44,019 bases of DNA from a virus, in IMG/VR virus record IMGVR_UViG_3300037293_000084, positions 1 through 44,019 of that record. One strand, written 5' to 3'. Below the pieces are notes generated by a model. That model was not told where the DNA came from, made no database searches, and saw only the letters and a list, made by a program, of their open reading frames with translations. The first letter of the stretch is position 1. Each line of letters starts with the position of its first letter. The translations under genes and the position numbers were made by a program. Shown piece by piece: positions 1 through 44,019 of the stretch.

Positions 1-21
1 TTAATATTAAAACTAAATAAT

Positions 22-213
22 ATGAGTAGAACAGAAATAGGTGGAGATTATAAGCCACAATTAAAATTAGATGGTAAAAAAGTAATTGCAGAAGATATTT
101 GCGTTTATGATGGCTCTATTCCAACGACATACAGAAAAGAAGTAATTTATCATTTTGACTCAGAAGATGAAGCAAGCGAATATTACTATTTAAAACGCAA
201 ACGTAGCAATTGA
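22..213 (+). CDS. small hypothetical cassette protein (63 aa)
   Basis: A short acidic-to-neutral protein with no signal peptide or membrane segment; I do not recognise its family. The start follows an A/T-rich leader (TATTAAAACTAAATA) without a Shine-Dalgarno sequence, as is usual in Bacteroidota. Its stop codon lies four bases before the TAACGGG arm of the palindrome that follows, the same one-ORF-then-palindrome arrangement as the other flanking units. It is probably cargo of the cassette array rather than a phage structural gene. A related leader string occurs just before the gene at 3731. Confidence 0.55.
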   Translation: MSRTEIGGDYKPQLKLDGKKVIAEDICVYDGSIPTTYRKEVIYHFDSEDEASEYYYLKRKRSN

Positions 214-216
214 AGA

Positions 217-344
217 TAACGGGTTCGGGCTTGGCGAAGGTGGGAATTAGAAGCACTACCGTTCGTTTTAGCACCGAAGTTTGATAGAAGCACAAAGGTT
301 CAATTTACTACCGAACCCCCACTTTTGCCAAACCCGTGTTATGC
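217..344. repeat. attC-like imperfect palindrome between cassettes
   Basis: The left arm (217-244, starting TAACGGGTT and containing CTTGGCGAAGGTGGG) matches the reverse complement of the right arm (311-344, CCCCCAC, TTTGCCAAACCCG and then GTGTTATGC). About 65 bases separate the arms. The outer ends TAAC and GTTATGC resemble the simple sites of integron attC elements (RYYYAAC and GTTRRRY), and the element sits directly behind a stop codon. This is seen in sequence; recombination activity is inference. Confidence 0.6.
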
Positions 345-414
345 GTATGTGCCGACTTATTTACGATGAAGCTCAATTGAAACACTAAACAGAAAAACAA
401 AAAGAAAAAAAGCG

Positions 415-1074
415 ATGGCAGAAATTAATTTTTATAATATAGATTGTATTGAGTTTATGAAAACTAAACCCGATAACTACTATGATTTAGCAATAGTTGA
501 TCCACCCTATGGGATTGGAATGAGCAACAGCAATAAAAGAACAAAGCCAAGCAGACCAAACTCTTACACAAAATATGCTGATTTTAGATACCATAAAACT
601 GATTGGGATAACGAAAGACCAAAAGAAGAATATTTTAAAGAGTTGTTTAGGGTTAGTAAAGACCAAGTTATTTTTGGAGCTAACTATTTATGCGAATATT
701 TGCCAAGCGGTAAGGGATGGTTATTTTGGAATAAATTAAACGGATTAGATAATTGTTTTTCTGATGGAGAATTTGCATTTACAAGTAAAGGAGTGCAAAG
801 CAAATATTTTGAATGTTCAGCGTTTCATAATTTAAGCGGAGGAAAAGACCGCATCCACCCAACCCAAAAACCAATTCAATTATACAGATGGGTTTTACAA
901 AACTATGCTAAACAAGGTTATAAAATAATTGATACACACGGAGGAAGTATGAGTATTGCAATAGCTTGTGATAAAGAAAAGTTTGATTTAGATATTTGCG
1001 AAATAGACAAAATTTACTTTGATAAAGGATTGAAAAATTATGAACAACATAAACAACAAATTACAATGTTTTAA
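415..1074 (+). CDS. orphan DNA methyltransferase, N6-adenine/N4-cytosine type (beta order)
   Basis: This enzyme probably transfers a methyl group from S-adenosylmethionine to adenine (or N4 of cytosine) in DNA. The catalytic DPPY motif lies at residues 29-32. The HPTQKP motif lies near residue 148 and the SAM-binding motif I near 173-180, so the order is catalytic first and SAM-binding last, as in beta-class enzymes. Length (219 aa) is normal for the phage/orphan subfamily. Motif I reads DTHGGSMS, whereas the paralogue at 2958 has the canonical DTHLGSGS; this may weaken cofactor binding. No restriction endonuclease gene is adjacent, so it is an orphan. The start ATG follows an AAAAAGCG leader within the cassette. 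Confidence 0.85.
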   Translation: MAEINFYNIDCIEFMKTKPDNYYDLAIVDPPYGIGMSNSNKRTKPSRPNSYTKYADFRYHKTDWDNERPKEEYFKELFRVSKDQVIFGANYLCEYLPSGKGWLFWNKLNGLDNCFSDGEFAFTSKGVQSKYFECSAFHNLSGGKDRIHPTQKPIQLYRWVLQNYAKQGYKIIDTHGGSMSIAIACDKEKFDLDICEIDKIYFDKGLKNYEQHKQQITMF

Positions 1075-1148
1075 AAGTGCGGTGGCTTTTTCTTTTTGTT
1101 TTTACTTCACGGAACTTCAATTGGAAACGGTCAGCAAGGCATTACGCA

Positions 1149-1218
1149 TAACAAGCGAGCTTTGCGAAGGCTTTAGAGCTTGCTCAAAGCGTTAGTTAAG
1201 TGAAGTTCGCTTGTTAAG
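1149..1218. repeat. attC-like imperfect palindrome
   Basis: TAACAAGCGAGCTTTGCG at the left end pairs with the reverse complement of GTTCGCTTGTTAAG at the right end. A second, shorter inverted pair (AAGTTGGAATTT and GAATTTCAACTT) follows directly and ends at the TAACG of the next repeated element. The whole gap between the methyltransferase and the next cassette (about 1075-1309) consists of such inverted sequence and holds no ORF. Confidence 0.5.
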
Positions 1219-1250
1219 TTGGAATTTGGGCGGAACGGCGAATTTCAACT

Positions 1251-1672
1251 TAACGTTCCTCTGCTTTACGCAGTTGTAAATGATTAATAACTAAACAAAA
1301 CAAATAAAGATGGAAACACTTAACGAATTACTTGAAACGATAGAGAAAAACGCAATTAACAACAAGGCTACAATTGAAAATGTAGGTTTATTTGTAAAAG
1401 CGTGGAAAAGAGAAAAAGAAAGTTTACAATTGAGTAAAACAGATGTTAGCGGAAGCTTTTTTTCTATTTACTTTTCTGTTAATGGTGTGAAAATGTGGTA
1501 TTCACTATTAAAAAACGAAAATGGTATTATAGAAGAAAATTATGTTTCTCATCCTTATAGAAGAATGACGTACACAAGAAACTTATTAAAGGATAAAATG
1601 TTACAATTAAAAAAACTTTATCCTCAAAAAGATTGGCATTTTGAAGAGGTTTTTTAAAGTTAGCGCTAACGG
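1251..1672 (+). repeat. 422-bp direct repeat, left copy
   Basis: From TAACGTTCCTCTGC to CTAACGG this block matches 43356-43777 with five mismatches by eye, all inside the ORF. It contains a half-palindrome (hairpin CTGCTTTACGCAG), an A-rich leader, the 115-residue ORF and the perfect 12-bp palindrome GTTAGCGCTAAC after the stop. The sequences outside the block differ completely at both ends, so the duplicated unit is one whole cassette. The two copies are in the same orientation, 42,105 bp apart. Confidence 0.95.
1310..1657 (+). CDS. hypothetical cassette protein, 115 aa (copy 1)
   Basis: A soluble, lysine- and glutamate-rich protein with no recognisable domain, signal or membrane segment. 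The C-terminal half is rich in aromatic and basic residues (YPQKDWHFEEVF at the end). The start is supported by the leader CTAAACAAAACAAATAAAG, which is shared exactly with the second copy. The copy at 43415 differs at V/M, M/V, R/S and L/F plus one synonymous change, so both copies are intact and probably under some constraint. It forms a cassette of its own. Function unknown. Confidence 0.7.
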   Translation: METLNELLETIEKNAINNKATIENVGLFVKAWKREKESLQLSKTDVSGSFFSIYFSVNGVKMWYSLLKNENGIIEENYVSHPYRRMTYTRNLLKDKMLQLKKLYPQKDWHFEEVF

Positions 1673-1715
1673 CTTGGCTAAACCCTCGTTTTAATGGGGT
1701 TTAGGTTGTGTTAGC
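1665..1715. repeat. short attC-like palindrome after the repeated cassette
   Basis: GCTAACGGCTTGGCTAAACCC pairs imperfectly with the reverse complement of GGGGTTTAGGTTGTGTTAGC, with a loop of about 12 bases. It is the clearest compact hairpin of the array, and its ends GCTAAC/GTTAGC match integron simple-site form. It begins inside the 12-bp GTTAGCGCTAAC palindrome. Confidence 0.6.
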
Positions 1716-1793
1716 TGACTGGTGCGGATGATTTAGTACAAACTTTAATTGAAAAACGAATGATAGTAAAAGAAAAAATAGGGAGGGCTTTTT

Positions 1794-2504
1794 ATGTTTA
1801 GTTACTACGGAAGCAAAAGTAAGTTGGTTAATTATTATCCAAAGCCAACAAAAGGATTGATAATAGAACCATTTGCAGGAAGTGCAAGGTATGCTTTAAA
1901 GTATTGGGATAACGATGTTATAATAAACGAAAAGTATAAAATTGTTTACGATGTTTGGAGATGGTTACAAAAATGTAATGAAAACGATATTTTAAAATTA
2001 CCAACACCAAATCCAAAAGAAGATATACGAGATTATAATTTAAGCCACGAAGAATTAAATTTTATGGGATTTATAATAAATAGAGGTAGTGTTTCTCCAA
2101 AAAATAAAGTAGGTAATTTTAGCGATGGATTACCAAATACATTAAAACGAGTAGCCTCAAATTTAAAAAAAATAAAGCATTGGGATATAAGATTTGGTTG
2201 CTATACCGAATTAGAAAACAGAAATGCAACGTGGTTTATAGACCCTCCATATCAATTTGGAGGAGAACACTACAAAGAAAGCAGTATTGACTTTAAACAA
2301 TTATCTGAATGGTGTAAAAGTAGAAATGGAGAAATTATCGTTTGTGAAAACACAAAAGCAGACTGGATAGAATTACAACCACTAAAGAAAATACAAGGCG
2401 CAAGAAATACGAATACAATAGAAGCTGTTTATCTTAATGGTTTTTCAAAACCCAACTTGGGCGGGCTTTTTTCTTTTACGGATGAACCCGATAAAGCTGA
2501 TTAA
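1794..2504 (+). CDS. Dam/D12-class N6-adenine DNA methyltransferase
   Basis: A probable adenine-N6 methyltransferase of the D12 (Dam-like) class. The N-terminus FSYYGSKSKL matches the family's substrate/SAM-binding start, motif I is EPFAGS at residues 25-30, and the catalytic DPPY lies at 150-153, so the motif order is alpha-like. At 236 aa it is a little short compared with classic Dam (about 270). No partner nuclease is nearby. The upstream GGGAGGGC could act as a purine-rich ribosome-binding stretch, unusual in this window. It is one of four methyltransferase-derived units in the left flank; as phage or mobile-element cargo it could protect DNA from host restriction, which is inference. 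Confidence 0.85.
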   Translation: MFSYYGSKSKLVNYYPKPTKGLIIEPFAGSARYALKYWDNDVIINEKYKIVYDVWRWLQKCNENDILKLPTPNPKEDIRDYNLSHEELNFMGFIINRGSVSPKNKVGNFSDGLPNTLKRVASNLKKIKHWDIRFGCYTELENRNATWFIDPPYQFGGEHYKESSIDFKQLSEWCKSRNGEIIVCENTKADWIELQPLKKIQGARNTNTIEAVYLNGFSKPNLGGLFSFTDEPDKAD

Positions 2505-2561
2505 ATGCACAAATGTAGCACTTGCAGCTAACTTCTTTATATACTCAACTAATGTGTGAAA

Positions 2562-2799
2562 ATGATTACTACTATTGAGATACAAGCGACTAAAGGATTT
2601 ATATATAAAGGCAATAGCGCTGATGGAATATTTAATCAATACTTACACAAACGAAGGAGATACGGTACTTGACAATACAATGGGTTCAGGAACTACAAAT
2701 CTGGCTTGTATCAAATTAAATAGAAAATCAATAGGAATAGAAAAAGAAAAACAATATTTCGATATAGCTGTTCGGAGGGCTTTGGAGTATTGCCACTAA
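2562..2799 (+). pseudogene. DNA methyltransferase remnant with internal out-of-frame deletion
   Basis: The frame starting at 2562 (MITTIEIQATKGFIYKGNSADG) resembles the N-terminus of a site-specific methyltransferase. From about 2617 a different frame continues with the C-terminal part: ALMEYLIN, TVLDNTMGSGTTNLAC (motif I region) and GIEKEKQYFDIA. The central part that should contain the DPPY catalytic motif and the HPTQKP stretch is absent, and the two pieces are in different frames. The 74-aa ORF starting at 2575 is therefore a fragment without its catalytic half. Its stop TAA overlaps the next palindrome. Confidence 0.7.
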
Positions 2800-2926
2800 C
2801 GTTCCCTCGCTTTGTGTCTGTTACGGATTAGCGAAACGTAAATTTTCAACTAAAACAATACGCCTACGGGTAAAATAAATATCAATTAACCACAACTGCC
2901 GTAATAGCACAAAACGAGTGTTATGG
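2797..2926. repeat. attC-like imperfect palindrome
   Basis: The left arm (from TAACGTTCCCTCGCTTTGTG to TTACGG at about 2826) pairs with the reverse complement of the right arm 2899-2926 (CCGTAATAGCACAAAACGAG, then TGTTATGG). The loop is about 70 bases. The left end overlaps the stop codon of the methyltransferase remnant, and the right end lies about 30 bp before the next methyltransferase start. Confidence 0.6.
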
Positions 2927-2957
2927 TGCGTTGTGGGTATCTAAAACAAAATACGAT

Positions 2958-3602
2958 ATGATTACAGTAACAAACGAAGACAATATGGTAATGATGAAGC
3001 GTTACCCAGACAATTATTTTGATTTGGCAATAGTTGACCCACCTTACGGAATTGATGCAGATGTAAAAAACAATACTGACAAAAAGCAAAGCAAAAAAAG
3101 TGCATCTAAAAGCAAAAAATATGGCGACCAAAGTTGGGATAGTTGCATACCTACTGAAGAATACTTTGCAGAACTTAAAAGAGTAAGTAAAAAGCAAATT
3201 ATATGGGGAGCAAACTTTTTTAACTTGCAAGGCGGTATGCTTTATTGGCACAAGAACGTAACAATGCCAACTTATAGCACTGGAGAACTTGCGTATTTGA
3301 GTTGGTTAAATAAAATTGACTTTGTAGAAATAACGTGGCACGGAATGTTGCAGTACGATATGAAAAACAAAGAAGATAGAATACACCCAACACAAAAGCC
3401 AATAATGCTTTATGAATGGTTGCTTATTAACTATGCGGATAAAGGCTTTAAAATTTTAGATACGCATTTAGGTTCGGGAAGCATTGCTATTGCGTGCCAC
3501 AATTTAAAATTTGATTTAACGGCTTGTGAATTAGATAAAGAATATTTTGAAGCAAGTTTAAAAAGATTAAAGCAACACCAATCACAATTACAAATGTTCT
3601 AA
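2958..3602 (+). CDS. orphan DNA methyltransferase, N6/N4 type (paralogue of 415-1074)
   Basis: The catalytic DPPY lies at residues 27-30, HPTQKP at about 143, and motif I DTHLGSGS at 168-175, giving beta-class order and 214 aa. It is clearly paralogous to the protein at 415-1074 along its length, including the QLQMF end. The ATG at 2958 is chosen over an in-frame TTG at 2931, because the TTG lies next to the palindrome and the ATG aligns with the paralogue's start. Its intact motif I makes it the more likely active enzyme of the pair. It is the last cassette-type gene before the phage body. Confidence 0.85.
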   Translation: MITVTNEDNMVMMKRYPDNYFDLAIVDPPYGIDADVKNNTDKKQSKKSASKSKKYGDQSWDSCIPTEEYFAELKRVSKKQIIWGANFFNLQGGMLYWHKNVTMPTYSTGELAYLSWLNKIDFVEITWHGMLQYDMKNKEDRIHPTQKPIMLYEWLLINYADKGFKILDTHLGSGSIAIACHNLKFDLTACELDKEYFEASLKRLKQHQSQLQMF

Positions 3603-3629
3603 GAAAACGAAAATAGAACAATGCACCCT

Positions 3630-3697
3630 AACGGTACTTTGCTTTGCAACGTTGCTGATTTATGAAAATTACACTTTCGGATAATATGAAAGTAATT
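3630..3697. repeat. cassette half-palindrome and hairpin at the left phage junction
   Basis: TAACGGTACTTTGCTTTGCA looks like the left arm of a cassette palindrome, but no matching right arm is found before the next gene. A separate hairpin (AATTACACTTTC with GAAAGTAATT, 3667-3697) follows. Downstream of this point codon habit changes from GAA-rich to the GAG/AGA-rich style of the phage genes. This is my best placement of the left boundary of the phage body, to within about 70 bases. Confidence 0.4.
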
Positions 3698-3730
3698 ATT
3701 AAAACTAAATATTAATTTAATAATCAAAAA

Positions 3731-4285
3731 ATGAAACAAAACGAAAAAAGCGAAAATGTATTTATGATAGTAAATACTTTATCTAAAAAGTATTTTAATG
3801 CTAGAGATAACTATTTTACATCTATTCTCTATTTAGGAACTGCAATAAAAACAGATAAGGAATGTAGAAAAATAGCAGAACATTTTGGATTAAAAGAGTG
3901 CCATATTTTAGAGATAAGTCATAAAGAGTATTTAGAGAGTTTAGCCTCAAAAACTACAGAGATAGTTATAATATCAGATATTCTCTCTAGAAAATTAGAT
4001 CAGATTAAATCTAACATTCCAACTATTAGAAAAATAGACAAATTTTTAACTCAAAACATTAAAACTACATCTAACAAACTTAAATCTGCAGTAGGCTCTA
4101 TGTTTAAAGATTTTGAGGAAAAAAAAGAGAATGCCACTTATGACGTTTTGGGAATGTATGAGGAGTTTATTATAGAATTGTCTACTATAGAAATGTGGGA
4201 ACTAAAAGAGATAACTGATCTATTGAGAGCTAGGAGAAAATCACCTGAGAGCCTAAAAGGAATAGTAAATAAAATACTTAAATAA
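3731..4285 (+). CDS. hypothetical protein, 184 aa, at the left end of the phage body
   Basis: A soluble, lysine-rich protein, probably largely helical (residues 40-120 have regular hydrophobic spacing); no known domain recognised. Its codon usage matches the phage genes downstream rather than the cassette genes upstream. It is followed closely by two very small ORFs and then the terminase genes, so it may be an early or packaging-related accessory gene, but nothing in the sequence fixes a role. The start follows an A/T-rich leader ending ATCAAAAA. Confidence 0.65.
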   Translation: MKQNEKSENVFMIVNTLSKKYFNARDNYFTSILYLGTAIKTDKECRKIAEHFGLKECHILEISHKEYLESLASKTTEIVIISDILSRKLDQIKSNIPTIRKIDKFLTQNIKTTSNKLKSAVGSMFKDFEEKKENATYDVLGMYEEFIIELSTIEMWELKEITDLLRARRKSPESLKGIVNKILK

Positions 4286-4286
4286 A

Positions 4287-4427
4287 ATGGGAAATTATAG
4301 AGTAGTACAGCAATTTGGAGTTTTTTATATTCAGAAAAGAGTAGTTTCTGAGTTAGTTCATAGACATAATAACTGGTTTAAAAGAGCTTTTTATAAAAAA
4401 CAAAAGCCTAAAAAAATAATAGGCTAG
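4287..4427 (+). CDS. small basic hypothetical protein (46 aa)
   Basis: The ORF starts one base after the upstream stop (TAAAATG) and ends two bases before the next start, a tight spacing that supports translation. The product is strongly basic at its C-terminus (KKQKPKK) with an aromatic N-terminal half (YRVVQQFGVFYIQKR). No family recognised; a DNA- or RNA-contacting role is possible from charge alone. Confidence 0.45.
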   Translation: MGNYRVVQQFGVFYIQKRVVSELVHRHNNWFKRAFYKKQKPKKIIG

Positions 4428-4428
4428 T

Positions 4429-4587
4429 ATGATATGTGAGAACGTATGCTGTAGGACTTTTTTTGATAAGATGGGGCATGTATCTCAACAGGTGAGGATT
4501 GCGGAAAGGTTAGGAGGAGAGGCAGCGGGGCTAATAGAATTTATAGAACTCCCTAACAATGATAAGCTAAGACCTTATAAACCCTAA
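4429..4587 (+). CDS. small cysteine-containing hypothetical protein (52 aa)
   Basis: It starts directly behind the stop of the previous small ORF. Three cysteines cluster at the N-terminus (MICENVCC), followed by a helical stretch; no known motif. Phage-type codon usage (GAG, AGG, GGG) supports it as a phage gene. Function unknown. Confidence 0.4.
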   Translation: MICENVCCRTFFDKMGHVSQQVRIAERLGGEAAGLIEFIELPNNDKLRPYKP

Positions 4588-4917
4588 GTATAATGCTCAA
4601 TACATATAAGCATAAGACAAAGAAGAGAGAGAGAGGGAAGATAGGGAAGTTATAAAAAAAAAATTAGTGAGAGAGGAACAGAGCGTATAAGGGAGGGAAG
4701 TAAAAAAAAGATGTGATAGTATCTCTAAGGGCTTAAAGTCGCTGATTTGTACGATATGTAGGCTTAAATCAATAAAAAAAAAGGTACTCCAAAACATTTT
4801 CTGCACCTCTTGCAATACGTTCGGCACTCCAATCTTTACAAGCATAACCCTTTTTTGGACTTTGTAACGGATAGTGTAACGGTTTTAATTATATTTGTAA
4901 CGAAAACAAGAAAAAAG
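4588..4917. other. 330-bp non-coding, purine-rich region; candidate cos/packaging site
   Basis: No credible ORF is present on either strand; the open minus-strand frame here is low-complexity Ser/Phe translation of purine runs. The first half holds long runs of AAGAGAGAGAGGGAAG type, and the second half carries a promoter and GTAACGG repeats. It is the only gap over 300 bp in the phage body and lies immediately upstream of the small terminase. In lambda-type phages with GpA-like large terminases the cos site lies there. The position and the lack of genes are seen; the cos assignment is inference. Confidence 0.4.
4861..4903 (+). promoter_or_regulatory. promoter with repeated GTAACG operator-like motif, before the terminase genes
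   Basis: TATATTTG at 4890-4897 fits the Bacteroidota -7 element TAnnTTTG, with a TTTG at 4861-4864 upstream (spacing 25, slightly long). GTAACGG occurs at 4864-4870 and 4876-4882, and GTAACGA at 4897-4903. The copies flank and overlap the promoter, as expected for a regulator-binding site. The small terminase begins 20 bases downstream. Confidence 0.5.
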
Positions 4918-5529
4918 ATGAGTAGATTAAGTGTAAAGGAATTGAGTTCTGCAATAGGAGTAAAGGATGGCACGATTAGACAGCATATAAAAAGAAAGTT
5001 GTTACAAAAGGGTGATGATGGCTTAATAGATACTGATTTAGATTTAAATTCCCGTTACATTTACGAAAAAACAAACGGGGCTGGATTATTTAAAGGATCA
5101 GTAAAAGTTATAGAAGTAGAAAAGGAAAAAGAAAAGCCTACAGGATTTACGGAATCTCAGAAAATGTACAATGATATTGATTTGAGAACCAAAATAGCAA
5201 CGGCTGAAAGTAAAGAGAGAGAAGTAGAGCTGAAAAAAATACAGATTCAAAAGACTGCGGGCAGATTGCTTCCTGTCGAATTAGTAGAAAAAATATTTAC
5301 TATAAATATTCAAGGGATTTTTAAAACATTTGAGGGAGAGCTTGAGAATATAGCCTCTATTTATTCAGAAGTACTAGGCGGCTCAAGAAAAGAACTGGCT
5401 GATATTATAGGAAAACAGAGAGAGGTTCTCTCAAAAGCAATAGAAAAAGCCAAAGAGGATTCTGAATATGAAATAGATTTGGCTGTTGATCAATATAAAG
5501 AAGTAAGAAGCAGAGGAGAGCGAAAATAA
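4918..5529 (+). CDS. phage terminase small subunit (DNA recognition)
   Basis: It probably recognises the packaging site and hands DNA to the large subunit. The N-terminus has an Nu1/MerR-like helix-turn-helix (LSVKELSSAIGVKDGTIRQH, residues 4-23), followed by a charged helical oligomerisation region. The 203-residue length and the place just before a GpA-type large terminase fit lambda Nu1-like proteins. The ATG at 4918 is preferred over an upstream in-frame TTG at 4810, because a promoter lies between them and the helix-turn-helix begins right after 4918. Confidence 0.75.
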   Translation: MSRLSVKELSSAIGVKDGTIRQHIKRKLLQKGDDGLIDTDLDLNSRYIYEKTNGAGLFKGSVKVIEVEKEKEKPTGFTESQKMYNDIDLRTKIATAESKEREVELKKIQIQKTAGRLLPVELVEKIFTINIQGIFKTFEGELENIASIYSEVLGGSRKELADIIGKQREVLSKAIEKAKEDSEYEIDLAVDQYKEVRSRGERK

Positions 5530-5610
5530 AAACCCTAGTAAATATAAGGGATTAGTCACATTCTCTCCTACGGTGGAGACAGATAAAACTTAATTAAAAA
5601 ACAAAACATT

Positions 5611-5655
5611 ATGAGAGAGATTTTAAAAGAAATTAATGAAAAAGATTTAAAATAA
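5611..5655 (+). CDS. possible 14-residue leader peptide before the large terminase
   Basis: A tiny ORF (MREILKEINEKDLK) with an A-rich leader ends seven bases before the large terminase start. The preceding 80 bp contain short inverted pairs (CCCTAGTAAATATAAGGG; TCTCC/GGAGA). Translation of such a peptide could couple to or tune the terminase start, but it is too short to be certain that it is a gene. Confidence 0.25.
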   Translation: MREILKEINEKDLK

Positions 5656-5662
5656 CAGAAAT

Positions 5663-7699
5663 ATGTTAGCAGATGTGTTCAAACAAGCGTATTTTAATAT
5701 TCACGATAAAATCTATAGCTATAAAACTATTAGATTAGAGCCTAGTGTTTGGGTGGAAAATAATATTTATTTAACACCTGAACTCTCAAGGTTTACTGGG
5801 CCATATAAATATGATATTTCCCCTTATACTAGAGAGGTTATAGATAATTTAAGCCCTACATCACCTGTAGAAATGACAGCTGTAATGAAGTGCGCTCAGT
5901 CTGGATTTACTATGGGGGTTATAGTTCCAGGAATTGCTTATATTATATCTGAAAGTCCTGCTTCTATTCTATACACTGCGGCTGATAAAGAGCTAGTTCA
6001 GTTATCAGTTAGAACTAGATTAGACCCTATTCTGAATAGTTCGGGATTATCACATTTAATACGCCCTAATGTTATTAAAAAGAAAAATCAGAGAACGGGT
6101 GATACTGATTTTAGTAAGGAATTTGCAGGAGGCTCATTAACGGCACTAGGTGTCAATAACCCTAATAAATGGAGGCAGTATTCTGTTAAATATATATTTG
6201 CTGATGACTGGGATTCTGCCCCAATGTCGGACAAAAAGGAGGGAAGTACTAGGAGTTTAATAGAGAACAGGGCTAAATCTTTTGGCTCTATGAAAAAAAT
6301 ATTTTACATCTCTACTCCTACTACTAAAAATCATAGTAATATTGAGGAGGTTTATGAGTTAGGAGACAGGAGAAAGTGGAACTGGTGCTGTCCTCACTGT
6401 GAGGAGTTTATCCCTATAGAGTGGAGAGTAGATAAAAAAGATGGAGTTTATGCGGGTATAAAATGGGAGCTTAATAAGGAGGGTGAATTAATAACTGATT
6501 CTATATTTTATGAGTGCCAAAACTGCGGGGGAAAAATTCTAGAAAAGGAAAAATATAAATTAAATTTAGGAGGTAAATGGATTCCCACTGCAAAACCAAA
6601 AAGAGAAAATTATAGGAGCTATTTATTAAATGCTTTAGTTATCCCGCCAGGTTTTGATTCGTGGATAGATTTAGTTTCTCAATTTCTGGAAGCCTGTCCA
6701 TCTAATGATATAATAGATGAGGGAAAATTAAAGGCTTTTGTTAACACTCAATTGGGACAGACGTGGGAAGAGAGAGGCTCTGCCCCTAAAATAACTGAAT
6801 TAATGAATAATATCAGGAGTTATGAGATTAATGAAATCCCTGATTTAACGGCTGATAAGGATGGGAATGGTAAAATACTACTAATAACTCTAGCATGTGA
6901 TTTAGGGGGGTTAATGGAGGCTAATAATGAGGATGTAAGACTAGACTGGGAAATAAAAGCTCATACATCTACAGGGGTTACTTATTCTATTAATCATGGT
7001 TCTATAGGAACTTTTAAAAGAAGTAGAAAAAAGAGTAGAACAGAGAGAGAAAATGATAGTGAACGGGATAAATGGACTTATTCGCATGGTATGAATTTTA
7101 GCGTATGGCCAGAGCTTAAAAAAATAATTGAGGCTAATTATATTGGGCAGAGTGGGGATGCATATAATATTGATATGACAGTTATTGATACGGGGCATTT
7201 TACAAGATTAGCCTATGAATTTATAAATATTGAGAATAACCCTTTTATTGTAGGGGTTAAGGGTTATGCAGAGGATGATTATAGGAGGCTAACAAAAGAT
7301 ACCCCTATTGTATCTAGGTCCAGAGAGGCAAAAGGGAAATTATATATTTTGCAGGTTAATCAGTTAAAAGATATTTTAGCCTCTTACATGAAACTAAGGG
7401 AGGGGATGGATGGCTATCAGCCTGCTGGATTCATGAACTTTCCGCAGCCAGAAAAGAATAAGTATAACATGAGGAGCTATTTTAATCACTTTGAGGGAGA
7501 GCATAGAGTAGAAACTATGAAAGGTGATACTGTAGTAGGTTTCTCATGGAAGAAAAAAAATAGTTCTGTAGAAAATCATTTTTTTGATACATCTGTATAT
7601 AATCTAGCAGCAAAAGAAATCTATTTAGATATTTTAAGAAAACAAAGTAGTAAATATTCCGCTTTAACATGGGAGGATTATGTTTTATTATTTGGATAA
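5663..7699 (+). CDS. phage terminase large subunit, GpA family
   Basis: This is the packaging motor: an N-terminal ATPase pumps DNA into the prohead and a C-terminal nuclease cuts the concatemer. At 678 aa it has the GpA size. The degenerate Walker A-like segment MKCAQSGFTMG lies at about 75-85 and the Walker B-like IFADDWD at about 175. A CCPHC and CQNCGG pair is the zinc-binding insertion typical of GpA, and the nuclease region has LACDLGG and VIDTGH acidic residues. It is followed by a strong terminator, so terS-terL form one transcription unit. GpA-type terminases usually generate cos ends. Confidence 0.92.
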   Translation: MLADVFKQAYFNIHDKIYSYKTIRLEPSVWVENNIYLTPELSRFTGPYKYDISPYTREVIDNLSPTSPVEMTAVMKCAQSGFTMGVIVPGIAYIISESPASILYTAADKELVQLSVRTRLDPILNSSGLSHLIRPNVIKKKNQRTGDTDFSKEFAGGSLTALGVNNPNKWRQYSVKYIFADDWDSAPMSDKKEGSTRSLIENRAKSFGSMKKIFYISTPTTKNHSNIEEVYELGDRRKWNWCCPHCEEFIPIEWRVDKKDGVYAGIKWELNKEGELITDSIFYECQNCGGKILEKEKYKLNLGGKWIPTAKPKRENYRSYLLNALVIPPGFDSWIDLVSQFLEACPSNDIIDEGKLKAFVNTQLGQTWEERGSAPKITELMNNIRSYEINEIPDLTADKDGNGKILLITLACDLGGLMEANNEDVRLDWEIKAHTSTGVTYSINHGSIGTFKRSRKKSRTERENDSERDKWTYSHGMNFSVWPELKKIIEANYIGQSGDAYNIDMTVIDTGHFTRLAYEFINIENNPFIVGVKGYAEDDYRRLTKDTPIVSRSREAKGKLYILQVNQLKDILASYMKLREGMDGYQPAGFMNFPQPEKNKYNMRSYFNHFEGEHRVETMKGDTVVGFSWKKKNSSVENHFFDTSVYNLAAKEIYLDILRKQSSKYSALTWEDYVLLFG

Positions 7700-7740
7700 A
7701 TATTAATTTGCTATACAAAAAAAAACTAATTAGCTTTATA

Positions 7741-7776
7741 AAAAAAACATTCTCTAAAGGGAATGTTTTTTTTTTG
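7741..7776 (+). terminator. Rho-independent terminator after the large terminase
   Basis: AACATTCTCTAAAGGGAATGTT forms a short stem flanked by an A-tract on the left and a run of at least ten Ts on the right, so it could stop transcription in either direction. The next promoter begins immediately after the T-run. Confidence 0.7.
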
Positions 7777-7784
7777 TAGTTTTG
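7777..7784 (+). promoter_or_regulatory. candidate Bacteroidota promoter (-7 TAGTTTTG) for the head genes
   Basis: TAGTTTTG fits TAnnTTTG and lies 27 bases before the gpW-like gene, directly behind a terminator. A good -33 element is not obvious because the upstream sequence is the terminator's T-run. Confidence 0.4.
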
Positions 7785-7810
7785 TAGTGAACAATTAAAA
7801 AAAGCTTTAT

Positions 7811-8104
7811 ATGAATGATAGAATTTATACTATATCAGAGTTTATAGAATGTAAATCTAAATCTCTAGGAAAAATAGAGGCAGTAGATGCTATGATAGAT
7901 GCTTTAGAGCTAAAATTATTAGAGTCTATAGATAGTGCTAATTATTCTGAATATCAGTTAGATGATGGACAGATGAAAGTTAGAACTGCTTATAGAAGTA
8001 CGGCAGAGGTTTTAAATGGAATTAATGAGCTAGAGAAGTTAAAACAAAGGTATGTAAATAGATACAATGGTAGAACTTTAACTCTTAGAAGTGGTAATCT
8101 TTAA
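7811..8104 (+). CDS. gpW-like head-tail joining protein
   Basis: A small (97 aa) helical protein resembling the lambda gpW family: charged helices, a central YQLDDGQMKV stretch, and a C-terminal helix ending in RYVNRYNGRTLTLR. In lambda, gpW completes the portal vertex before tail joining. Its place between the large terminase and the portal matches lambda order (A-W-B). It is the first gene after the 7.75-kb terminator/promoter and is nine bases from the portal. Confidence 0.7.
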   Translation: MNDRIYTISEFIECKSKSLGKIEAVDAMIDALELKLLESIDSANYSEYQLDDGQMKVRTAYRSTAEVLNGINELEKLKQRYVNRYNGRTLTLRSGNL

Positions 8105-8113
8105 AATAAAATT

Positions 8114-9703
8114 ATGAGCATATTTAACTGGAATAAAAAAGAAACAAAAGAGGATTTTATAGAAAAACCTATAGAGCCTGAATCTAATTCTGATTCACGT
8201 TTTGAAAATTACGGGATGAATTACCCTATAATTACTAAAAAATTTGATGGAGAAAAGACCCCAGGAGAGTTAGGAGTTATTATAGATTCAGTTCCTGATT
8301 ATCAAAGATTAAGATTAAGAGCGTATGATGCAGAAATAAAAACGGATTTAGTTAAAATAATTACTAGTAAATTTTTTAAATGGGTTATAGGTTCGGGATT
8401 AAAACTTCAAGCAGAGCCTAATAAAACATTTTTAGCCCTAGAGGGAGTGGAAGAGAACTGGCAGGAACTTCAAAAGAATATAGAGGCTAGATTTTCTGTA
8501 TATTCTAAATCAAATTATGCTGATTTTTCTAGAATGAATAACCTGCACTATAAAGCTATGGAAACATATAAAACGGCTTTTCTGGGCGGTGATTGTTTAG
8601 TAGTTTGTAGGGTTGAGGATTTAAACTTAAATGTACAGGTAATAGATGGGCAGCATGTAAAGCAGCCAGATATTAATGATGTAGAAAAGGCAAAAGAAAG
8701 AGGGAATCATGTTAAACATGGGATAGAATTTAATGAGAGAGGAGAGCATATAGCTTACTATGTTTATACTATTTCTAAAGATTTTGGCTTAGGTGATTTT
8801 GAGAGAATTGCTGTTTATGGTGAGAAATCTAAAAGGAAATTAGCCTGGATGGTTTACGGGGAAAAGAATAGAGTTGACCATGTAAGAGGGATTCCTGCTA
8901 TTACTCAAATTTTAGAGAAGTTAAACAAGCTGGACCGATATACAGAGGCATCTGTTTCAAAAGCAGAGCAGGGGGCTAATGTAGTTTACTCTATAGAGCA
9001 TGATGTTTTTAGTTCGGGTGAGAATCCTATAGATAAAAAACTAGATCAGAAATTAAAATTTTCTGGAGCTGTACAAGATGGTTATGCTTTAGCAGATGGA
9101 TTAGCTAATAGAATCGTAGAAACTACATCTAATCAGGTTTTTAATATGCCAAACGGGGCAAAATTAAAAACTTTTACGGGTACTACAGATAATAATTATG
9201 AGGCTTTCTCTAAATCTGTTTTTAATTCTCTTTGTGCTTCTGTGGATATTCCACCTGAGGTAGCTTTACAAATGTATAACTCTAATTATAGTGCATCTAG
9301 AGCAGCTATTAATTCCTGGGGTTATATTATAGGGATTCATAGAGAAAATGCATCTAATGACTTTTATAAACCAGTTTATAAATTATGGTTAGAAGTTGAG
9401 ATATTGAAAAATAAAATTAATTTACCTAGTTATATATCTGCCCTAAATAAAAAAGATAATATGTTAATAGAGGCATATTCTCAGTGCAGATTTATAGGAA
9501 AAAATATGCCTCATATAGACCCTTTAAAAGAGATAAAAGCTATAAGAGAGATGCTAGGAACTGAGGGGGCTACTCCTTTAATATCTCACGAACAAGCCGC
9601 AGAAATGGCTAATGTGGGTGATTTTTCAGAGAATTATAGTAAGTATTTAGAAGAGGATAAAACAATAGTAAAACCTAAAACAGAGGATAATGTCAACAAT
9701 TAA
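8114..9703 (+). CDS. phage portal protein, lambda gpB family
   Basis: The portal is a dodecameric ring at one capsid vertex through which DNA enters and leaves. The 529-residue protein shows lambda-portal features: a basic region (YQRLRLRAYDAE) near residue 61, an SKFFKWVIGSGLKLQ core, an HVRGIPAITQIL segment near the middle, and IPPEVALQMYNSNYSASRAA towards the C-terminus. The end is low-complexity and charged. Its last 14 bases overlap the next gene, a fibre-type protein. The expected next gene (the head protease) is displaced about 6.4 kb downstream. Confidence 0.92.
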   Translation: MSIFNWNKKETKEDFIEKPIEPESNSDSRFENYGMNYPIITKKFDGEKTPGELGVIIDSVPDYQRLRLRAYDAEIKTDLVKIITSKFFKWVIGSGLKLQAEPNKTFLALEGVEENWQELQKNIEARFSVYSKSNYADFSRMNNLHYKAMETYKTAFLGGDCLVVCRVEDLNLNVQVIDGQHVKQPDINDVEKAKERGNHVKHGIEFNERGEHIAYYVYTISKDFGLGDFERIAVYGEKSKRKLAWMVYGEKNRVDHVRGIPAITQILEKLNKLDRYTEASVSKAEQGANVVYSIEHDVFSSGENPIDKKLDQKLKFSGAVQDGYALADGLANRIVETTSNQVFNMPNGAKLKTFTGTTDNNYEAFSKSVFNSLCASVDIPPEVALQMYNSNYSASRAAINSWGYIIGIHRENASNDFYKPVYKLWLEVEILKNKINLPSYISALNKKDNMLIEAYSQCRFIGKNMPHIDPLKEIKAIREMLGTEGATPLISHEQAAEMANVGDFSENYSKYLEEDKTIVKPKTEDNVNN

Positions 9704-11051
9704 AACAAGCGTATTAAATAAATCTAGTAATTGGGAGGCTCAAAAGATTTACAAAGTAAATCAGGTAGTTAAAAGGAATGGGGCAGCCTATCAAAATACT
9801 ACAGGAATAAACTCAGACCCAGAAAATTTAACTGATTGGATTTTAATTAAAAATATATCAGAGCCTATTTACTCACAGGCTCAAATAGATTCATTTTTAG
9901 AATTAAAACAGAATAAATACGGACCTTTTGTAATAGTTCAAACTTTGGCTGATTTACCTGCTCCAATTACTGGAGATATAACTCTTTTAGGGTTTACTGC
10001 TTATTTATTTATAAATAACATAGATTTAATAGGTAATAGATTGATATGTAGTGAAAATACTGCTATTTTAGGAACTACATCAGAAAATGCTAAAATAATC
10101 AGTACCGGGTTATCTATTGGAACTGCTTTAATAAATTCTATTTACACTATCCCAATAAAAAACATCTCTATAGAACACGCTATACCTTTTAATTTAGTAG
10201 GAAATGGAACTACTGCAATAGACTGGCAGGGGGTAAATTTTTATAATGCTGTGTCATCTACTATATCAAACTATGCAAATGTAATTATTCACAATTGTGT
10301 TTTTATTGATTCAAAGAATATGAGGTTTGATGGAACAATAGGAACAATAGGAATAAATGGATGTTTATTTACAAATTTTGATTTAATCGGTGATGCTGCT
10401 TTTTATATAGCAGATACTGCTACAATTACTAGGAGAATTAAAATAGAATCATCTGCTTTTGTTATTGGAGCTAGTGCGACAGGATTGTATTTAGATGCTA
10501 GTGCTACTGTTTTAGATGAAGCATTTAGGATAGATTTCTGTGATTTTAGTGGTGGAGGTTTATATATTGGCCCAGATGTTCCTTATAATGATAGTAGAGC
10601 CTCATTTACTAGGAATAAAGGGATAACTAATAGCTCTGAAATTGCTCAATACTATATGCATGGAAATGCTACTACTACTACTATAGGAGCTATAGCCACT
10701 CCAGTCAAGGTTACTGGAACTACAACCAGTTCAGCTATAACTGAGCGATTCACAAATACTAACAATAGAGCTACATATAATGGGGCTTTAACTAGAAAAT
10801 TTATAGTAAGTACTACTGTCTCTCTAACTAGTGGGAATAATAACCAAATAGGGGGCTATATAGCTAAAAATGGAGTGGTATTAATTGAGAGCCAGGTTTT
10901 TGGAACAACTAGCGGAACTGGTAGGGCTGAAAACATAGCTATTATAGATATAATAGAGCTAAATCCTGGGGATTATATAGAGGTTTTTGTAGAAAATGAA
11001 ACATCTGCAACTGATATTTTAGTATCTGATTTAAATTTAATAATAAGATAG
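9690..11051 (+). CDS. tail fibre/spike-like protein with carbohydrate-binding-type start and C1q-like end
   Basis: Residues about 10-55 (NWEAQKIYKVNQVVKRNGAA and a closing NLTDWIL) resemble small carbohydrate-binding modules found on phage fibres and chitinases. The middle is rich in short beta-strands with repeated Ile/Asn/Gly, compatible with a right-handed beta-helix. The last 120 residues resemble a C1q/TNF-like jelly roll (a TNTNNRATYNG segment, later LNPGDYIEVFV), a common receptor-binding tip. It starts inside the portal gene, 14 bases before the portal stop, so it is translationally coupled. The function is inferred from architecture. Confidence 0.6.
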   Translation: MSTIKTSVLNKSSNWEAQKIYKVNQVVKRNGAAYQNTTGINSDPENLTDWILIKNISEPIYSQAQIDSFLELKQNKYGPFVIVQTLADLPAPITGDITLLGFTAYLFINNIDLIGNRLICSENTAILGTTSENAKIISTGLSIGTALINSIYTIPIKNISIEHAIPFNLVGNGTTAIDWQGVNFYNAVSSTISNYANVIIHNCVFIDSKNMRFDGTIGTIGINGCLFTNFDLIGDAAFYIADTATITRRIKIESSAFVIGASATGLYLDASATVLDEAFRIDFCDFSGGGLYIGPDVPYNDSRASFTRNKGITNSSEIAQYYMHGNATTTTIGAIATPVKVTGTTTSSAITERFTNTNNRATYNGALTRKFIVSTTVSLTSGNNNQIGGYIAKNGVVLIESQVFGTTSGTGRAENIAIIDIIELNPGDYIEVFVENETSATDILVSDLNLIIR

Positions 11052-11054
11052 GTT

Positions 11055-11399
11055 ATGAGTTGTACTAATTTTAAAGATGTTATAAAGGGGGATAGTTTCG
11101 GGGTTAAAGATATATCTATCAAAAACGGAACTACTTCAATAGATTTAACTGGTGTTTTAATTAAATGCCAGTTTAGACAAAAGATTAAAAATGGGGTTCT
11201 GGTTAAAGAGATTTCAGAGGCTACTGGTATAGATATTTATGATGCAGTAAATGGATTATTTAGAGTAGATGATTTTTTAGTAAACTGGGATTCTGATATT
11301 TATTATTATGATTTTCAATTTACTTTTACAGATGGTAAAGTAAAAACTTATTTCGGAGGATTTTTTAAAGTTATTCAAGATGTAACACAAAATAGTTAA
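11055..11399 (+). CDS. BppU-like baseplate/fibre-adaptor domain protein (114 aa)
   Basis: A small all-beta protein: GDSFGVKDISIKN is followed by a strand, DLTGVLIKCQFRQK, then a segment ending YYYDFQFTFTDGKVKTYFGG. This pattern matches the N-terminal immunoglobulin-like domain of baseplate upper proteins (BppU family). It lies between two fibre genes with gaps of three bases on either side and probably links or supports them. Confidence 0.55.
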   Translation: MSCTNFKDVIKGDSFGVKDISIKNGTTSIDLTGVLIKCQFRQKIKNGVLVKEISEATGIDIYDAVNGLFRVDDFLVNWDSDIYYYDFQFTFTDGKVKTYFGGFFKVIQDVTQNS

Positions 11400-11402
11400 G
11401 AT

Positions 11403-12620
11403 ATGGCAGATGAGATAATAAATGTAGTGATAGAGGATTCAGTAGAGCAGGTTAATATTAATGTTAATGATTTTTCTATATCAAAGATAATCAGTAATGA
11501 TGCTGGAAATATAGCTATTTTAGGTTCTGATGGATTGCTATATGTTCCAACTAGTGGAGGAGGGGGATTTTCTAATCATAGTGGATTAAATTTAGATGAT
11601 GGAACTAATCCTCATGGAACTACTAAAGCAGATGTAGGTTTGTCTAATGTTCAAAATGTAGATACGACAATCACAGAAAATGTAGCGGAGAGTACTGATA
11701 AAAATTATGTTTCAGATGCTCAAAAAATAAAAATAGCAGCTATTGATGAGGCAGTTAGTTCTACAGAGAAAGCAACATGGAATGGAAAGCAGAACGCTCT
11801 AGGATTTACGCCTGAGGATTCCATAAATAAAACCAACGTAATAACAGGAAACGAAACAAGCTCTATTTTATACACAAGTGTAAAGGCTATTGTTGACTGG
11901 GTAAAAAACGGTTTGATTTCTGTATTACCTGCCAAAACAACATCAATAGTAGATGCTGATTTATTAGTTATTGGAGATAGTGCAGATACTTTCAAAACTA
12001 AAACAAGAACTTTTGCGCAATTTAAAGCTACTTTAAAGGCTTATTTTGACACATTATATACAACTTTTACGAGCTTTAAAACTATTAACGGATTTTCAAT
12101 TATAGGTAGTGGAGATTTAGTTGTGGGTGGTTCAGATTTAGTTTTCAGTGCTTACTTTACTAATGGAGTAAGTGTTACTGACACTACAGCATCTGTAATA
12201 ATGGAAGCAATTGAATTACCAACTGAATTTTTAGTATCTGGATTCATTGAAATTCAGATATTTATGAGGAGGAGTGGAAGTACAGGTCTATCAAATAGTA
12301 GGATATATTTAGGAACTGACGCCACTACTTTAGGGACTTTATCTGCTTTAAAACAAGTTATTGGAACGGGGTCATTAAATAAAAGTTTATCAAGAACTTT
12401 CATATTTAGTCCTGGTGTATTAATTCATCCTACAGCTACACTTTTAGGGTACGACAATAATAGTGTAAGCTCTCGTGGAGATGCAAGTAGTAATTACACA
12501 ATATTCAAAAATTTAACTACAGATATAGCAGTAAACAATTTTTTACAAATTGTAACTGTAAATGCAGATATTTCAGAAATAACAACTTTAGAAGGATATT
12601 CTATAAAAATTTATAATTAA
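11403..12620 (+). CDS. tail fibre protein with NPHGTTKADVGL motif
   Basis: Residues about 57-80 carry the classic fibre signature (HSGLNLDDGTNPHGTTKADV followed by GLSNVQNVDTT), and residues about 110-140 a WNGKQNALGFTPED repeat, both widespread in phage tail fibres. The C-terminal 170 residues are a separate beta-rich domain, probably the receptor-binding tip. Base composition changes inside the gene near 11.8 kb, from phage-style GAG/GGA codons to GAA/AAC codons that continue to about 15.4 kb. The tip was therefore probably acquired by recombination. Its stop overlaps the next start (TAATG). Confidence 0.7.
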   Translation: MADEIINVVIEDSVEQVNINVNDFSISKIISNDAGNIAILGSDGLLYVPTSGGGGFSNHSGLNLDDGTNPHGTTKADVGLSNVQNVDTTITENVAESTDKNYVSDAQKIKIAAIDEAVSSTEKATWNGKQNALGFTPEDSINKTNVITGNETSSILYTSVKAIVDWVKNGLISVLPAKTTSIVDADLLVIGDSADTFKTKTRTFAQFKATLKAYFDTLYTTFTSFKTINGFSIIGSGDLVVGGSDLVFSAYFTNGVSVTDTTASVIMEAIELPTEFLVSGFIEIQIFMRRSGSTGLSNSRIYLGTDATTLGTLSALKQVIGTGSLNKSLSRTFIFSPGVLIHPTATLLGYDNNSVSSRGDASSNYTIFKNLTTDIAVNNFLQIVTVNADISEITTLEGYSIKIYN

Positions 12621-13390
12621 TGAAAAGTTTATATCACTACTACGACCCGACAGACGAAAACAGAGTAAAGGCTGGTTTATTTGAAGTTGCACCAGATTTT
12701 ACAATTAACCACACTGTAAACGGACAAATTGACCCTAAATATGATGTTGTAAACGATGTTGTTTTTGATGGTGTAAGTTTAGAAGAAATTGCAGAAACAG
12801 AAAATTCTAAAGTTGCCTTATTTGAAGCTTATCCAGAATTAGTTGGAATGAATTATAAGTTAATTCAGTTGGATAATTTAGAAGAAATCAAACGCCTTGA
12901 ACCTATTTCAGACAAAGGATTGAAAGGTGTGAAAAAGTATGTAAAAGATGCTGTTTTAATTTGGAGTATTGAAACAAAGTTTTGGTTTGAAGATGATGCA
13001 ACTTATTTAGATGGAGTTGTAAAAACAATTAAAATTTACGACAAAGCACAGCGTGTTGTGGATAGTTGGATGAAGCGTGTTGAACTTTCATCAGACGATA
13101 AAGAGAATATTCGTAAAGTGCAAAGAGATAGAATATTAACCTATTTCAAAAGTCAGCAAGAACAGTTATTTCAGTTCCTTTATATGTTCTTCAAAGAAGA
13201 AATTAACAATTATATAGCAGTTGGAAACAAAGATGCTTTTGAAGCTATTTTAAATGATGCTTCATTAAATCATCCTTACCAAGACGAAAATCAAAACTAC
13301 ATTGTAAGGTTGACATTGCTTCAAGAAGTTACAACGCAATCAGGTGGAACAACAACAGTTTTACAGGGAATTTTAGACGAATTAGTATGA
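12620..13390 (+). CDS. hypothetical protein, fibre-associated (256 aa)
   Basis: It begins in the stop codon of the upstream fibre gene (TAATG) and overlaps the next by four bases, so all three are translated together. No recognised domain. The N-terminal 60 residues look like a small beta domain; residues about 120-210 are helical and charged (a SDDKENIRKVQRDRI region). It may be a fibre chaperone or an adaptor, inferred from position only. Codon usage is of the imported type. Confidence 0.5.
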   Translation: MKSLYHYYDPTDENRVKAGLFEVAPDFTINHTVNGQIDPKYDVVNDVVFDGVSLEEIAETENSKVALFEAYPELVGMNYKLIQLDNLEEIKRLEPISDKGLKGVKKYVKDAVLIWSIETKFWFEDDATYLDGVVKTIKIYDKAQRVVDSWMKRVELSSDDKENIRKVQRDRILTYFKSQQEQLFQFLYMFFKEEINNYIAVGNKDAFEAILNDASLNHPYQDENQNYIVRLTLLQEVTTQSGGTTTVLQGILDELV

Positions 13391-13830
13391 TAAAATCAAG
13401 ATACATTTACGATGTTCCATTATTAGAATGGCAGCAAGGAAAAGCGTTCATGCTTTCAGAAGTGGCGCATTTGCACCCAATGCACTATGTACGTGTTTTG
13501 CTTCAAAAAGCAATTAGAGATTTTGAAGCAGGAAAATTCAGTTACGATGGTGCAACATTTGTAAAAGAGCGTTCATCTTCATTATTTGAAGCAGCTGCAT
13601 TCATTCACGATTGGCGCAACGCAATGGGTTATGTTTCTTACAAAGTAGATAGAGAAATGTTGGATATAATGATAGTTTTAGATTATAGTTTATCATTAAT
13701 CAATTGGCGTTATTTTTTAACACGTTTCACATTCCTAAACATTGCAAGACATCAGCTTTTATGTACATACGTTGGAGCAGTTCCAGAAAATTTGTATCAG
13801 TTGCCTAATATTAACGCTGTTAACCGCTAA
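13387..13830 (+). CDS. hypothetical protein, DUF1353-like (147 aa)
   Basis: The pattern RSSSLFEAAAFIHDWRN near residue 60 resembles the DUF1353 family, small phage proteins with a conserved HDW motif often found beside lysis or tail genes. The rest is helical. It overlaps the preceding gene by four bases (ATGA). An inverted repeat (TATTAACG with CGTTAATA) surrounds its stop codon at 13809-13838. Family assignment is tentative. Confidence 0.45.
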   Translation: MIKSRYIYDVPLLEWQQGKAFMLSEVAHLHPMHYVRVLLQKAIRDFEAGKFSYDGATFVKERSSSLFEAAAFIHDWRNAMGYVSYKVDREMLDIMIVLDYSLSLINWRYFLTRFTFLNIARHQLLCTYVGAVPENLYQLPNINAVNR

Positions 13831-13857
13831 CGTTAATAATAAAATAAAAATATTAAA

Positions 13858-14214
13858 ATGATTGAACAAATTAATTCTTGGTTTCTTTTAGCTTCTGGAA
13901 TAGCGACAGGAATAGCTGGCTTTTATGCTTGGATAACTTTAAGAAAAGAGGTAACTAAAAGAGATATTTCAGAAGCTCGTAAGCTTACAAAGGTTCAGGA
14001 TGTAGAAGGTGATGAAGCAATTGTAAGGCAAATTGATTTACTGCTGAATCAAATTTCGTTAATGTCTGAAAATATGCTAAAAGATAAAATTGATTTATCC
14101 AATACCAAAGTAAAAGAAATTCGATATAAAGAAGCAATCGAAAGAATAAAAAATAGTTGCAACGATTGTAAATTTAATATTGAAAAAGTATTAACCGATT
14201 TAAATTTACATTAA
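13858..14214 (+). CDS. small membrane-anchored protein of the lysis module (118 aa)
   Basis: A single N-terminal hydrophobic segment (WFLLASGIATGIAGFYAWIT, residues 8-27) is followed by a long charged helical domain with two nearby cysteines (SCNDCKF) near residue 100. The topology suits a holin-like, antiholin or inner-membrane partner protein. It precedes the cupin, holin and endolysin genes, and its stop overlaps the next start. The exact role cannot be read from sequence. Confidence 0.5.
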   Translation: MIEQINSWFLLASGIATGIAGFYAWITLRKEVTKRDISEARKLTKVQDVEGDEAIVRQIDLLLNQISLMSENMLKDKIDLSNTKVKEIRYKEAIERIKNSCNDCKFNIEKVLTDLNLH

Positions 14215-14600
14215 TGAGTACTAAAGTTCAAGATAAGTTATCACAATTAGTTAATGCAGTTGAAGGAATGCGACAGGTTGTGTTTTCTGAACTAGTTGAT
14301 TGGGAGTCTTTAAATGCAATTACAGTAGGTGAAACAGTTCTAATAGGCAACACTTCTAATAAAAAATTACACGATGGCGAGCATTCAATAATTTTTAGAA
14401 CAGTAATACCTGCAGGAGAGTTTTTTCCATTTCATTGGCACGACTTTTTAGAACAAAATTTAATGCTTGTTGGGGAATTGCAATGTGATAAAAACATATA
14501 TAAAAAAGGCGATTGGATGAAATTCGAGCCTTTTAAATCGCATACAGTTAAAAACAAATCAGAACAAGAAGCAATCATAATAGTAATATTTACAAAATAG
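14214..14600 (+). CDS. cupin-domain protein in the lysis module (128 aa)
   Basis: The cupin motif 1 pattern G(x5)HxH(x3)E(x6)G is matched exactly by GEFFPFHWHDFLEQNLMLVG (about residues 67-86). A second motif-like stretch, EPFKSHTVKN, supplies the last histidine. These residues normally bind a metal ion. The N-terminal 35 residues are helical. A single-domain cupin between membrane and holin genes is unusual; a sensor, sugar-binding or small-enzyme role are all possible. Codon usage matches the imported 11.8-15.4-kb block. Confidence 0.7.
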   Translation: MSTKVQDKLSQLVNAVEGMRQVVFSELVDWESLNAITVGETVLIGNTSNKKLHDGEHSIIFRTVIPAGEFFPFHWHDFLEQNLMLVGELQCDKNIYKKGDWMKFEPFKSHTVKNKSEQEAIIIVIFTK

Positions 14601-14604
14601 AGTT

Positions 14605-14853
14605 ATGAAAATTATAAACGACACATTAAAATCTCCAAATGGAAAATGGAGCAGAAAATCACTAACAATGTTTACTTCTTTTATGGTTTGCATTGTTTTA
14701 GGAGGCTATATTGTTATTGCTAATTATATTACAGTAACGCCAATAAATGAATACGCTATAGACGTTTTTCAAGGATTTTTACTTTTAGTAGGGGCATTAT
14801 CCGGAATAACAGTTTGGGATAAGCAAAATATGTTTAATAATAAAATAGAGTAA
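14605..14853 (+). CDS. holin-like protein with two membrane segments (82 aa)
   Basis: Two hydrophobic helices (about residues 22-41 and 52-70), separated by a short polar loop, with a charged N-terminus and C-terminus, fit class II holins. It lies directly before the endolysin (two-base gap). Holins open the inner membrane to release the endolysin. The family is assigned by topology and position, not by sequence similarity. Confidence 0.6.
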   Translation: MKIINDTLKSPNGKWSRKSLTMFTSFMVCIVLGGYIVIANYITVTPINEYAIDVFQGFLLLVGALSGITVWDKQNMFNNKIE

Positions 14854-14855
14854 TT

Positions 14856-15428
14856 ATGGCAACACTTGAAAAAGCACCTTTTGGAAAAACAAATTACCAA
14901 AAGTCTAAAATTGAAAAACTCGCTCCAATTGTTGCAAAGTGGGAGGGCGGTTTTGTGAATGATCCATTAGATAAAGGTGGAGCAACCAATATGGGAATCA
15001 CTTTAAACACATGGAAGCTTTTAGGCTACGATAAAGACAATGATGGCGATATTGATGCGCAAGATATAAAACTACTTTCAAAAGAAGATTTTAAAGTTAT
15101 TCTTAGAAAGTATTGGAATAAATGGAATGCTGATGAAATTAAAAATCAATCCATTGCTAATATTTTAGTTGATTGGTATTGGGGTTCTGGAAAATGGGGC
15201 ATTGTAATTCCTCAAAGAATTTTAGGAGTTGTTCAAGATGGTTCAGTTGGACCAATGACTATTGCAGCATTAAACAAAGCAATTGAAAAAGATGCACGAG
15301 CCTTGTTTGATAGTTTATTTAGAGCCAGAGAACGCTTTTATGAAGATATAGTAAGAAGCAATCCAAGTCAAAAACGATTTATAAAAGGTTGGAAAAACAG
15401 ATTAAACGATTTTAAATATAAGTTTTAA
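14856..15428 (+). CDS. endolysin, glycoside hydrolase 108 family
   Basis: A muramidase-type lysin that cuts peptidoglycan glycan strands at lysis. The catalytic glutamate is E30 in WEGGF, followed by DKGGATNMGIT, the GH108 signature. The C-terminal half (IPQRILGVVQDGSVGPMT and after) is the family's peptidoglycan-binding domain. Residues 59-70 (DKDNDGDIDAQD) form a complete EF-hand-type calcium loop between the two. There is no signal peptide, so export depends on the holin. Length (190 aa) is normal. Confidence 0.88.
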   Translation: MATLEKAPFGKTNYQKSKIEKLAPIVAKWEGGFVNDPLDKGGATNMGITLNTWKLLGYDKDNDGDIDAQDIKLLSKEDFKVILRKYWNKWNADEIKNQSIANILVDWYWGSGKWGIVIPQRILGVVQDGSVGPMTIAALNKAIEKDARALFDSLFRARERFYEDIVRSNPSQKRFIKGWKNRLNDFKYKF

Positions 15429-15431
15429 GTT

Positions 15432-15959
15432 ATGAGAAAAATAATATTTATGATTTTTATGCTTTTTAGTTTCTGCTCATGCGGTTCTATGAAGTTGAAA
15501 AAGGAGTCTGAAAAATTAGAGGTTAAAAAAGAGGTTGTAATAGATTCTACAAAAGAGGAAACGGAAACAACAAAAAAAGAAGAGGAGGAGAAAACAAATA
15601 CTAAAACAGAAGTTTTAGAGAGTGAAATTAAAATTTCTCCTATTGACCCAGACAAAGAAATGCTAGTAGATGGGAAAAGCTACAGAAATGCGGTTTTAAG
15701 CAATAAAACAAAAAAAGAAGTAAAAGAGGAGGCAAAAGATAAAAAAGTAAAAGAGGAGGCAAAAAAGGAGATAAAAACTAACTATAAAGAATCTCAAAAG
15801 GAGGATATTAAAATAGAAACATCTAAAAAAGATAAAAAAAGGACTGGATTATATGATAGCCCTTATTTTTGGATTTTCATTTTATTGCTTATTATTCTTT
15901 TAATATGGTTAATTCGTAAATATTGGAATAGGATTAAAATATTTATAGGAATAGTGTAA
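15432..15959 (+). CDS. probable one-piece (u-)spanin: lipoprotein with C-terminal membrane anchor
   Basis: The N-terminus MRKIIFMIFMLFSFCSCG is a lipoprotein-type signal (probable lipidated C17). About 120 residues of lysine/glutamate-rich, helix- or coiled-coil-forming sequence follow, and then one hydrophobic helix near residues 148-163 with a basic tail. An outer-membrane lipid anchor plus an inner-membrane helix in one chain is the layout of unimolecular spanins such as T1 gp11, which fuse the two membranes at the end of lysis. It follows the endolysin by three bases. Codon usage returns here to the phage style. Confidence 0.65.
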   Translation: MRKIIFMIFMLFSFCSCGSMKLKKESEKLEVKKEVVIDSTKEETETTKKEEEEKTNTKTEVLESEIKISPIDPDKEMLVDGKSYRNAVLSNKTKKEVKEEAKDKKVKEEAKKEIKTNYKESQKEDIKIETSKKDKKRTGLYDSPYFWIFILLLIILLIWLIRKYWNRIKIFIGIV

Positions 15960-16030
15960 ATATTAAATAATTTTTGTAGTATTGTATTCTCTAAGGATAA
16001 TGATTTAAAAAGTTTAGTTTAAGTTTTAGG

Positions 16031-16059
16031 AAAAGCTCTCAATTTTGGGAGCTTTTTTT
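16031..16059 (+). terminator. terminator closing the fibre/lysis unit
   Basis: AAAAGCTCTC, loop AATTTT and GGGAGCTTTTTTT form a ten-pair stem followed by seven Ts. The 70 bases before it (15960-16030) contain no ORF, but a TAGTATTG promoter-like string lies near 15977, so a short RNA from here is possible but unproven. Confidence 0.8.
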
Positions 16060-16089
16060 ATAAATAAGTTTTAAATAAAAAAAATTATA

Positions 16090-16097
16090 TATATTTG
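16090..16097 (+). promoter_or_regulatory. Bacteroidota-type promoter (-7 TATATTTG) for the capsid operon
   Basis: TATATTTG matches TAnnTTTG, 24 bases before the protease ATG and about 30 bases after the terminator. It probably starts the capsid/tail transcript. The -33 element is not clear in the A/T-rich upstream sequence. Confidence 0.5.
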
Positions 16098-16120
16098 TAA
16101 GGAATATTAAATATTTGTAT

Positions 16121-17362
16121 ATGAATTTTTCATTAATGAGAGAGGTTTACGGAAATAATCCCTGGCTAGTAGATAGCCATACTCTACCAGCTTTACTAAA
16201 TACACTACAATTAGCTAAAAGCGGGGTTTCTTTAGAACTACCTGAGCAAAAATATAACTCAATTAGCTTTTTAAACACTAAATCTAATACTCTTATATAT
16301 GATGATTATGATTTAAGAAATAAGAGCTTTAGCGAGGGAATAGGAATAATTAACCTAGATGGAGCAATTACTGTAGGAGGTGGGGCATCTAGTAGAGGAA
16401 TGTTAGAAACTTCTAACATGATGCTTAAAATGGCTAAAGATTCTAGGATAAAGGGTTTTATGATTTACACTAATTCTGGAGGGGGTTCTAGTGCAGCTGT
16501 AGAAATTATGTCTGATGCTATAAATGATGTAAAGAAAACTAAGCCTGTTTATTCTCTAATTAAAAAAGGAGGTTTAGCAGCTTCTGCGGCTTATGGTATA
16601 ATTTCCGCTACTCATAAAATATACTCTGAGTCAGAAATGAATTTTGTAGGATCAGTAGGTACTATGATTCAATTTGAGGGAAAAAAAGCTAATTCAGAGG
16701 ATGTAGATGGAGTTAAAAATATTCGTTTATATGCTACAAAATCTACTAAAAAAAATATAGCTTATGAGGAGGCTCTAAATAATGATAATTATAATCTTTT
16801 AGTTAATGATTTACTGGACCCAATAAATGAGAATTTCATTAAATTAGTGGAGAGTAATAGACCTCTTTTAAAAGGTACTGATTTTGATAATGGGCATGAT
16901 AGATTTGCTAAAGATTCTATAGGAACTTTTATAGATGGAATCTCTAATTTTGATAGTGTAATTCAGATGATTTTATCTGATTCTAATAATAATAATTCTA
17001 ATATTAATTTAATTAACAATTCTAAAAAAATGAACAAAGAAGAGTTTAAAAATGCTAGTCCTACGGCATACGCTGAGATAGTGAGTGAGGGGATTAGTTC
17101 AGAGAGAGAGCGAGTAGGCTCATGGATGGCATACGCTAAAGCGGATGTAAATTCAGTAGTAGAGGGGATAGAATCTGGAAAGGAAATATCTAGCTCTATT
17201 AGAGAGAAAATGATGATTAAGCTAAACTCTACACAAAGTTTAGAAAATCTAACTGCAGACAGCCAGAGTGCTATAGTTACGCAAGAAACTAAAACTGTAG
17301 TAGAAAATGTAGCTCCTGAAGTAAATAAGGAGTTAGAAAGTGCATTTAACTTTAAATTATAA
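16121..17362 (+). CDS. S49-family head maturation protease (lambda gpC-like)
   Basis: It processes the portal/scaffold during prohead maturation. The SppA/ClpP-like fold is shown by the oxyanion loop YTNSGGGSSAA (about 116-126) and the nucleophile serine, probably S155, in GLAASAAYGIISA; the catalytic lysine should lie beyond residue 200. An Asn/Ser-rich linker near residue 290 is followed by a 110-residue charged helical region that looks like a scaffold. ATG 16121 is preferred over an in-frame TTG at 16115. Lambda order would place it next to the portal; here the fibre/lysis module intervenes. Confidence 0.85.
   Translation: MNFSLMREVYGNNPWLVDSHTLPALLNTLQLAKSGVSLELPEQKYNSISFLNTKSNTLIYDDYDLRNKSFSEGIGIINLDGAITVGGGASSRGMLETSNMMLKMAKDSRIKGFMIYTNSGGGSSAAVEIMSDAINDVKKTKPVYSLIKKGGLAASAAYGIISATHKIYSESEMNFVGSVGTMIQFEGKKANSEDVDGVKNIRLYATKSTKKNIAYEEALNNDNYNLLVNDLLDPINENFIKLVESNRPLLKGTDFDNGHDRFAKDSIGTFIDGISNFDSVIQMILSDSNNNNSNINLINNSKKMNKEEFKNASPTAYAEIVSEGISSERERVGSWMAYAKADVNSVVEGIESGKEISSSIREKMMIKLNSTQSLENLTADSQSAIVTQETKTVVENVAPEVNKELESAFNFKL
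17030..17362 (+). CDS. nested in-frame scaffold protein (Nu3-like), candidate
   Basis: Methionine M304 of the protease lies directly after the Asn-rich linker and is preceded by an A/T-rich leader (AATTAACAATTCTAAAAAA) like those in front of real genes in this window. The 110-residue product from this start is acidic, helical and ends at the protease stop. In lambda the scaffold Nu3 is made from an internal start in gene C at the same place, so a separate scaffold product is likely. The internal start is inference. Confidence 0.5.
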   Translation: MNKEEFKNASPTAYAEIVSEGISSERERVGSWMAYAKADVNSVVEGIESGKEISSSIREKMMIKLNSTQSLENLTADSQSAIVTQETKTVVENVAPEVNKELESAFNFKL

Positions 17363-17367
17363 ATAAA

Positions 17368-17802
17368 ATGGGAGGAGTAAAAGCGACACAGAGAAACGCT
17401 ACTAGAAATCAAAGTACAGTAGATTATTCTAAAAATAACATCTTTACTTATGGTAATAGATATGCTGAAGCGGAATTTTTAAACGATACTGGAGCTGATT
17501 TAGATGCATCAGATGGAATCTTAGTATTAAGAAGTGCAGTAGGGCAAATTAAACCAGCAATAGCTGGAGCAACTTTAGCTGATGTAATTGGAATCTTAAA
17601 ACTAGATGATGTTACTTTAGTAGATACGGATACGGCTAAAGCTAATTATTGTGTTTCAGGTGATATTGATGCAGGACTTTTAAAATTACCTGCAGGAGTT
17701 ACTTTAGATACAATGGTAGGAGGGAAAGCATTAAGAGATTTATTAACTGATTTAGGTTTCATTTTAAATAATGTTACTGAAAATTCAAAATTCGATAATT
17801 AA
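17368..17802 (+). CDS. head decoration protein (lambda gpD-like)
   Basis: 144 residues with a small beta-rich fold. After an N-terminal NNIFTYGNRYAEAEF region come repeated DGILVLRSAVGQIKPA and GVTLDTM segments, like bacteriophage decoration proteins. Decoration trimers stabilise the expanded capsid. Its place between protease and major capsid protein matches lambda (C-Nu3-D-E). A single base separates its stop from the capsid-protein start. Confidence 0.65.
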   Translation: MGGVKATQRNATRNQSTVDYSKNNIFTYGNRYAEAEFLNDTGADLDASDGILVLRSAVGQIKPAIAGATLADVIGILKLDDVTLVDTDTAKANYCVSGDIDAGLLKLPAGVTLDTMVGGKALRDLLTDLGFILNNVTENSKFDN

Positions 17803-17803
17803 T

Positions 17804-18883
17804 ATGAGCATTTCAATTATAGACCATAGCTCAAATATTACTAGTAAGGTAGTAGGAGCATTTGAAGAGATTATCCCAGTAAGAGCAGGATTTTCGGCAT
17901 TATTCCCAGAGGAAACTACGGGAACTCTAGCAGTAGATGTAGAAGTACAAAGAGATAATGATTTAATTGCAGTAGATGTAGTTAGATTTACTGAGGGAAA
18001 CAAAAATAAATCTACTAGAGCTACTGAGCATAAATACGTACCTCCATTTTTTAAAGAGGATTATGATTTTAATAGAGATGAGGTATATCAGCATACTATT
18101 TCTATGGGGGTTTTAAATAATGCTGGAGTAAATAAATTAATTGCTCAATCTGCATTAAAAAATGTTACTAAAAATAGAGCAAAAATAGAGAGAGCTATTA
18201 GAAAACAACAGGCTGAGGTTTTACAGACTGGAATTGTTACCCTTAAAAATGGTGATAATATTGATTTTAAAAGAAAGGCTTTATCTATGCCTGTTTTATC
18301 TGGGGTTAATCTTTGGAGTGCTTCAGCTACGGCTAAGCCTATTGATGATTTAGCTTTAGGAATGAGATTTTTAAGGGATGTAGGTAACTCTAATGGGGCT
18401 GATGTAAATGTGGTTATGCGTTCGGATTCTTTTAATGCTTTCATGGCAGCAGAGCAAGTAAAAGAGCAGGCTGAATGGACTAACATTAAGAGAATGAATA
18501 TAGATTTTCCTCAGTTTAATGAGGCTACAGGGTTAGCTTTTCAGGGGCAGATTGCAGCGGGTGATTTTAATGTAAATCTTTGGACTTATAATGAGAAATA
18601 TACTGACTCTTTAGGGGCTACTAAATTCTATTTAGATGCTAATAAAGTAGTAATGATTCCGTCTGATTTTATGGGAAAAACTATTTTTGGAGGTTTGCCT
18701 GTTATGAATGATGTAAGTATAGGAAATACTATTACTAGGATGCCAGGTATTGTAGAGGCTAATTATTTAATTAGGGCTTATAGTGATGAGCGTACTATGT
18801 CTAGTACTTTAGAATTATCATCTGCTCCTATTGTAGTTCCGTTTACTGTAGATAAAATCTATACTATTCAAACTTTAACATAA
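17804..18883 (+). CDS. major capsid protein, lambda gpE family
   Basis: The 359-residue protein has gpE-family features: an N-terminal region ending FPEETTGTLAVDVEV, a VPPFFKEDYDFN segment near residue 80, a LGMRFLRDVGNSNGADVNVV middle domain, and a C-terminal SSAPIVVPFTVDKIYT ending. It forms the capsid shell. ATG 17804 is chosen over an upstream in-frame TTG at 17771, which lies inside the decoration gene; the leader ATTCGATAATTAAT matches local style. Confidence 0.88.
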   Translation: MSISIIDHSSNITSKVVGAFEEIIPVRAGFSALFPEETTGTLAVDVEVQRDNDLIAVDVVRFTEGNKNKSTRATEHKYVPPFFKEDYDFNRDEVYQHTISMGVLNNAGVNKLIAQSALKNVTKNRAKIERAIRKQQAEVLQTGIVTLKNGDNIDFKRKALSMPVLSGVNLWSASATAKPIDDLALGMRFLRDVGNSNGADVNVVMRSDSFNAFMAAEQVKEQAEWTNIKRMNIDFPQFNEATGLAFQGQIAAGDFNVNLWTYNEKYTDSLGATKFYLDANKVVMIPSDFMGKTIFGGLPVMNDVSIGNTITRMPGIVEANYLIRAYSDERTMSSTLELSSAPIVVPFTVDKIYTIQTLT

Positions 18884-18900
18884 ATCTAAATATTTAAGAT

Positions 18901-19197
18901 ATGGCACAGTATAAAATAAAAGTAATACTCCATCAGCTTAAATCTAATAAACTAGGAAAGGCTGGGGAAATTGTAGAGGAATCTCAATTACTCAGCCCAG
19001 CTAGTGAGTTAGTTAAAAATGGGTTTATAGAGTTAGTAGGTGTAGAGGATGAGGCTAATGATGATTTAGCTAAAATGACTATTCCTGAATTAAAACAATT
19101 CGCAGATCAGAATGTTATTGATGTAGAGGGGCTAACTAAGAAAAAAGCAATTTTAGCAGCTATAAAATCTCACATAAATAATATAGAAATTAAGTAA
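18901..19197 (+). CDS. small head protein with HeH/Rho-N-like C-terminal domain (98 aa)
   Basis: The N-terminal half is beta-rich (QYKIKVILHQLKSNKLGKAG). The C-terminal 45 residues (MTIPELKQFADQNVIDVEGL, then TKKKAILAAI) resemble the HeH/Rho N-terminal helix-extension-helix domain, common in capsid-proximal phage proteins. It is located between the capsid protein and the connector genes. Confidence 0.5.
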   Translation: MAQYKIKVILHQLKSNKLGKAGEIVEESQLLSPASELVKNGFIELVGVEDEANDDLAKMTIPELKQFADQNVIDVEGLTKKKAILAAIKSHINNIEIK

Positions 19198-19218
19198 TAA
19201 AGTAAAAAGTTAATCCAG

Positions 19219-19599
19219 ATGGGAAGTATTTTAGATTTAGCTAAAAGAGATGCTAAGAGATTTGTTACTAAAGGAGGGTTTGAGGTAGATATAGAAATGA
19301 TAACTCCAACAAAAGACAAAGTAATAAACATCACTGGTTTAGGAACTAAACACTGGATTAATTTTGATTCTGATGGAAATCCTATAAATTCTAAAAATGT
19401 ACATATTTGTATAGATGAGGAGTTTTTAAATAATAATAGCTATCCTACTAGAAACGGAAAAGGAGAAATAAGGTTATTAAATCATTTAATCACCTTTAAG
19501 GATAGTTCAGGGATAGATAGAAATTACATAGTAAAAGAGAATTTTCCAGATGAAACTTTAGGGCTAATAGTTTGTATTTTAGCAGATTATACAATTTAA
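19219..19599 (+). CDS. head-tail connector/completion protein (gpFII-like position)
   Basis: 126 residues with alternating polar/apolar beta-strands (VDIEMITPTKDKVINITG, NHLITFKDSSGIDR). Its place after the capsid protein and before the tail terminator candidate corresponds to lambda FII-type joining proteins. No sequence signature is strong enough to be certain. Confidence 0.45.
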   Translation: MGSILDLAKRDAKRFVTKGGFEVDIEMITPTKDKVINITGLGTKHWINFDSDGNPINSKNVHICIDEEFLNNNSYPTRNGKGEIRLLNHLITFKDSSGIDRNYIVKENFPDETLGLIVCILADYTI

Positions 19600-19603
19600 A
19601 AAC

Positions 19604-20206
19604 ATGGCTATACTTATAGATGAAAAAATAGAAATTCAAGGATTCGAGGTTGTTTTAAACAAGCTCGGAGCTATTCTATTAGAGGAGCTTTCTAATCAAA
19701 GAGATTCATGTAATAATACAGCTTTATTTGATGTTTTTATAGAGAGGCAACAGCCTTATGATAAATCAGAGGATGTGGTAATAATTGTATCTCTAGATAA
19801 TGTGAATTATTCAAACTTTACTGAAAGCGGTTCAGAGGGGTTATGTGTTTATAATGTGGATATATTCACATCTGCGACAGAAAGTGCTGTAGAGACAGGA
19901 AATAAAGCCTCTAGGGATAGATTACATTTGTTTGCAGGATGGGTTAGATATATATTATCATCTACTAAATACAAAACTTTAGATTTGCCTCCAGGATGTA
20001 TTGGGGGAACTTATGTTAATAGTCTGAGTTTTGATGATAACTATGGCAATCAAGATGGGAGCTTTATTAGAATGAGCAGAGTGCAGTTTTCGGTTAGAAT
20101 TAATGAAAATCAGGAGCTATTTAATGGAATAGATTTTTTAGGTAATGATACAGAAATAAGGATAGAGGGAACGGATAAGGGGTATAAATTAATCTTTAAT
20201 AATTAA
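19604..20206 (+). CDS. tail terminator-like protein (200 aa)
   Basis: The arrangement of a long N-terminal helix (VLNKLGAILLEELSN), beta-strands (EDVVIIVSLDNVNYS) and a C-terminal RVQFSVRINENQEL strand resembles phage tail-completion/terminator proteins (Mu gp37/gpU type). It lies just before the sheath, where such a protein is expected. It caps the tail tube and joins it to the head. Assignment rests mainly on position. Confidence 0.5.
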   Translation: MAILIDEKIEIQGFEVVLNKLGAILLEELSNQRDSCNNTALFDVFIERQQPYDKSEDVVIIVSLDNVNYSNFTESGSEGLCVYNVDIFTSATESAVETGNKASRDRLHLFAGWVRYILSSTKYKTLDLPPGCIGGTYVNSLSFDDNYGNQDGSFIRMSRVQFSVRINENQELFNGIDFLGNDTEIRIEGTDKGYKLIFNN

Positions 20207-20210
20207 AAAT

Positions 20211-21731
20211 ATGAGTACAATTTCAACAGCTGTAGGACTAGAGCGCAGAGCTAGGGTTTCAGGCTATAAAATTAAAAAAGGGTTTTTCTCTAATGAAACA
20301 CCTAATCTGCCGCAGTTAATTGCTGTTTTTGGAGAGGCTAATACTGCTAATCAGGCGGGATTAACTACTACAAAAAGAGAGGTTACTAGTGCTAATGAGG
20401 CAGCAGAGCTGTATGGTTACGGCTCTCCAATTCATGCACAAATGAGGATTTTAAGACCTATCTCTGGGGATGGAGTAGGAGGGATTCCTACAGTAGTTTT
20501 TCCTCAATTATCAAACGGGGGAGAAACGGCTACTGAATTAGAGTGGACTGTAACGGGAACGGCTACTAAAAATGCTACTCATACTGTAGTAGTAGCGGGA
20601 AGAGAAACTCTAGATTTTCAAAACTATTCTTATAATGTTATTGTAGGTGATACTCCTACTATAATAGCTCAAAAGATAGCTGATGCTGTTAATGGGGTTT
20701 TATCTAGTCCAGTTATTGCTACTCCTGTTTTAGGCGTGGTTACTTTTGTAACAAAATGGAGAGGCTTAACTAGTTCTCAATTAGATGTTAGATTTAATTT
20801 AGGAGCTAATTTAACAGGGGTTTCATATTCTCAAACAGATGTTATTTTGGGAACGGGTACGCCTGATTTAAGTGCTTCTCTTATTCAATTTGGGGATGAT
20901 TGGTACACTTCTGTTAGTAATTCTTATGGGGAGGCTCATTTAGGCACTTTTGAGGCTTTTAATGGTTTTCCAGATGATGATTTGCCTACAGGTAGATACA
21001 GTGGATTAATATTTAAACCTTTTGCAGCTTTCTTTGGTTCTACTTTATCTGATAAAGATGATTTAGTATTAATTACTGATAATGCATCTAGAGTAAATCA
21101 ATTAACAAATGTATTATGCCCAGCTCCTAATTCTTTAGGCTTTGGATATGAGGCTGCAGCTAATATGATTACTTTATTTAGTAGAATTGCACAGGATAGC
21201 CCTCAGTTAGATGTTAATAATAAATTTTATTCTGATATGCCTATTCCTTTGGATGGTAATGCAGGTGATATGAGTGATTATAATAATAGAGATTTTCTAA
21301 TTAAAAAAGGATGTTCTACAGTTATTCTAGAGAATGGAGCTTATAGGGTTCAGGATTTAGTAACTACATACCACCCGGAGGGAGAAACTCCTCTACAGTA
21401 TAACTATTGTAGAAATCTGAATTTAGATTGGAATGTATCTGACTCATACAGGACTTTAGAAACTATAAGGCTAAAGGATAAAGTTTTAGTAGCAGATACG
21501 CAAGTAGTAGGGGTTACAGGAGCTATTAAGCCTAAAGAATGGAGAGCTGTGGTTTTTGATTTGTTTGATGATTTAGCAGAGAAAGCCTTAATTAATGAGC
21601 CTCAATATTCTAAAGATAGTCTAGTAGTTCAGATCAGTTCTACTAACCCTAATAGATTTGAAACTTTTTTCAGATATAAAAGAACGGGAATAGCTAGAAT
21701 AGAGAGTACAGATGTAGAGGCAGGATTTTAA
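20211..21731 (+). CDS. contractile tail sheath protein (Mu gpL-like)
   Basis: 506 residues. The N-terminus (SGYKIKKGFFSNETPNLPQL, then IAVFGEANTANQ) and the C-terminal domain (YRTLETIRLKDKVLVADTQV; EKALINEPQYSKDSLVVQIS; RFETFFRYKRTGIARI) follow the Mu-like sheath family, with a central insertion domain. The sheath contracts to drive the tube through the cell envelope, so this gene marks the phage as a myovirus. It is followed by the tube gene after 24 bases. Confidence 0.88.
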   Translation: MSTISTAVGLERRARVSGYKIKKGFFSNETPNLPQLIAVFGEANTANQAGLTTTKREVTSANEAAELYGYGSPIHAQMRILRPISGDGVGGIPTVVFPQLSNGGETATELEWTVTGTATKNATHTVVVAGRETLDFQNYSYNVIVGDTPTIIAQKIADAVNGVLSSPVIATPVLGVVTFVTKWRGLTSSQLDVRFNLGANLTGVSYSQTDVILGTGTPDLSASLIQFGDDWYTSVSNSYGEAHLGTFEAFNGFPDDDLPTGRYSGLIFKPFAAFFGSTLSDKDDLVLITDNASRVNQLTNVLCPAPNSLGFGYEAAANMITLFSRIAQDSPQLDVNNKFYSDMPIPLDGNAGDMSDYNNRDFLIKKGCSTVILENGAYRVQDLVTTYHPEGETPLQYNYCRNLNLDWNVSDSYRTLETIRLKDKVLVADTQVVGVTGAIKPKEWRAVVFDLFDDLAEKALINEPQYSKDSLVVQISSTNPNRFETFFRYKRTGIARIESTDVEAGF

Positions 21732-21755
21732 TATTAATATTTAAAAATAAAAAAA

Positions 21756-22163
21756 ATGGCAAAATATATAGGGGGTGATATTCAGGAGGTAGTATGTCAG
21801 CATACTCTAGGAGAGTTTAGATTTTCTCCTAAATCAAATGAGGATTTTACTCTGGATCCAGGAGGGATTAGGACTAATGATGATGCTAACCAAATTACAG
21901 GAGGAGGACAGGCTATTTATCAAAAGAACAGAGTTAGATGGATGATTGAGGGAGTAGTAGCTGTAGATTTTATAGCGGGTACAGAAATGGAAAAATTAGC
22001 TCTTTTAGCAGAGCATCCTGACGAGGGAGTCTGGACCATTACCCATATATCTGGAACTATTTGGAAAGGAAAAGGGGTAGTAGTTGGGGATATTCAGCCT
22101 GGTACTAATACGGCTCAAATGACTTTAAAAGTATCTGGAAGCGGCAAGCTAGAGAGATTATAG
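21756..22163 (+). CDS. tail tube protein
   Basis: A 135-residue beta-barrel-like protein directly behind the sheath. A VDFIAGTEMEKLALLAEHPD centre is followed by short strands (VWTITHISGTIWKGKGVVV) and a final GTNTAQMTLKVSGSG, typical of Mu/P2-type tube proteins. It forms the inner tube. A hairpin follows its stop, possibly limiting read-through from this highly expressed gene. Confidence 0.8.
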   Translation: MAKYIGGDIQEVVCQHTLGEFRFSPKSNEDFTLDPGGIRTNDDANQITGGGQAIYQKNRVRWMIEGVVAVDFIAGTEMEKLALLAEHPDEGVWTITHISGTIWKGKGVVVGDIQPGTNTAQMTLKVSGSGKLERL

Positions 22164-22169
22164 AAAAAA

Positions 22170-22200
22170 TAGCCCTCTATTTTGATAGGGGGCAATTTTT
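22170..22200 (+). terminator. hairpin after the tail tube gene, partial terminator
   Basis: GCCCTCTA, loop TTTTGA and TAGGGGGC form an eight-pair stem (22172-22193) followed by AATTTTT. The T-run is short, so it probably acts as a leaky terminator or mRNA-stabilising end. An A/C-rich leader with repeated ACAAAA follows before the chaperone gene. Confidence 0.6.
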
Positions 22201-22227
22201 AAAAACAAAAACAAAAACAAAAAACAA

Positions 22228-22629
22228 ATGAATTTAATAAGCAAAGATTTAGCAGTAGAGGAGTTAAATGAGTATTTAGCAAACTTTATAGAGGGTGATT
22301 TTAATGTAGAAAAGGATTACCCTAAAATTTTAAAAGCTGTTTGTAGTGGGAATCTAACTTTTAATGAAGATTTAATCCCTAAATACAAATTAATAACTGC
22401 ATTAAATAGAGATACTGAATTTCAAGTAGATGAGATTACCTTTATTACTAGGATTCTGCCAACTATGACAGCTAAACTAGCTAGAGGGGTAGATTTAAAA
22501 AATGATGCTGTAAGATACTCTCTAGTAGTTACTGCTCACATTATAGGTTTTGCCTCAATAAATGAGCTAGATAAATTAAGTAAAAGAGATTATGAATTAA
22601 TACAGGAGTTAAGCATGGTTTTTATCTAA
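22228..22629 (+). CDS. tail assembly chaperone, short form (gpG-like)
   Basis: 133 residues, mainly helical; it helps assemble the tape measure and tube. Its place between tube and tape measure and its frame-shifted extension fit the lambda G/GT and P2 E/E' families. The stop TAA at 22627 lies eight bases after a T5 run that is a likely slippery site. Confidence 0.75.
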   Translation: MNLISKDLAVEELNEYLANFIEGDFNVEKDYPKILKAVCSGNLTFNEDLIPKYKLITALNRDTEFQVDEITFITRILPTMTAKLARGVDLKNDAVRYSLVVTAHIIGFASINELDKLSKRDYELIQELSMVFI

Positions 22630-22796
22630 GGTGGACACTTGCTGGAATAGATATAGCTATACAAAATGTAGTTAAGTATTTTAAGTGGACACCTAATGTA
22701 ATATCAGAATTATATTGTGATGATTTAGATTACAAAGGTATTTTATACTGGAATAAAGTAGCTAAAGAAATTTCAGATAATATGAATCTAAAATAA
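22228..22796 (+). CDS. tail assembly chaperone, -1 frameshift product (gpGT-like)
   Basis: After the short form's stop, a second frame stays open to 22796 but has no start codon of its own near the beginning; it encodes RWTLAGIDIAIQNVVKYFKW and more, about 55 residues. It is in the -1 frame. The two frames overlap only between 22596 and 22629, and inside this overlap lies GGTTTTTAT, where the Phe codon TTT can re-pair perfectly one base back. Slippage gives a 189-residue fusion. The frames are seen; the slippage is inferred from the conserved strategy of tail chaperones. Confidence 0.7.
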
Positions 22797-22808
22797 AAAA
22801 TAAATATT

Positions 22809-24653
22809 ATGGCGGGTACAATTAGAATCCCTACAGAGTTCACTGCAATAGATAAATTTACCTCAGTAGTCAGTAAAATGAGTACTGGGGTTTCTAGTTT
22901 TAGTAAATCTACAGAGGCTTCAATAGATAGGGTAAATAAAAAACTAGGTAAAGTTAGTGTAGGTTTTGCGGCAGCGGGGGCTACAGTTTTAGGTTTGGGA
23001 GGAGTAGCTGTAAACTCATTTAATGATTTTGAGAAATCTATGAGTAATGTTAGTACTTTAGTAGATACTAATGTAGAGGATATGGCTAAGATGGGTGATG
23101 AGGTTTTAAAACTCTCTACAAAATTGCCTGTTCCTATAGATGATTTAACGACAGCTCTTTATGATGTAAGGAGTGCGGGGATAGAATCCTCTAAAGCTAT
23201 AGCAACTTTAGAAACATCTGCAAAATTAGCAACAGCGGGGCTTTCTACTACTCAGGAGAGTACTAATATTTTAACTTCTGCTATGAACGCTTTTAAAAAG
23301 GAGGGTATTAGTAGTGAAAAGATAGCTGATATTTTATTTAAAACTGTAAAGGCGGGTAAAACAACTATCTCTGAATTAGCTACAGGATTTGGGGCTACAG
23401 CGGGTATAATTGAGAGTTCAGGTACTAAATTTGCTGATTTTCAAGCAGCTACTGCGGCACTAACTACAGTAGGAACTCCTGCTACTCAGGCTCAAAATCA
23501 ACTAAGAGCATCTATAGTAGCAATGCAAAAGCCTACATCTGAAATGACTAAGATTTTTAAAAAATTAGGGGTTTCTAGTGAAAAGGAATTAATTAAAAAA
23601 ACAGGAGGCTTAGTTAATGCCTTTACTGCTATTGAGGGTGCTGGAAAAGGTTTAAATATTAACATGGCTAAGGCATGGAGTTCTGTTGAGGCGGGTGCTG
23701 CAGTTACTTCTTTATTAGGGGCTACAAATGGAGCATACACATCTACTCTAGAGAGTATGACAAATGGGGCAGATGCTTTGGGTGAGGCTTTTGAGAAACA
23801 AGCTAAAACGGGTGCAAGTCAGGCACAAATTGCAAAGAATAACATGCAGGCTTTGAGTATTACTATAGGTGCAGTTTTAGCTCCTATGGTGAGTGCTTTA
23901 GTTCAAAAAGTAGCCCCATTAATTAGCTCTTTTAGAGATTGGGCTAGTGAAAATCCTAGATTAATTAAAACTATAGGAATTATAGGGGCTGTTTTGTTAG
24001 GTTTTGCGGGTGCTTTAAAAGCAACTCAATTAGTATTAACTATTTCTCAGGTAGTAATGGCTGGATATACGGCTATCATGGCAGCATATAGTGGAGTAGC
24101 TGTTACGGCAGCTTTAACTGGTTCTACTTTTGCCGCAGTAATATGGGCTACTTTAGCCCCTATTTTAGCGGTTATAGCAGCTATAGCGGCAATTATTGCA
24201 ATTTTCTACTATTGGGATGAGATTGTAGCCTGGTTTGGCAAACAATTTGAAACTTTTACTAATTGGATCAGTTCTCTTTGGCAGTCGGTTGTTGGGTGGT
24301 TTCAAAGTTTTGATTTTGTTAATTTTTTCATGAGTATAGGACAGGCTATAATTAACTACATGCTATTCCCTTTAAAAACAGTTTTAGGATTAATGTCTAA
24401 ATTACCTGGAGGAATAGGAGAGGCAGCTAGTAAGGCTTTAGCTAGTATAAACTCCCTAACTGATTTAGGGGTTAATGCTGAAATATTACCATCACCAGAG
24501 CAGAAACAAGCTGAAAACTTACAAAATGTAGGTATTAAAGGAGGTATTAATATAGATGTTAGGGATAAGGGAGGAAATGTAGCGGGGGTTAGCTCTCAAA
24601 ATCAAAAAGGAGGAATCCCAATAAATGTAACATCTACACAAGGAGCTTATTAA
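22809..24653 (+). CDS. tail tape measure protein
   Basis: 614 residues. The helical N-terminal half (SVVSKMSTGVSSFSKSTEAS) is followed by the TP901-type tape-measure region (ALYDVRSAGIESSKAIATLE, AAAALTTVGTPATQAQNQLR-like), a hydrophobic stretch at about 385-475 (IGIIGAVLLGFAGALKA; LAPILAVIAAIAAIIAIFYY), and a Gly-rich C-terminus. It sets tail length and helps inject DNA; at about 1.5 angstrom per residue the tail would be near 90 nm. It follows the chaperone as usual. Confidence 0.88.
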   Translation: MAGTIRIPTEFTAIDKFTSVVSKMSTGVSSFSKSTEASIDRVNKKLGKVSVGFAAAGATVLGLGGVAVNSFNDFEKSMSNVSTLVDTNVEDMAKMGDEVLKLSTKLPVPIDDLTTALYDVRSAGIESSKAIATLETSAKLATAGLSTTQESTNILTSAMNAFKKEGISSEKIADILFKTVKAGKTTISELATGFGATAGIIESSGTKFADFQAATAALTTVGTPATQAQNQLRASIVAMQKPTSEMTKIFKKLGVSSEKELIKKTGGLVNAFTAIEGAGKGLNINMAKAWSSVEAGAAVTSLLGATNGAYTSTLESMTNGADALGEAFEKQAKTGASQAQIAKNNMQALSITIGAVLAPMVSALVQKVAPLISSFRDWASENPRLIKTIGIIGAVLLGFAGALKATQLVLTISQVVMAGYTAIMAAYSGVAVTAALTGSTFAAVIWATLAPILAVIAAIAAIIAIFYYWDEIVAWFGKQFETFTNWISSLWQSVVGWFQSFDFVNFFMSIGQAIINYMLFPLKTVLGLMSKLPGGIGEAASKALASINSLTDLGVNAEILPSPEQKQAENLQNVGIKGGINIDVRDKGGNVAGVSSQNQKGGIPINVTSTQGAY

Positions 24654-24655
24654 TT

Positions 24656-25135
24656 ATGGGAACAAAAGATATTAATTTGTATGAATCAGGAACTGGTGGA
24701 GAAATCTCTATCAGTTCAAATGATTTGAATTTAGGAGAGAGTTTATTTCAGCAGGTTTATTTGGCTTTGTTTGGAGGAAATCTAGAGGCTGTTACTAGAG
24801 GTGATGAGCTTATAGGAGAGGAGAGGCTGGACTGGTGGGGAAATTCATTATTTCTAAATGATAATCCTAATAAACAATTTAACTCTATAACTGAAAAAAC
24901 TCTACAAAATGTAGTTTTAAATAGTTCAGGTAGATTAAAAATAATTCAAGCTGTAAAAGAGGATTTAAGCTATCTAAGTGATTTACTAGATTTTTCTATT
25001 AATGTAGTTTTTGAGGAGGTTAATAATATAAAAATTATCATTAACTTTACTCAAAAGGGAACGCAAGAAAATAGAGTATTAGAGCTAGTTTATAATAACG
25101 CTAAAAATGAAATAATAATAGAGAGAATAGTATGA
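24656..25135 (+). CDS. baseplate wedge protein, Mu gp46/gpW-gp25-like
   Basis: 159 residues just upstream of the J-like gene, which it overlaps by four bases. It has the gp46 arrangement: an N-terminal loop (DINLYESGTGGEISISSNDL), an LDWWGNSLFL stretch, and a C-terminal beta-helical part (NNIKIIINFTQKGTQENRVL). In Mu-like baseplates it contacts the gp47/J protein in the wedge. Confidence 0.6.
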   Translation: MGTKDINLYESGTGGEISISSNDLNLGESLFQQVYLALFGGNLEAVTRGDELIGEERLDWWGNSLFLNDNPNKQFNSITEKTLQNVVLNSSGRLKIIQAVKEDLSYLSDLLDFSINVVFEEVNNIKIIINFTQKGTQENRVLELVYNNAKNEIIIERIV

Positions 25136-26307
25136 GACAGATACCTAATATAGTAGATATACAGGAATCATTAAAAAATGATTTTATAAACAAATTAAAT
25201 CTATCTAATGAGGATTTAAAATATGTTTTAAATGCCTTTAATATGGTTATTTCAGCTCAGTTTAAATTAGTTTACTTATATCTATCTGATATACAAAACA
25301 ATGTTTATCCTGATACGGCTGATATAGAGGGTAATGGAGGAACTTTAGAGAGATTAGGTAGGATTTATTTAAACAGAAATCCTAAGCCTGCTACTCCAGG
25401 AATTTTTGAAATAGAAGTAACGGGAACTATAGGGGGTTTTTTAAGGAGTGGATTAACTTTTAAGAGTAATGAGGATTCTAAGAATCCAGGACAGGTTTTC
25501 GTTTTAGATAATGATTTTACTTTAGTTTCAGCTACGGGAATAATAGAGGTTAGAAGTATTGGGGGAGGTACTGAATATGATTTAAATTTAGGGGATAAAT
25601 TAACCATAACAGAGCCGGTTATCGGGGTAACAAATATAGCTGAAGTGGTTACTATTATAAATCAGCCTTTATCATCTGAAAATATAGAGGATTATAGACA
25701 GGCTATTTTAGATGCTATCCAATTAGAGCCAAATGGAGGGGCTAAAACTGATTATAGATTATGGGCAGCTGATGCTCAGGGAGTGAGAAAAGTTTATCCT
25801 TATGTTAGAAATAATAATGCAGGTATAGTAGATGTTTATGTAGAGGCATCTGAAACAGATAGTATAGATGGGCTAGGAACTCCATCAGCATCTATTTTAA
25901 ATGATGTTAGGGATGTTATAGAATTTGACCCTGACAATACTAAGCCATTAAATGAGAGGGGGCGCAGACCTATTCAAGCTATAATTTATGCTCTCCCAAT
26001 AGTTATAACTCCTGTAGATGTGCAAATAATAGGGTTACAGGATTCTAGTACTGCAGTTAGAAATTCTATTGAGAGTAACTTAATCACATATTTAAAGACT
26101 GTCAGACCTTATGTAGCTGGAGGGGATTTAGCTAGGAATAAAAATGATGTTTTATATAGTGGGAGGGTTCAGAGTATAGCTACAGATGTTTTAGAATCAT
26201 CTAACTTTTTTACTGATTTTATAATGCAGGTGAACGGGGTGACAGTTTCAAATTATGAGTTTAATTTAGGCTTTATTCCTTATTTAAGAAATCTAACATT
26301 TTTATAA
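25132..26307 (+). CDS. baseplate J-like protein (Mu gp47)
   Basis: 391 residues. The family pattern is clear: NGGTLERLGRIYLNRNPKPA near residue 68, then GIFEIEVTG and GFLRSGLTFKSNE, the central ENIEDYRQAILDAI, and a C-terminal PLNERGRRPIQAIIYALPIV segment before the last domain. It builds the baseplate wedge around the hub. Overlap with the gene before and a one-base gap to the gene after suggest one translation unit. Confidence 0.85.
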   Translation: MRQIPNIVDIQESLKNDFINKLNLSNEDLKYVLNAFNMVISAQFKLVYLYLSDIQNNVYPDTADIEGNGGTLERLGRIYLNRNPKPATPGIFEIEVTGTIGGFLRSGLTFKSNEDSKNPGQVFVLDNDFTLVSATGIIEVRSIGGGTEYDLNLGDKLTITEPVIGVTNIAEVVTIINQPLSSENIEDYRQAILDAIQLEPNGGAKTDYRLWAADAQGVRKVYPYVRNNNAGIVDVYVEASETDSIDGLGTPSASILNDVRDVIEFDPDNTKPLNERGRRPIQAIIYALPIVITPVDVQIIGLQDSSTAVRNSIESNLITYLKTVRPYVAGGDLARNKNDVLYSGRVQSIATDVLESSNFFTDFIMQVNGVTVSNYEFNLGFIPYLRNLTFL

Positions 26308-26308
26308 A

Positions 26309-27106
26309 ATGACTTATATAAAATCTAATAAAAGTACGCAAAATGGTTTAGGTACTCCTCATGGTTTAGGAGTGCCTCATAGGATGCCTACTATTGAGGG
26401 GGAAAATTTAACGGATATTCTAGCTGATTTAACGAGGAAGCTTTACCCTACGGGCAGAGCGTGGTGGATGCAAAATAATACTAATTTTGATAAATTACAT
26501 AAGGCTATAAATGTTAATTTTATTAGGGTTATTGAGGATTCTAATTTAACTATAGATAGTACTATTCCAGATAATGATAATTTTGCTGAAGAGGATGTAA
26601 TTTTATGGGAGTATAGATTAGGATTAATAACTAATCCTCTAGTTAGTTTAGCCCTAAGAATAGAGGCTATTAAAAGAAAAATGAGCTATCCTAGTAATAT
26701 TAAATCTAGACAGCATCCTTTATTTATAGAGAGTCAGTTAAGGTTGGCGGGTTTTGATGTTTATATATATGAAAATAAATTTTTTGAGGGTGGGGAATGG
26801 GTTTACAAGACTCCAGATCAGATTGCAGCACTTTCTTTATTTGCTACTGAGCATGGAGTACCTACACAGCATGGAGGAGGTACTCAGCATGGATTTACTA
26901 ATTTTGATGTTATAGCTAATGAGGTAGATGTTTTAGAGAGTTTCTCTGTAGGGGGTTCTAATTTATGGGCTACATTTTTTATAGGAGGAGAGAATTTAGG
27001 TGATGTAGCAAATATCCCTACTAATAGGCTTAGAGAATTTAAAGAATTAGTATTAAAATTAAAACCAGCTCATACTGTTGCTTTTACTTTTATAAATTAT
27101 ACATAA
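26309..27106 (+). CDS. tail protein, Mu gp48/DUF2313-like, with His-Gly repeats
   Basis: 265 residues. ILADLTRKLYPTGRAWW and LVSLALRIEAIKRKMSYPSN match the gp48-type baseplate proteins that link the wedge to fibres. Near the N-terminus (GLGTPHGLGVPHRM) and again near residue 185 (EHGVPTQHGGGTQHG) are short His-Gly repeats not needed for that fold; they may be metal-binding or a structural strand swap. It follows the J-like gene and ends the baseplate segment before the fibre promoter. Confidence 0.65.
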   Translation: MTYIKSNKSTQNGLGTPHGLGVPHRMPTIEGENLTDILADLTRKLYPTGRAWWMQNNTNFDKLHKAINVNFIRVIEDSNLTIDSTIPDNDNFAEEDVILWEYRLGLITNPLVSLALRIEAIKRKMSYPSNIKSRQHPLFIESQLRLAGFDVYIYENKFFEGGEWVYKTPDQIAALSLFATEHGVPTQHGGGTQHGFTNFDVIANEVDVLESFSVGGSNLWATFFIGGENLGDVANIPTNRLREFKELVLKLKPAHTVAFTFINYT

Positions 27107-27113
27107 AAAATAT

Positions 27114-27121
27114 TAACTTTG
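27114..27121 (+). promoter_or_regulatory. candidate internal promoter (TAACTTTG) before fibre genes
   Basis: TAACTTTG fits TAnnTTTG and lies 19 bases before the fibre gene, in one of the few gaps of the tail operon. No good -33 element is seen at the right spacing, so the call is weak. Confidence 0.3.
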
Positions 27122-27140
27122 TTTAAAATAAATTAAAAAG

Positions 27141-28196
27141 ATGGCAAGAAGTAAAACAAGTTCCCCAAATATTGATAATTCTAATTTATTAGATTATCCT
27201 GCAGGAAGAATAAAAGATAGTACTGGTGCTGGTGATGGAACGCCTGTAAATGAGTTTATCTATGGGGATAAACACGAAACTTTTGATAAGCTAATGAGAT
27301 TAGCGGGGATTAATTTTAATGGATTGCCTGACAATGAAACAAACGGCTATCAGTATCTAGATGCTCTAAGGAGTTTAGCCTCTAAAAATGATTTTATAAC
27401 TACTCTAAATTCAGTAGGAGGATTTTTAAGCATAGGATTAAAACTAAATTTACTTTTAGTTAATGAGCAGATAGTATGTAAAGCATCAGTAGATTTAACT
27501 ACTGAAACTCAAATAAAGGGATCAGATGGCTCTACTATTGCTTTAACTTTTGTAGGTAATTTTAAGGCTAATGAATATGTAAGATTAATTAAAACGGGTG
27601 CGGGAATTACTTTAGTAAGGTTAGTAGATTTAACTAATTTAGATTTAGCTGTATCTGAGGCTCAATATCTTAAAAAAGCTAATCAGACGCAGGAAAATGC
27701 GGGAACTTTAGATACAGTAGCATCTACTCCTTTAACAAATTTAACGGCTTTTATTAAAAGGGTTACAGGTACGGATAGTATTTTATATTTAGCTACATCT
27801 ATTAGGAATGGTTTATATCCTAAAGAACATTTTAATATAGTAGCAAATATAGGGGCATCACCTGTAAGGAATATAGGTACTGCATCTGGAATTGATATAG
27901 GATATGGAGCTATAGGAACTAACTACCCAATTAGCGGAAATATAGTTTCAGCTATCCTAGTAGATAAGCCTACTAATGCCTCTACTATAAGAGTAGTTTT
28001 ATCTAATACTATGACAGATTCAAATTATTATGTTAGAATGTTTGTAGAATCTAATGCCTCTATTATTGGGTTAGATAACGGGGTAGGAGTTCCTGTTTTT
28101 AAAATTATAAATCCTACTACTTTTGACTTTAGCATACAGAGTTTTCAGGCAACAGCACAAAATTTAAAAATTCATTTTGAAGTAGTTAAAAAATAA
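27141..28196 (+). CDS. tail fibre-type protein A (351 aa)
   Basis: The N-terminal 75 residues (DYPAGRIKDSTGAGDGTPVN, EFIYGDKHETFDKLMRLAG) are shared in pattern with the next gene and probably attach to the baseplate. The middle holds ADD-type beta repeats and the end is a compact beta domain (NIGTASGIDIGYGAIGTNYP). The paralogous pair suggests duplication followed by divergence of the receptor-binding parts. Confidence 0.55.
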   Translation: MARSKTSSPNIDNSNLLDYPAGRIKDSTGAGDGTPVNEFIYGDKHETFDKLMRLAGINFNGLPDNETNGYQYLDALRSLASKNDFITTLNSVGGFLSIGLKLNLLLVNEQIVCKASVDLTTETQIKGSDGSTIALTFVGNFKANEYVRLIKTGAGITLVRLVDLTNLDLAVSEAQYLKKANQTQENAGTLDTVASTPLTNLTAFIKRVTGTDSILYLATSIRNGLYPKEHFNIVANIGASPVRNIGTASGIDIGYGAIGTNYPISGNIVSAILVDKPTNASTIRVVLSNTMTDSNYYVRMFVESNASIIGLDNGVGVPVFKIINPTTFDFSIQSFQATAQNLKIHFEVVKK

Positions 28197-28200
28197 TAAT

Positions 28201-29358
28201 ATGAGAGTAATAGGAAATTTACAAATAGAAAAGGATAGTAATTTAAATTATCCTTTTGGAGCTAGTATAAAAAACGAAACAGAAACTCAGAACGGAACTC
28301 CTGTAATTGAGGAGATTTATGGAGATATTTTAATGAATATCTATAAGATTTTAGAAGTTACAGGAAATACTCCTACAGATGCAAAAGATGATAATTCTAC
28401 TCAATATCAATTATTAGAGGCTTTAAAAATGCTCCCTAATAAATTAAATGATATTGAGCAGGTTTTAACTCTAAACGGCACTATTTGGGAAGTGCCTCTG
28501 AATCTATCAATTTTACCAAATAAATATACTTTTTTTGCTAGAGCATCTGAGGATTATATAAGCGGGATAACTTATGATTTTAAAGGAATTTCAGCTCTTA
28601 CTTTAGATTTTTTCAGTGAGGGTTTTAAGGCATCTGATGAGCTTTTAGTAGTTATAGATACTAATGGGGTTAGGGCTTATTCTCTATCTATTTTAGGGGA
28701 TAATCCTAGTGATATTTTCACTCCTTTTGGCTCTCCTTTGGCTTATAATGATTCTAATGTATTATATTATCAGGAGGATGGATATTTAATAACGGACCAG
28801 CCTACATCTGTTAATTTAGAGGGAATAATTAGAGTAGATGCATCAGATGGAACTCTAATAGTAACTGATATTAATATTTCTCAGGGGCATGTTTTATGTT
28901 CAGTTATAAAGCCTACAGATTCTAATTATTATGAAATATTTACTTTCCCTCTAGGAAATTATGCTACATCTACAAAATTAACTAAAATAGGAGTAACTCA
29001 GACCAGAGGTGATTACTTACCTAATATTTATTTTAATCAGTTAGGAGTTGTTTATATAACAAATGAAGCGGGGAATACAGTGGATAATAAAGTACTAAGT
29101 TTGTTTAATATTGATTTTAATTTAAATACTATAACTTATTCTAGTACTTATACTCTTAGTGGTTTTGTAAAAACTTCTAATGCATTTATTAGAAATAATG
29201 ATATTTATACTTTAATAGGCGGTGAATATTCTAGAACAAATTTAAGTACTGGGATAAATACCTCTTTAGCTTCTTTTAATTCAATTATAGGGCAGGTTTT
29301 TAGTTTTAATAGTTCAGTTTATTTTGGATCAGGAGAGGTTGCAAAAAAATGGTTTTAA
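28201..29358 (+). CDS. tail fibre-type protein B, N-terminal paralogue of protein A (385 aa)
   Basis: Residues about 15-60 (NYPFGASIKNETETQNGTPV, EEIYGDILMNIYKILEVTG) align with the start of the previous protein, while the C-terminal two thirds are unrelated and look like a beta-propeller or similar repeats (TSLASFNSIIGQVFSFNSSV). It lies four bases behind its paralogue. Probably a second fibre or receptor-binding protein. Confidence 0.5.
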   Translation: MRVIGNLQIEKDSNLNYPFGASIKNETETQNGTPVIEEIYGDILMNIYKILEVTGNTPTDAKDDNSTQYQLLEALKMLPNKLNDIEQVLTLNGTIWEVPLNLSILPNKYTFFARASEDYISGITYDFKGISALTLDFFSEGFKASDELLVVIDTNGVRAYSLSILGDNPSDIFTPFGSPLAYNDSNVLYYQEDGYLITDQPTSVNLEGIIRVDASDGTLIVTDINISQGHVLCSVIKPTDSNYYEIFTFPLGNYATSTKLTKIGVTQTRGDYLPNIYFNQLGVVYITNEAGNTVDNKVLSLFNIDFNLNTITYSSTYTLSGFVKTSNAFIRNNDIYTLIGGEYSRTNLSTGINTSLASFNSIIGQVFSFNSSVYFGSGEVAKKWF

Positions 29359-29371
29359 AAAAAATAAATAA

Positions 29372-30025
29372 ATGAGGTTAGATGTAAATACAGATGCAGC
29401 TATAATTTTTACAGCAAAACTGGAAAAGCTACATAGATCAGCTTTTCCTAGTGCTGTTAGGAATACTCTAAATGATGCTGCATTTGAAACAAAAAAATTA
29501 GTTCCTAAAAAGGCTAATGAAAAAATGACTATAAGGCAGAAAAATGTTTTTTCTAAATTCACAGTAATTGATAAAGCTAAAGGATTTGATATAAGGAGGA
29601 TGAGTTCAGTAGTGGGAATAGATGGCAGGAGTAAATCTAAGTTAGCTGATGGATTAGAGAAACAAGAAACTGGAGGGAATGTTACTAGTAGAAAATTAAT
29701 AGCTCATGATATGGGTAGAATTTCTGGGAGTTATTCTAAGAAACTAAAGGCTAAAAATCAATTTTCTAAAATAGGTAGTATAGCTGGGCCAGGTAAAAGG
29801 AAAAAAGGCTCTAAGTATATAATGATAAAAAAGAGTAGTGCAAAGGGTACAGTTTTTGAAGTATCTGGAAAAAAATTAACTCCTATTTTTAGTTATAGGA
29901 AAAGCAAAATTTCTAAATTAAAAGCCAGACCATTTATGAAACCTAGTGCAGTGCAGGCATCTAAAAAAATAGAATCTATCTATAAAAATAATGCAGAATT
30001 TCAATTTAAAAAACACTTAAAATAA
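29372..30025 (+). CDS. basic minor tail protein, gpZ-like (217 aa)
   Basis: The N-terminus (FPSAVRNTLNDAAFETKK) resembles the tail-completion/minor tail Z family, and the rest is strongly basic (GPGKRKKGSKYIMIKKSS). Such proteins help join or complete the tail. Its position among baseplate and hub genes is compatible. It overlaps the next start (TAATG). Confidence 0.5.
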   Translation: MRLDVNTDAAIIFTAKLEKLHRSAFPSAVRNTLNDAAFETKKLVPKKANEKMTIRQKNVFSKFTVIDKAKGFDIRRMSSVVGIDGRSKSKLADGLEKQETGGNVTSRKLIAHDMGRISGSYSKKLKAKNQFSKIGSIAGPGKRKKGSKYIMIKKSSAKGTVFEVSGKKLTPIFSYRKSKISKLKARPFMKPSAVQASKKIESIYKNNAEFQFKKHLK

Positions 30026-31245
30026 TGAGCTGGAGAGATAATTTAAATAATGTGCAGTTTTCTATTATTACGGGTGATGGAAAAGAATATTTCCCACTTT
30101 TAAAGATTACTGAGAGGAGTAAAGAGTTTAATACTAAATCATTTGATTTTATAGATGTTGCTAAATCATTTGTAGATAGGAAACAGCCTAAATCTACTAA
30201 ATATCCTTTAACTTTTTATTTTCAGGGGGATGATAATATAGATCAGAGTAATGCTTTTGATGTTTCCTCTAATGATAAGAGGTACTGGACTGTATCTCAT
30301 CCATTTTACGGGGTTATTAAGGGGCAGCCTTTATCTATTACATTTAATGATTCAAACTATAATGTAACAGAGGTTTCTGTAGATTTTTGGGAATCTATTA
30401 TTTTTGATTTTCCTAAAAGTAATTTTTCTATAAAAGATAATACTTTAGTTAAAAAAGATGCTATCCTAGAAAGTTCAGCTAAAAGCTATGCTTCTAGAGA
30501 TGTATTTACTGCGGAGGATATACAAAAAAACAAAGAGAGTATAAATATCACAGCATCTAAGTTTAATGATATACAGGATGATGATACATTTACTGAATTT
30601 TCTAATATAGTTAGTAAGGCAGAAAAGGCTAGTGATAATTTATTAAAAGATACTTTAAATGCTATAAATAAAGCTAATGAGGTTTTAAATTATCCCTCTA
30701 CTATTGATGCATCTGTTAAAAATAGATTAGCTGGTTATAAAAATACATTTTTAGAACTTAAAAACGGAATAGAAAGCATAGCTGATAAGTTATTTTTTGA
30801 GAGTCAGGGGGCATCCTGTTTAGCTAGTTATTGTAATGCTTCTGTAAATTTTCAATTTGGGGAGGATTATACTACAGCTATAGAGATAGAGGGAGTAGTT
30901 TCTGATTTAATTTTTCTCTATAATGATTATCTTTTGTTATTAGATAGCTCTAGTACTTCTAATTATAATACTACTGAATTTTTTCAGCCTAGTGCTTTAG
31001 TTCAGAGTCAGATGAATGATTTAATAAATTTAACTATAGGCAATTTGTTTACTCTGGCTTTTGATTCTCAACAGGAGAGGGTTTTTTATACGGATAAGGA
31101 AACTAATTTAATATTACTTACTCATAAATATCTAGGATTAGATGCTTCAGATAATAATATTAATCAATTTAGAGAGATTAATAATATAAAATTAAATGAG
31201 CTTTTAAGAATTAAGAAAGGGAGAAAAATTAAATATTATATATAA
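30025..31245 (+). CDS. baseplate/tail protein, Mu gpN (DNA circularisation N-terminus) family
   Basis: The start (MSWRDNLNNVQFSIITGDGK) and a following YPLTFYFQGDD and WTVSHPFYGVIKGQPLSI pattern match the N-terminal domain of the gpN family, which forms the upper baseplate in Mu-like phages despite its historical name. The remaining 270 residues are helical. It is coupled to the hub gene by an overlap (TAATGG). Confidence 0.7.
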   Translation: MSWRDNLNNVQFSIITGDGKEYFPLLKITERSKEFNTKSFDFIDVAKSFVDRKQPKSTKYPLTFYFQGDDNIDQSNAFDVSSNDKRYWTVSHPFYGVIKGQPLSITFNDSNYNVTEVSVDFWESIIFDFPKSNFSIKDNTLVKKDAILESSAKSYASRDVFTAEDIQKNKESINITASKFNDIQDDDTFTEFSNIVSKAEKASDNLLKDTLNAINKANEVLNYPSTIDASVKNRLAGYKNTFLELKNGIESIADKLFFESQGASCLASYCNASVNFQFGEDYTTAIEIEGVVSDLIFLYNDYLLLLDSSSTSNYNTTEFFQPSALVQSQMNDLINLTIGNLFTLAFDSQQERVFYTDKETNLILLTHKYLGLDASDNNINQFREINNIKLNELLRIKKGRKIKYYI

Positions 31246-32294
31246 TGGAAATTAAAATAAACGGCAGAGAGGTTAGTTTTTTTACAGAGGGTTCTATCCA
31301 ATTAAAGCTGGATAGTATAGCCTCTGTTTTTTCGTTAAAAGCTAGGTTTAATCCAGAGAATGATACTCATAAAGAAATTTTTAAACCTTTACAATATCAT
31401 AAAATTGAGATTTATAATAATGATAAAAAGTTAATATTTACAGGAACTATTTTAGGGCATACTTTTGAAAGTAACGAGGGTATAAATTTAGTTAATATTT
31501 CGGGTTATTCACTTTCCGGGGTTTTGGAGGATGTAAATATACCTCCTGCAAATTATCCCCTGGAGAGTTTAAATAGGAGTTTAAAAGATATAGTAACTAG
31601 ATTATGTGGGTTTTATGGTATCGGGGTAGTTATAGATGATTCTGTTAAAAATGAGGTTAATAGGGTTTACAAAAAAACTACAGCTAGTGCTACGGATTCA
31701 ATAAAAGGATATTTAAGTAAATTAACAAGCCAAAGAAATATAATACTTTCCCATAATGCTAGAGGGCAGGTAGTTCTATTTAAGCCTAATGATAATGGGA
31801 ATCCTAAGTATTTTTTTAATAAAGATAATACTTTGAGCATGAGTAGTAGTTACAATGGGCAGGGGATGCACTCTAAGATCAGTGTAGTTAGGCAGCCATC
31901 TGGGGAAAATACGGGGGTATCTACAGTAGATACTATAGTAAATCCTTTAATAAATTCTAACAGACCTACTACAAAAATTTTAAGTAGTGGGGAGGATACA
32001 GATACAAAGAATGCAGCTGATAATGAACTAGCCTCTGAACTAAAAGCAATATCTATAAAAGTTAAATTAAAAGGGCTTTTTGAGGATATTCAGCCTGGGG
32101 ATTTGGTTAATGTACATAATCACGAAATTTACAGCTTTGCTTATTCTAGATATATGGTTTCTGATGTTAGTTTAGATTTTGATGAGCAGTCAGATGGCAC
32201 TACGGATTTAACCCTAGTACTGCCTGAAACTTATACGGGGAAAGCCCCTAAAAATATTTTATTTTATTATGAGAGCCATTTAAGAGATAATTAA
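31245..32294 (+). CDS. baseplate hub protein, Mu gpP/gp44-like
   Basis: 349 residues. Family traits include VFSLKARFNPEND near residue 30, HKIEIYNNDKKLIFTGTI, LVNISGYSLSGVLEDVNIPP, and later an FEDIQPGDLVNVHN and RYMVSDVSLDFDEQSDG end. The hub holds the central spike at the tube tip. It is flanked by the gpN-like protein and the spike, in Mu order. Confidence 0.82.
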   Translation: MEIKINGREVSFFTEGSIQLKLDSIASVFSLKARFNPENDTHKEIFKPLQYHKIEIYNNDKKLIFTGTILGHTFESNEGINLVNISGYSLSGVLEDVNIPPANYPLESLNRSLKDIVTRLCGFYGIGVVIDDSVKNEVNRVYKKTTASATDSIKGYLSKLTSQRNIILSHNARGQVVLFKPNDNGNPKYFFNKDNTLSMSSSYNGQGMHSKISVVRQPSGENTGVSTVDTIVNPLINSNRPTTKILSSGEDTDTKNAADNELASELKAISIKVKLKGLFEDIQPGDLVNVHNHEIYSFAYSRYMVSDVSLDFDEQSDGTTDLTLVLPETYTGKAPKNILFYYESHLRDN

Positions 32295-32297
32295 ATT

Positions 32298-32786
32298 ATG
32301 ATAACATTTAGTAAATTAGCTGAAACGGCTATAGAAAAGGGCAAAAGGATAATTAAGGTTTTGCAGTTCGGGGTAAAAACAGCAGAGGAATGTAGCCCTT
32401 TTGGGGTGGATGCTAACCCTTTGAAAGATATGACTGCAATATATGCTGATACCTCAAATAATTCAGAGAGCGTAATAATAGGGTATATTAATAAAAATCA
32501 AATAGCTGGGCCAGGAGAAACTAGATTTTATTCTTTAGATTCTAATGGAGGGCTAAAGGCTTTTATTTGGCTTAAAGATGATGGGAGTATAGAATTAAAC
32601 GGCTCTACTAATTCAGCTGTAAGGTATGAGCCTCTAAATAATTCTATTACTCAGGCTAAAGTGGATATTAATGCAGAATTAGCTAAAATATCTTTAGCCA
32701 TAGGAGGGCTAGGAGGGGTTTATACAGTAGCTCCTATAATTATAGATTTAACCTCATCTAAAAATGACAAAGTAAAAATTAGTTAG
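32298..32786 (+). CDS. central baseplate spike, Mu gp45/gpV-like
   Basis: 162 residues with a small OB-like N-terminus (a PFGVDANPLKDMTAIYADTS region; SVIIGYINKNQIAGPGETRF), a single DDGSIELNGS beta-strand repeat, and a C-terminal segment as in Mu-type spikes. It pierces the outer membrane. A terminator follows directly, closing the structural operon. Confidence 0.72.
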   Translation: MITFSKLAETAIEKGKRIIKVLQFGVKTAEECSPFGVDANPLKDMTAIYADTSNNSESVIIGYINKNQIAGPGETRFYSLDSNGGLKAFIWLKDDGSIELNGSTNSAVRYEPLNNSITQAKVDINAELAKISLAIGGLGGVYTVAPIIIDLTSSKNDKVKIS

Positions 32787-32803
32787 TTTTTTTGTTTTTT
32801 TGT

Positions 32804-32840
32804 TAAAAGCTCTTAACTATTATAGTTAGGGGCTTTTTTT
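32804..32840 (+). terminator. strong terminator at the end of the structural operon
   Basis: AAAAGCTCTTAAC, loop TATTATA and GTTAGGGGCTTTTTTT form a stem of about 12 pairs (with G-T pairs) followed by seven Ts. It lies 20 bases after the spike stop. Confidence 0.85.
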
Positions 32841-32923
32841 ATGGTTTATTTATAAAAAGTAAAAATTTATGTAAAAAATATAAAGAAAAGTTTGTAGATT
32901 AAAAATAAAGGCTTAGATTTGTA
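32830..32923 (+). repeat. 94-bp terminator-promoter block, copy 1
   Basis: From the GGGCTTTTTTT of the terminator through the promoter to TTGTA, this segment aligns without gaps to 41922-42015 with three mismatches. It contains the whole promoter and untranslated spacer, so the two downstream operons should share regulation. Confidence 0.92.
32891..32921 (+). promoter_or_regulatory. Bacteroidota-type promoter (TTTG, N19, TAGATTTG)
   Basis: TTTG at 32891-32894 and TAGATTTG at 32914-32921 are separated by 19 bases, a near-ideal -33/-7 pair. It directs the early/replication operon that begins at 32952. The identical pair recurs at 41983-42013. Confidence 0.8.
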
Positions 32924-32951
32924 TCAGAATAATAACAAAAACTAAAAAACT

Positions 32952-33182
32952 ATGAGTACTGTAACTTTAAAAATGTTAGATTTATTAGAAAATAAAGAAA
33001 TTGAAAGAACAATAGATATTTCTAATGTGATGGTTAATAACTCAAAAGCTCCTTTAAATTTTGAGCATGATATTTTAGGAACTAAGGAGCAACAAAGAGA
33101 GCGTTTAAATAATTGGATAGATGAGAGAGGGAATAAACAACATGATACTATTTTAGAATTAATCTCATGGGCTTTTAATTAA
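32952..33182 (+). CDS. hypothetical early protein (76 aa)
   Basis: First gene after the strong promoter. A small charged soluble protein (SNVMVNNSKAPLNFEHDILG; REQQ-type basic helix and WAF end); no family recognised. First genes of such operons in phages often counter host functions, but nothing here shows that. Confidence 0.6.
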   Translation: MSTVTLKMLDLLENKEIERTIDISNVMVNNSKAPLNFEHDILGTKEQQRERLNNWIDERGNKQHDTILELISWAFN

Positions 33183-33204
33183 GCCCTTTAAAAAGTTAAA
33201 TATT

Positions 33205-33369
33205 ATGAAAATATCAGATTTAAAAGTAGGGCAAAAGTTAAAAGATGGGGTACATTTTTGCGAGGTAGCATTTATTAATTCTAACAGTGTAGGTGTACAA
33301 TATCGCTCTGGCTCGTGTATAATTTATACTCAGGAATCTTTAGATAAAAATTTAATAACAACTTTATAA
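33205..33369 (+). CDS. small hypothetical protein (54 aa)
   Basis: The ORF begins at ATG 33205, 22 bases after the previous stop, and ends one base before the next start. The product (MKISDLKVGQKLKDGVHFCE at the start) looks like a small beta-barrel with an SH3-like feel. Tight spacing on both sides and phage codon usage support it. Function unknown. Confidence 0.55.
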   Translation: MKISDLKVGQKLKDGVHFCEVAFINSNSVGVQYRSGSCIIYTQESLDKNLITTL

Positions 33370-33370
33370 A

Positions 33371-33577
33371 ATGGATTATATAGCTTTTTTAATCGGGGTT
33401 AGTGTTTTATTTCAATTTGTTTATTTTGGAATAAAGATAAAAGGAGAAAAAATAATAGATAGATTACTAGATAAAGAGGGGTTTTATCTTTTCTTAAAAA
33501 TTCTTTTAGTTTGTTGTTTAATTTCTCTAGTTTTTTTAATTAGTGCTTTAATAAAATTGAATTATGATAGAATATGA
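33371..33577 (+). CDS. small membrane protein, two predicted helices (68 aa)
   Basis: Hydrophobic helices lie at about residues 3-22 (IAFLIGVSVLFQFVYFGI) and 42-62 (FLKILLVCCLISLVFLISAL), with a charged linker between them. Function unknown; early phage membrane proteins can act in exclusion or in changing the envelope. It overlaps the next gene by 14 bases. Confidence 0.6.
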   Translation: MDYIAFLIGVSVLFQFVYFGIKIKGEKIIDRLLDKEGFYLFLKILLVCCLISLVFLISALIKLNYDRI

Positions 33578-33827
33578 GTTATTAATCTGGTTCCGCTTCA
33601 TGGCATGGGGAGAGCAGCATAAGGATTTTGAGGTTTACACTATTGAGGCTTTAGGGGTTCATGATGCTTTTAATAGAATAGAAAAAAAATATTTTCAAGG
33701 GAGAAAAAGGATTGCTGTTTCTTATGAATATATGGGAGCGACTTATAAACCTTATCAGTATAGAGTAGATAGAAGAGATGAGAATTTTAATAAACCTCTC
33801 TCTGCATTAAACAAAGTGTATAATTAA
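33564..33827 (+). CDS. hypothetical protein (87 aa)
   Basis: A soluble aromatic-rich protein (ELLIWFRFMAWGEQHKDFEV at the start). It begins in the last codons of the membrane-protein gene, in another frame, so translation is coupled. The ALGVHDAFNRIEKKYFQGRK segment resembles small phage proteins of unknown function. No family is certain. Confidence 0.5.
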   Translation: MIEYELLIWFRFMAWGEQHKDFEVYTIEALGVHDAFNRIEKKYFQGRKRIAVSYEYMGATYKPYQYRVDRRDENFNKPLSALNKVYN

Positions 33828-33844
33828 TTAAATAAATAGAAAAA

Positions 33845-34066
33845 ATGAGTAAAAATTTAAGTATTGATGTAGAAAAAATTAGAGGTAGAATTTCAGAGGC
33901 AAAAGGAGAGAAAGTTTCTAGAACTGATTTAGCTGAGATTTTAGGAACTACTACTGTAACATTATCTAGTTTAGAAAAATCTGCTCCAAAGGTTGTAAGA
34001 TTGTTAAACAATGCTAGTAAAATTACTGGGTTAAGTATTAACGAACTTTTAAAAGAATTAACATAA
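33845..34066 (+). CDS. XRE-type helix-turn-helix regulator (73 aa)
   Basis: A single lambda-repressor-like domain: EKIRGRISEAKGEKVSRTDL then AEILGTTTVTLSSLEK, the recognition helix probably being VTLSSLEKS, followed by two closing helices. Its size fits Cro-like proteins without a dimerisation or cleavage domain. It lies early in the replication operon and could act on the repeated TAGATTTG promoters; that target is inference. Its stop overlaps the next start (TAATGG). Confidence 0.7.
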   Translation: MSKNLSIDVEKIRGRISEAKGEKVSRTDLAEILGTTTVTLSSLEKSAPKVVRLLNNASKITGLSINELLKELT

Positions 34067-34254
34067 TGGAAAAGCTAAAAGAATTAAGGATTTTTAAAAA
34101 GGAGGGTTTTTTCTTTTGTGAGTTATGGATAGAAAACTCTAATCTGCGTAATGATGGCTATTTTTTTGATGATATGGTTAAGGCTTCTAGCTTTTCTGAT
34201 TTACTAGTAGAAATAGGGAATAAAAACTGGATAGATTTATTAAATAAAAATTAA
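34066..34254 (+). CDS. hypothetical protein (62 aa)
   Basis: A small protein with alternating strands (LRIFKKEGFFFCELWIENSN) and an acidic C-terminus. It is coupled to the XRE gene by overlap. No family recognised. Confidence 0.5.
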   Translation: MEKLKELRIFKKEGFFFCELWIENSNLRNDGYFFDDMVKASSFSDLLVEIGNKNWIDLLNKN

Positions 34255-34259
34255 AACAA

Positions 34260-35405
34260 ATGAAAAACGAAATTATTAATTTAGAGAATTTAACTACTAA
34301 CTCTCTCCCAGAATTAAAAGGATGGAGGGAAAAGCAGGAGCAAATAGTAAAAGATAATCCTTTTATTTCTATTGAGGATTCTAAGAGCTATGAAGAGGCA
34401 AAAAAAAGGCGTACTAATTTAGTAAGTGCTAGAACTACTATAGAGGGGCAGGATAAGCTAATAGCATCTAAATTATCTAAATTTAGAAAAGAAGTAAAAG
34501 CGGTTTCTGATGAGTTAATTATCATCACTAAACCTCTAGAGGAAAAACAACAGGCTGAGGTTAAAAGATACGAGGCTATAAAAGAGCAGGAAAAGGCTGA
34601 AAAAGAGCTTTTGGAGAGCAAAAGGATAGAAAGTATTAAAAGTAAATTAGATGAGCTAGAAAATGCCTCTTTGTCTATTGTTCAAAAATTAATATTTGAT
34701 AATATAGAAATCTCTAGGAATAATTTAGATGATGTATTTAAAATAGATTTTGATTTTGAGGAGTTTATAACTCTTTTAGATATGCTAGAGAATAGGCAAA
34801 AAGGGATTTTTGAGAATAGAGTTTCTGAATTATTAGAAAAGGAAGTTTTTAGAAAAAATCAGGAGAAACTAGAGGAGCAGTTAAAAGAATCTAAAAGAAA
34901 AGAAAAGGAGGCAGAGGATAAGCTAGAGGATGAGAGAGCAAAAGCAAAGGAGAAAGCTGATAAGGAATTAACTGAGCTTTTTGAAATCAAAAAAAATAGG
35001 CTTTTAGAAATTGGATTTACTTTAGAGGATAACTGGTTTAAATCAAAAGAAACTATTTTAGAGATTAATAAAAAAGTAGTTTTCCGTTCCTCTCCTTTAG
35101 AGTTTGAAACTATTTTAAATGATAGTAAAAATGAAATATTAGTATCTAAAGAGGAGGTAGTAAAAGAGCAAAAAGCCAAAGAGGAGGAAACAAGATTAAA
35201 AGCCAAAAAAGAAAAGGCAAATAAGGAGAGAGTAAAAAAATTAAAATCTGATAAATCTCATTTAGAGATTGCTATTAAAGGGATTTCTTTTAATGCTATA
35301 GAGGGGGATTTAGAAAATAAAGAGGCTTTAGAATTTTACAGAACTTTTATTGGCAGATTAGAGGAATTTATACAAAGTGAATTAAACAATTTAAAAAACT
35401 TATAG
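34260..35405 (+). CDS. DUF1351-like coiled-coil phage protein (381 aa)
   Basis: A long coiled coil: residues about 70-135 (KLIASKLSKFRKEVKAVSDE) and 200-250 (EQLKESKRKEKEAEDKLEDE) are heptad-rich, with a globular end near 330-380. The layout of this protein next to a RecT-like annealing protein and a YqaJ nuclease is that of DUF1351 proteins in many phages, whose function is not established. It is the second-largest early gene. Confidence 0.6.
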   Translation: MKNEIINLENLTTNSLPELKGWREKQEQIVKDNPFISIEDSKSYEEAKKRRTNLVSARTTIEGQDKLIASKLSKFRKEVKAVSDELIIITKPLEEKQQAEVKRYEAIKEQEKAEKELLESKRIESIKSKLDELENASLSIVQKLIFDNIEISRNNLDDVFKIDFDFEEFITLLDMLENRQKGIFENRVSELLEKEVFRKNQEKLEEQLKESKRKEKEAEDKLEDERAKAKEKADKELTELFEIKKNRLLEIGFTLEDNWFKSKETILEINKKVVFRSSPLEFETILNDSKNEILVSKEEVVKEQKAKEEETRLKAKKEKANKERVKKLKSDKSHLEIAIKGISFNAIEGDLENKEALEFYRTFIGRLEEFIQSELNNLKNL

Positions 35406-35407
35406 TT

Positions 35408-36133
35408 ATGAGCACAGGATTAACGACAGAGAACAGAGGTTCTATATTTAGTACAATGGCATCTTTTGAAGATGGGCAGAGAATTGCAAAAGGTTTGAGT
35501 AGTTCAGATTTAGTTCCCTCTGCTTATAAAAATAATATCCCGAATACTATGATAGCTTTAGAGATGGCAAATAGGCTGAAAATCTCACCTTTTGAGGTTA
35601 TGCAAAATTTAGATATTATCAAAGGGAAGCCCTCGTGGAGTAGTACATTTATAATAGCTTCAATTAATTCATGTGGAAGATTTAAGCCTCTTAGATTTGA
35701 GTTTATAGGAACTCCAAAAACAGATGAATATGGCTGTAGAGCTTATACTGAGGATTTAGATGGAAATAAATTAGTAGGTCCAGCTGTAACTTGGTTAATG
35801 GTTAAATCAGAGGGGTGGTTATCTAAAACTGGCTCTAAATGGCAAACAATGCCTGAATTAATGTTCCAATATAGAGCTGCATCCTTTTTTGGTAGGTTAT
35901 ACGCTCCAGATATTTTAAAAGGAATGCAAACTGTTGAGGAAGTTAAAGATGTTCATTCGACAATAGACACTGATTATATAGATTTATCTAAATTAGAGCG
36001 TTTAAGCGACTTATTTAATGAAGTAGAGGAAAATCTATCTGAGGATGAAATAAACCACTATAAAAGGATTATAGATACTAAAGAGGCTAGTTCATACGCA
36101 AAACTAGAAACTCTTTTAATATCAAAAAAATAG
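35408..36133 (+). CDS. RecT-superfamily single-strand annealing protein
   Basis: 241 residues. Features of phage RecT-like annealing proteins: MIALEMANRLKISPFEVMQN near residue 50, GKPSWSSTFIIASINSCGRF, PAVTWLMVKSEGW, and LMFQYRAASFFGRLYAPDI. It would anneal complementary single strands during recombination and replication, working with the nuclease encoded next. The pair is three bases apart. Confidence 0.72.
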   Translation: MSTGLTTENRGSIFSTMASFEDGQRIAKGLSSSDLVPSAYKNNIPNTMIALEMANRLKISPFEVMQNLDIIKGKPSWSSTFIIASINSCGRFKPLRFEFIGTPKTDEYGCRAYTEDLDGNKLVGPAVTWLMVKSEGWLSKTGSKWQTMPELMFQYRAASFFGRLYAPDILKGMQTVEEVKDVHSTIDTDYIDLSKLERLSDLFNEVEENLSEDEINHYKRIIDTKEASSYAKLETLLISKK

Positions 36134-36136
36134 GAT

Positions 36137-36880
36137 ATGATCGAAAATATAGAGAGAATAGGAAATTTAACAAGCTCACAGGCTTATAGGCTTGTGGGGT
36201 TTGATAGAACGAAAAAAGAACCTAGTGCAGCTTTTTATACTTACGTGGAGGAGAAAATATATGAAAGAGCCTTAAAAAGAAGTTTAGATTTAGGGGCTTA
36301 TGGTCGCTCAATGGCGTGGGGAAAATTCCTAGAGAATAGAGTTCATGCTTTATTGGGTTTGGAGTATCAATTAATTTCTAGTAAAAGTTTTGTGCATCCT
36401 AAATTTGATTTTTGGGCGGGAAGTCCAGATATGATTGTGCCCTCTAAAAAGGTTTCTGAGATTAAGTGTTACGAACCTAAAAAATTCTGCTCTTATGTTT
36501 CCTCTTTGCTAACTAAAGACACGGAAATAATAAAAACTAACCACCCGCAGGAATATTGGCAGATTGTTTCTAATTGCTGTATTTTAGGGTATCCAACGGG
36601 GGAAGCAGTAGTGTATATGCCTTATGAAAGTGAACTAGAGGAAATCATAGAAATGGCTGAGAATCCAGAGTATATAAACCAAATAGGAATGCAGCCCTGG
36701 GAGGTTCGGTTTATCACTGAATCTTCTGCATCTAATTTAGCAACTCTGCCTGATAATGCTCGTTTTTTAAACCTCAACAAATTTGAGTTTAGCATCCCCG
36801 CAGAGGATATTATATTTTTAACTCAGCGAATGATAAAAGCTGGAAAACTTTTAACAAATGGACACAAAAACAATAGCTAG
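36137..36880 (+). CDS. YqaJ/lambda-Exo-type recombination nuclease
   Basis: 247 residues with the PD-(D/E)xK core: E66 in WGKFLENRVH, D98 in WAGSPDMI and E108/K110 in VSEIKCY; HPQEYWQIVSN follows, like the family's Gln motif. It should resect 5' ends of double-stranded DNA and load the RecT-like protein. It overlaps the next gene by 23 bases. Confidence 0.8.
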   Translation: MIENIERIGNLTSSQAYRLVGFDRTKKEPSAAFYTYVEEKIYERALKRSLDLGAYGRSMAWGKFLENRVHALLGLEYQLISSKSFVHPKFDFWAGSPDMIVPSKKVSEIKCYEPKKFCSYVSSLLTKDTEIIKTNHPQEYWQIVSNCCILGYPTGEAVVYMPYESELEEIIEMAENPEYINQIGMQPWEVRFITESSASNLATLPDNARFLNLNKFEFSIPAEDIIFLTQRMIKAGKLLTNGHKNNS

Positions 36881-37274
36881 TACTGATACATTTTTTGAGC
36901 AAATTAGAGGAGGAAAGTTAATAAGTGATAAGCAGAGGATTTACGCTCATATTAAAAAGCATCCTGGGATTACTCTAAATGATTTATCTAGAGGAACTAG
37001 GATAGTTATTCAAACTGCCTCTGCTAGATTGTCGGATTTAATGGATTTAGGAGTAGTGGAGGTTATAGCTACTCAGAAAAGGATAGGGAATGTTACTCTC
37101 TCTAGTGATTCTATTTTAAAGGTCCAGGAGGATTCTATTAAAATTTTAGAAAATAAAAAAAAGAGAAGTGAGAAAAAATTTCAGAGATGTTTAAAAGCGG
37201 TTCTAACCTTTGAGGAGCATTTAGATCAGCAAACTATTACTAATTTAATTAAACACTTAAAGCATCATGTTTAA
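36858..37274 (+). CDS. winged-helix DNA-binding protein (138 aa)
   Basis: Residues about 25-75 (DKQRIYAHIKKHPGITLNDL, IVIQTASARLSDLMDLGVVE) form a MarR-like winged helix. The C-terminal half is basic and helical. It may regulate the replication genes or assist initiation. It starts 23 bases inside the nuclease gene. Confidence 0.6.
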   Translation: MDTKTIASTDTFFEQIRGGKLISDKQRIYAHIKKHPGITLNDLSRGTRIVIQTASARLSDLMDLGVVEVIATQKRIGNVTLSSDSILKVQEDSIKILENKKKRSEKKFQRCLKAVLTFEEHLDQQTITNLIKHLKHHV

Positions 37275-37527
37275 ATTTATTAAAAGTTTATTTCCTAAAA
37301 CTCCCAGAGGGGATGAGATAGAGGAGAGAGTAAATTATGTGTATTTTCAGTTAATTTCTGAAGTTTCTGTAGCATTTACGGAATTAGAGAGGGTTCAGAT
37401 TCTTAATGAAGTTAGGAGGAGGCTAGATGAGAATTTCAAAAATAAGCGTTCTGAATTTATGAGTAAAATATCTGATTATACTCAAAAAATTAAGGAGCTA
37501 GATGATGCTGAGAATTATTTAAAATAA
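37267..37527 (+). CDS. hypothetical helical protein (86 aa)
   Basis: Short and mainly helical, with a basic N-terminus (MFKFIKSLFPKTPRG) and charged heptad-like helices after it. It overlaps the winged-helix gene by eight bases. Function unknown. The transcription unit appears to be interrupted immediately after it by a promoter and structured terminator. Confidence 0.5.
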   Translation: MFKFIKSLFPKTPRGDEIEERVNYVYFQLISEVSVAFTELERVQILNEVRRRLDENFKNKRSEFMSKISDYTQKIKELDDAENYLK

Positions 37528-37533
37528 AATTCT

Positions 37534-37541
37534 TAGATTTG
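37534..37541 (+). promoter_or_regulatory. promoter -7 element (TAGATTTG) of a short RNA or leader
   Basis: The same octamer as in the two strong promoters of the repeated block, here preceded by a similar AAAATAAAATTCT context. No TTTG lies at the ideal spacing, so strength is uncertain. It starts six bases behind the previous stop. Confidence 0.45.
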
Positions 37542-37640
37542 CAATGTATTATCTGTGGTGGATATGATACATTTAAGATTTTAATTAACAGCCTTTATAG
37601 GAGTAGAGCCACCACCTCGAAACTATAAGGGCTTTTTTTA
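37542..37640 (+). ncRNA. candidate small RNA or attenuating leader before the replication initiator
   Basis: About 99 bases without an ORF. A terminator-type hairpin, AGCCTTTATAG (37590-37600) with CTATAAGGGCT (37623-37633), is followed by seven Ts. Its loop contains CCACCAC (37609-37615), exactly complementary to GTGGTGG (37555-37561) upstream. The two pairings can form a pseudoknot or compete, which is the layout of an attenuator or structured small RNA. It ends about 19 bases before the initiator start. Confidence 0.5.
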
Positions 37641-37658
37641 TTGAGAAAATTAACTAAA

Positions 37659-38354
37659 ATGGACAATAACAATTATATACAGATTCAAGGATGGATGATT
37701 AATGAGCTAGGTTTAAAATCTAATGAATTAATTTCTTATGCAATAATATATGGCTTTTCACAAGATGGAAATTCTGAGTTTACGGGGTCAATTAATTATA
37801 TTTGTAAATCTCTAAAATGCTCAAGACCTACAGCAATAAATACCCTTAGAAATTTAACTGAAAAAGGATTAGTAATAAAAACGGAATTTACAGTAAATAA
37901 CGTGAATTTTAATAAGTATAAAATTATTTTAGGGGTAGTAAAGAATTTTTACGGGGGTAGTAAAGAAACTTTACGGGGGGGTAGTAAAGAAACTTTACCC
38001 AATAATACTAATAATAATAATACTAAAGAAAGTAAAGAGGAAACTCCCTCTTTATTGGTTAAAAAAGAATCTACAAAAGCCAAATTATTTTCTGATAGTA
38101 TTTATTTTAATTATGAAACTTTGAGAGATTATTTAATCAAAGATGAAAAATTTAAAAAGGATTACGCAGGAGTGGATTTAAAATTTTATATTTCAAAAGC
38201 TGAAATGTGGAGTGAGAATAATCCAACAAAGAAAAGAACAGATAGGGGGTGGCTTTTAACTTTAAGAGATTGGATGAGACAGGCTAATGAAAATAAAGAG
38301 TTAAAGTTATTAGAGAACAAAAAAAACCTAAATAATGGATTTACTAATCATTAA
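37659..38354 (+). CDS. phage replication initiator, winged-helix N-terminus
   Basis: 231 residues. The N-terminal 100 residues (GWMINELGLKSNELISYAII, CKSLKCSRPTAINTLRNLTE) form a winged helix as in phage replication initiators. The centre holds repeats GGSKETLRGGSKETLP and a Thr/Asn-rich linker, and the C-terminus has a helical DnaD-like segment. ATG 37659 is chosen over an in-frame TTG at 37641 that lies against the terminator. As in lambda O, the repeats inside the gene are probably its own binding sites. Confidence 0.7.
   Translation: MDNNNYIQIQGWMINELGLKSNELISYAIIYGFSQDGNSEFTGSINYICKSLKCSRPTAINTLRNLTEKGLVIKTEFTVNNVNFNKYKIILGVVKNFYGGSKETLRGGSKETLPNNTNNNNTKESKEETPSLLVKKESTKAKLFSDSIYFNYETLRDYLIKDEKFKKDYAGVDLKFYISKAEMWSENNPTKKRTDRGWLLTLRDWMRQANENKELKLLENKKNLNNGFTNH
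37932..37999 (+). repeat. three iterons with internal dyad, candidate replication origin
   Basis: GGGGTAGTAAAGAA is followed by TTTTTAC in copy 1 (37932-37953) and by ACTTTAC in copies 2 (37954-37975) and 3 (37978-37999). GTAAAGAAACTTTAC is an inverted repeat. The spacing is 22 and then 24 bases, so copy 1 is read in a different frame from copies 2 and 3, yet the DNA is kept. Confidence 0.7.
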
Positions 38355-38368
38355 AAACAAAATAAAAA

Positions 38369-39322
38369 ATGATTGCAGGTTTTGAAATTTTAAATGCTTC
38401 TAATACTTCTGAGGGAATCCTAAAGTATAGAGAAAAGGGAGCAGTTAGAGGGGCTTATTTAGGTTTTCCCGAACTACACGAATATTATACTATGAGTTTG
38501 TCTGGGGTTACTGATTGGACAGGATTCCCTCAAAGCGGTAAAAGTGAAATTTTATTAGAATGTTTGTTAAACACGTCCCTTTATTACGGCTGGAAACATT
38601 TATTATATGTTCCTGATATTGGTGATAAAAATGAAATACTGGCTATATTGATACACAAAATAACAGGCAAAACTTTTGATAAAAGATATGAAAATAGTAA
38701 TTATATTTCAGAGGGGGAAGTTATAAAAGAATTAGACTGGGTTTTGCATCACTTTAGGATATTACATAAAACTGATCTAAAAAGTAAAATTACACCTTAT
38801 CAATTTTGGGATTTAGCAGTAGAACTAAATAATCAGATAGAGGGAGGAATTCAAACGGCCAGCATTGATAGTTGGAAAGATATGAAGCACGATTTTTCGA
38901 GCTTTGGGAGAGAGGATAAATATTTAGAGGATGTTTTAAGTTATAGAAATTCAATAGCTGAAACTCACAAAATTCATTTGCATACAGTTATTCATCCTAG
39001 AGGCGGGACAGATAAAGATTCTAACGGGGTTAGAAAACCTCCAAAACCAGATGACTTAAAAGGAGGCTCTGAGTGGTGGAACAACGGAAAGTGTATGATT
39101 ACTATTCACAGACCTGAAAACTCTAAAAATGGGGTAGATTTTATAGTTACAAAAGCAAAACCTAAAAGTGTGGCAAAGCAGGGAAAAGTTCAGATGTTTT
39201 TTGATTTTAAACTAAATAAATATTACTGGGATAACAACGGACAAAGTAAATATGCTTCTCCGGAATATGTTAAACCTGTAGGGATAACAATTAATGAAGA
39301 TGATGATGATTTACCTTTTTAA
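38369..39322 (+). CDS. RecA/DnaB-type ATPase, probable replicative helicase, with SSB-like C-terminal tail
   Basis: 317 residues. The Walker A is GFPQSGKS (52-59); the Walker B is probably in the SIDSWKD segment, and HTVIHPRGGTDKD supplies a sensor-like His/Arg region, as in DnaB/RecA-like phage ATPases. It follows the initiator gene after 14 bases, where a helicase is expected. The last residues, EDDDDLPF, copy the acidic tip of single-strand binding proteins. Confidence 0.68.
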   Translation: MIAGFEILNASNTSEGILKYREKGAVRGAYLGFPELHEYYTMSLSGVTDWTGFPQSGKSEILLECLLNTSLYYGWKHLLYVPDIGDKNEILAILIHKITGKTFDKRYENSNYISEGEVIKELDWVLHHFRILHKTDLKSKITPYQFWDLAVELNNQIEGGIQTASIDSWKDMKHDFSSFGREDKYLEDVLSYRNSIAETHKIHLHTVIHPRGGTDKDSNGVRKPPKPDDLKGGSEWWNNGKCMITIHRPENSKNGVDFIVTKAKPKSVAKQGKVQMFFDFKLNKYYWDNNGQSKYASPEYVKPVGITINEDDDDLPF

Positions 39323-39334
39323 AAATATCAAAAG

Positions 39335-39775
39335 ATGAATTTAAACGAACAAAGAGAAAAGGAAAAAAGAAATGAAATGGGTCAGGCTCGTTTGTTTCTT
39401 GATTTAATAAAGAAAAAAAGAGAGAGATGGGAGTTTTCTGATATTGCAGAACAGATGGCTTTTGATAAAAATAATGAAGATATTTTACTGGTTGCAGAAT
39501 CTCTTGGTAATTGGTCCAGTATTGCAGTGGGAGAAAAGAAAAAAATATTAGATGATTTATGGCTAGGTGTTATCAGGATTAGTTGTTACTGCAACCACTT
39601 AGAAACTGTAACTAAAAAAAGTATTTCGGAATATAGACACGAATTAAAAACCTCAACTAGATTAGTATCAGAAAAAAGAACATTAGAACTGGAATTATTA
39701 AAACAAAAACAAGAGTATGAGCAGCAAATTAAAAGCCTTAAAGCAGAAATCAGTTTCCTGTCCAGATGTGAATAA
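39335..39775 (+). CDS. coiled-coil hypothetical protein (146 aa)
   Basis: The charged helical N-terminus (LNEQREKEKRNEMGQARLFL) and a C-terminal coiled coil (ELELLKQKQEYEQQIKSLKA) are clear; the central AVGEKKKILDDLWLGVIRIS may be a small domain. It could be a helicase loader or accessory factor given its place, but this is inference. Confidence 0.5.
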   Translation: MNLNEQREKEKRNEMGQARLFLDLIKKKRERWEFSDIAEQMAFDKNNEDILLVAESLGNWSSIAVGEKKKILDDLWLGVIRISCYCNHLETVTKKSISEYRHELKTSTRLVSEKRTLELELLKQKQEYEQQIKSLKAEISFLSRCE

Positions 39776-39977
39776 AGAATGTATTTTTTTATTTAGTAGA
39801 GGGATAAAAGTATATCCAATTTTTAAAAATAATTGCTGGTTTATAGAGTGGGATGATAAAGGAAAAGTAAATTTTTTTAATAAGGCTATTACTCAAAAAG
39901 AAATAAATATCTCTCTAGCTAAATCTATTCAGTATTTATATAAAAAACAATTAGAAAATGAACAAAAAAGCAAATAA
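39717..39977 (+). CDS. hypothetical protein overlapping the coiled-coil gene (86 aa)
   Basis: The ORF from ATG 39717 overlaps the preceding gene by 59 bases, longer than usual. Translation could instead begin at an in-frame GTG near 39768 (VNKECIFLFSRG), which nearly removes the overlap. It has aromatic strands (YPIFKNNCWFIEWDDKG) and a basic helical end. The next gene overlaps it by 20 bases. Confidence 0.5.
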   Translation: MSSKLKALKQKSVSCPDVNKECIFLFSRGIKVYPIFKNNCWFIEWDDKGKVNFFNKAITQKEINISLAKSIQYLYKKQLENEQKSK

Positions 39978-40266
39978 AAACGAAATAATAAGAGCCTATA
40001 TAGATGGGATAGATAATGATATAGATTCTCTCTCTGCTAGGTTTAAAATCCCTCGTTCTAATGTTTCATTAATTATAGATAATTATTTTTCTAATTTAAA
40101 ACGGCTTTTTGTAGTTTCCTCACTGGACCTAGAAAATACCTATTATGCTTTTAATGGAATAAATGAGAGAAAATTTACTACAGATTTTTTAGGGTATATT
40201 CAGGAGAGATATTTATTTAATAGTTATGAGAGAGAATTTTTAAAAAAATTAGGATTTAATATTTAA
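39958..40266 (+). CDS. hypothetical helical protein, possible helix-turn-helix (102 aa)
   Basis: The region IRAYIDGIDNDIDSLSARFK, then IPRSNVSLIIDNYF, has the spacing of a helix-turn-helix (recognition helix about RSNVSLIIDNY). The rest is charged and helical. It is coupled to the gene before by overlap. It may be another small regulator of the replication block. Confidence 0.5.
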   Translation: MNKKANKNEIIRAYIDGIDNDIDSLSARFKIPRSNVSLIIDNYFSNLKRLFVVSSLDLENTYYAFNGINERKFTTDFLGYIQERYLFNSYEREFLKKLGFNI

Positions 40267-40270
40267 GTTT

Positions 40271-40780
40271 ATGGAATTAATAAAAGAAATAGAGATTTTA
40301 GAGCCTCCTACATTTTATTTAGTTTTAAAGAAAAATGAGAGCAAAAAACAAGGAAAAAATGTATATCAAAAATATTATTTAACTGCTAATTTGTTTTTTA
40401 ATAATGGAACAAGTTTTTTTGTAATATCGAAGATAGTACAGGATTGTAAATTATACCTTAAAGAGCATATAGGGTATATTCCAGAACTTGAAAAAATGAG
40501 GCTAGAAATAGAGTATCATGCTAATAAGCATATAGATTTAGATAATAAAGCCTATTTTTGGAAAAAATTATTTTTAGATGTATTAAAAACGCCTACTCCT
40601 AAGCAAATAGAAAACTCAAAGAAAAAAAATAAATTAATAATAACTACTAATACTATTTATGATGATACTACAAAATACGTAGATGAGATTAATGAAAAAT
40701 TTATATTTGGAGGGCATAAAATGATTTTTAGAATTTATGGGAGAGTACTAGAGAAACAAAAAGAAATAAATTTAATTTAA
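40271..40780 (+). CDS. RusA-like Holliday-junction resolvase
   Basis: 169 residues. HIDLDNKAYFWKKLFLDVLK (about 87-106) holds the D89xD91 pair and lysines of the RusA active site, and IYDDTTKYVDEINEKF (about 129-144) supplies the following acidic pair; HKMIFRIYG is the closing strand. It would resolve branched DNA before packaging. Confidence 0.75.
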   Translation: MELIKEIEILEPPTFYLVLKKNESKKQGKNVYQKYYLTANLFFNNGTSFFVISKIVQDCKLYLKEHIGYIPELEKMRLEIEYHANKHIDLDNKAYFWKKLFLDVLKTPTPKQIENSKKKNKLIITTNTIYDDTTKYVDEINEKFIFGGHKMIFRIYGRVLEKQKEINLI

Positions 40781-40790
40781 ATAGAGAAAA

Positions 40791-40919
40791 ATGGAGTTAT
40801 TATTAAAAGTAAAAATTAAGCTAGAGAGTTTAGGCTGGAACTGTGAAAACATGACAAAAGAACAGGAGGAGTATCTGTTAGATGTTGTAAACTCTACAAA
40901 AGAATTATTAACAAATTAA
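40791..40919 (+). CDS. small acidic hypothetical protein (42 aa)
   Basis: The ORF begins ten bases after the RusA stop and encodes two probable helices (LLLKVKIKLESLGWNCENM, EEYLLDVVNSTKELL). The spacing and A-rich leader support it. Function unknown. Confidence 0.45.
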   Translation: MELLLKVKIKLESLGWNCENMTKEQEEYLLDVVNSTKELLTN

Positions 40920-40930
40920 TTTATTTAAAT

Positions 40931-41029
40931 ATGTCAATTATCAAAGATGCAAAAAAAGAAATGCCTTTAGAGGAAAATAAAAGCGGTTTAAATGTTTCTA
41001 AGGAATCTAAACTACAAAAAGTAGGCTAA
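40931..41029 (+). CDS. small charged hypothetical protein (32 aa)
   Basis: A Lys/Glu-rich peptide (IIKDAKKEMPLEENKSGLN) with a TAATG junction: its stop shares bases with the start of the next gene. This overlap and the leader TTATTTAAAT favour real translation. No function can be given. Confidence 0.4.
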   Translation: MSIIKDAKKEMPLEENKSGLNVSKESKLQKVG

Positions 41030-41481
41030 TGAGCTTTAAGTTTAAAAAATGCGCAGAAAAGGGCTGTGATAGTGAATTTAAGCAATATAATAGCCTGACA
41101 AAGTATTGCAGCCCTATTTGTGCATCTAAAAACAAAAAAGAATCTATTAATAAAAAACCTTTTAAAGCGGTTAAGAAAGTAAGTGATAAAAGGAAAATAG
41201 AAAACGCTAAATATACTGTAATGAGAATCCAGTTTTTAGGAAAGCCTCAAAACAGTATCTGTTTTATAGATGGATGTAATAAAAAAGCTAATACTATAGA
41301 GCATATCTGCGGCAGAAAAGGGTTTTATGATGAGTGGGCTATAGATAATAATATATCTCTTTATCTAGATACTAGATTCTGGAGAGCCTGCTGTTTAGAG
41401 CATAATCTAGAGCTAGAGAATAATCCAGAGTTATCAAAAAAATATCAATTAAATAAAATAACGGGGAAGCCCAAAATATAA
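41029..41481 (+). CDS. NinG/HNH-like zinc protein (150 aa)
   Basis: The N-terminus, KKCAEKGCDSEF with YCSPICASKNK, is a four-cysteine zinc site as in lambda NinG (Rap). The C-terminal half (CFIDGCNKKANTIEHICGRK, then WRACCLEHN) has the Cys/His spacing of an HNH-type nuclease. It probably acts on recombination intermediates. Start overlap with the small gene before indicates coupling. Confidence 0.65.
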   Translation: MSFKFKKCAEKGCDSEFKQYNSLTKYCSPICASKNKKESINKKPFKAVKKVSDKRKIENAKYTVMRIQFLGKPQNSICFIDGCNKKANTIEHICGRKGFYDEWAIDNNISLYLDTRFWRACCLEHNLELENNPELSKKYQLNKITGKPKI

Positions 41482-41486
41482 AAATT

Positions 41487-41879
41487 ATGGCAAATGTTTC
41501 AATTAAAATAAATCTTAAACAGTTTAAGCATAAAGAAACTGAATTAACTAGAAAGGATGGAACAAAGGTAAAATGTTTGATTATCCCTATAGAGGAAAAT
41601 ATGTTATTTGAGGGAGAGAAAGGAACTTATTTAAATCTAACTGCAATAGAGATTAAAAATAAAGTTGGGGATTCTAAAGATACTCACCTAATTAAACAGG
41701 ATATTCCAAAAGATAAATATGATGTTATGACTGATGAGGAAAAAAGGGCTTTTCCTATTGTTGGTAATGCTATCTACTGGGGAGGATTCAAAGAGAGAGA
41801 GCCTCTAGAAAGTCAAAATTTATCTGATGATGATATAGATAGTTTTAATAATGGCGGTATTGATGATTTACCTTTTTAA
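41487..41879 (+). CDS. SSB-like single-strand DNA-binding protein with DDLPF tip
   Basis: 130 residues. An OB-like N-terminal domain (KLKQ-type strands, KVKCLIIPIEENMLFEGEKG, YLNLTAIEIKNKVG) is followed by an acidic tail with NLSDDDIDSFNNGG and the tip IDDLPF, the classic SSB interaction peptide. It would coat single strands during replication and recombination. It ends the operon before a terminator. Confidence 0.72.
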   Translation: MANVSIKINLKQFKHKETELTRKDGTKVKCLIIPIEENMLFEGEKGTYLNLTAIEIKNKVGDSKDTHLIKQDIPKDKYDVMTDEEKRAFPIVGNAIYWGGFKEREPLESQNLSDDDIDSFNNGGIDDLPF

Positions 41880-41904
41880 AAAAGTTAAAAAAATAATTTA
41901 AATG

Positions 41905-41932
41905 AAAGCTCTAGGAAACTAGGGCTTTTTTT
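41905..41932 (+). terminator. terminator after the SSB-like gene
   Basis: AAAGCTCTAG, loop GAAA and CTAGGGCTTT form a ten-pair stem followed by seven Ts. The loop is a GNRA tetraloop. It overlaps the start of the repeated promoter block. Confidence 0.85.
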
Positions 41933-42015
41933 ATGGTTTATTTGTAGAAAGTAAAAATTTATGTAAAAAATATAAAGAAAAGTTTGTAGATTAAAAATAA
42001 AGTCTTAGATTTGTA
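41922..42015 (+). repeat. 94-bp terminator-promoter block, copy 2
   Basis: Aligned without gaps to 32830-32923 (offset 9,092) with three mismatches: two near 41944-41947 and one just before the -7 element. The stems before the block differ in sequence, so only the terminator's 3' arm and the promoter are shared. Confidence 0.92.
41983..42013 (+). promoter_or_regulatory. Bacteroidota-type promoter (TTTG, N19, TAGATTTG), copy 2
   Basis: TTTG at 41983-41986 and TAGATTTG at 42006-42013 with 19 bases between. It drives a short operon of four small genes that ends at the right phage boundary. Confidence 0.8.
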
Positions 42016-42053
42016 CTCAGATAACAACAAAAAAACTTTAAAAAATATAAATT

Positions 42054-42158
42054 ATGAAAAATTTAAAACAAGATTTAAAAGATATGACTTTAGTGTTTTT
42101 TACATGGATAGCTTTTTTTACTTTAGCCGTATTAATAATGCATTTATTAGAATCATGA
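42054..42158 (+). CDS. small single-helix membrane peptide (34 aa)
   Basis: A short charged start (MKNLKQDLKDM) is followed by one hydrophobic helix (LVFFTWIAFFTLAVLIMHLL). It begins about 40 bases after the promoter and its stop overlaps the next start (ATGA). First-gene position under a strong promoter suggests a regulated effect on the membrane. Function unknown. Confidence 0.5.
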   Translation: MKNLKQDLKDMTLVFFTWIAFFTLAVLIMHLLES

Positions 42159-42295
42159 AAATATTAAGAATCTTTAAGAGGAGAAAAAAAAGGATTATTA
42201 TGAGCCAGGAGGCTTTTATATCTTTAACAAAAGAGGAGTGTATATGTAGTTCTATCTGTAATGAGTTTTGTAATGCAAAAATTATAAAAAAATGA
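42155..42295 (+). CDS. small basic, cysteine-containing protein (46 aa)
   Basis: The start at 42155 shares ATGA with the stop of the membrane peptide. The N-terminus is strongly basic (ILRIFKRRKKRIIM), and four cysteines follow (CICSSICNEFC), a possible metal-binding site. An in-frame ATG at 42200 is an alternative start. It overlaps the next gene by four bases. Confidence 0.5.
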   Translation: MKILRIFKRRKKRIIMSQEAFISLTKEECICSSICNEFCNAKIIKK

Positions 42296-42633
42296 GTTAT
42301 ATAGGTAAAACGGAAAAAAGGCTAAAATATCTTTACTTTAAAAAATTAATGCTAGAGATAAAGTTTAAAGAATATCCCACTAATGAGAATAGAGATAAAT
42401 ATGAGAATGTTTGTGAGGATTTAATAGATAATCTATCTAAATTTTATGCTGATTTTATATTTACATACAAAGTAGATAATGATGCTCTTTTTGAAAGTTA
42501 TTTAGCCCTCCCTAAAGATGTAGTAGTAAAGAGCTTATTTTCTAATCTTATTAAAAAATGGGATCAGGATAGAAAAAATGCAGACCCAATAAATAAACAA
42601 AATTTTAATATTCATACTGAACTAAAAAAATAA
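42292..42633 (+). CDS. hypothetical helical protein (113 aa)
   Basis: Mainly helical and charged (KTEKRLKYLYFKKLMLEIKF; KDVVVKSLFSNLIKKWDQD). It overlaps the preceding gene (ATGA). No family recognised. It is part of the four-gene operon under the copy-2 promoter. Confidence 0.55.
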   Translation: MSYIGKTEKRLKYLYFKKLMLEIKFKEYPTNENRDKYENVCEDLIDNLSKFYADFIFTYKVDNDALFESYLALPKDVVVKSLFSNLIKKWDQDRKNADPINKQNFNIHTELKK

Positions 42634-42637
42634 AAAA

Positions 42638-42967
42638 ATGAGTACAAAAAGACCAAAACCAGTAACGGACAAAACAGAGAGAAATATTATAACTAAAGGA
42701 GGTGACTGCTTAAAAAATAATTCTGCTCAATTAGTAGAAAAGGGAAAAGAAGTAATAAACGAGGCTTTAAGCCAGGAGGAGGAGAAAATTAAAAAGGGGT
42801 TTAGGTGGATGAGTAAAAATAGCAGCAAAAAATTAGTTTCTCCTAATAGGATAGAATTAAATTTAAAAGAGGGCTGGACTATTAGAGAATTAATTAAACA
42901 GGAATGTTATAAAAGCGGTGAAAATTGTGAGTATGGATGTAGTGGGATATGTAAAGAAAGCTGTTAA
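42638..42967 (+). CDS. last phage-body gene, with C-terminal cysteine cluster (109 aa)
   Basis: A basic-to-acidic helical protein whose end carries four cysteines in CEYGCSGICKESC, a possible small zinc or iron site. No family recognised. Its stop TAA forms the first bases of a cassette-type palindrome (GTTAACGT), so phage-style coding runs right up to the array. It has phage codon usage. Confidence 0.55.
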   Translation: MSTKRPKPVTDKTERNIITKGGDCLKNNSAQLVEKGKEVINEALSQEEEKIKKGFRWMSKNSSKKLVSPNRIELNLKEGWTIRELIKQECYKSGENCEYGCSGICKESC

Positions 42968-43086
42968 CGTATGGTGCTTTGCGTAGTGCAAGGCTACGGA
43001 AACGTAAACTTTCGGTTTTGCACTAAATATGATGCGAACCTATAATTCCACTAAATCCTTGCATTACGCAAAACACGTGTTAGCAC
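42965..43086. repeat. attC-like palindrome at the right phage boundary
   Basis: The left arm TAACGTATGGTGCTTTGCGT, continuing AGTGCAAGG, matches the reverse complement of CCTTGCATTACGCAAAACAC, continuing GTGTTAGCAC (43057-43086). The loop is about 60 bases. It is the longest and best-paired of these elements, and its left end overlaps a phage stop codon. Confidence 0.65.
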
Positions 43087-43109
43087 TTCGGCTTTTTAAC
43101 CTAAATATT

Positions 43110-43355
43110 ATGAATCCGAAAAATAAAGCGATTGATTTAATTAAAAAGTTTGATGTGAAATATTACTACAAATTTACAAAAGGACAATTCCCTGTGTCAA
43201 TGCATAATTCTGTAATAAAAGAATGTGTTTTGAATTGCATTGAAGAATTGATTTATGAAACATCATTTGAAGTTCCAAATATTAGACAAAGATATTGGAT
43301 TGAAGTAAAAGATATTGTGACTACTGATTTTGATACGTTATGCCAAGCTGAGTGA
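43110..43355 (+). CDS. small phage-type cassette protein (81 aa)
   Basis: The pattern NKAIDLIKKFDV, then KECVLNCIEELIYET and RQRYWIEVKDI, resembles small proteins frequent in Bacteroidota phages (helical, function unknown). ATG 43110 is chosen over an in-frame ATG at 43032 (and a TTG-type start at 43029), because those lie inside the palindrome. The stop TGA is directly followed by the TAACG of the next cassette. Confidence 0.55.
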   Translation: MNPKNKAIDLIKKFDVKYYYKFTKGQFPVSMHNSVIKECVLNCIEELIYETSFEVPNIRQRYWIEVKDIVTTDFDTLCQAE

Positions 43356-43777
43356 TAACGTTCCTCTGCTTTACGCAGTTGTAAATGATTAATAACTAAA
43401 CAAAACAAATAAAGATGGAAACACTTAACGAATTACTTGAAACGATAGAGAAAAACGCAATTAACAACAAGGCTACAATTGAAAATGTAGGTTTATTTGT
43501 AAAAGCGTGGAAAAGAGAAAAAGAAAGTTTACAATTGAGTAAAACAGATGTTAGCGGAAGCTTTTTTTCTATTTACTTTTCTGTTAATGGTATGAAAATG
43601 TGGTATTCACTATTAAAAAACGAAAATGGTATTATAGAAGAAAATTATGTTTCTCATCCTTATAGAAGAGTGACGTACACAAGCAACTTATTAAAGGACA
43701 AAATGTTCCAATTAAAAAAACTTTATCCTCAAAAAGATTGGCATTTTGAAGAGGTTTTTTAAAGTTAGCGCTAACGG
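43356..43777 (+). repeat. 422-bp direct repeat, right copy
   Basis: See the left copy at 1251-1672; same orientation, five mismatches. Here the block follows the stop of the 81-residue gene by one base, and continues into a different palindrome after CTAACGG. Confidence 0.95.
43415..43762 (+). CDS. hypothetical cassette protein, 115 aa (copy 2)
   Basis: It differs from the copy at 1310 at four residues (V/M, M/V, R/S, L/F). The leader, the start and the stop are identical. The reading frame is intact. Function unknown; the duplicate shows that the cassette moves or duplicates as a unit. Confidence 0.7.
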   Translation: METLNELLETIEKNAINNKATIENVGLFVKAWKREKESLQLSKTDVSGSFFSIYFSVNGMKMWYSLLKNENGIIEENYVSHPYRRVTYTSNLLKDKMFQLKKLYPQKDWHFEEVF

Positions 43778-43912
43778 GTTGCCGCTTGGTGCAGCTGCCA
43801 AAACGAAAAATTAATTATAAAAACGAAACGAAATATGAACGACTTATTTTCCAATGAAAACGAAACGGCAATTGCTCCAATAAGCCCGCAATGCGTGCAA
43901 ACGAGTGTTAGC
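43770..43912. repeat. attC-like palindrome with a start codon in its loop
   Basis: GCTAACGGGTTGCCGCTTGG at the left is loosely paired with the reverse complement of GCGTGCAAACGAGTGTTAGC at the right. The ends GCTAAC and GTTAGC are as in the other sites. The pairing is weaker than elsewhere. An ATG at 43835, in frame with the next gene, lies inside the loop. Confidence 0.4.
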
Positions 43913-43927
43913 GGTAGTGCGGACGTG

Positions 43928-44019
43928 ATGAAAACCGTAAATTCTATTTCAGGAGGCAAAACGTCAAGTTATTTAGCCAAACATTATCCGGCAGATTATA
44001 ATTTATTTTCATTAGTTAG
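43928..44019 (+). CDS. PAPS-reductase/adenine nucleotide alpha-hydrolase-like protein, 5' part only
   Basis: The N-terminus MKTVNSISGGKTSSYLAKHY has the PP-loop SGGKTS that binds ATP in PAPS-reductase-like proteins common in phages and mobile elements. The gene runs off the window end. The same frame is open upstream to ATG 43835, through the palindrome's right arm, so the true start is uncertain. The role may lie in nucleotide or sulfur-linked DNA chemistry, but cannot be fixed from this fragment. Confidence 0.6.
   Translation, partial: MKTVNSISGGKTSSYLAKHYPADYNLFSLV

Follow-up and report, generated by a model that had tools for sequence, protein, structure and literature searches.

A phage gene for a likely replication initiator carries iterons that its own product very probably reads

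The window, a 44,019-base viral record, contains an open reading frame (37659–38354) whose product is likely a replication initiator. Under the model set out here, to which we assign a good probability, the linker-coding DNA of this frame would be a phage replication origin. It holds three iterons, which are almost certainly under selection as DNA and which coevolve with the recognition helix of the encoded protein. The frame change of iterons (lambda O) and the central position of Rep boxes in rep (RepA_N plasmid pSK41) are already known; new are the unannotated family phrog_6969 as probable iteron-reading initiators and a family-wide recognition code. The literature searched contains no description of the phrog_6969 family, its iterons or its recognition code; subscription reviews on phage replication modules and on RepA_N replicons may treat related ideas. 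The features are as follows, with positions counted along the window.

37659–38354, plus strand: likely initiator gene, 231 aa, with a wHTH domain, a disordered linker and a C-terminal helical domain (HTH_36, phrog_6969)
37659–37934, plus strand: predicted DNA-binding wHTH domain, residues 1–92 (pLDDT; Foldseek matches to RepA and DnaD)
37824–37862, plus strand: predicted recognition helix, residues 56–68 (helix in the model; residue 57 covaries with base −4)
37827–37829, plus strand: codon 57 (Pro), in the recognition helix
37931–37952, plus strand: iteron 1, read as GVVKNFY, with an imperfect dyad at 37938–37952 (GTAAAG-AAT-TTTTAC)
37953–37974, plus strand: iteron 2, read as GGSKETL, with a perfect dyad at 37960–37974 (GTAAAG-AAA-CTTTAC)
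37977–37998, plus strand: iteron 3, read as GGSKETL, with a perfect dyad at 37984–37998 (GTAAAG-AAA-CTTTAC)
37999–38040, plus strand: AT-rich stretch, the presumed DNA-unwinding element (duplex weakness), encoding an Asn-rich linker (PNNTNNNNTKESKE)
38088–38327, plus strand: C-terminal helical domain, residues about 144–223 (model helices 152–211)
38369–39322, plus strand: RecA-like ATPase, primase/helicase-like (phrog_5482, E 9e-108), adjoining the initiator gene

The three 22-bp iterons all lie within the reading frame, with start-to-start spacings of 22 and then 24. Iterons 2 and 3 are identical 22-mers; iteron 1 is 86% identical, and its dyad deviates from GTAAAG-AAA-CTTTAC at a single arm position. 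Since 22 is not divisible by 3, iteron 1 lies in another reading frame than iterons 2 and 3, and the sequence-only reading, which held that the repeats are kept as DNA across a frame change, is confirmed in both the spacing and the two peptides, GVVKNFY and GGSKETL. With up to three mismatches allowed, GGGTAGTAAAGAAACTTTAC is found in the 44 kb at the three iterons only (chance expectation 0; 100 shuffles). The linker scores 23 for off-frame repeats, and none of 15 versions of the gene with synonymous codons shuffled scores above 10. Near 38022, within the AT-rich stretch, a script also marked a fourth iteron-like copy; this one is degenerate and was put down to chance.

Homologous loci, drawn from phage records, viral contigs and genomes, are phage- and prophage-borne and mostly from Bacteroidota, Firmicutes and Treponema; their iterons, built as half-site, AAA and half-site, occupy the same linker. 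A survey of 128 nonredundant homologues, in which a score of at least 10 counted as positive and the HTH-coding and C-terminal regions served as controls, finds off-frame DNA repeats in 84% of the linkers, 5% of the HTH-coding regions and 8% of the C-terminal regions. The linker score lies above all 15 synonymous-codon shuffles in 103 of these homologues, and 67 linkers contain at least two perfect dyads, as against six and three regions in the two control sets. Copies stand in more than one frame in 104 of the 122 homologues that have at least two, with spacings that have their mode at 22, followed by 24 and 23.

The prevailing perfect dyads are those with a 3-base centre (n = 108), of which 80 have AAA there, a count for which an AAA centre was not a search requirement. 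Among iterons extracted by rule, AAA conservation is partly by construction, because the rule demands a dyad with an A-rich centre, and some of the extracted copies, one in the window among them, are spurious. The arms vary widely among phages yet stay complementary (GTAAAG/CTTTAC, GTGCAA/TTGCAC, GTTGGA/TCCAAC and CGGAAA/TTTCCG are examples). This covariation as Watson–Crick dyads around a conserved AAA agrees with the earlier suggestion that GTAAAG-AAA-CTTTAC is a candidate dimer site. The AAA of the centre is read, with few exceptions, on the coding strand though the arms are symmetrical, both at 37960–37998 and in the homologue iterons; the A-rich centre of the lambda iterons has the same strand polarity.

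Codon choice within the repeats is frozen. Across 31 copies of GSKETL in 19 loci, the codons AGT, ACT and TTA are each used in 31 of 31 and GGT in 30 of 31, whereas the same codons are used at 25–33% elsewhere in those genes. Given this near-invariance, silent changes that break the DNA repeat and keep the peptide are not seen among the 31 copies from the 19 loci. Together with the frame-crossing copies in most homologues, the frozen codons uphold the claim of selection on DNA, which is almost certainly real. Repeats selected as a repeated peptide, or arisen by neutral tandem duplication and under no selection, would account for copies 2 and 3, which share a frame and are identical, as after a recent duplication. 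This reading sits badly, however, with copies in different frames that give different peptides, with the frozen codons, with the predicted disorder of the linker, and with the covariation of the dyads and of the recognition helix across diverged homologues; we give it hardly any credence.

The decisive evidence is the coevolution of the protein with its apparent target. When every wHTH column was compared with every half-site base, residue 57 stands out after similarity correction (partial r 0.36; next 0.12), and the five top covarying residue/base pairs all fall within residues 56–61. Residue 57 goes with base −4 as P to A in 40 of 42 cases, R to G in 17 of 17, K to G in 6 of 7 and E to C in 6 of 6; Arg or Lys with guanine and Glu with cytosine are common protein–DNA contacts. 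Natural homologues that differ at residue 57 include L107 (Q, GTCAAA), L148 (R, GTGAAA), L121 (P, GTAAAG) and L127 (Q, GTCAAA). The association withstands two controls for kinship, with residue 57 ranking first of all columns in disjoint close pairs (p 9.7e-6) and 0 of 5,000 swaps within close pairs reaching the observed value. On a tree built without the recognition helix, residue 57 and base −4 change together 18 times against 11.9 expected, which is only moderately significant (p 0.0115); in the same count, only one of the other four top pairs reaches significance.

The code was then frozen and applied to 64 new nonredundant homologues, which belong to the same family and are not strictly independent in phylogeny. 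It is right in 16 of the 18 applicable cases, where 5.0 are expected and 0 of 20,000 permutations do as well, and the assignment of R57 to G holds in 12 of 12; of the 60 held-out genes that carry two or more copies, 53 have them spread over different frames. On the strength of the coevolution and the held-out prediction, the wHTH protein very probably binds and reads the iterons, as had been proposed from the window. That one gene is both reader and target, coevolving as a readable code in which residues 57, 58 and 60 determine the bases at half-site positions −4, −1 and −5, is on balance probable.

Each dyad could give a 6–7-bp stem with an AAA loop, and a near-constant coding-strand position of the AAA would be in keeping with RNA or single-stranded DNA hairpins that regulate translation or transcription. 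Yet arm mismatches show no G.U excess (224 of A.C type against 139 of G.T type), the repeat region of the window is no more stably folded than its shuffles (z −1.0), its best fold lacking the three hairpins, and the arms covary with the recognition helix of the protein. The RNA form of this reading was rejected for the lack of a G.U excess and the ordinary folding, and hairpins as a whole are very improbable.

The initiator gene is best started at ATG 37659, which comparison with homologues favours over TTG 37641. Its product matches HTH_36 (Pfam, E 2.8e-8) and, over its full length, phrog_6969 (E 1.8e-52, profile positions 1–216 of 216), a family annotated as "unknown function"; weaker matches are to PHROGs 270, 186, 428 and 678, which are replication-initiation or O-like. 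The AlphaFold2 model has a pLDDT of 78.9, and above 90 over residues 1–90. Residues 100–143 are predicted to be disordered, a span that includes most of the residues coded by the iterons and all those coded by the AT-rich stretch.

In Foldseek searches the top solved structures are the staphylococcal RepA initiators 4pt7, 4pql and 5kbj, one of them DNA-bound (4pt7: E 1.6e-4, probability 1.00, target TM 0.47), consistent with a RepA/DnaD-like winged-helix N-terminal fold; the DnaD N-terminal domain 2v79 follows among MarR-type regulators. This predicted resemblance to iteron-binding RepA proteins supports the initiator model. Against it counts that the wHTH fold is common to many transcription regulators. 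A sequence search of solved structures gives weak matches to transcription regulators only; it took the fold search to bring out the initiators.

The C-terminal domain varies among subfamilies and presumably contacts the replication machinery. In phage FCL-2, gp54 (L028:3174-3890) takes the place of the initiator beside the same ATPase, with an unrelated-looking N-terminal domain and the C-terminal GGFTNH ending shared with the initiator; locus L010 similarly differs in the N-terminal half and shares the C-terminal half. A swapping of the DNA-binding halves of initiators is possible. Phage FL-1 (L029:2902-3309) encodes, beside an ATPase-sized gene, a 135-aa protein that matches the C-terminal half only and may be an initiator without the iteron-binding domain.

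The weakest 40-bp window of the reading frame starts at about 38000, directly beyond iteron 3. In 73 of 120 homologues the corresponding window starts between −10 and +30 of the last iteron (6.6 expected), and Asn in the weak stretch is encoded by AAT 409 times and AAC 23 times, against 1536 and 750 elsewhere. The adjoining ATPase matches DNA primase/helicase families (phrog_18375, E 1.7e-13; phrog_239, E 1.6e-12) and is, on these profiles, likely a replication partner. Downstream genes in sampled homologues are mostly DnaB, DnaC/IstB-type loaders or primase/helicase-like ATPases; some match nothing known, one is an integrase and one a DUF, and neighbours of this kind, for which a replication function is not recognised, count against the origin model. 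GC skew is positive along the whole window with no sign change and is silent on origin position.

Because the layout matches those of lambda ori and pSK41 ori, we infer an origin function here. An N-terminal winged-helix dimer would bind each palindromic iteron (half-site, AAA, half-site), with iteron centres 22–24 bp, or about two helical turns, apart. The array of bound dimers would strain the adjoining AT-rich stretch (37999–38040), which would open, and the C-terminal domain with the ATPase of the next gene would bring in the helicase, or act as helicase. The peptide from the iterons and the AT-rich stretch would be a disordered spacer whose DNA is held by binding and which, being disordered, could tolerate frame changes.

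The same sites might instead be operators, bound within its own gene by a transcriptional regulator that controls its own or downstream genes, with no origin involved. Coevolution speaks for binding only, not for purpose, and the fold also resembles regulators of the MarR/MepR type. But in every iteron-bearing subfamily the sites are placed in the middle of the gene, in the stretch that separates two domains, and not at a promoter; a weak-duplex stretch follows them; the neighbour genes are helicases and loaders; and the profile matches point to replication initiators. Operators are thus improbable, and the origin model is preferred.

Upstream of the initiator lie a YqaJ-type recombination exonuclease (36137–36880) and, after it, a second small winged-helix protein (HTH_24; 36858–37274). 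Just before the initiator gene, 37528–37645 has the character of a structured intergenic RNA (fold z-score −2.05), with an 11-bp hairpin (37590–37600 with 37623–37633) followed by seven U. Its loop segment CCACCACC (37609–37616) complements GTGGTGG at 37555–37561, a possible pseudoknot or attenuator; an Rfam search of 37528–37645 gives no family at the gathering threshold.

The analysis supplies a likely function and a likely origin position for proteins annotated as hypothetical in phage records, among them those of phages of Flavobacterium columnare and Bacteroides fragilis. The homologues provide over 180 natural experiments, each a gene that encodes a DNA-binding residue together with the base it targets, the two having changed in concert, and each a coding sequence that has had to meet the demands of DNA binding. 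If the code is true, sequence could reveal origin specificity, and hence the compatibility of co-infecting phages, throughout a large family without annotation that occurs in phages and prophages of Bacteroidota, Firmicutes and Treponema.

In lambda, gene O has four iterons and an AT-rich tract mid-gene, between the parts coding for DNA binding and for the C-terminal region, and O binds as a dimer to its iterons, which are nearly palindromic around an A-rich centre (PMC7466680). The window shares with it tandem near-palindromic iterons inside an initiator coding sequence, an AT-rich stretch beside them (as in the 73 of 120 homologues) and, by the coevolution and held-out prediction, an initiator that appears to bind its own iterons. 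The comparison with lambda O made in the sequence-only reading is apt also in that the annotated lambda iterons at 39034, 39054, 39078 and 39101 change frame (0, 2, 2 and 1 of O). The systems differ in iteron geometry (6–7 + 3 + 6–7 bp here, 6 + 5 + 6 in lambda), in the partner gene (a RecA-like ATPase here, P in lambda) and in family (HTH_36 here, PF04492 for O). No direct homology to lambda O was detected (hhalign probability 0.1; no PF04492 match), and the sole link is a bridge via phrog_678.

In pSK41, RepA has a DnaD-like winged-helix N-terminal domain that binds four Rep boxes placed centrally in rep, and the linker encoded by ori is dispensable (PMC5703833). RepA_N iterons are inverted repeats that converge on a poly-A tract (PMC7145576), and the window iterons resemble them as inverted repeats meeting at an A tract. 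Pfam gives no RepA_N (PF06970) match to the window protein at E up to 0.1; the link to these initiators (pSK41 and pTZ2162 RepA) comes from the top fold matches 4pt7, 4pql and 5kbj. Profile similarity to DnaD-like phage helicase loaders (PHROGs 186, 270 and 428) is detectable over the wHTH domain and linker; the window protein itself scores 19.3 of 27 bits against Pfam DnaD_N, under the cut-off, and homologue L042 matches it at E 1.5e-6. Unlike the RepA_N plasmid initiators, the family is phage- and prophage-borne. On the predicted structure, the RepA_N/DnaD wHTH is a closer relative of the window protein than lambda O.
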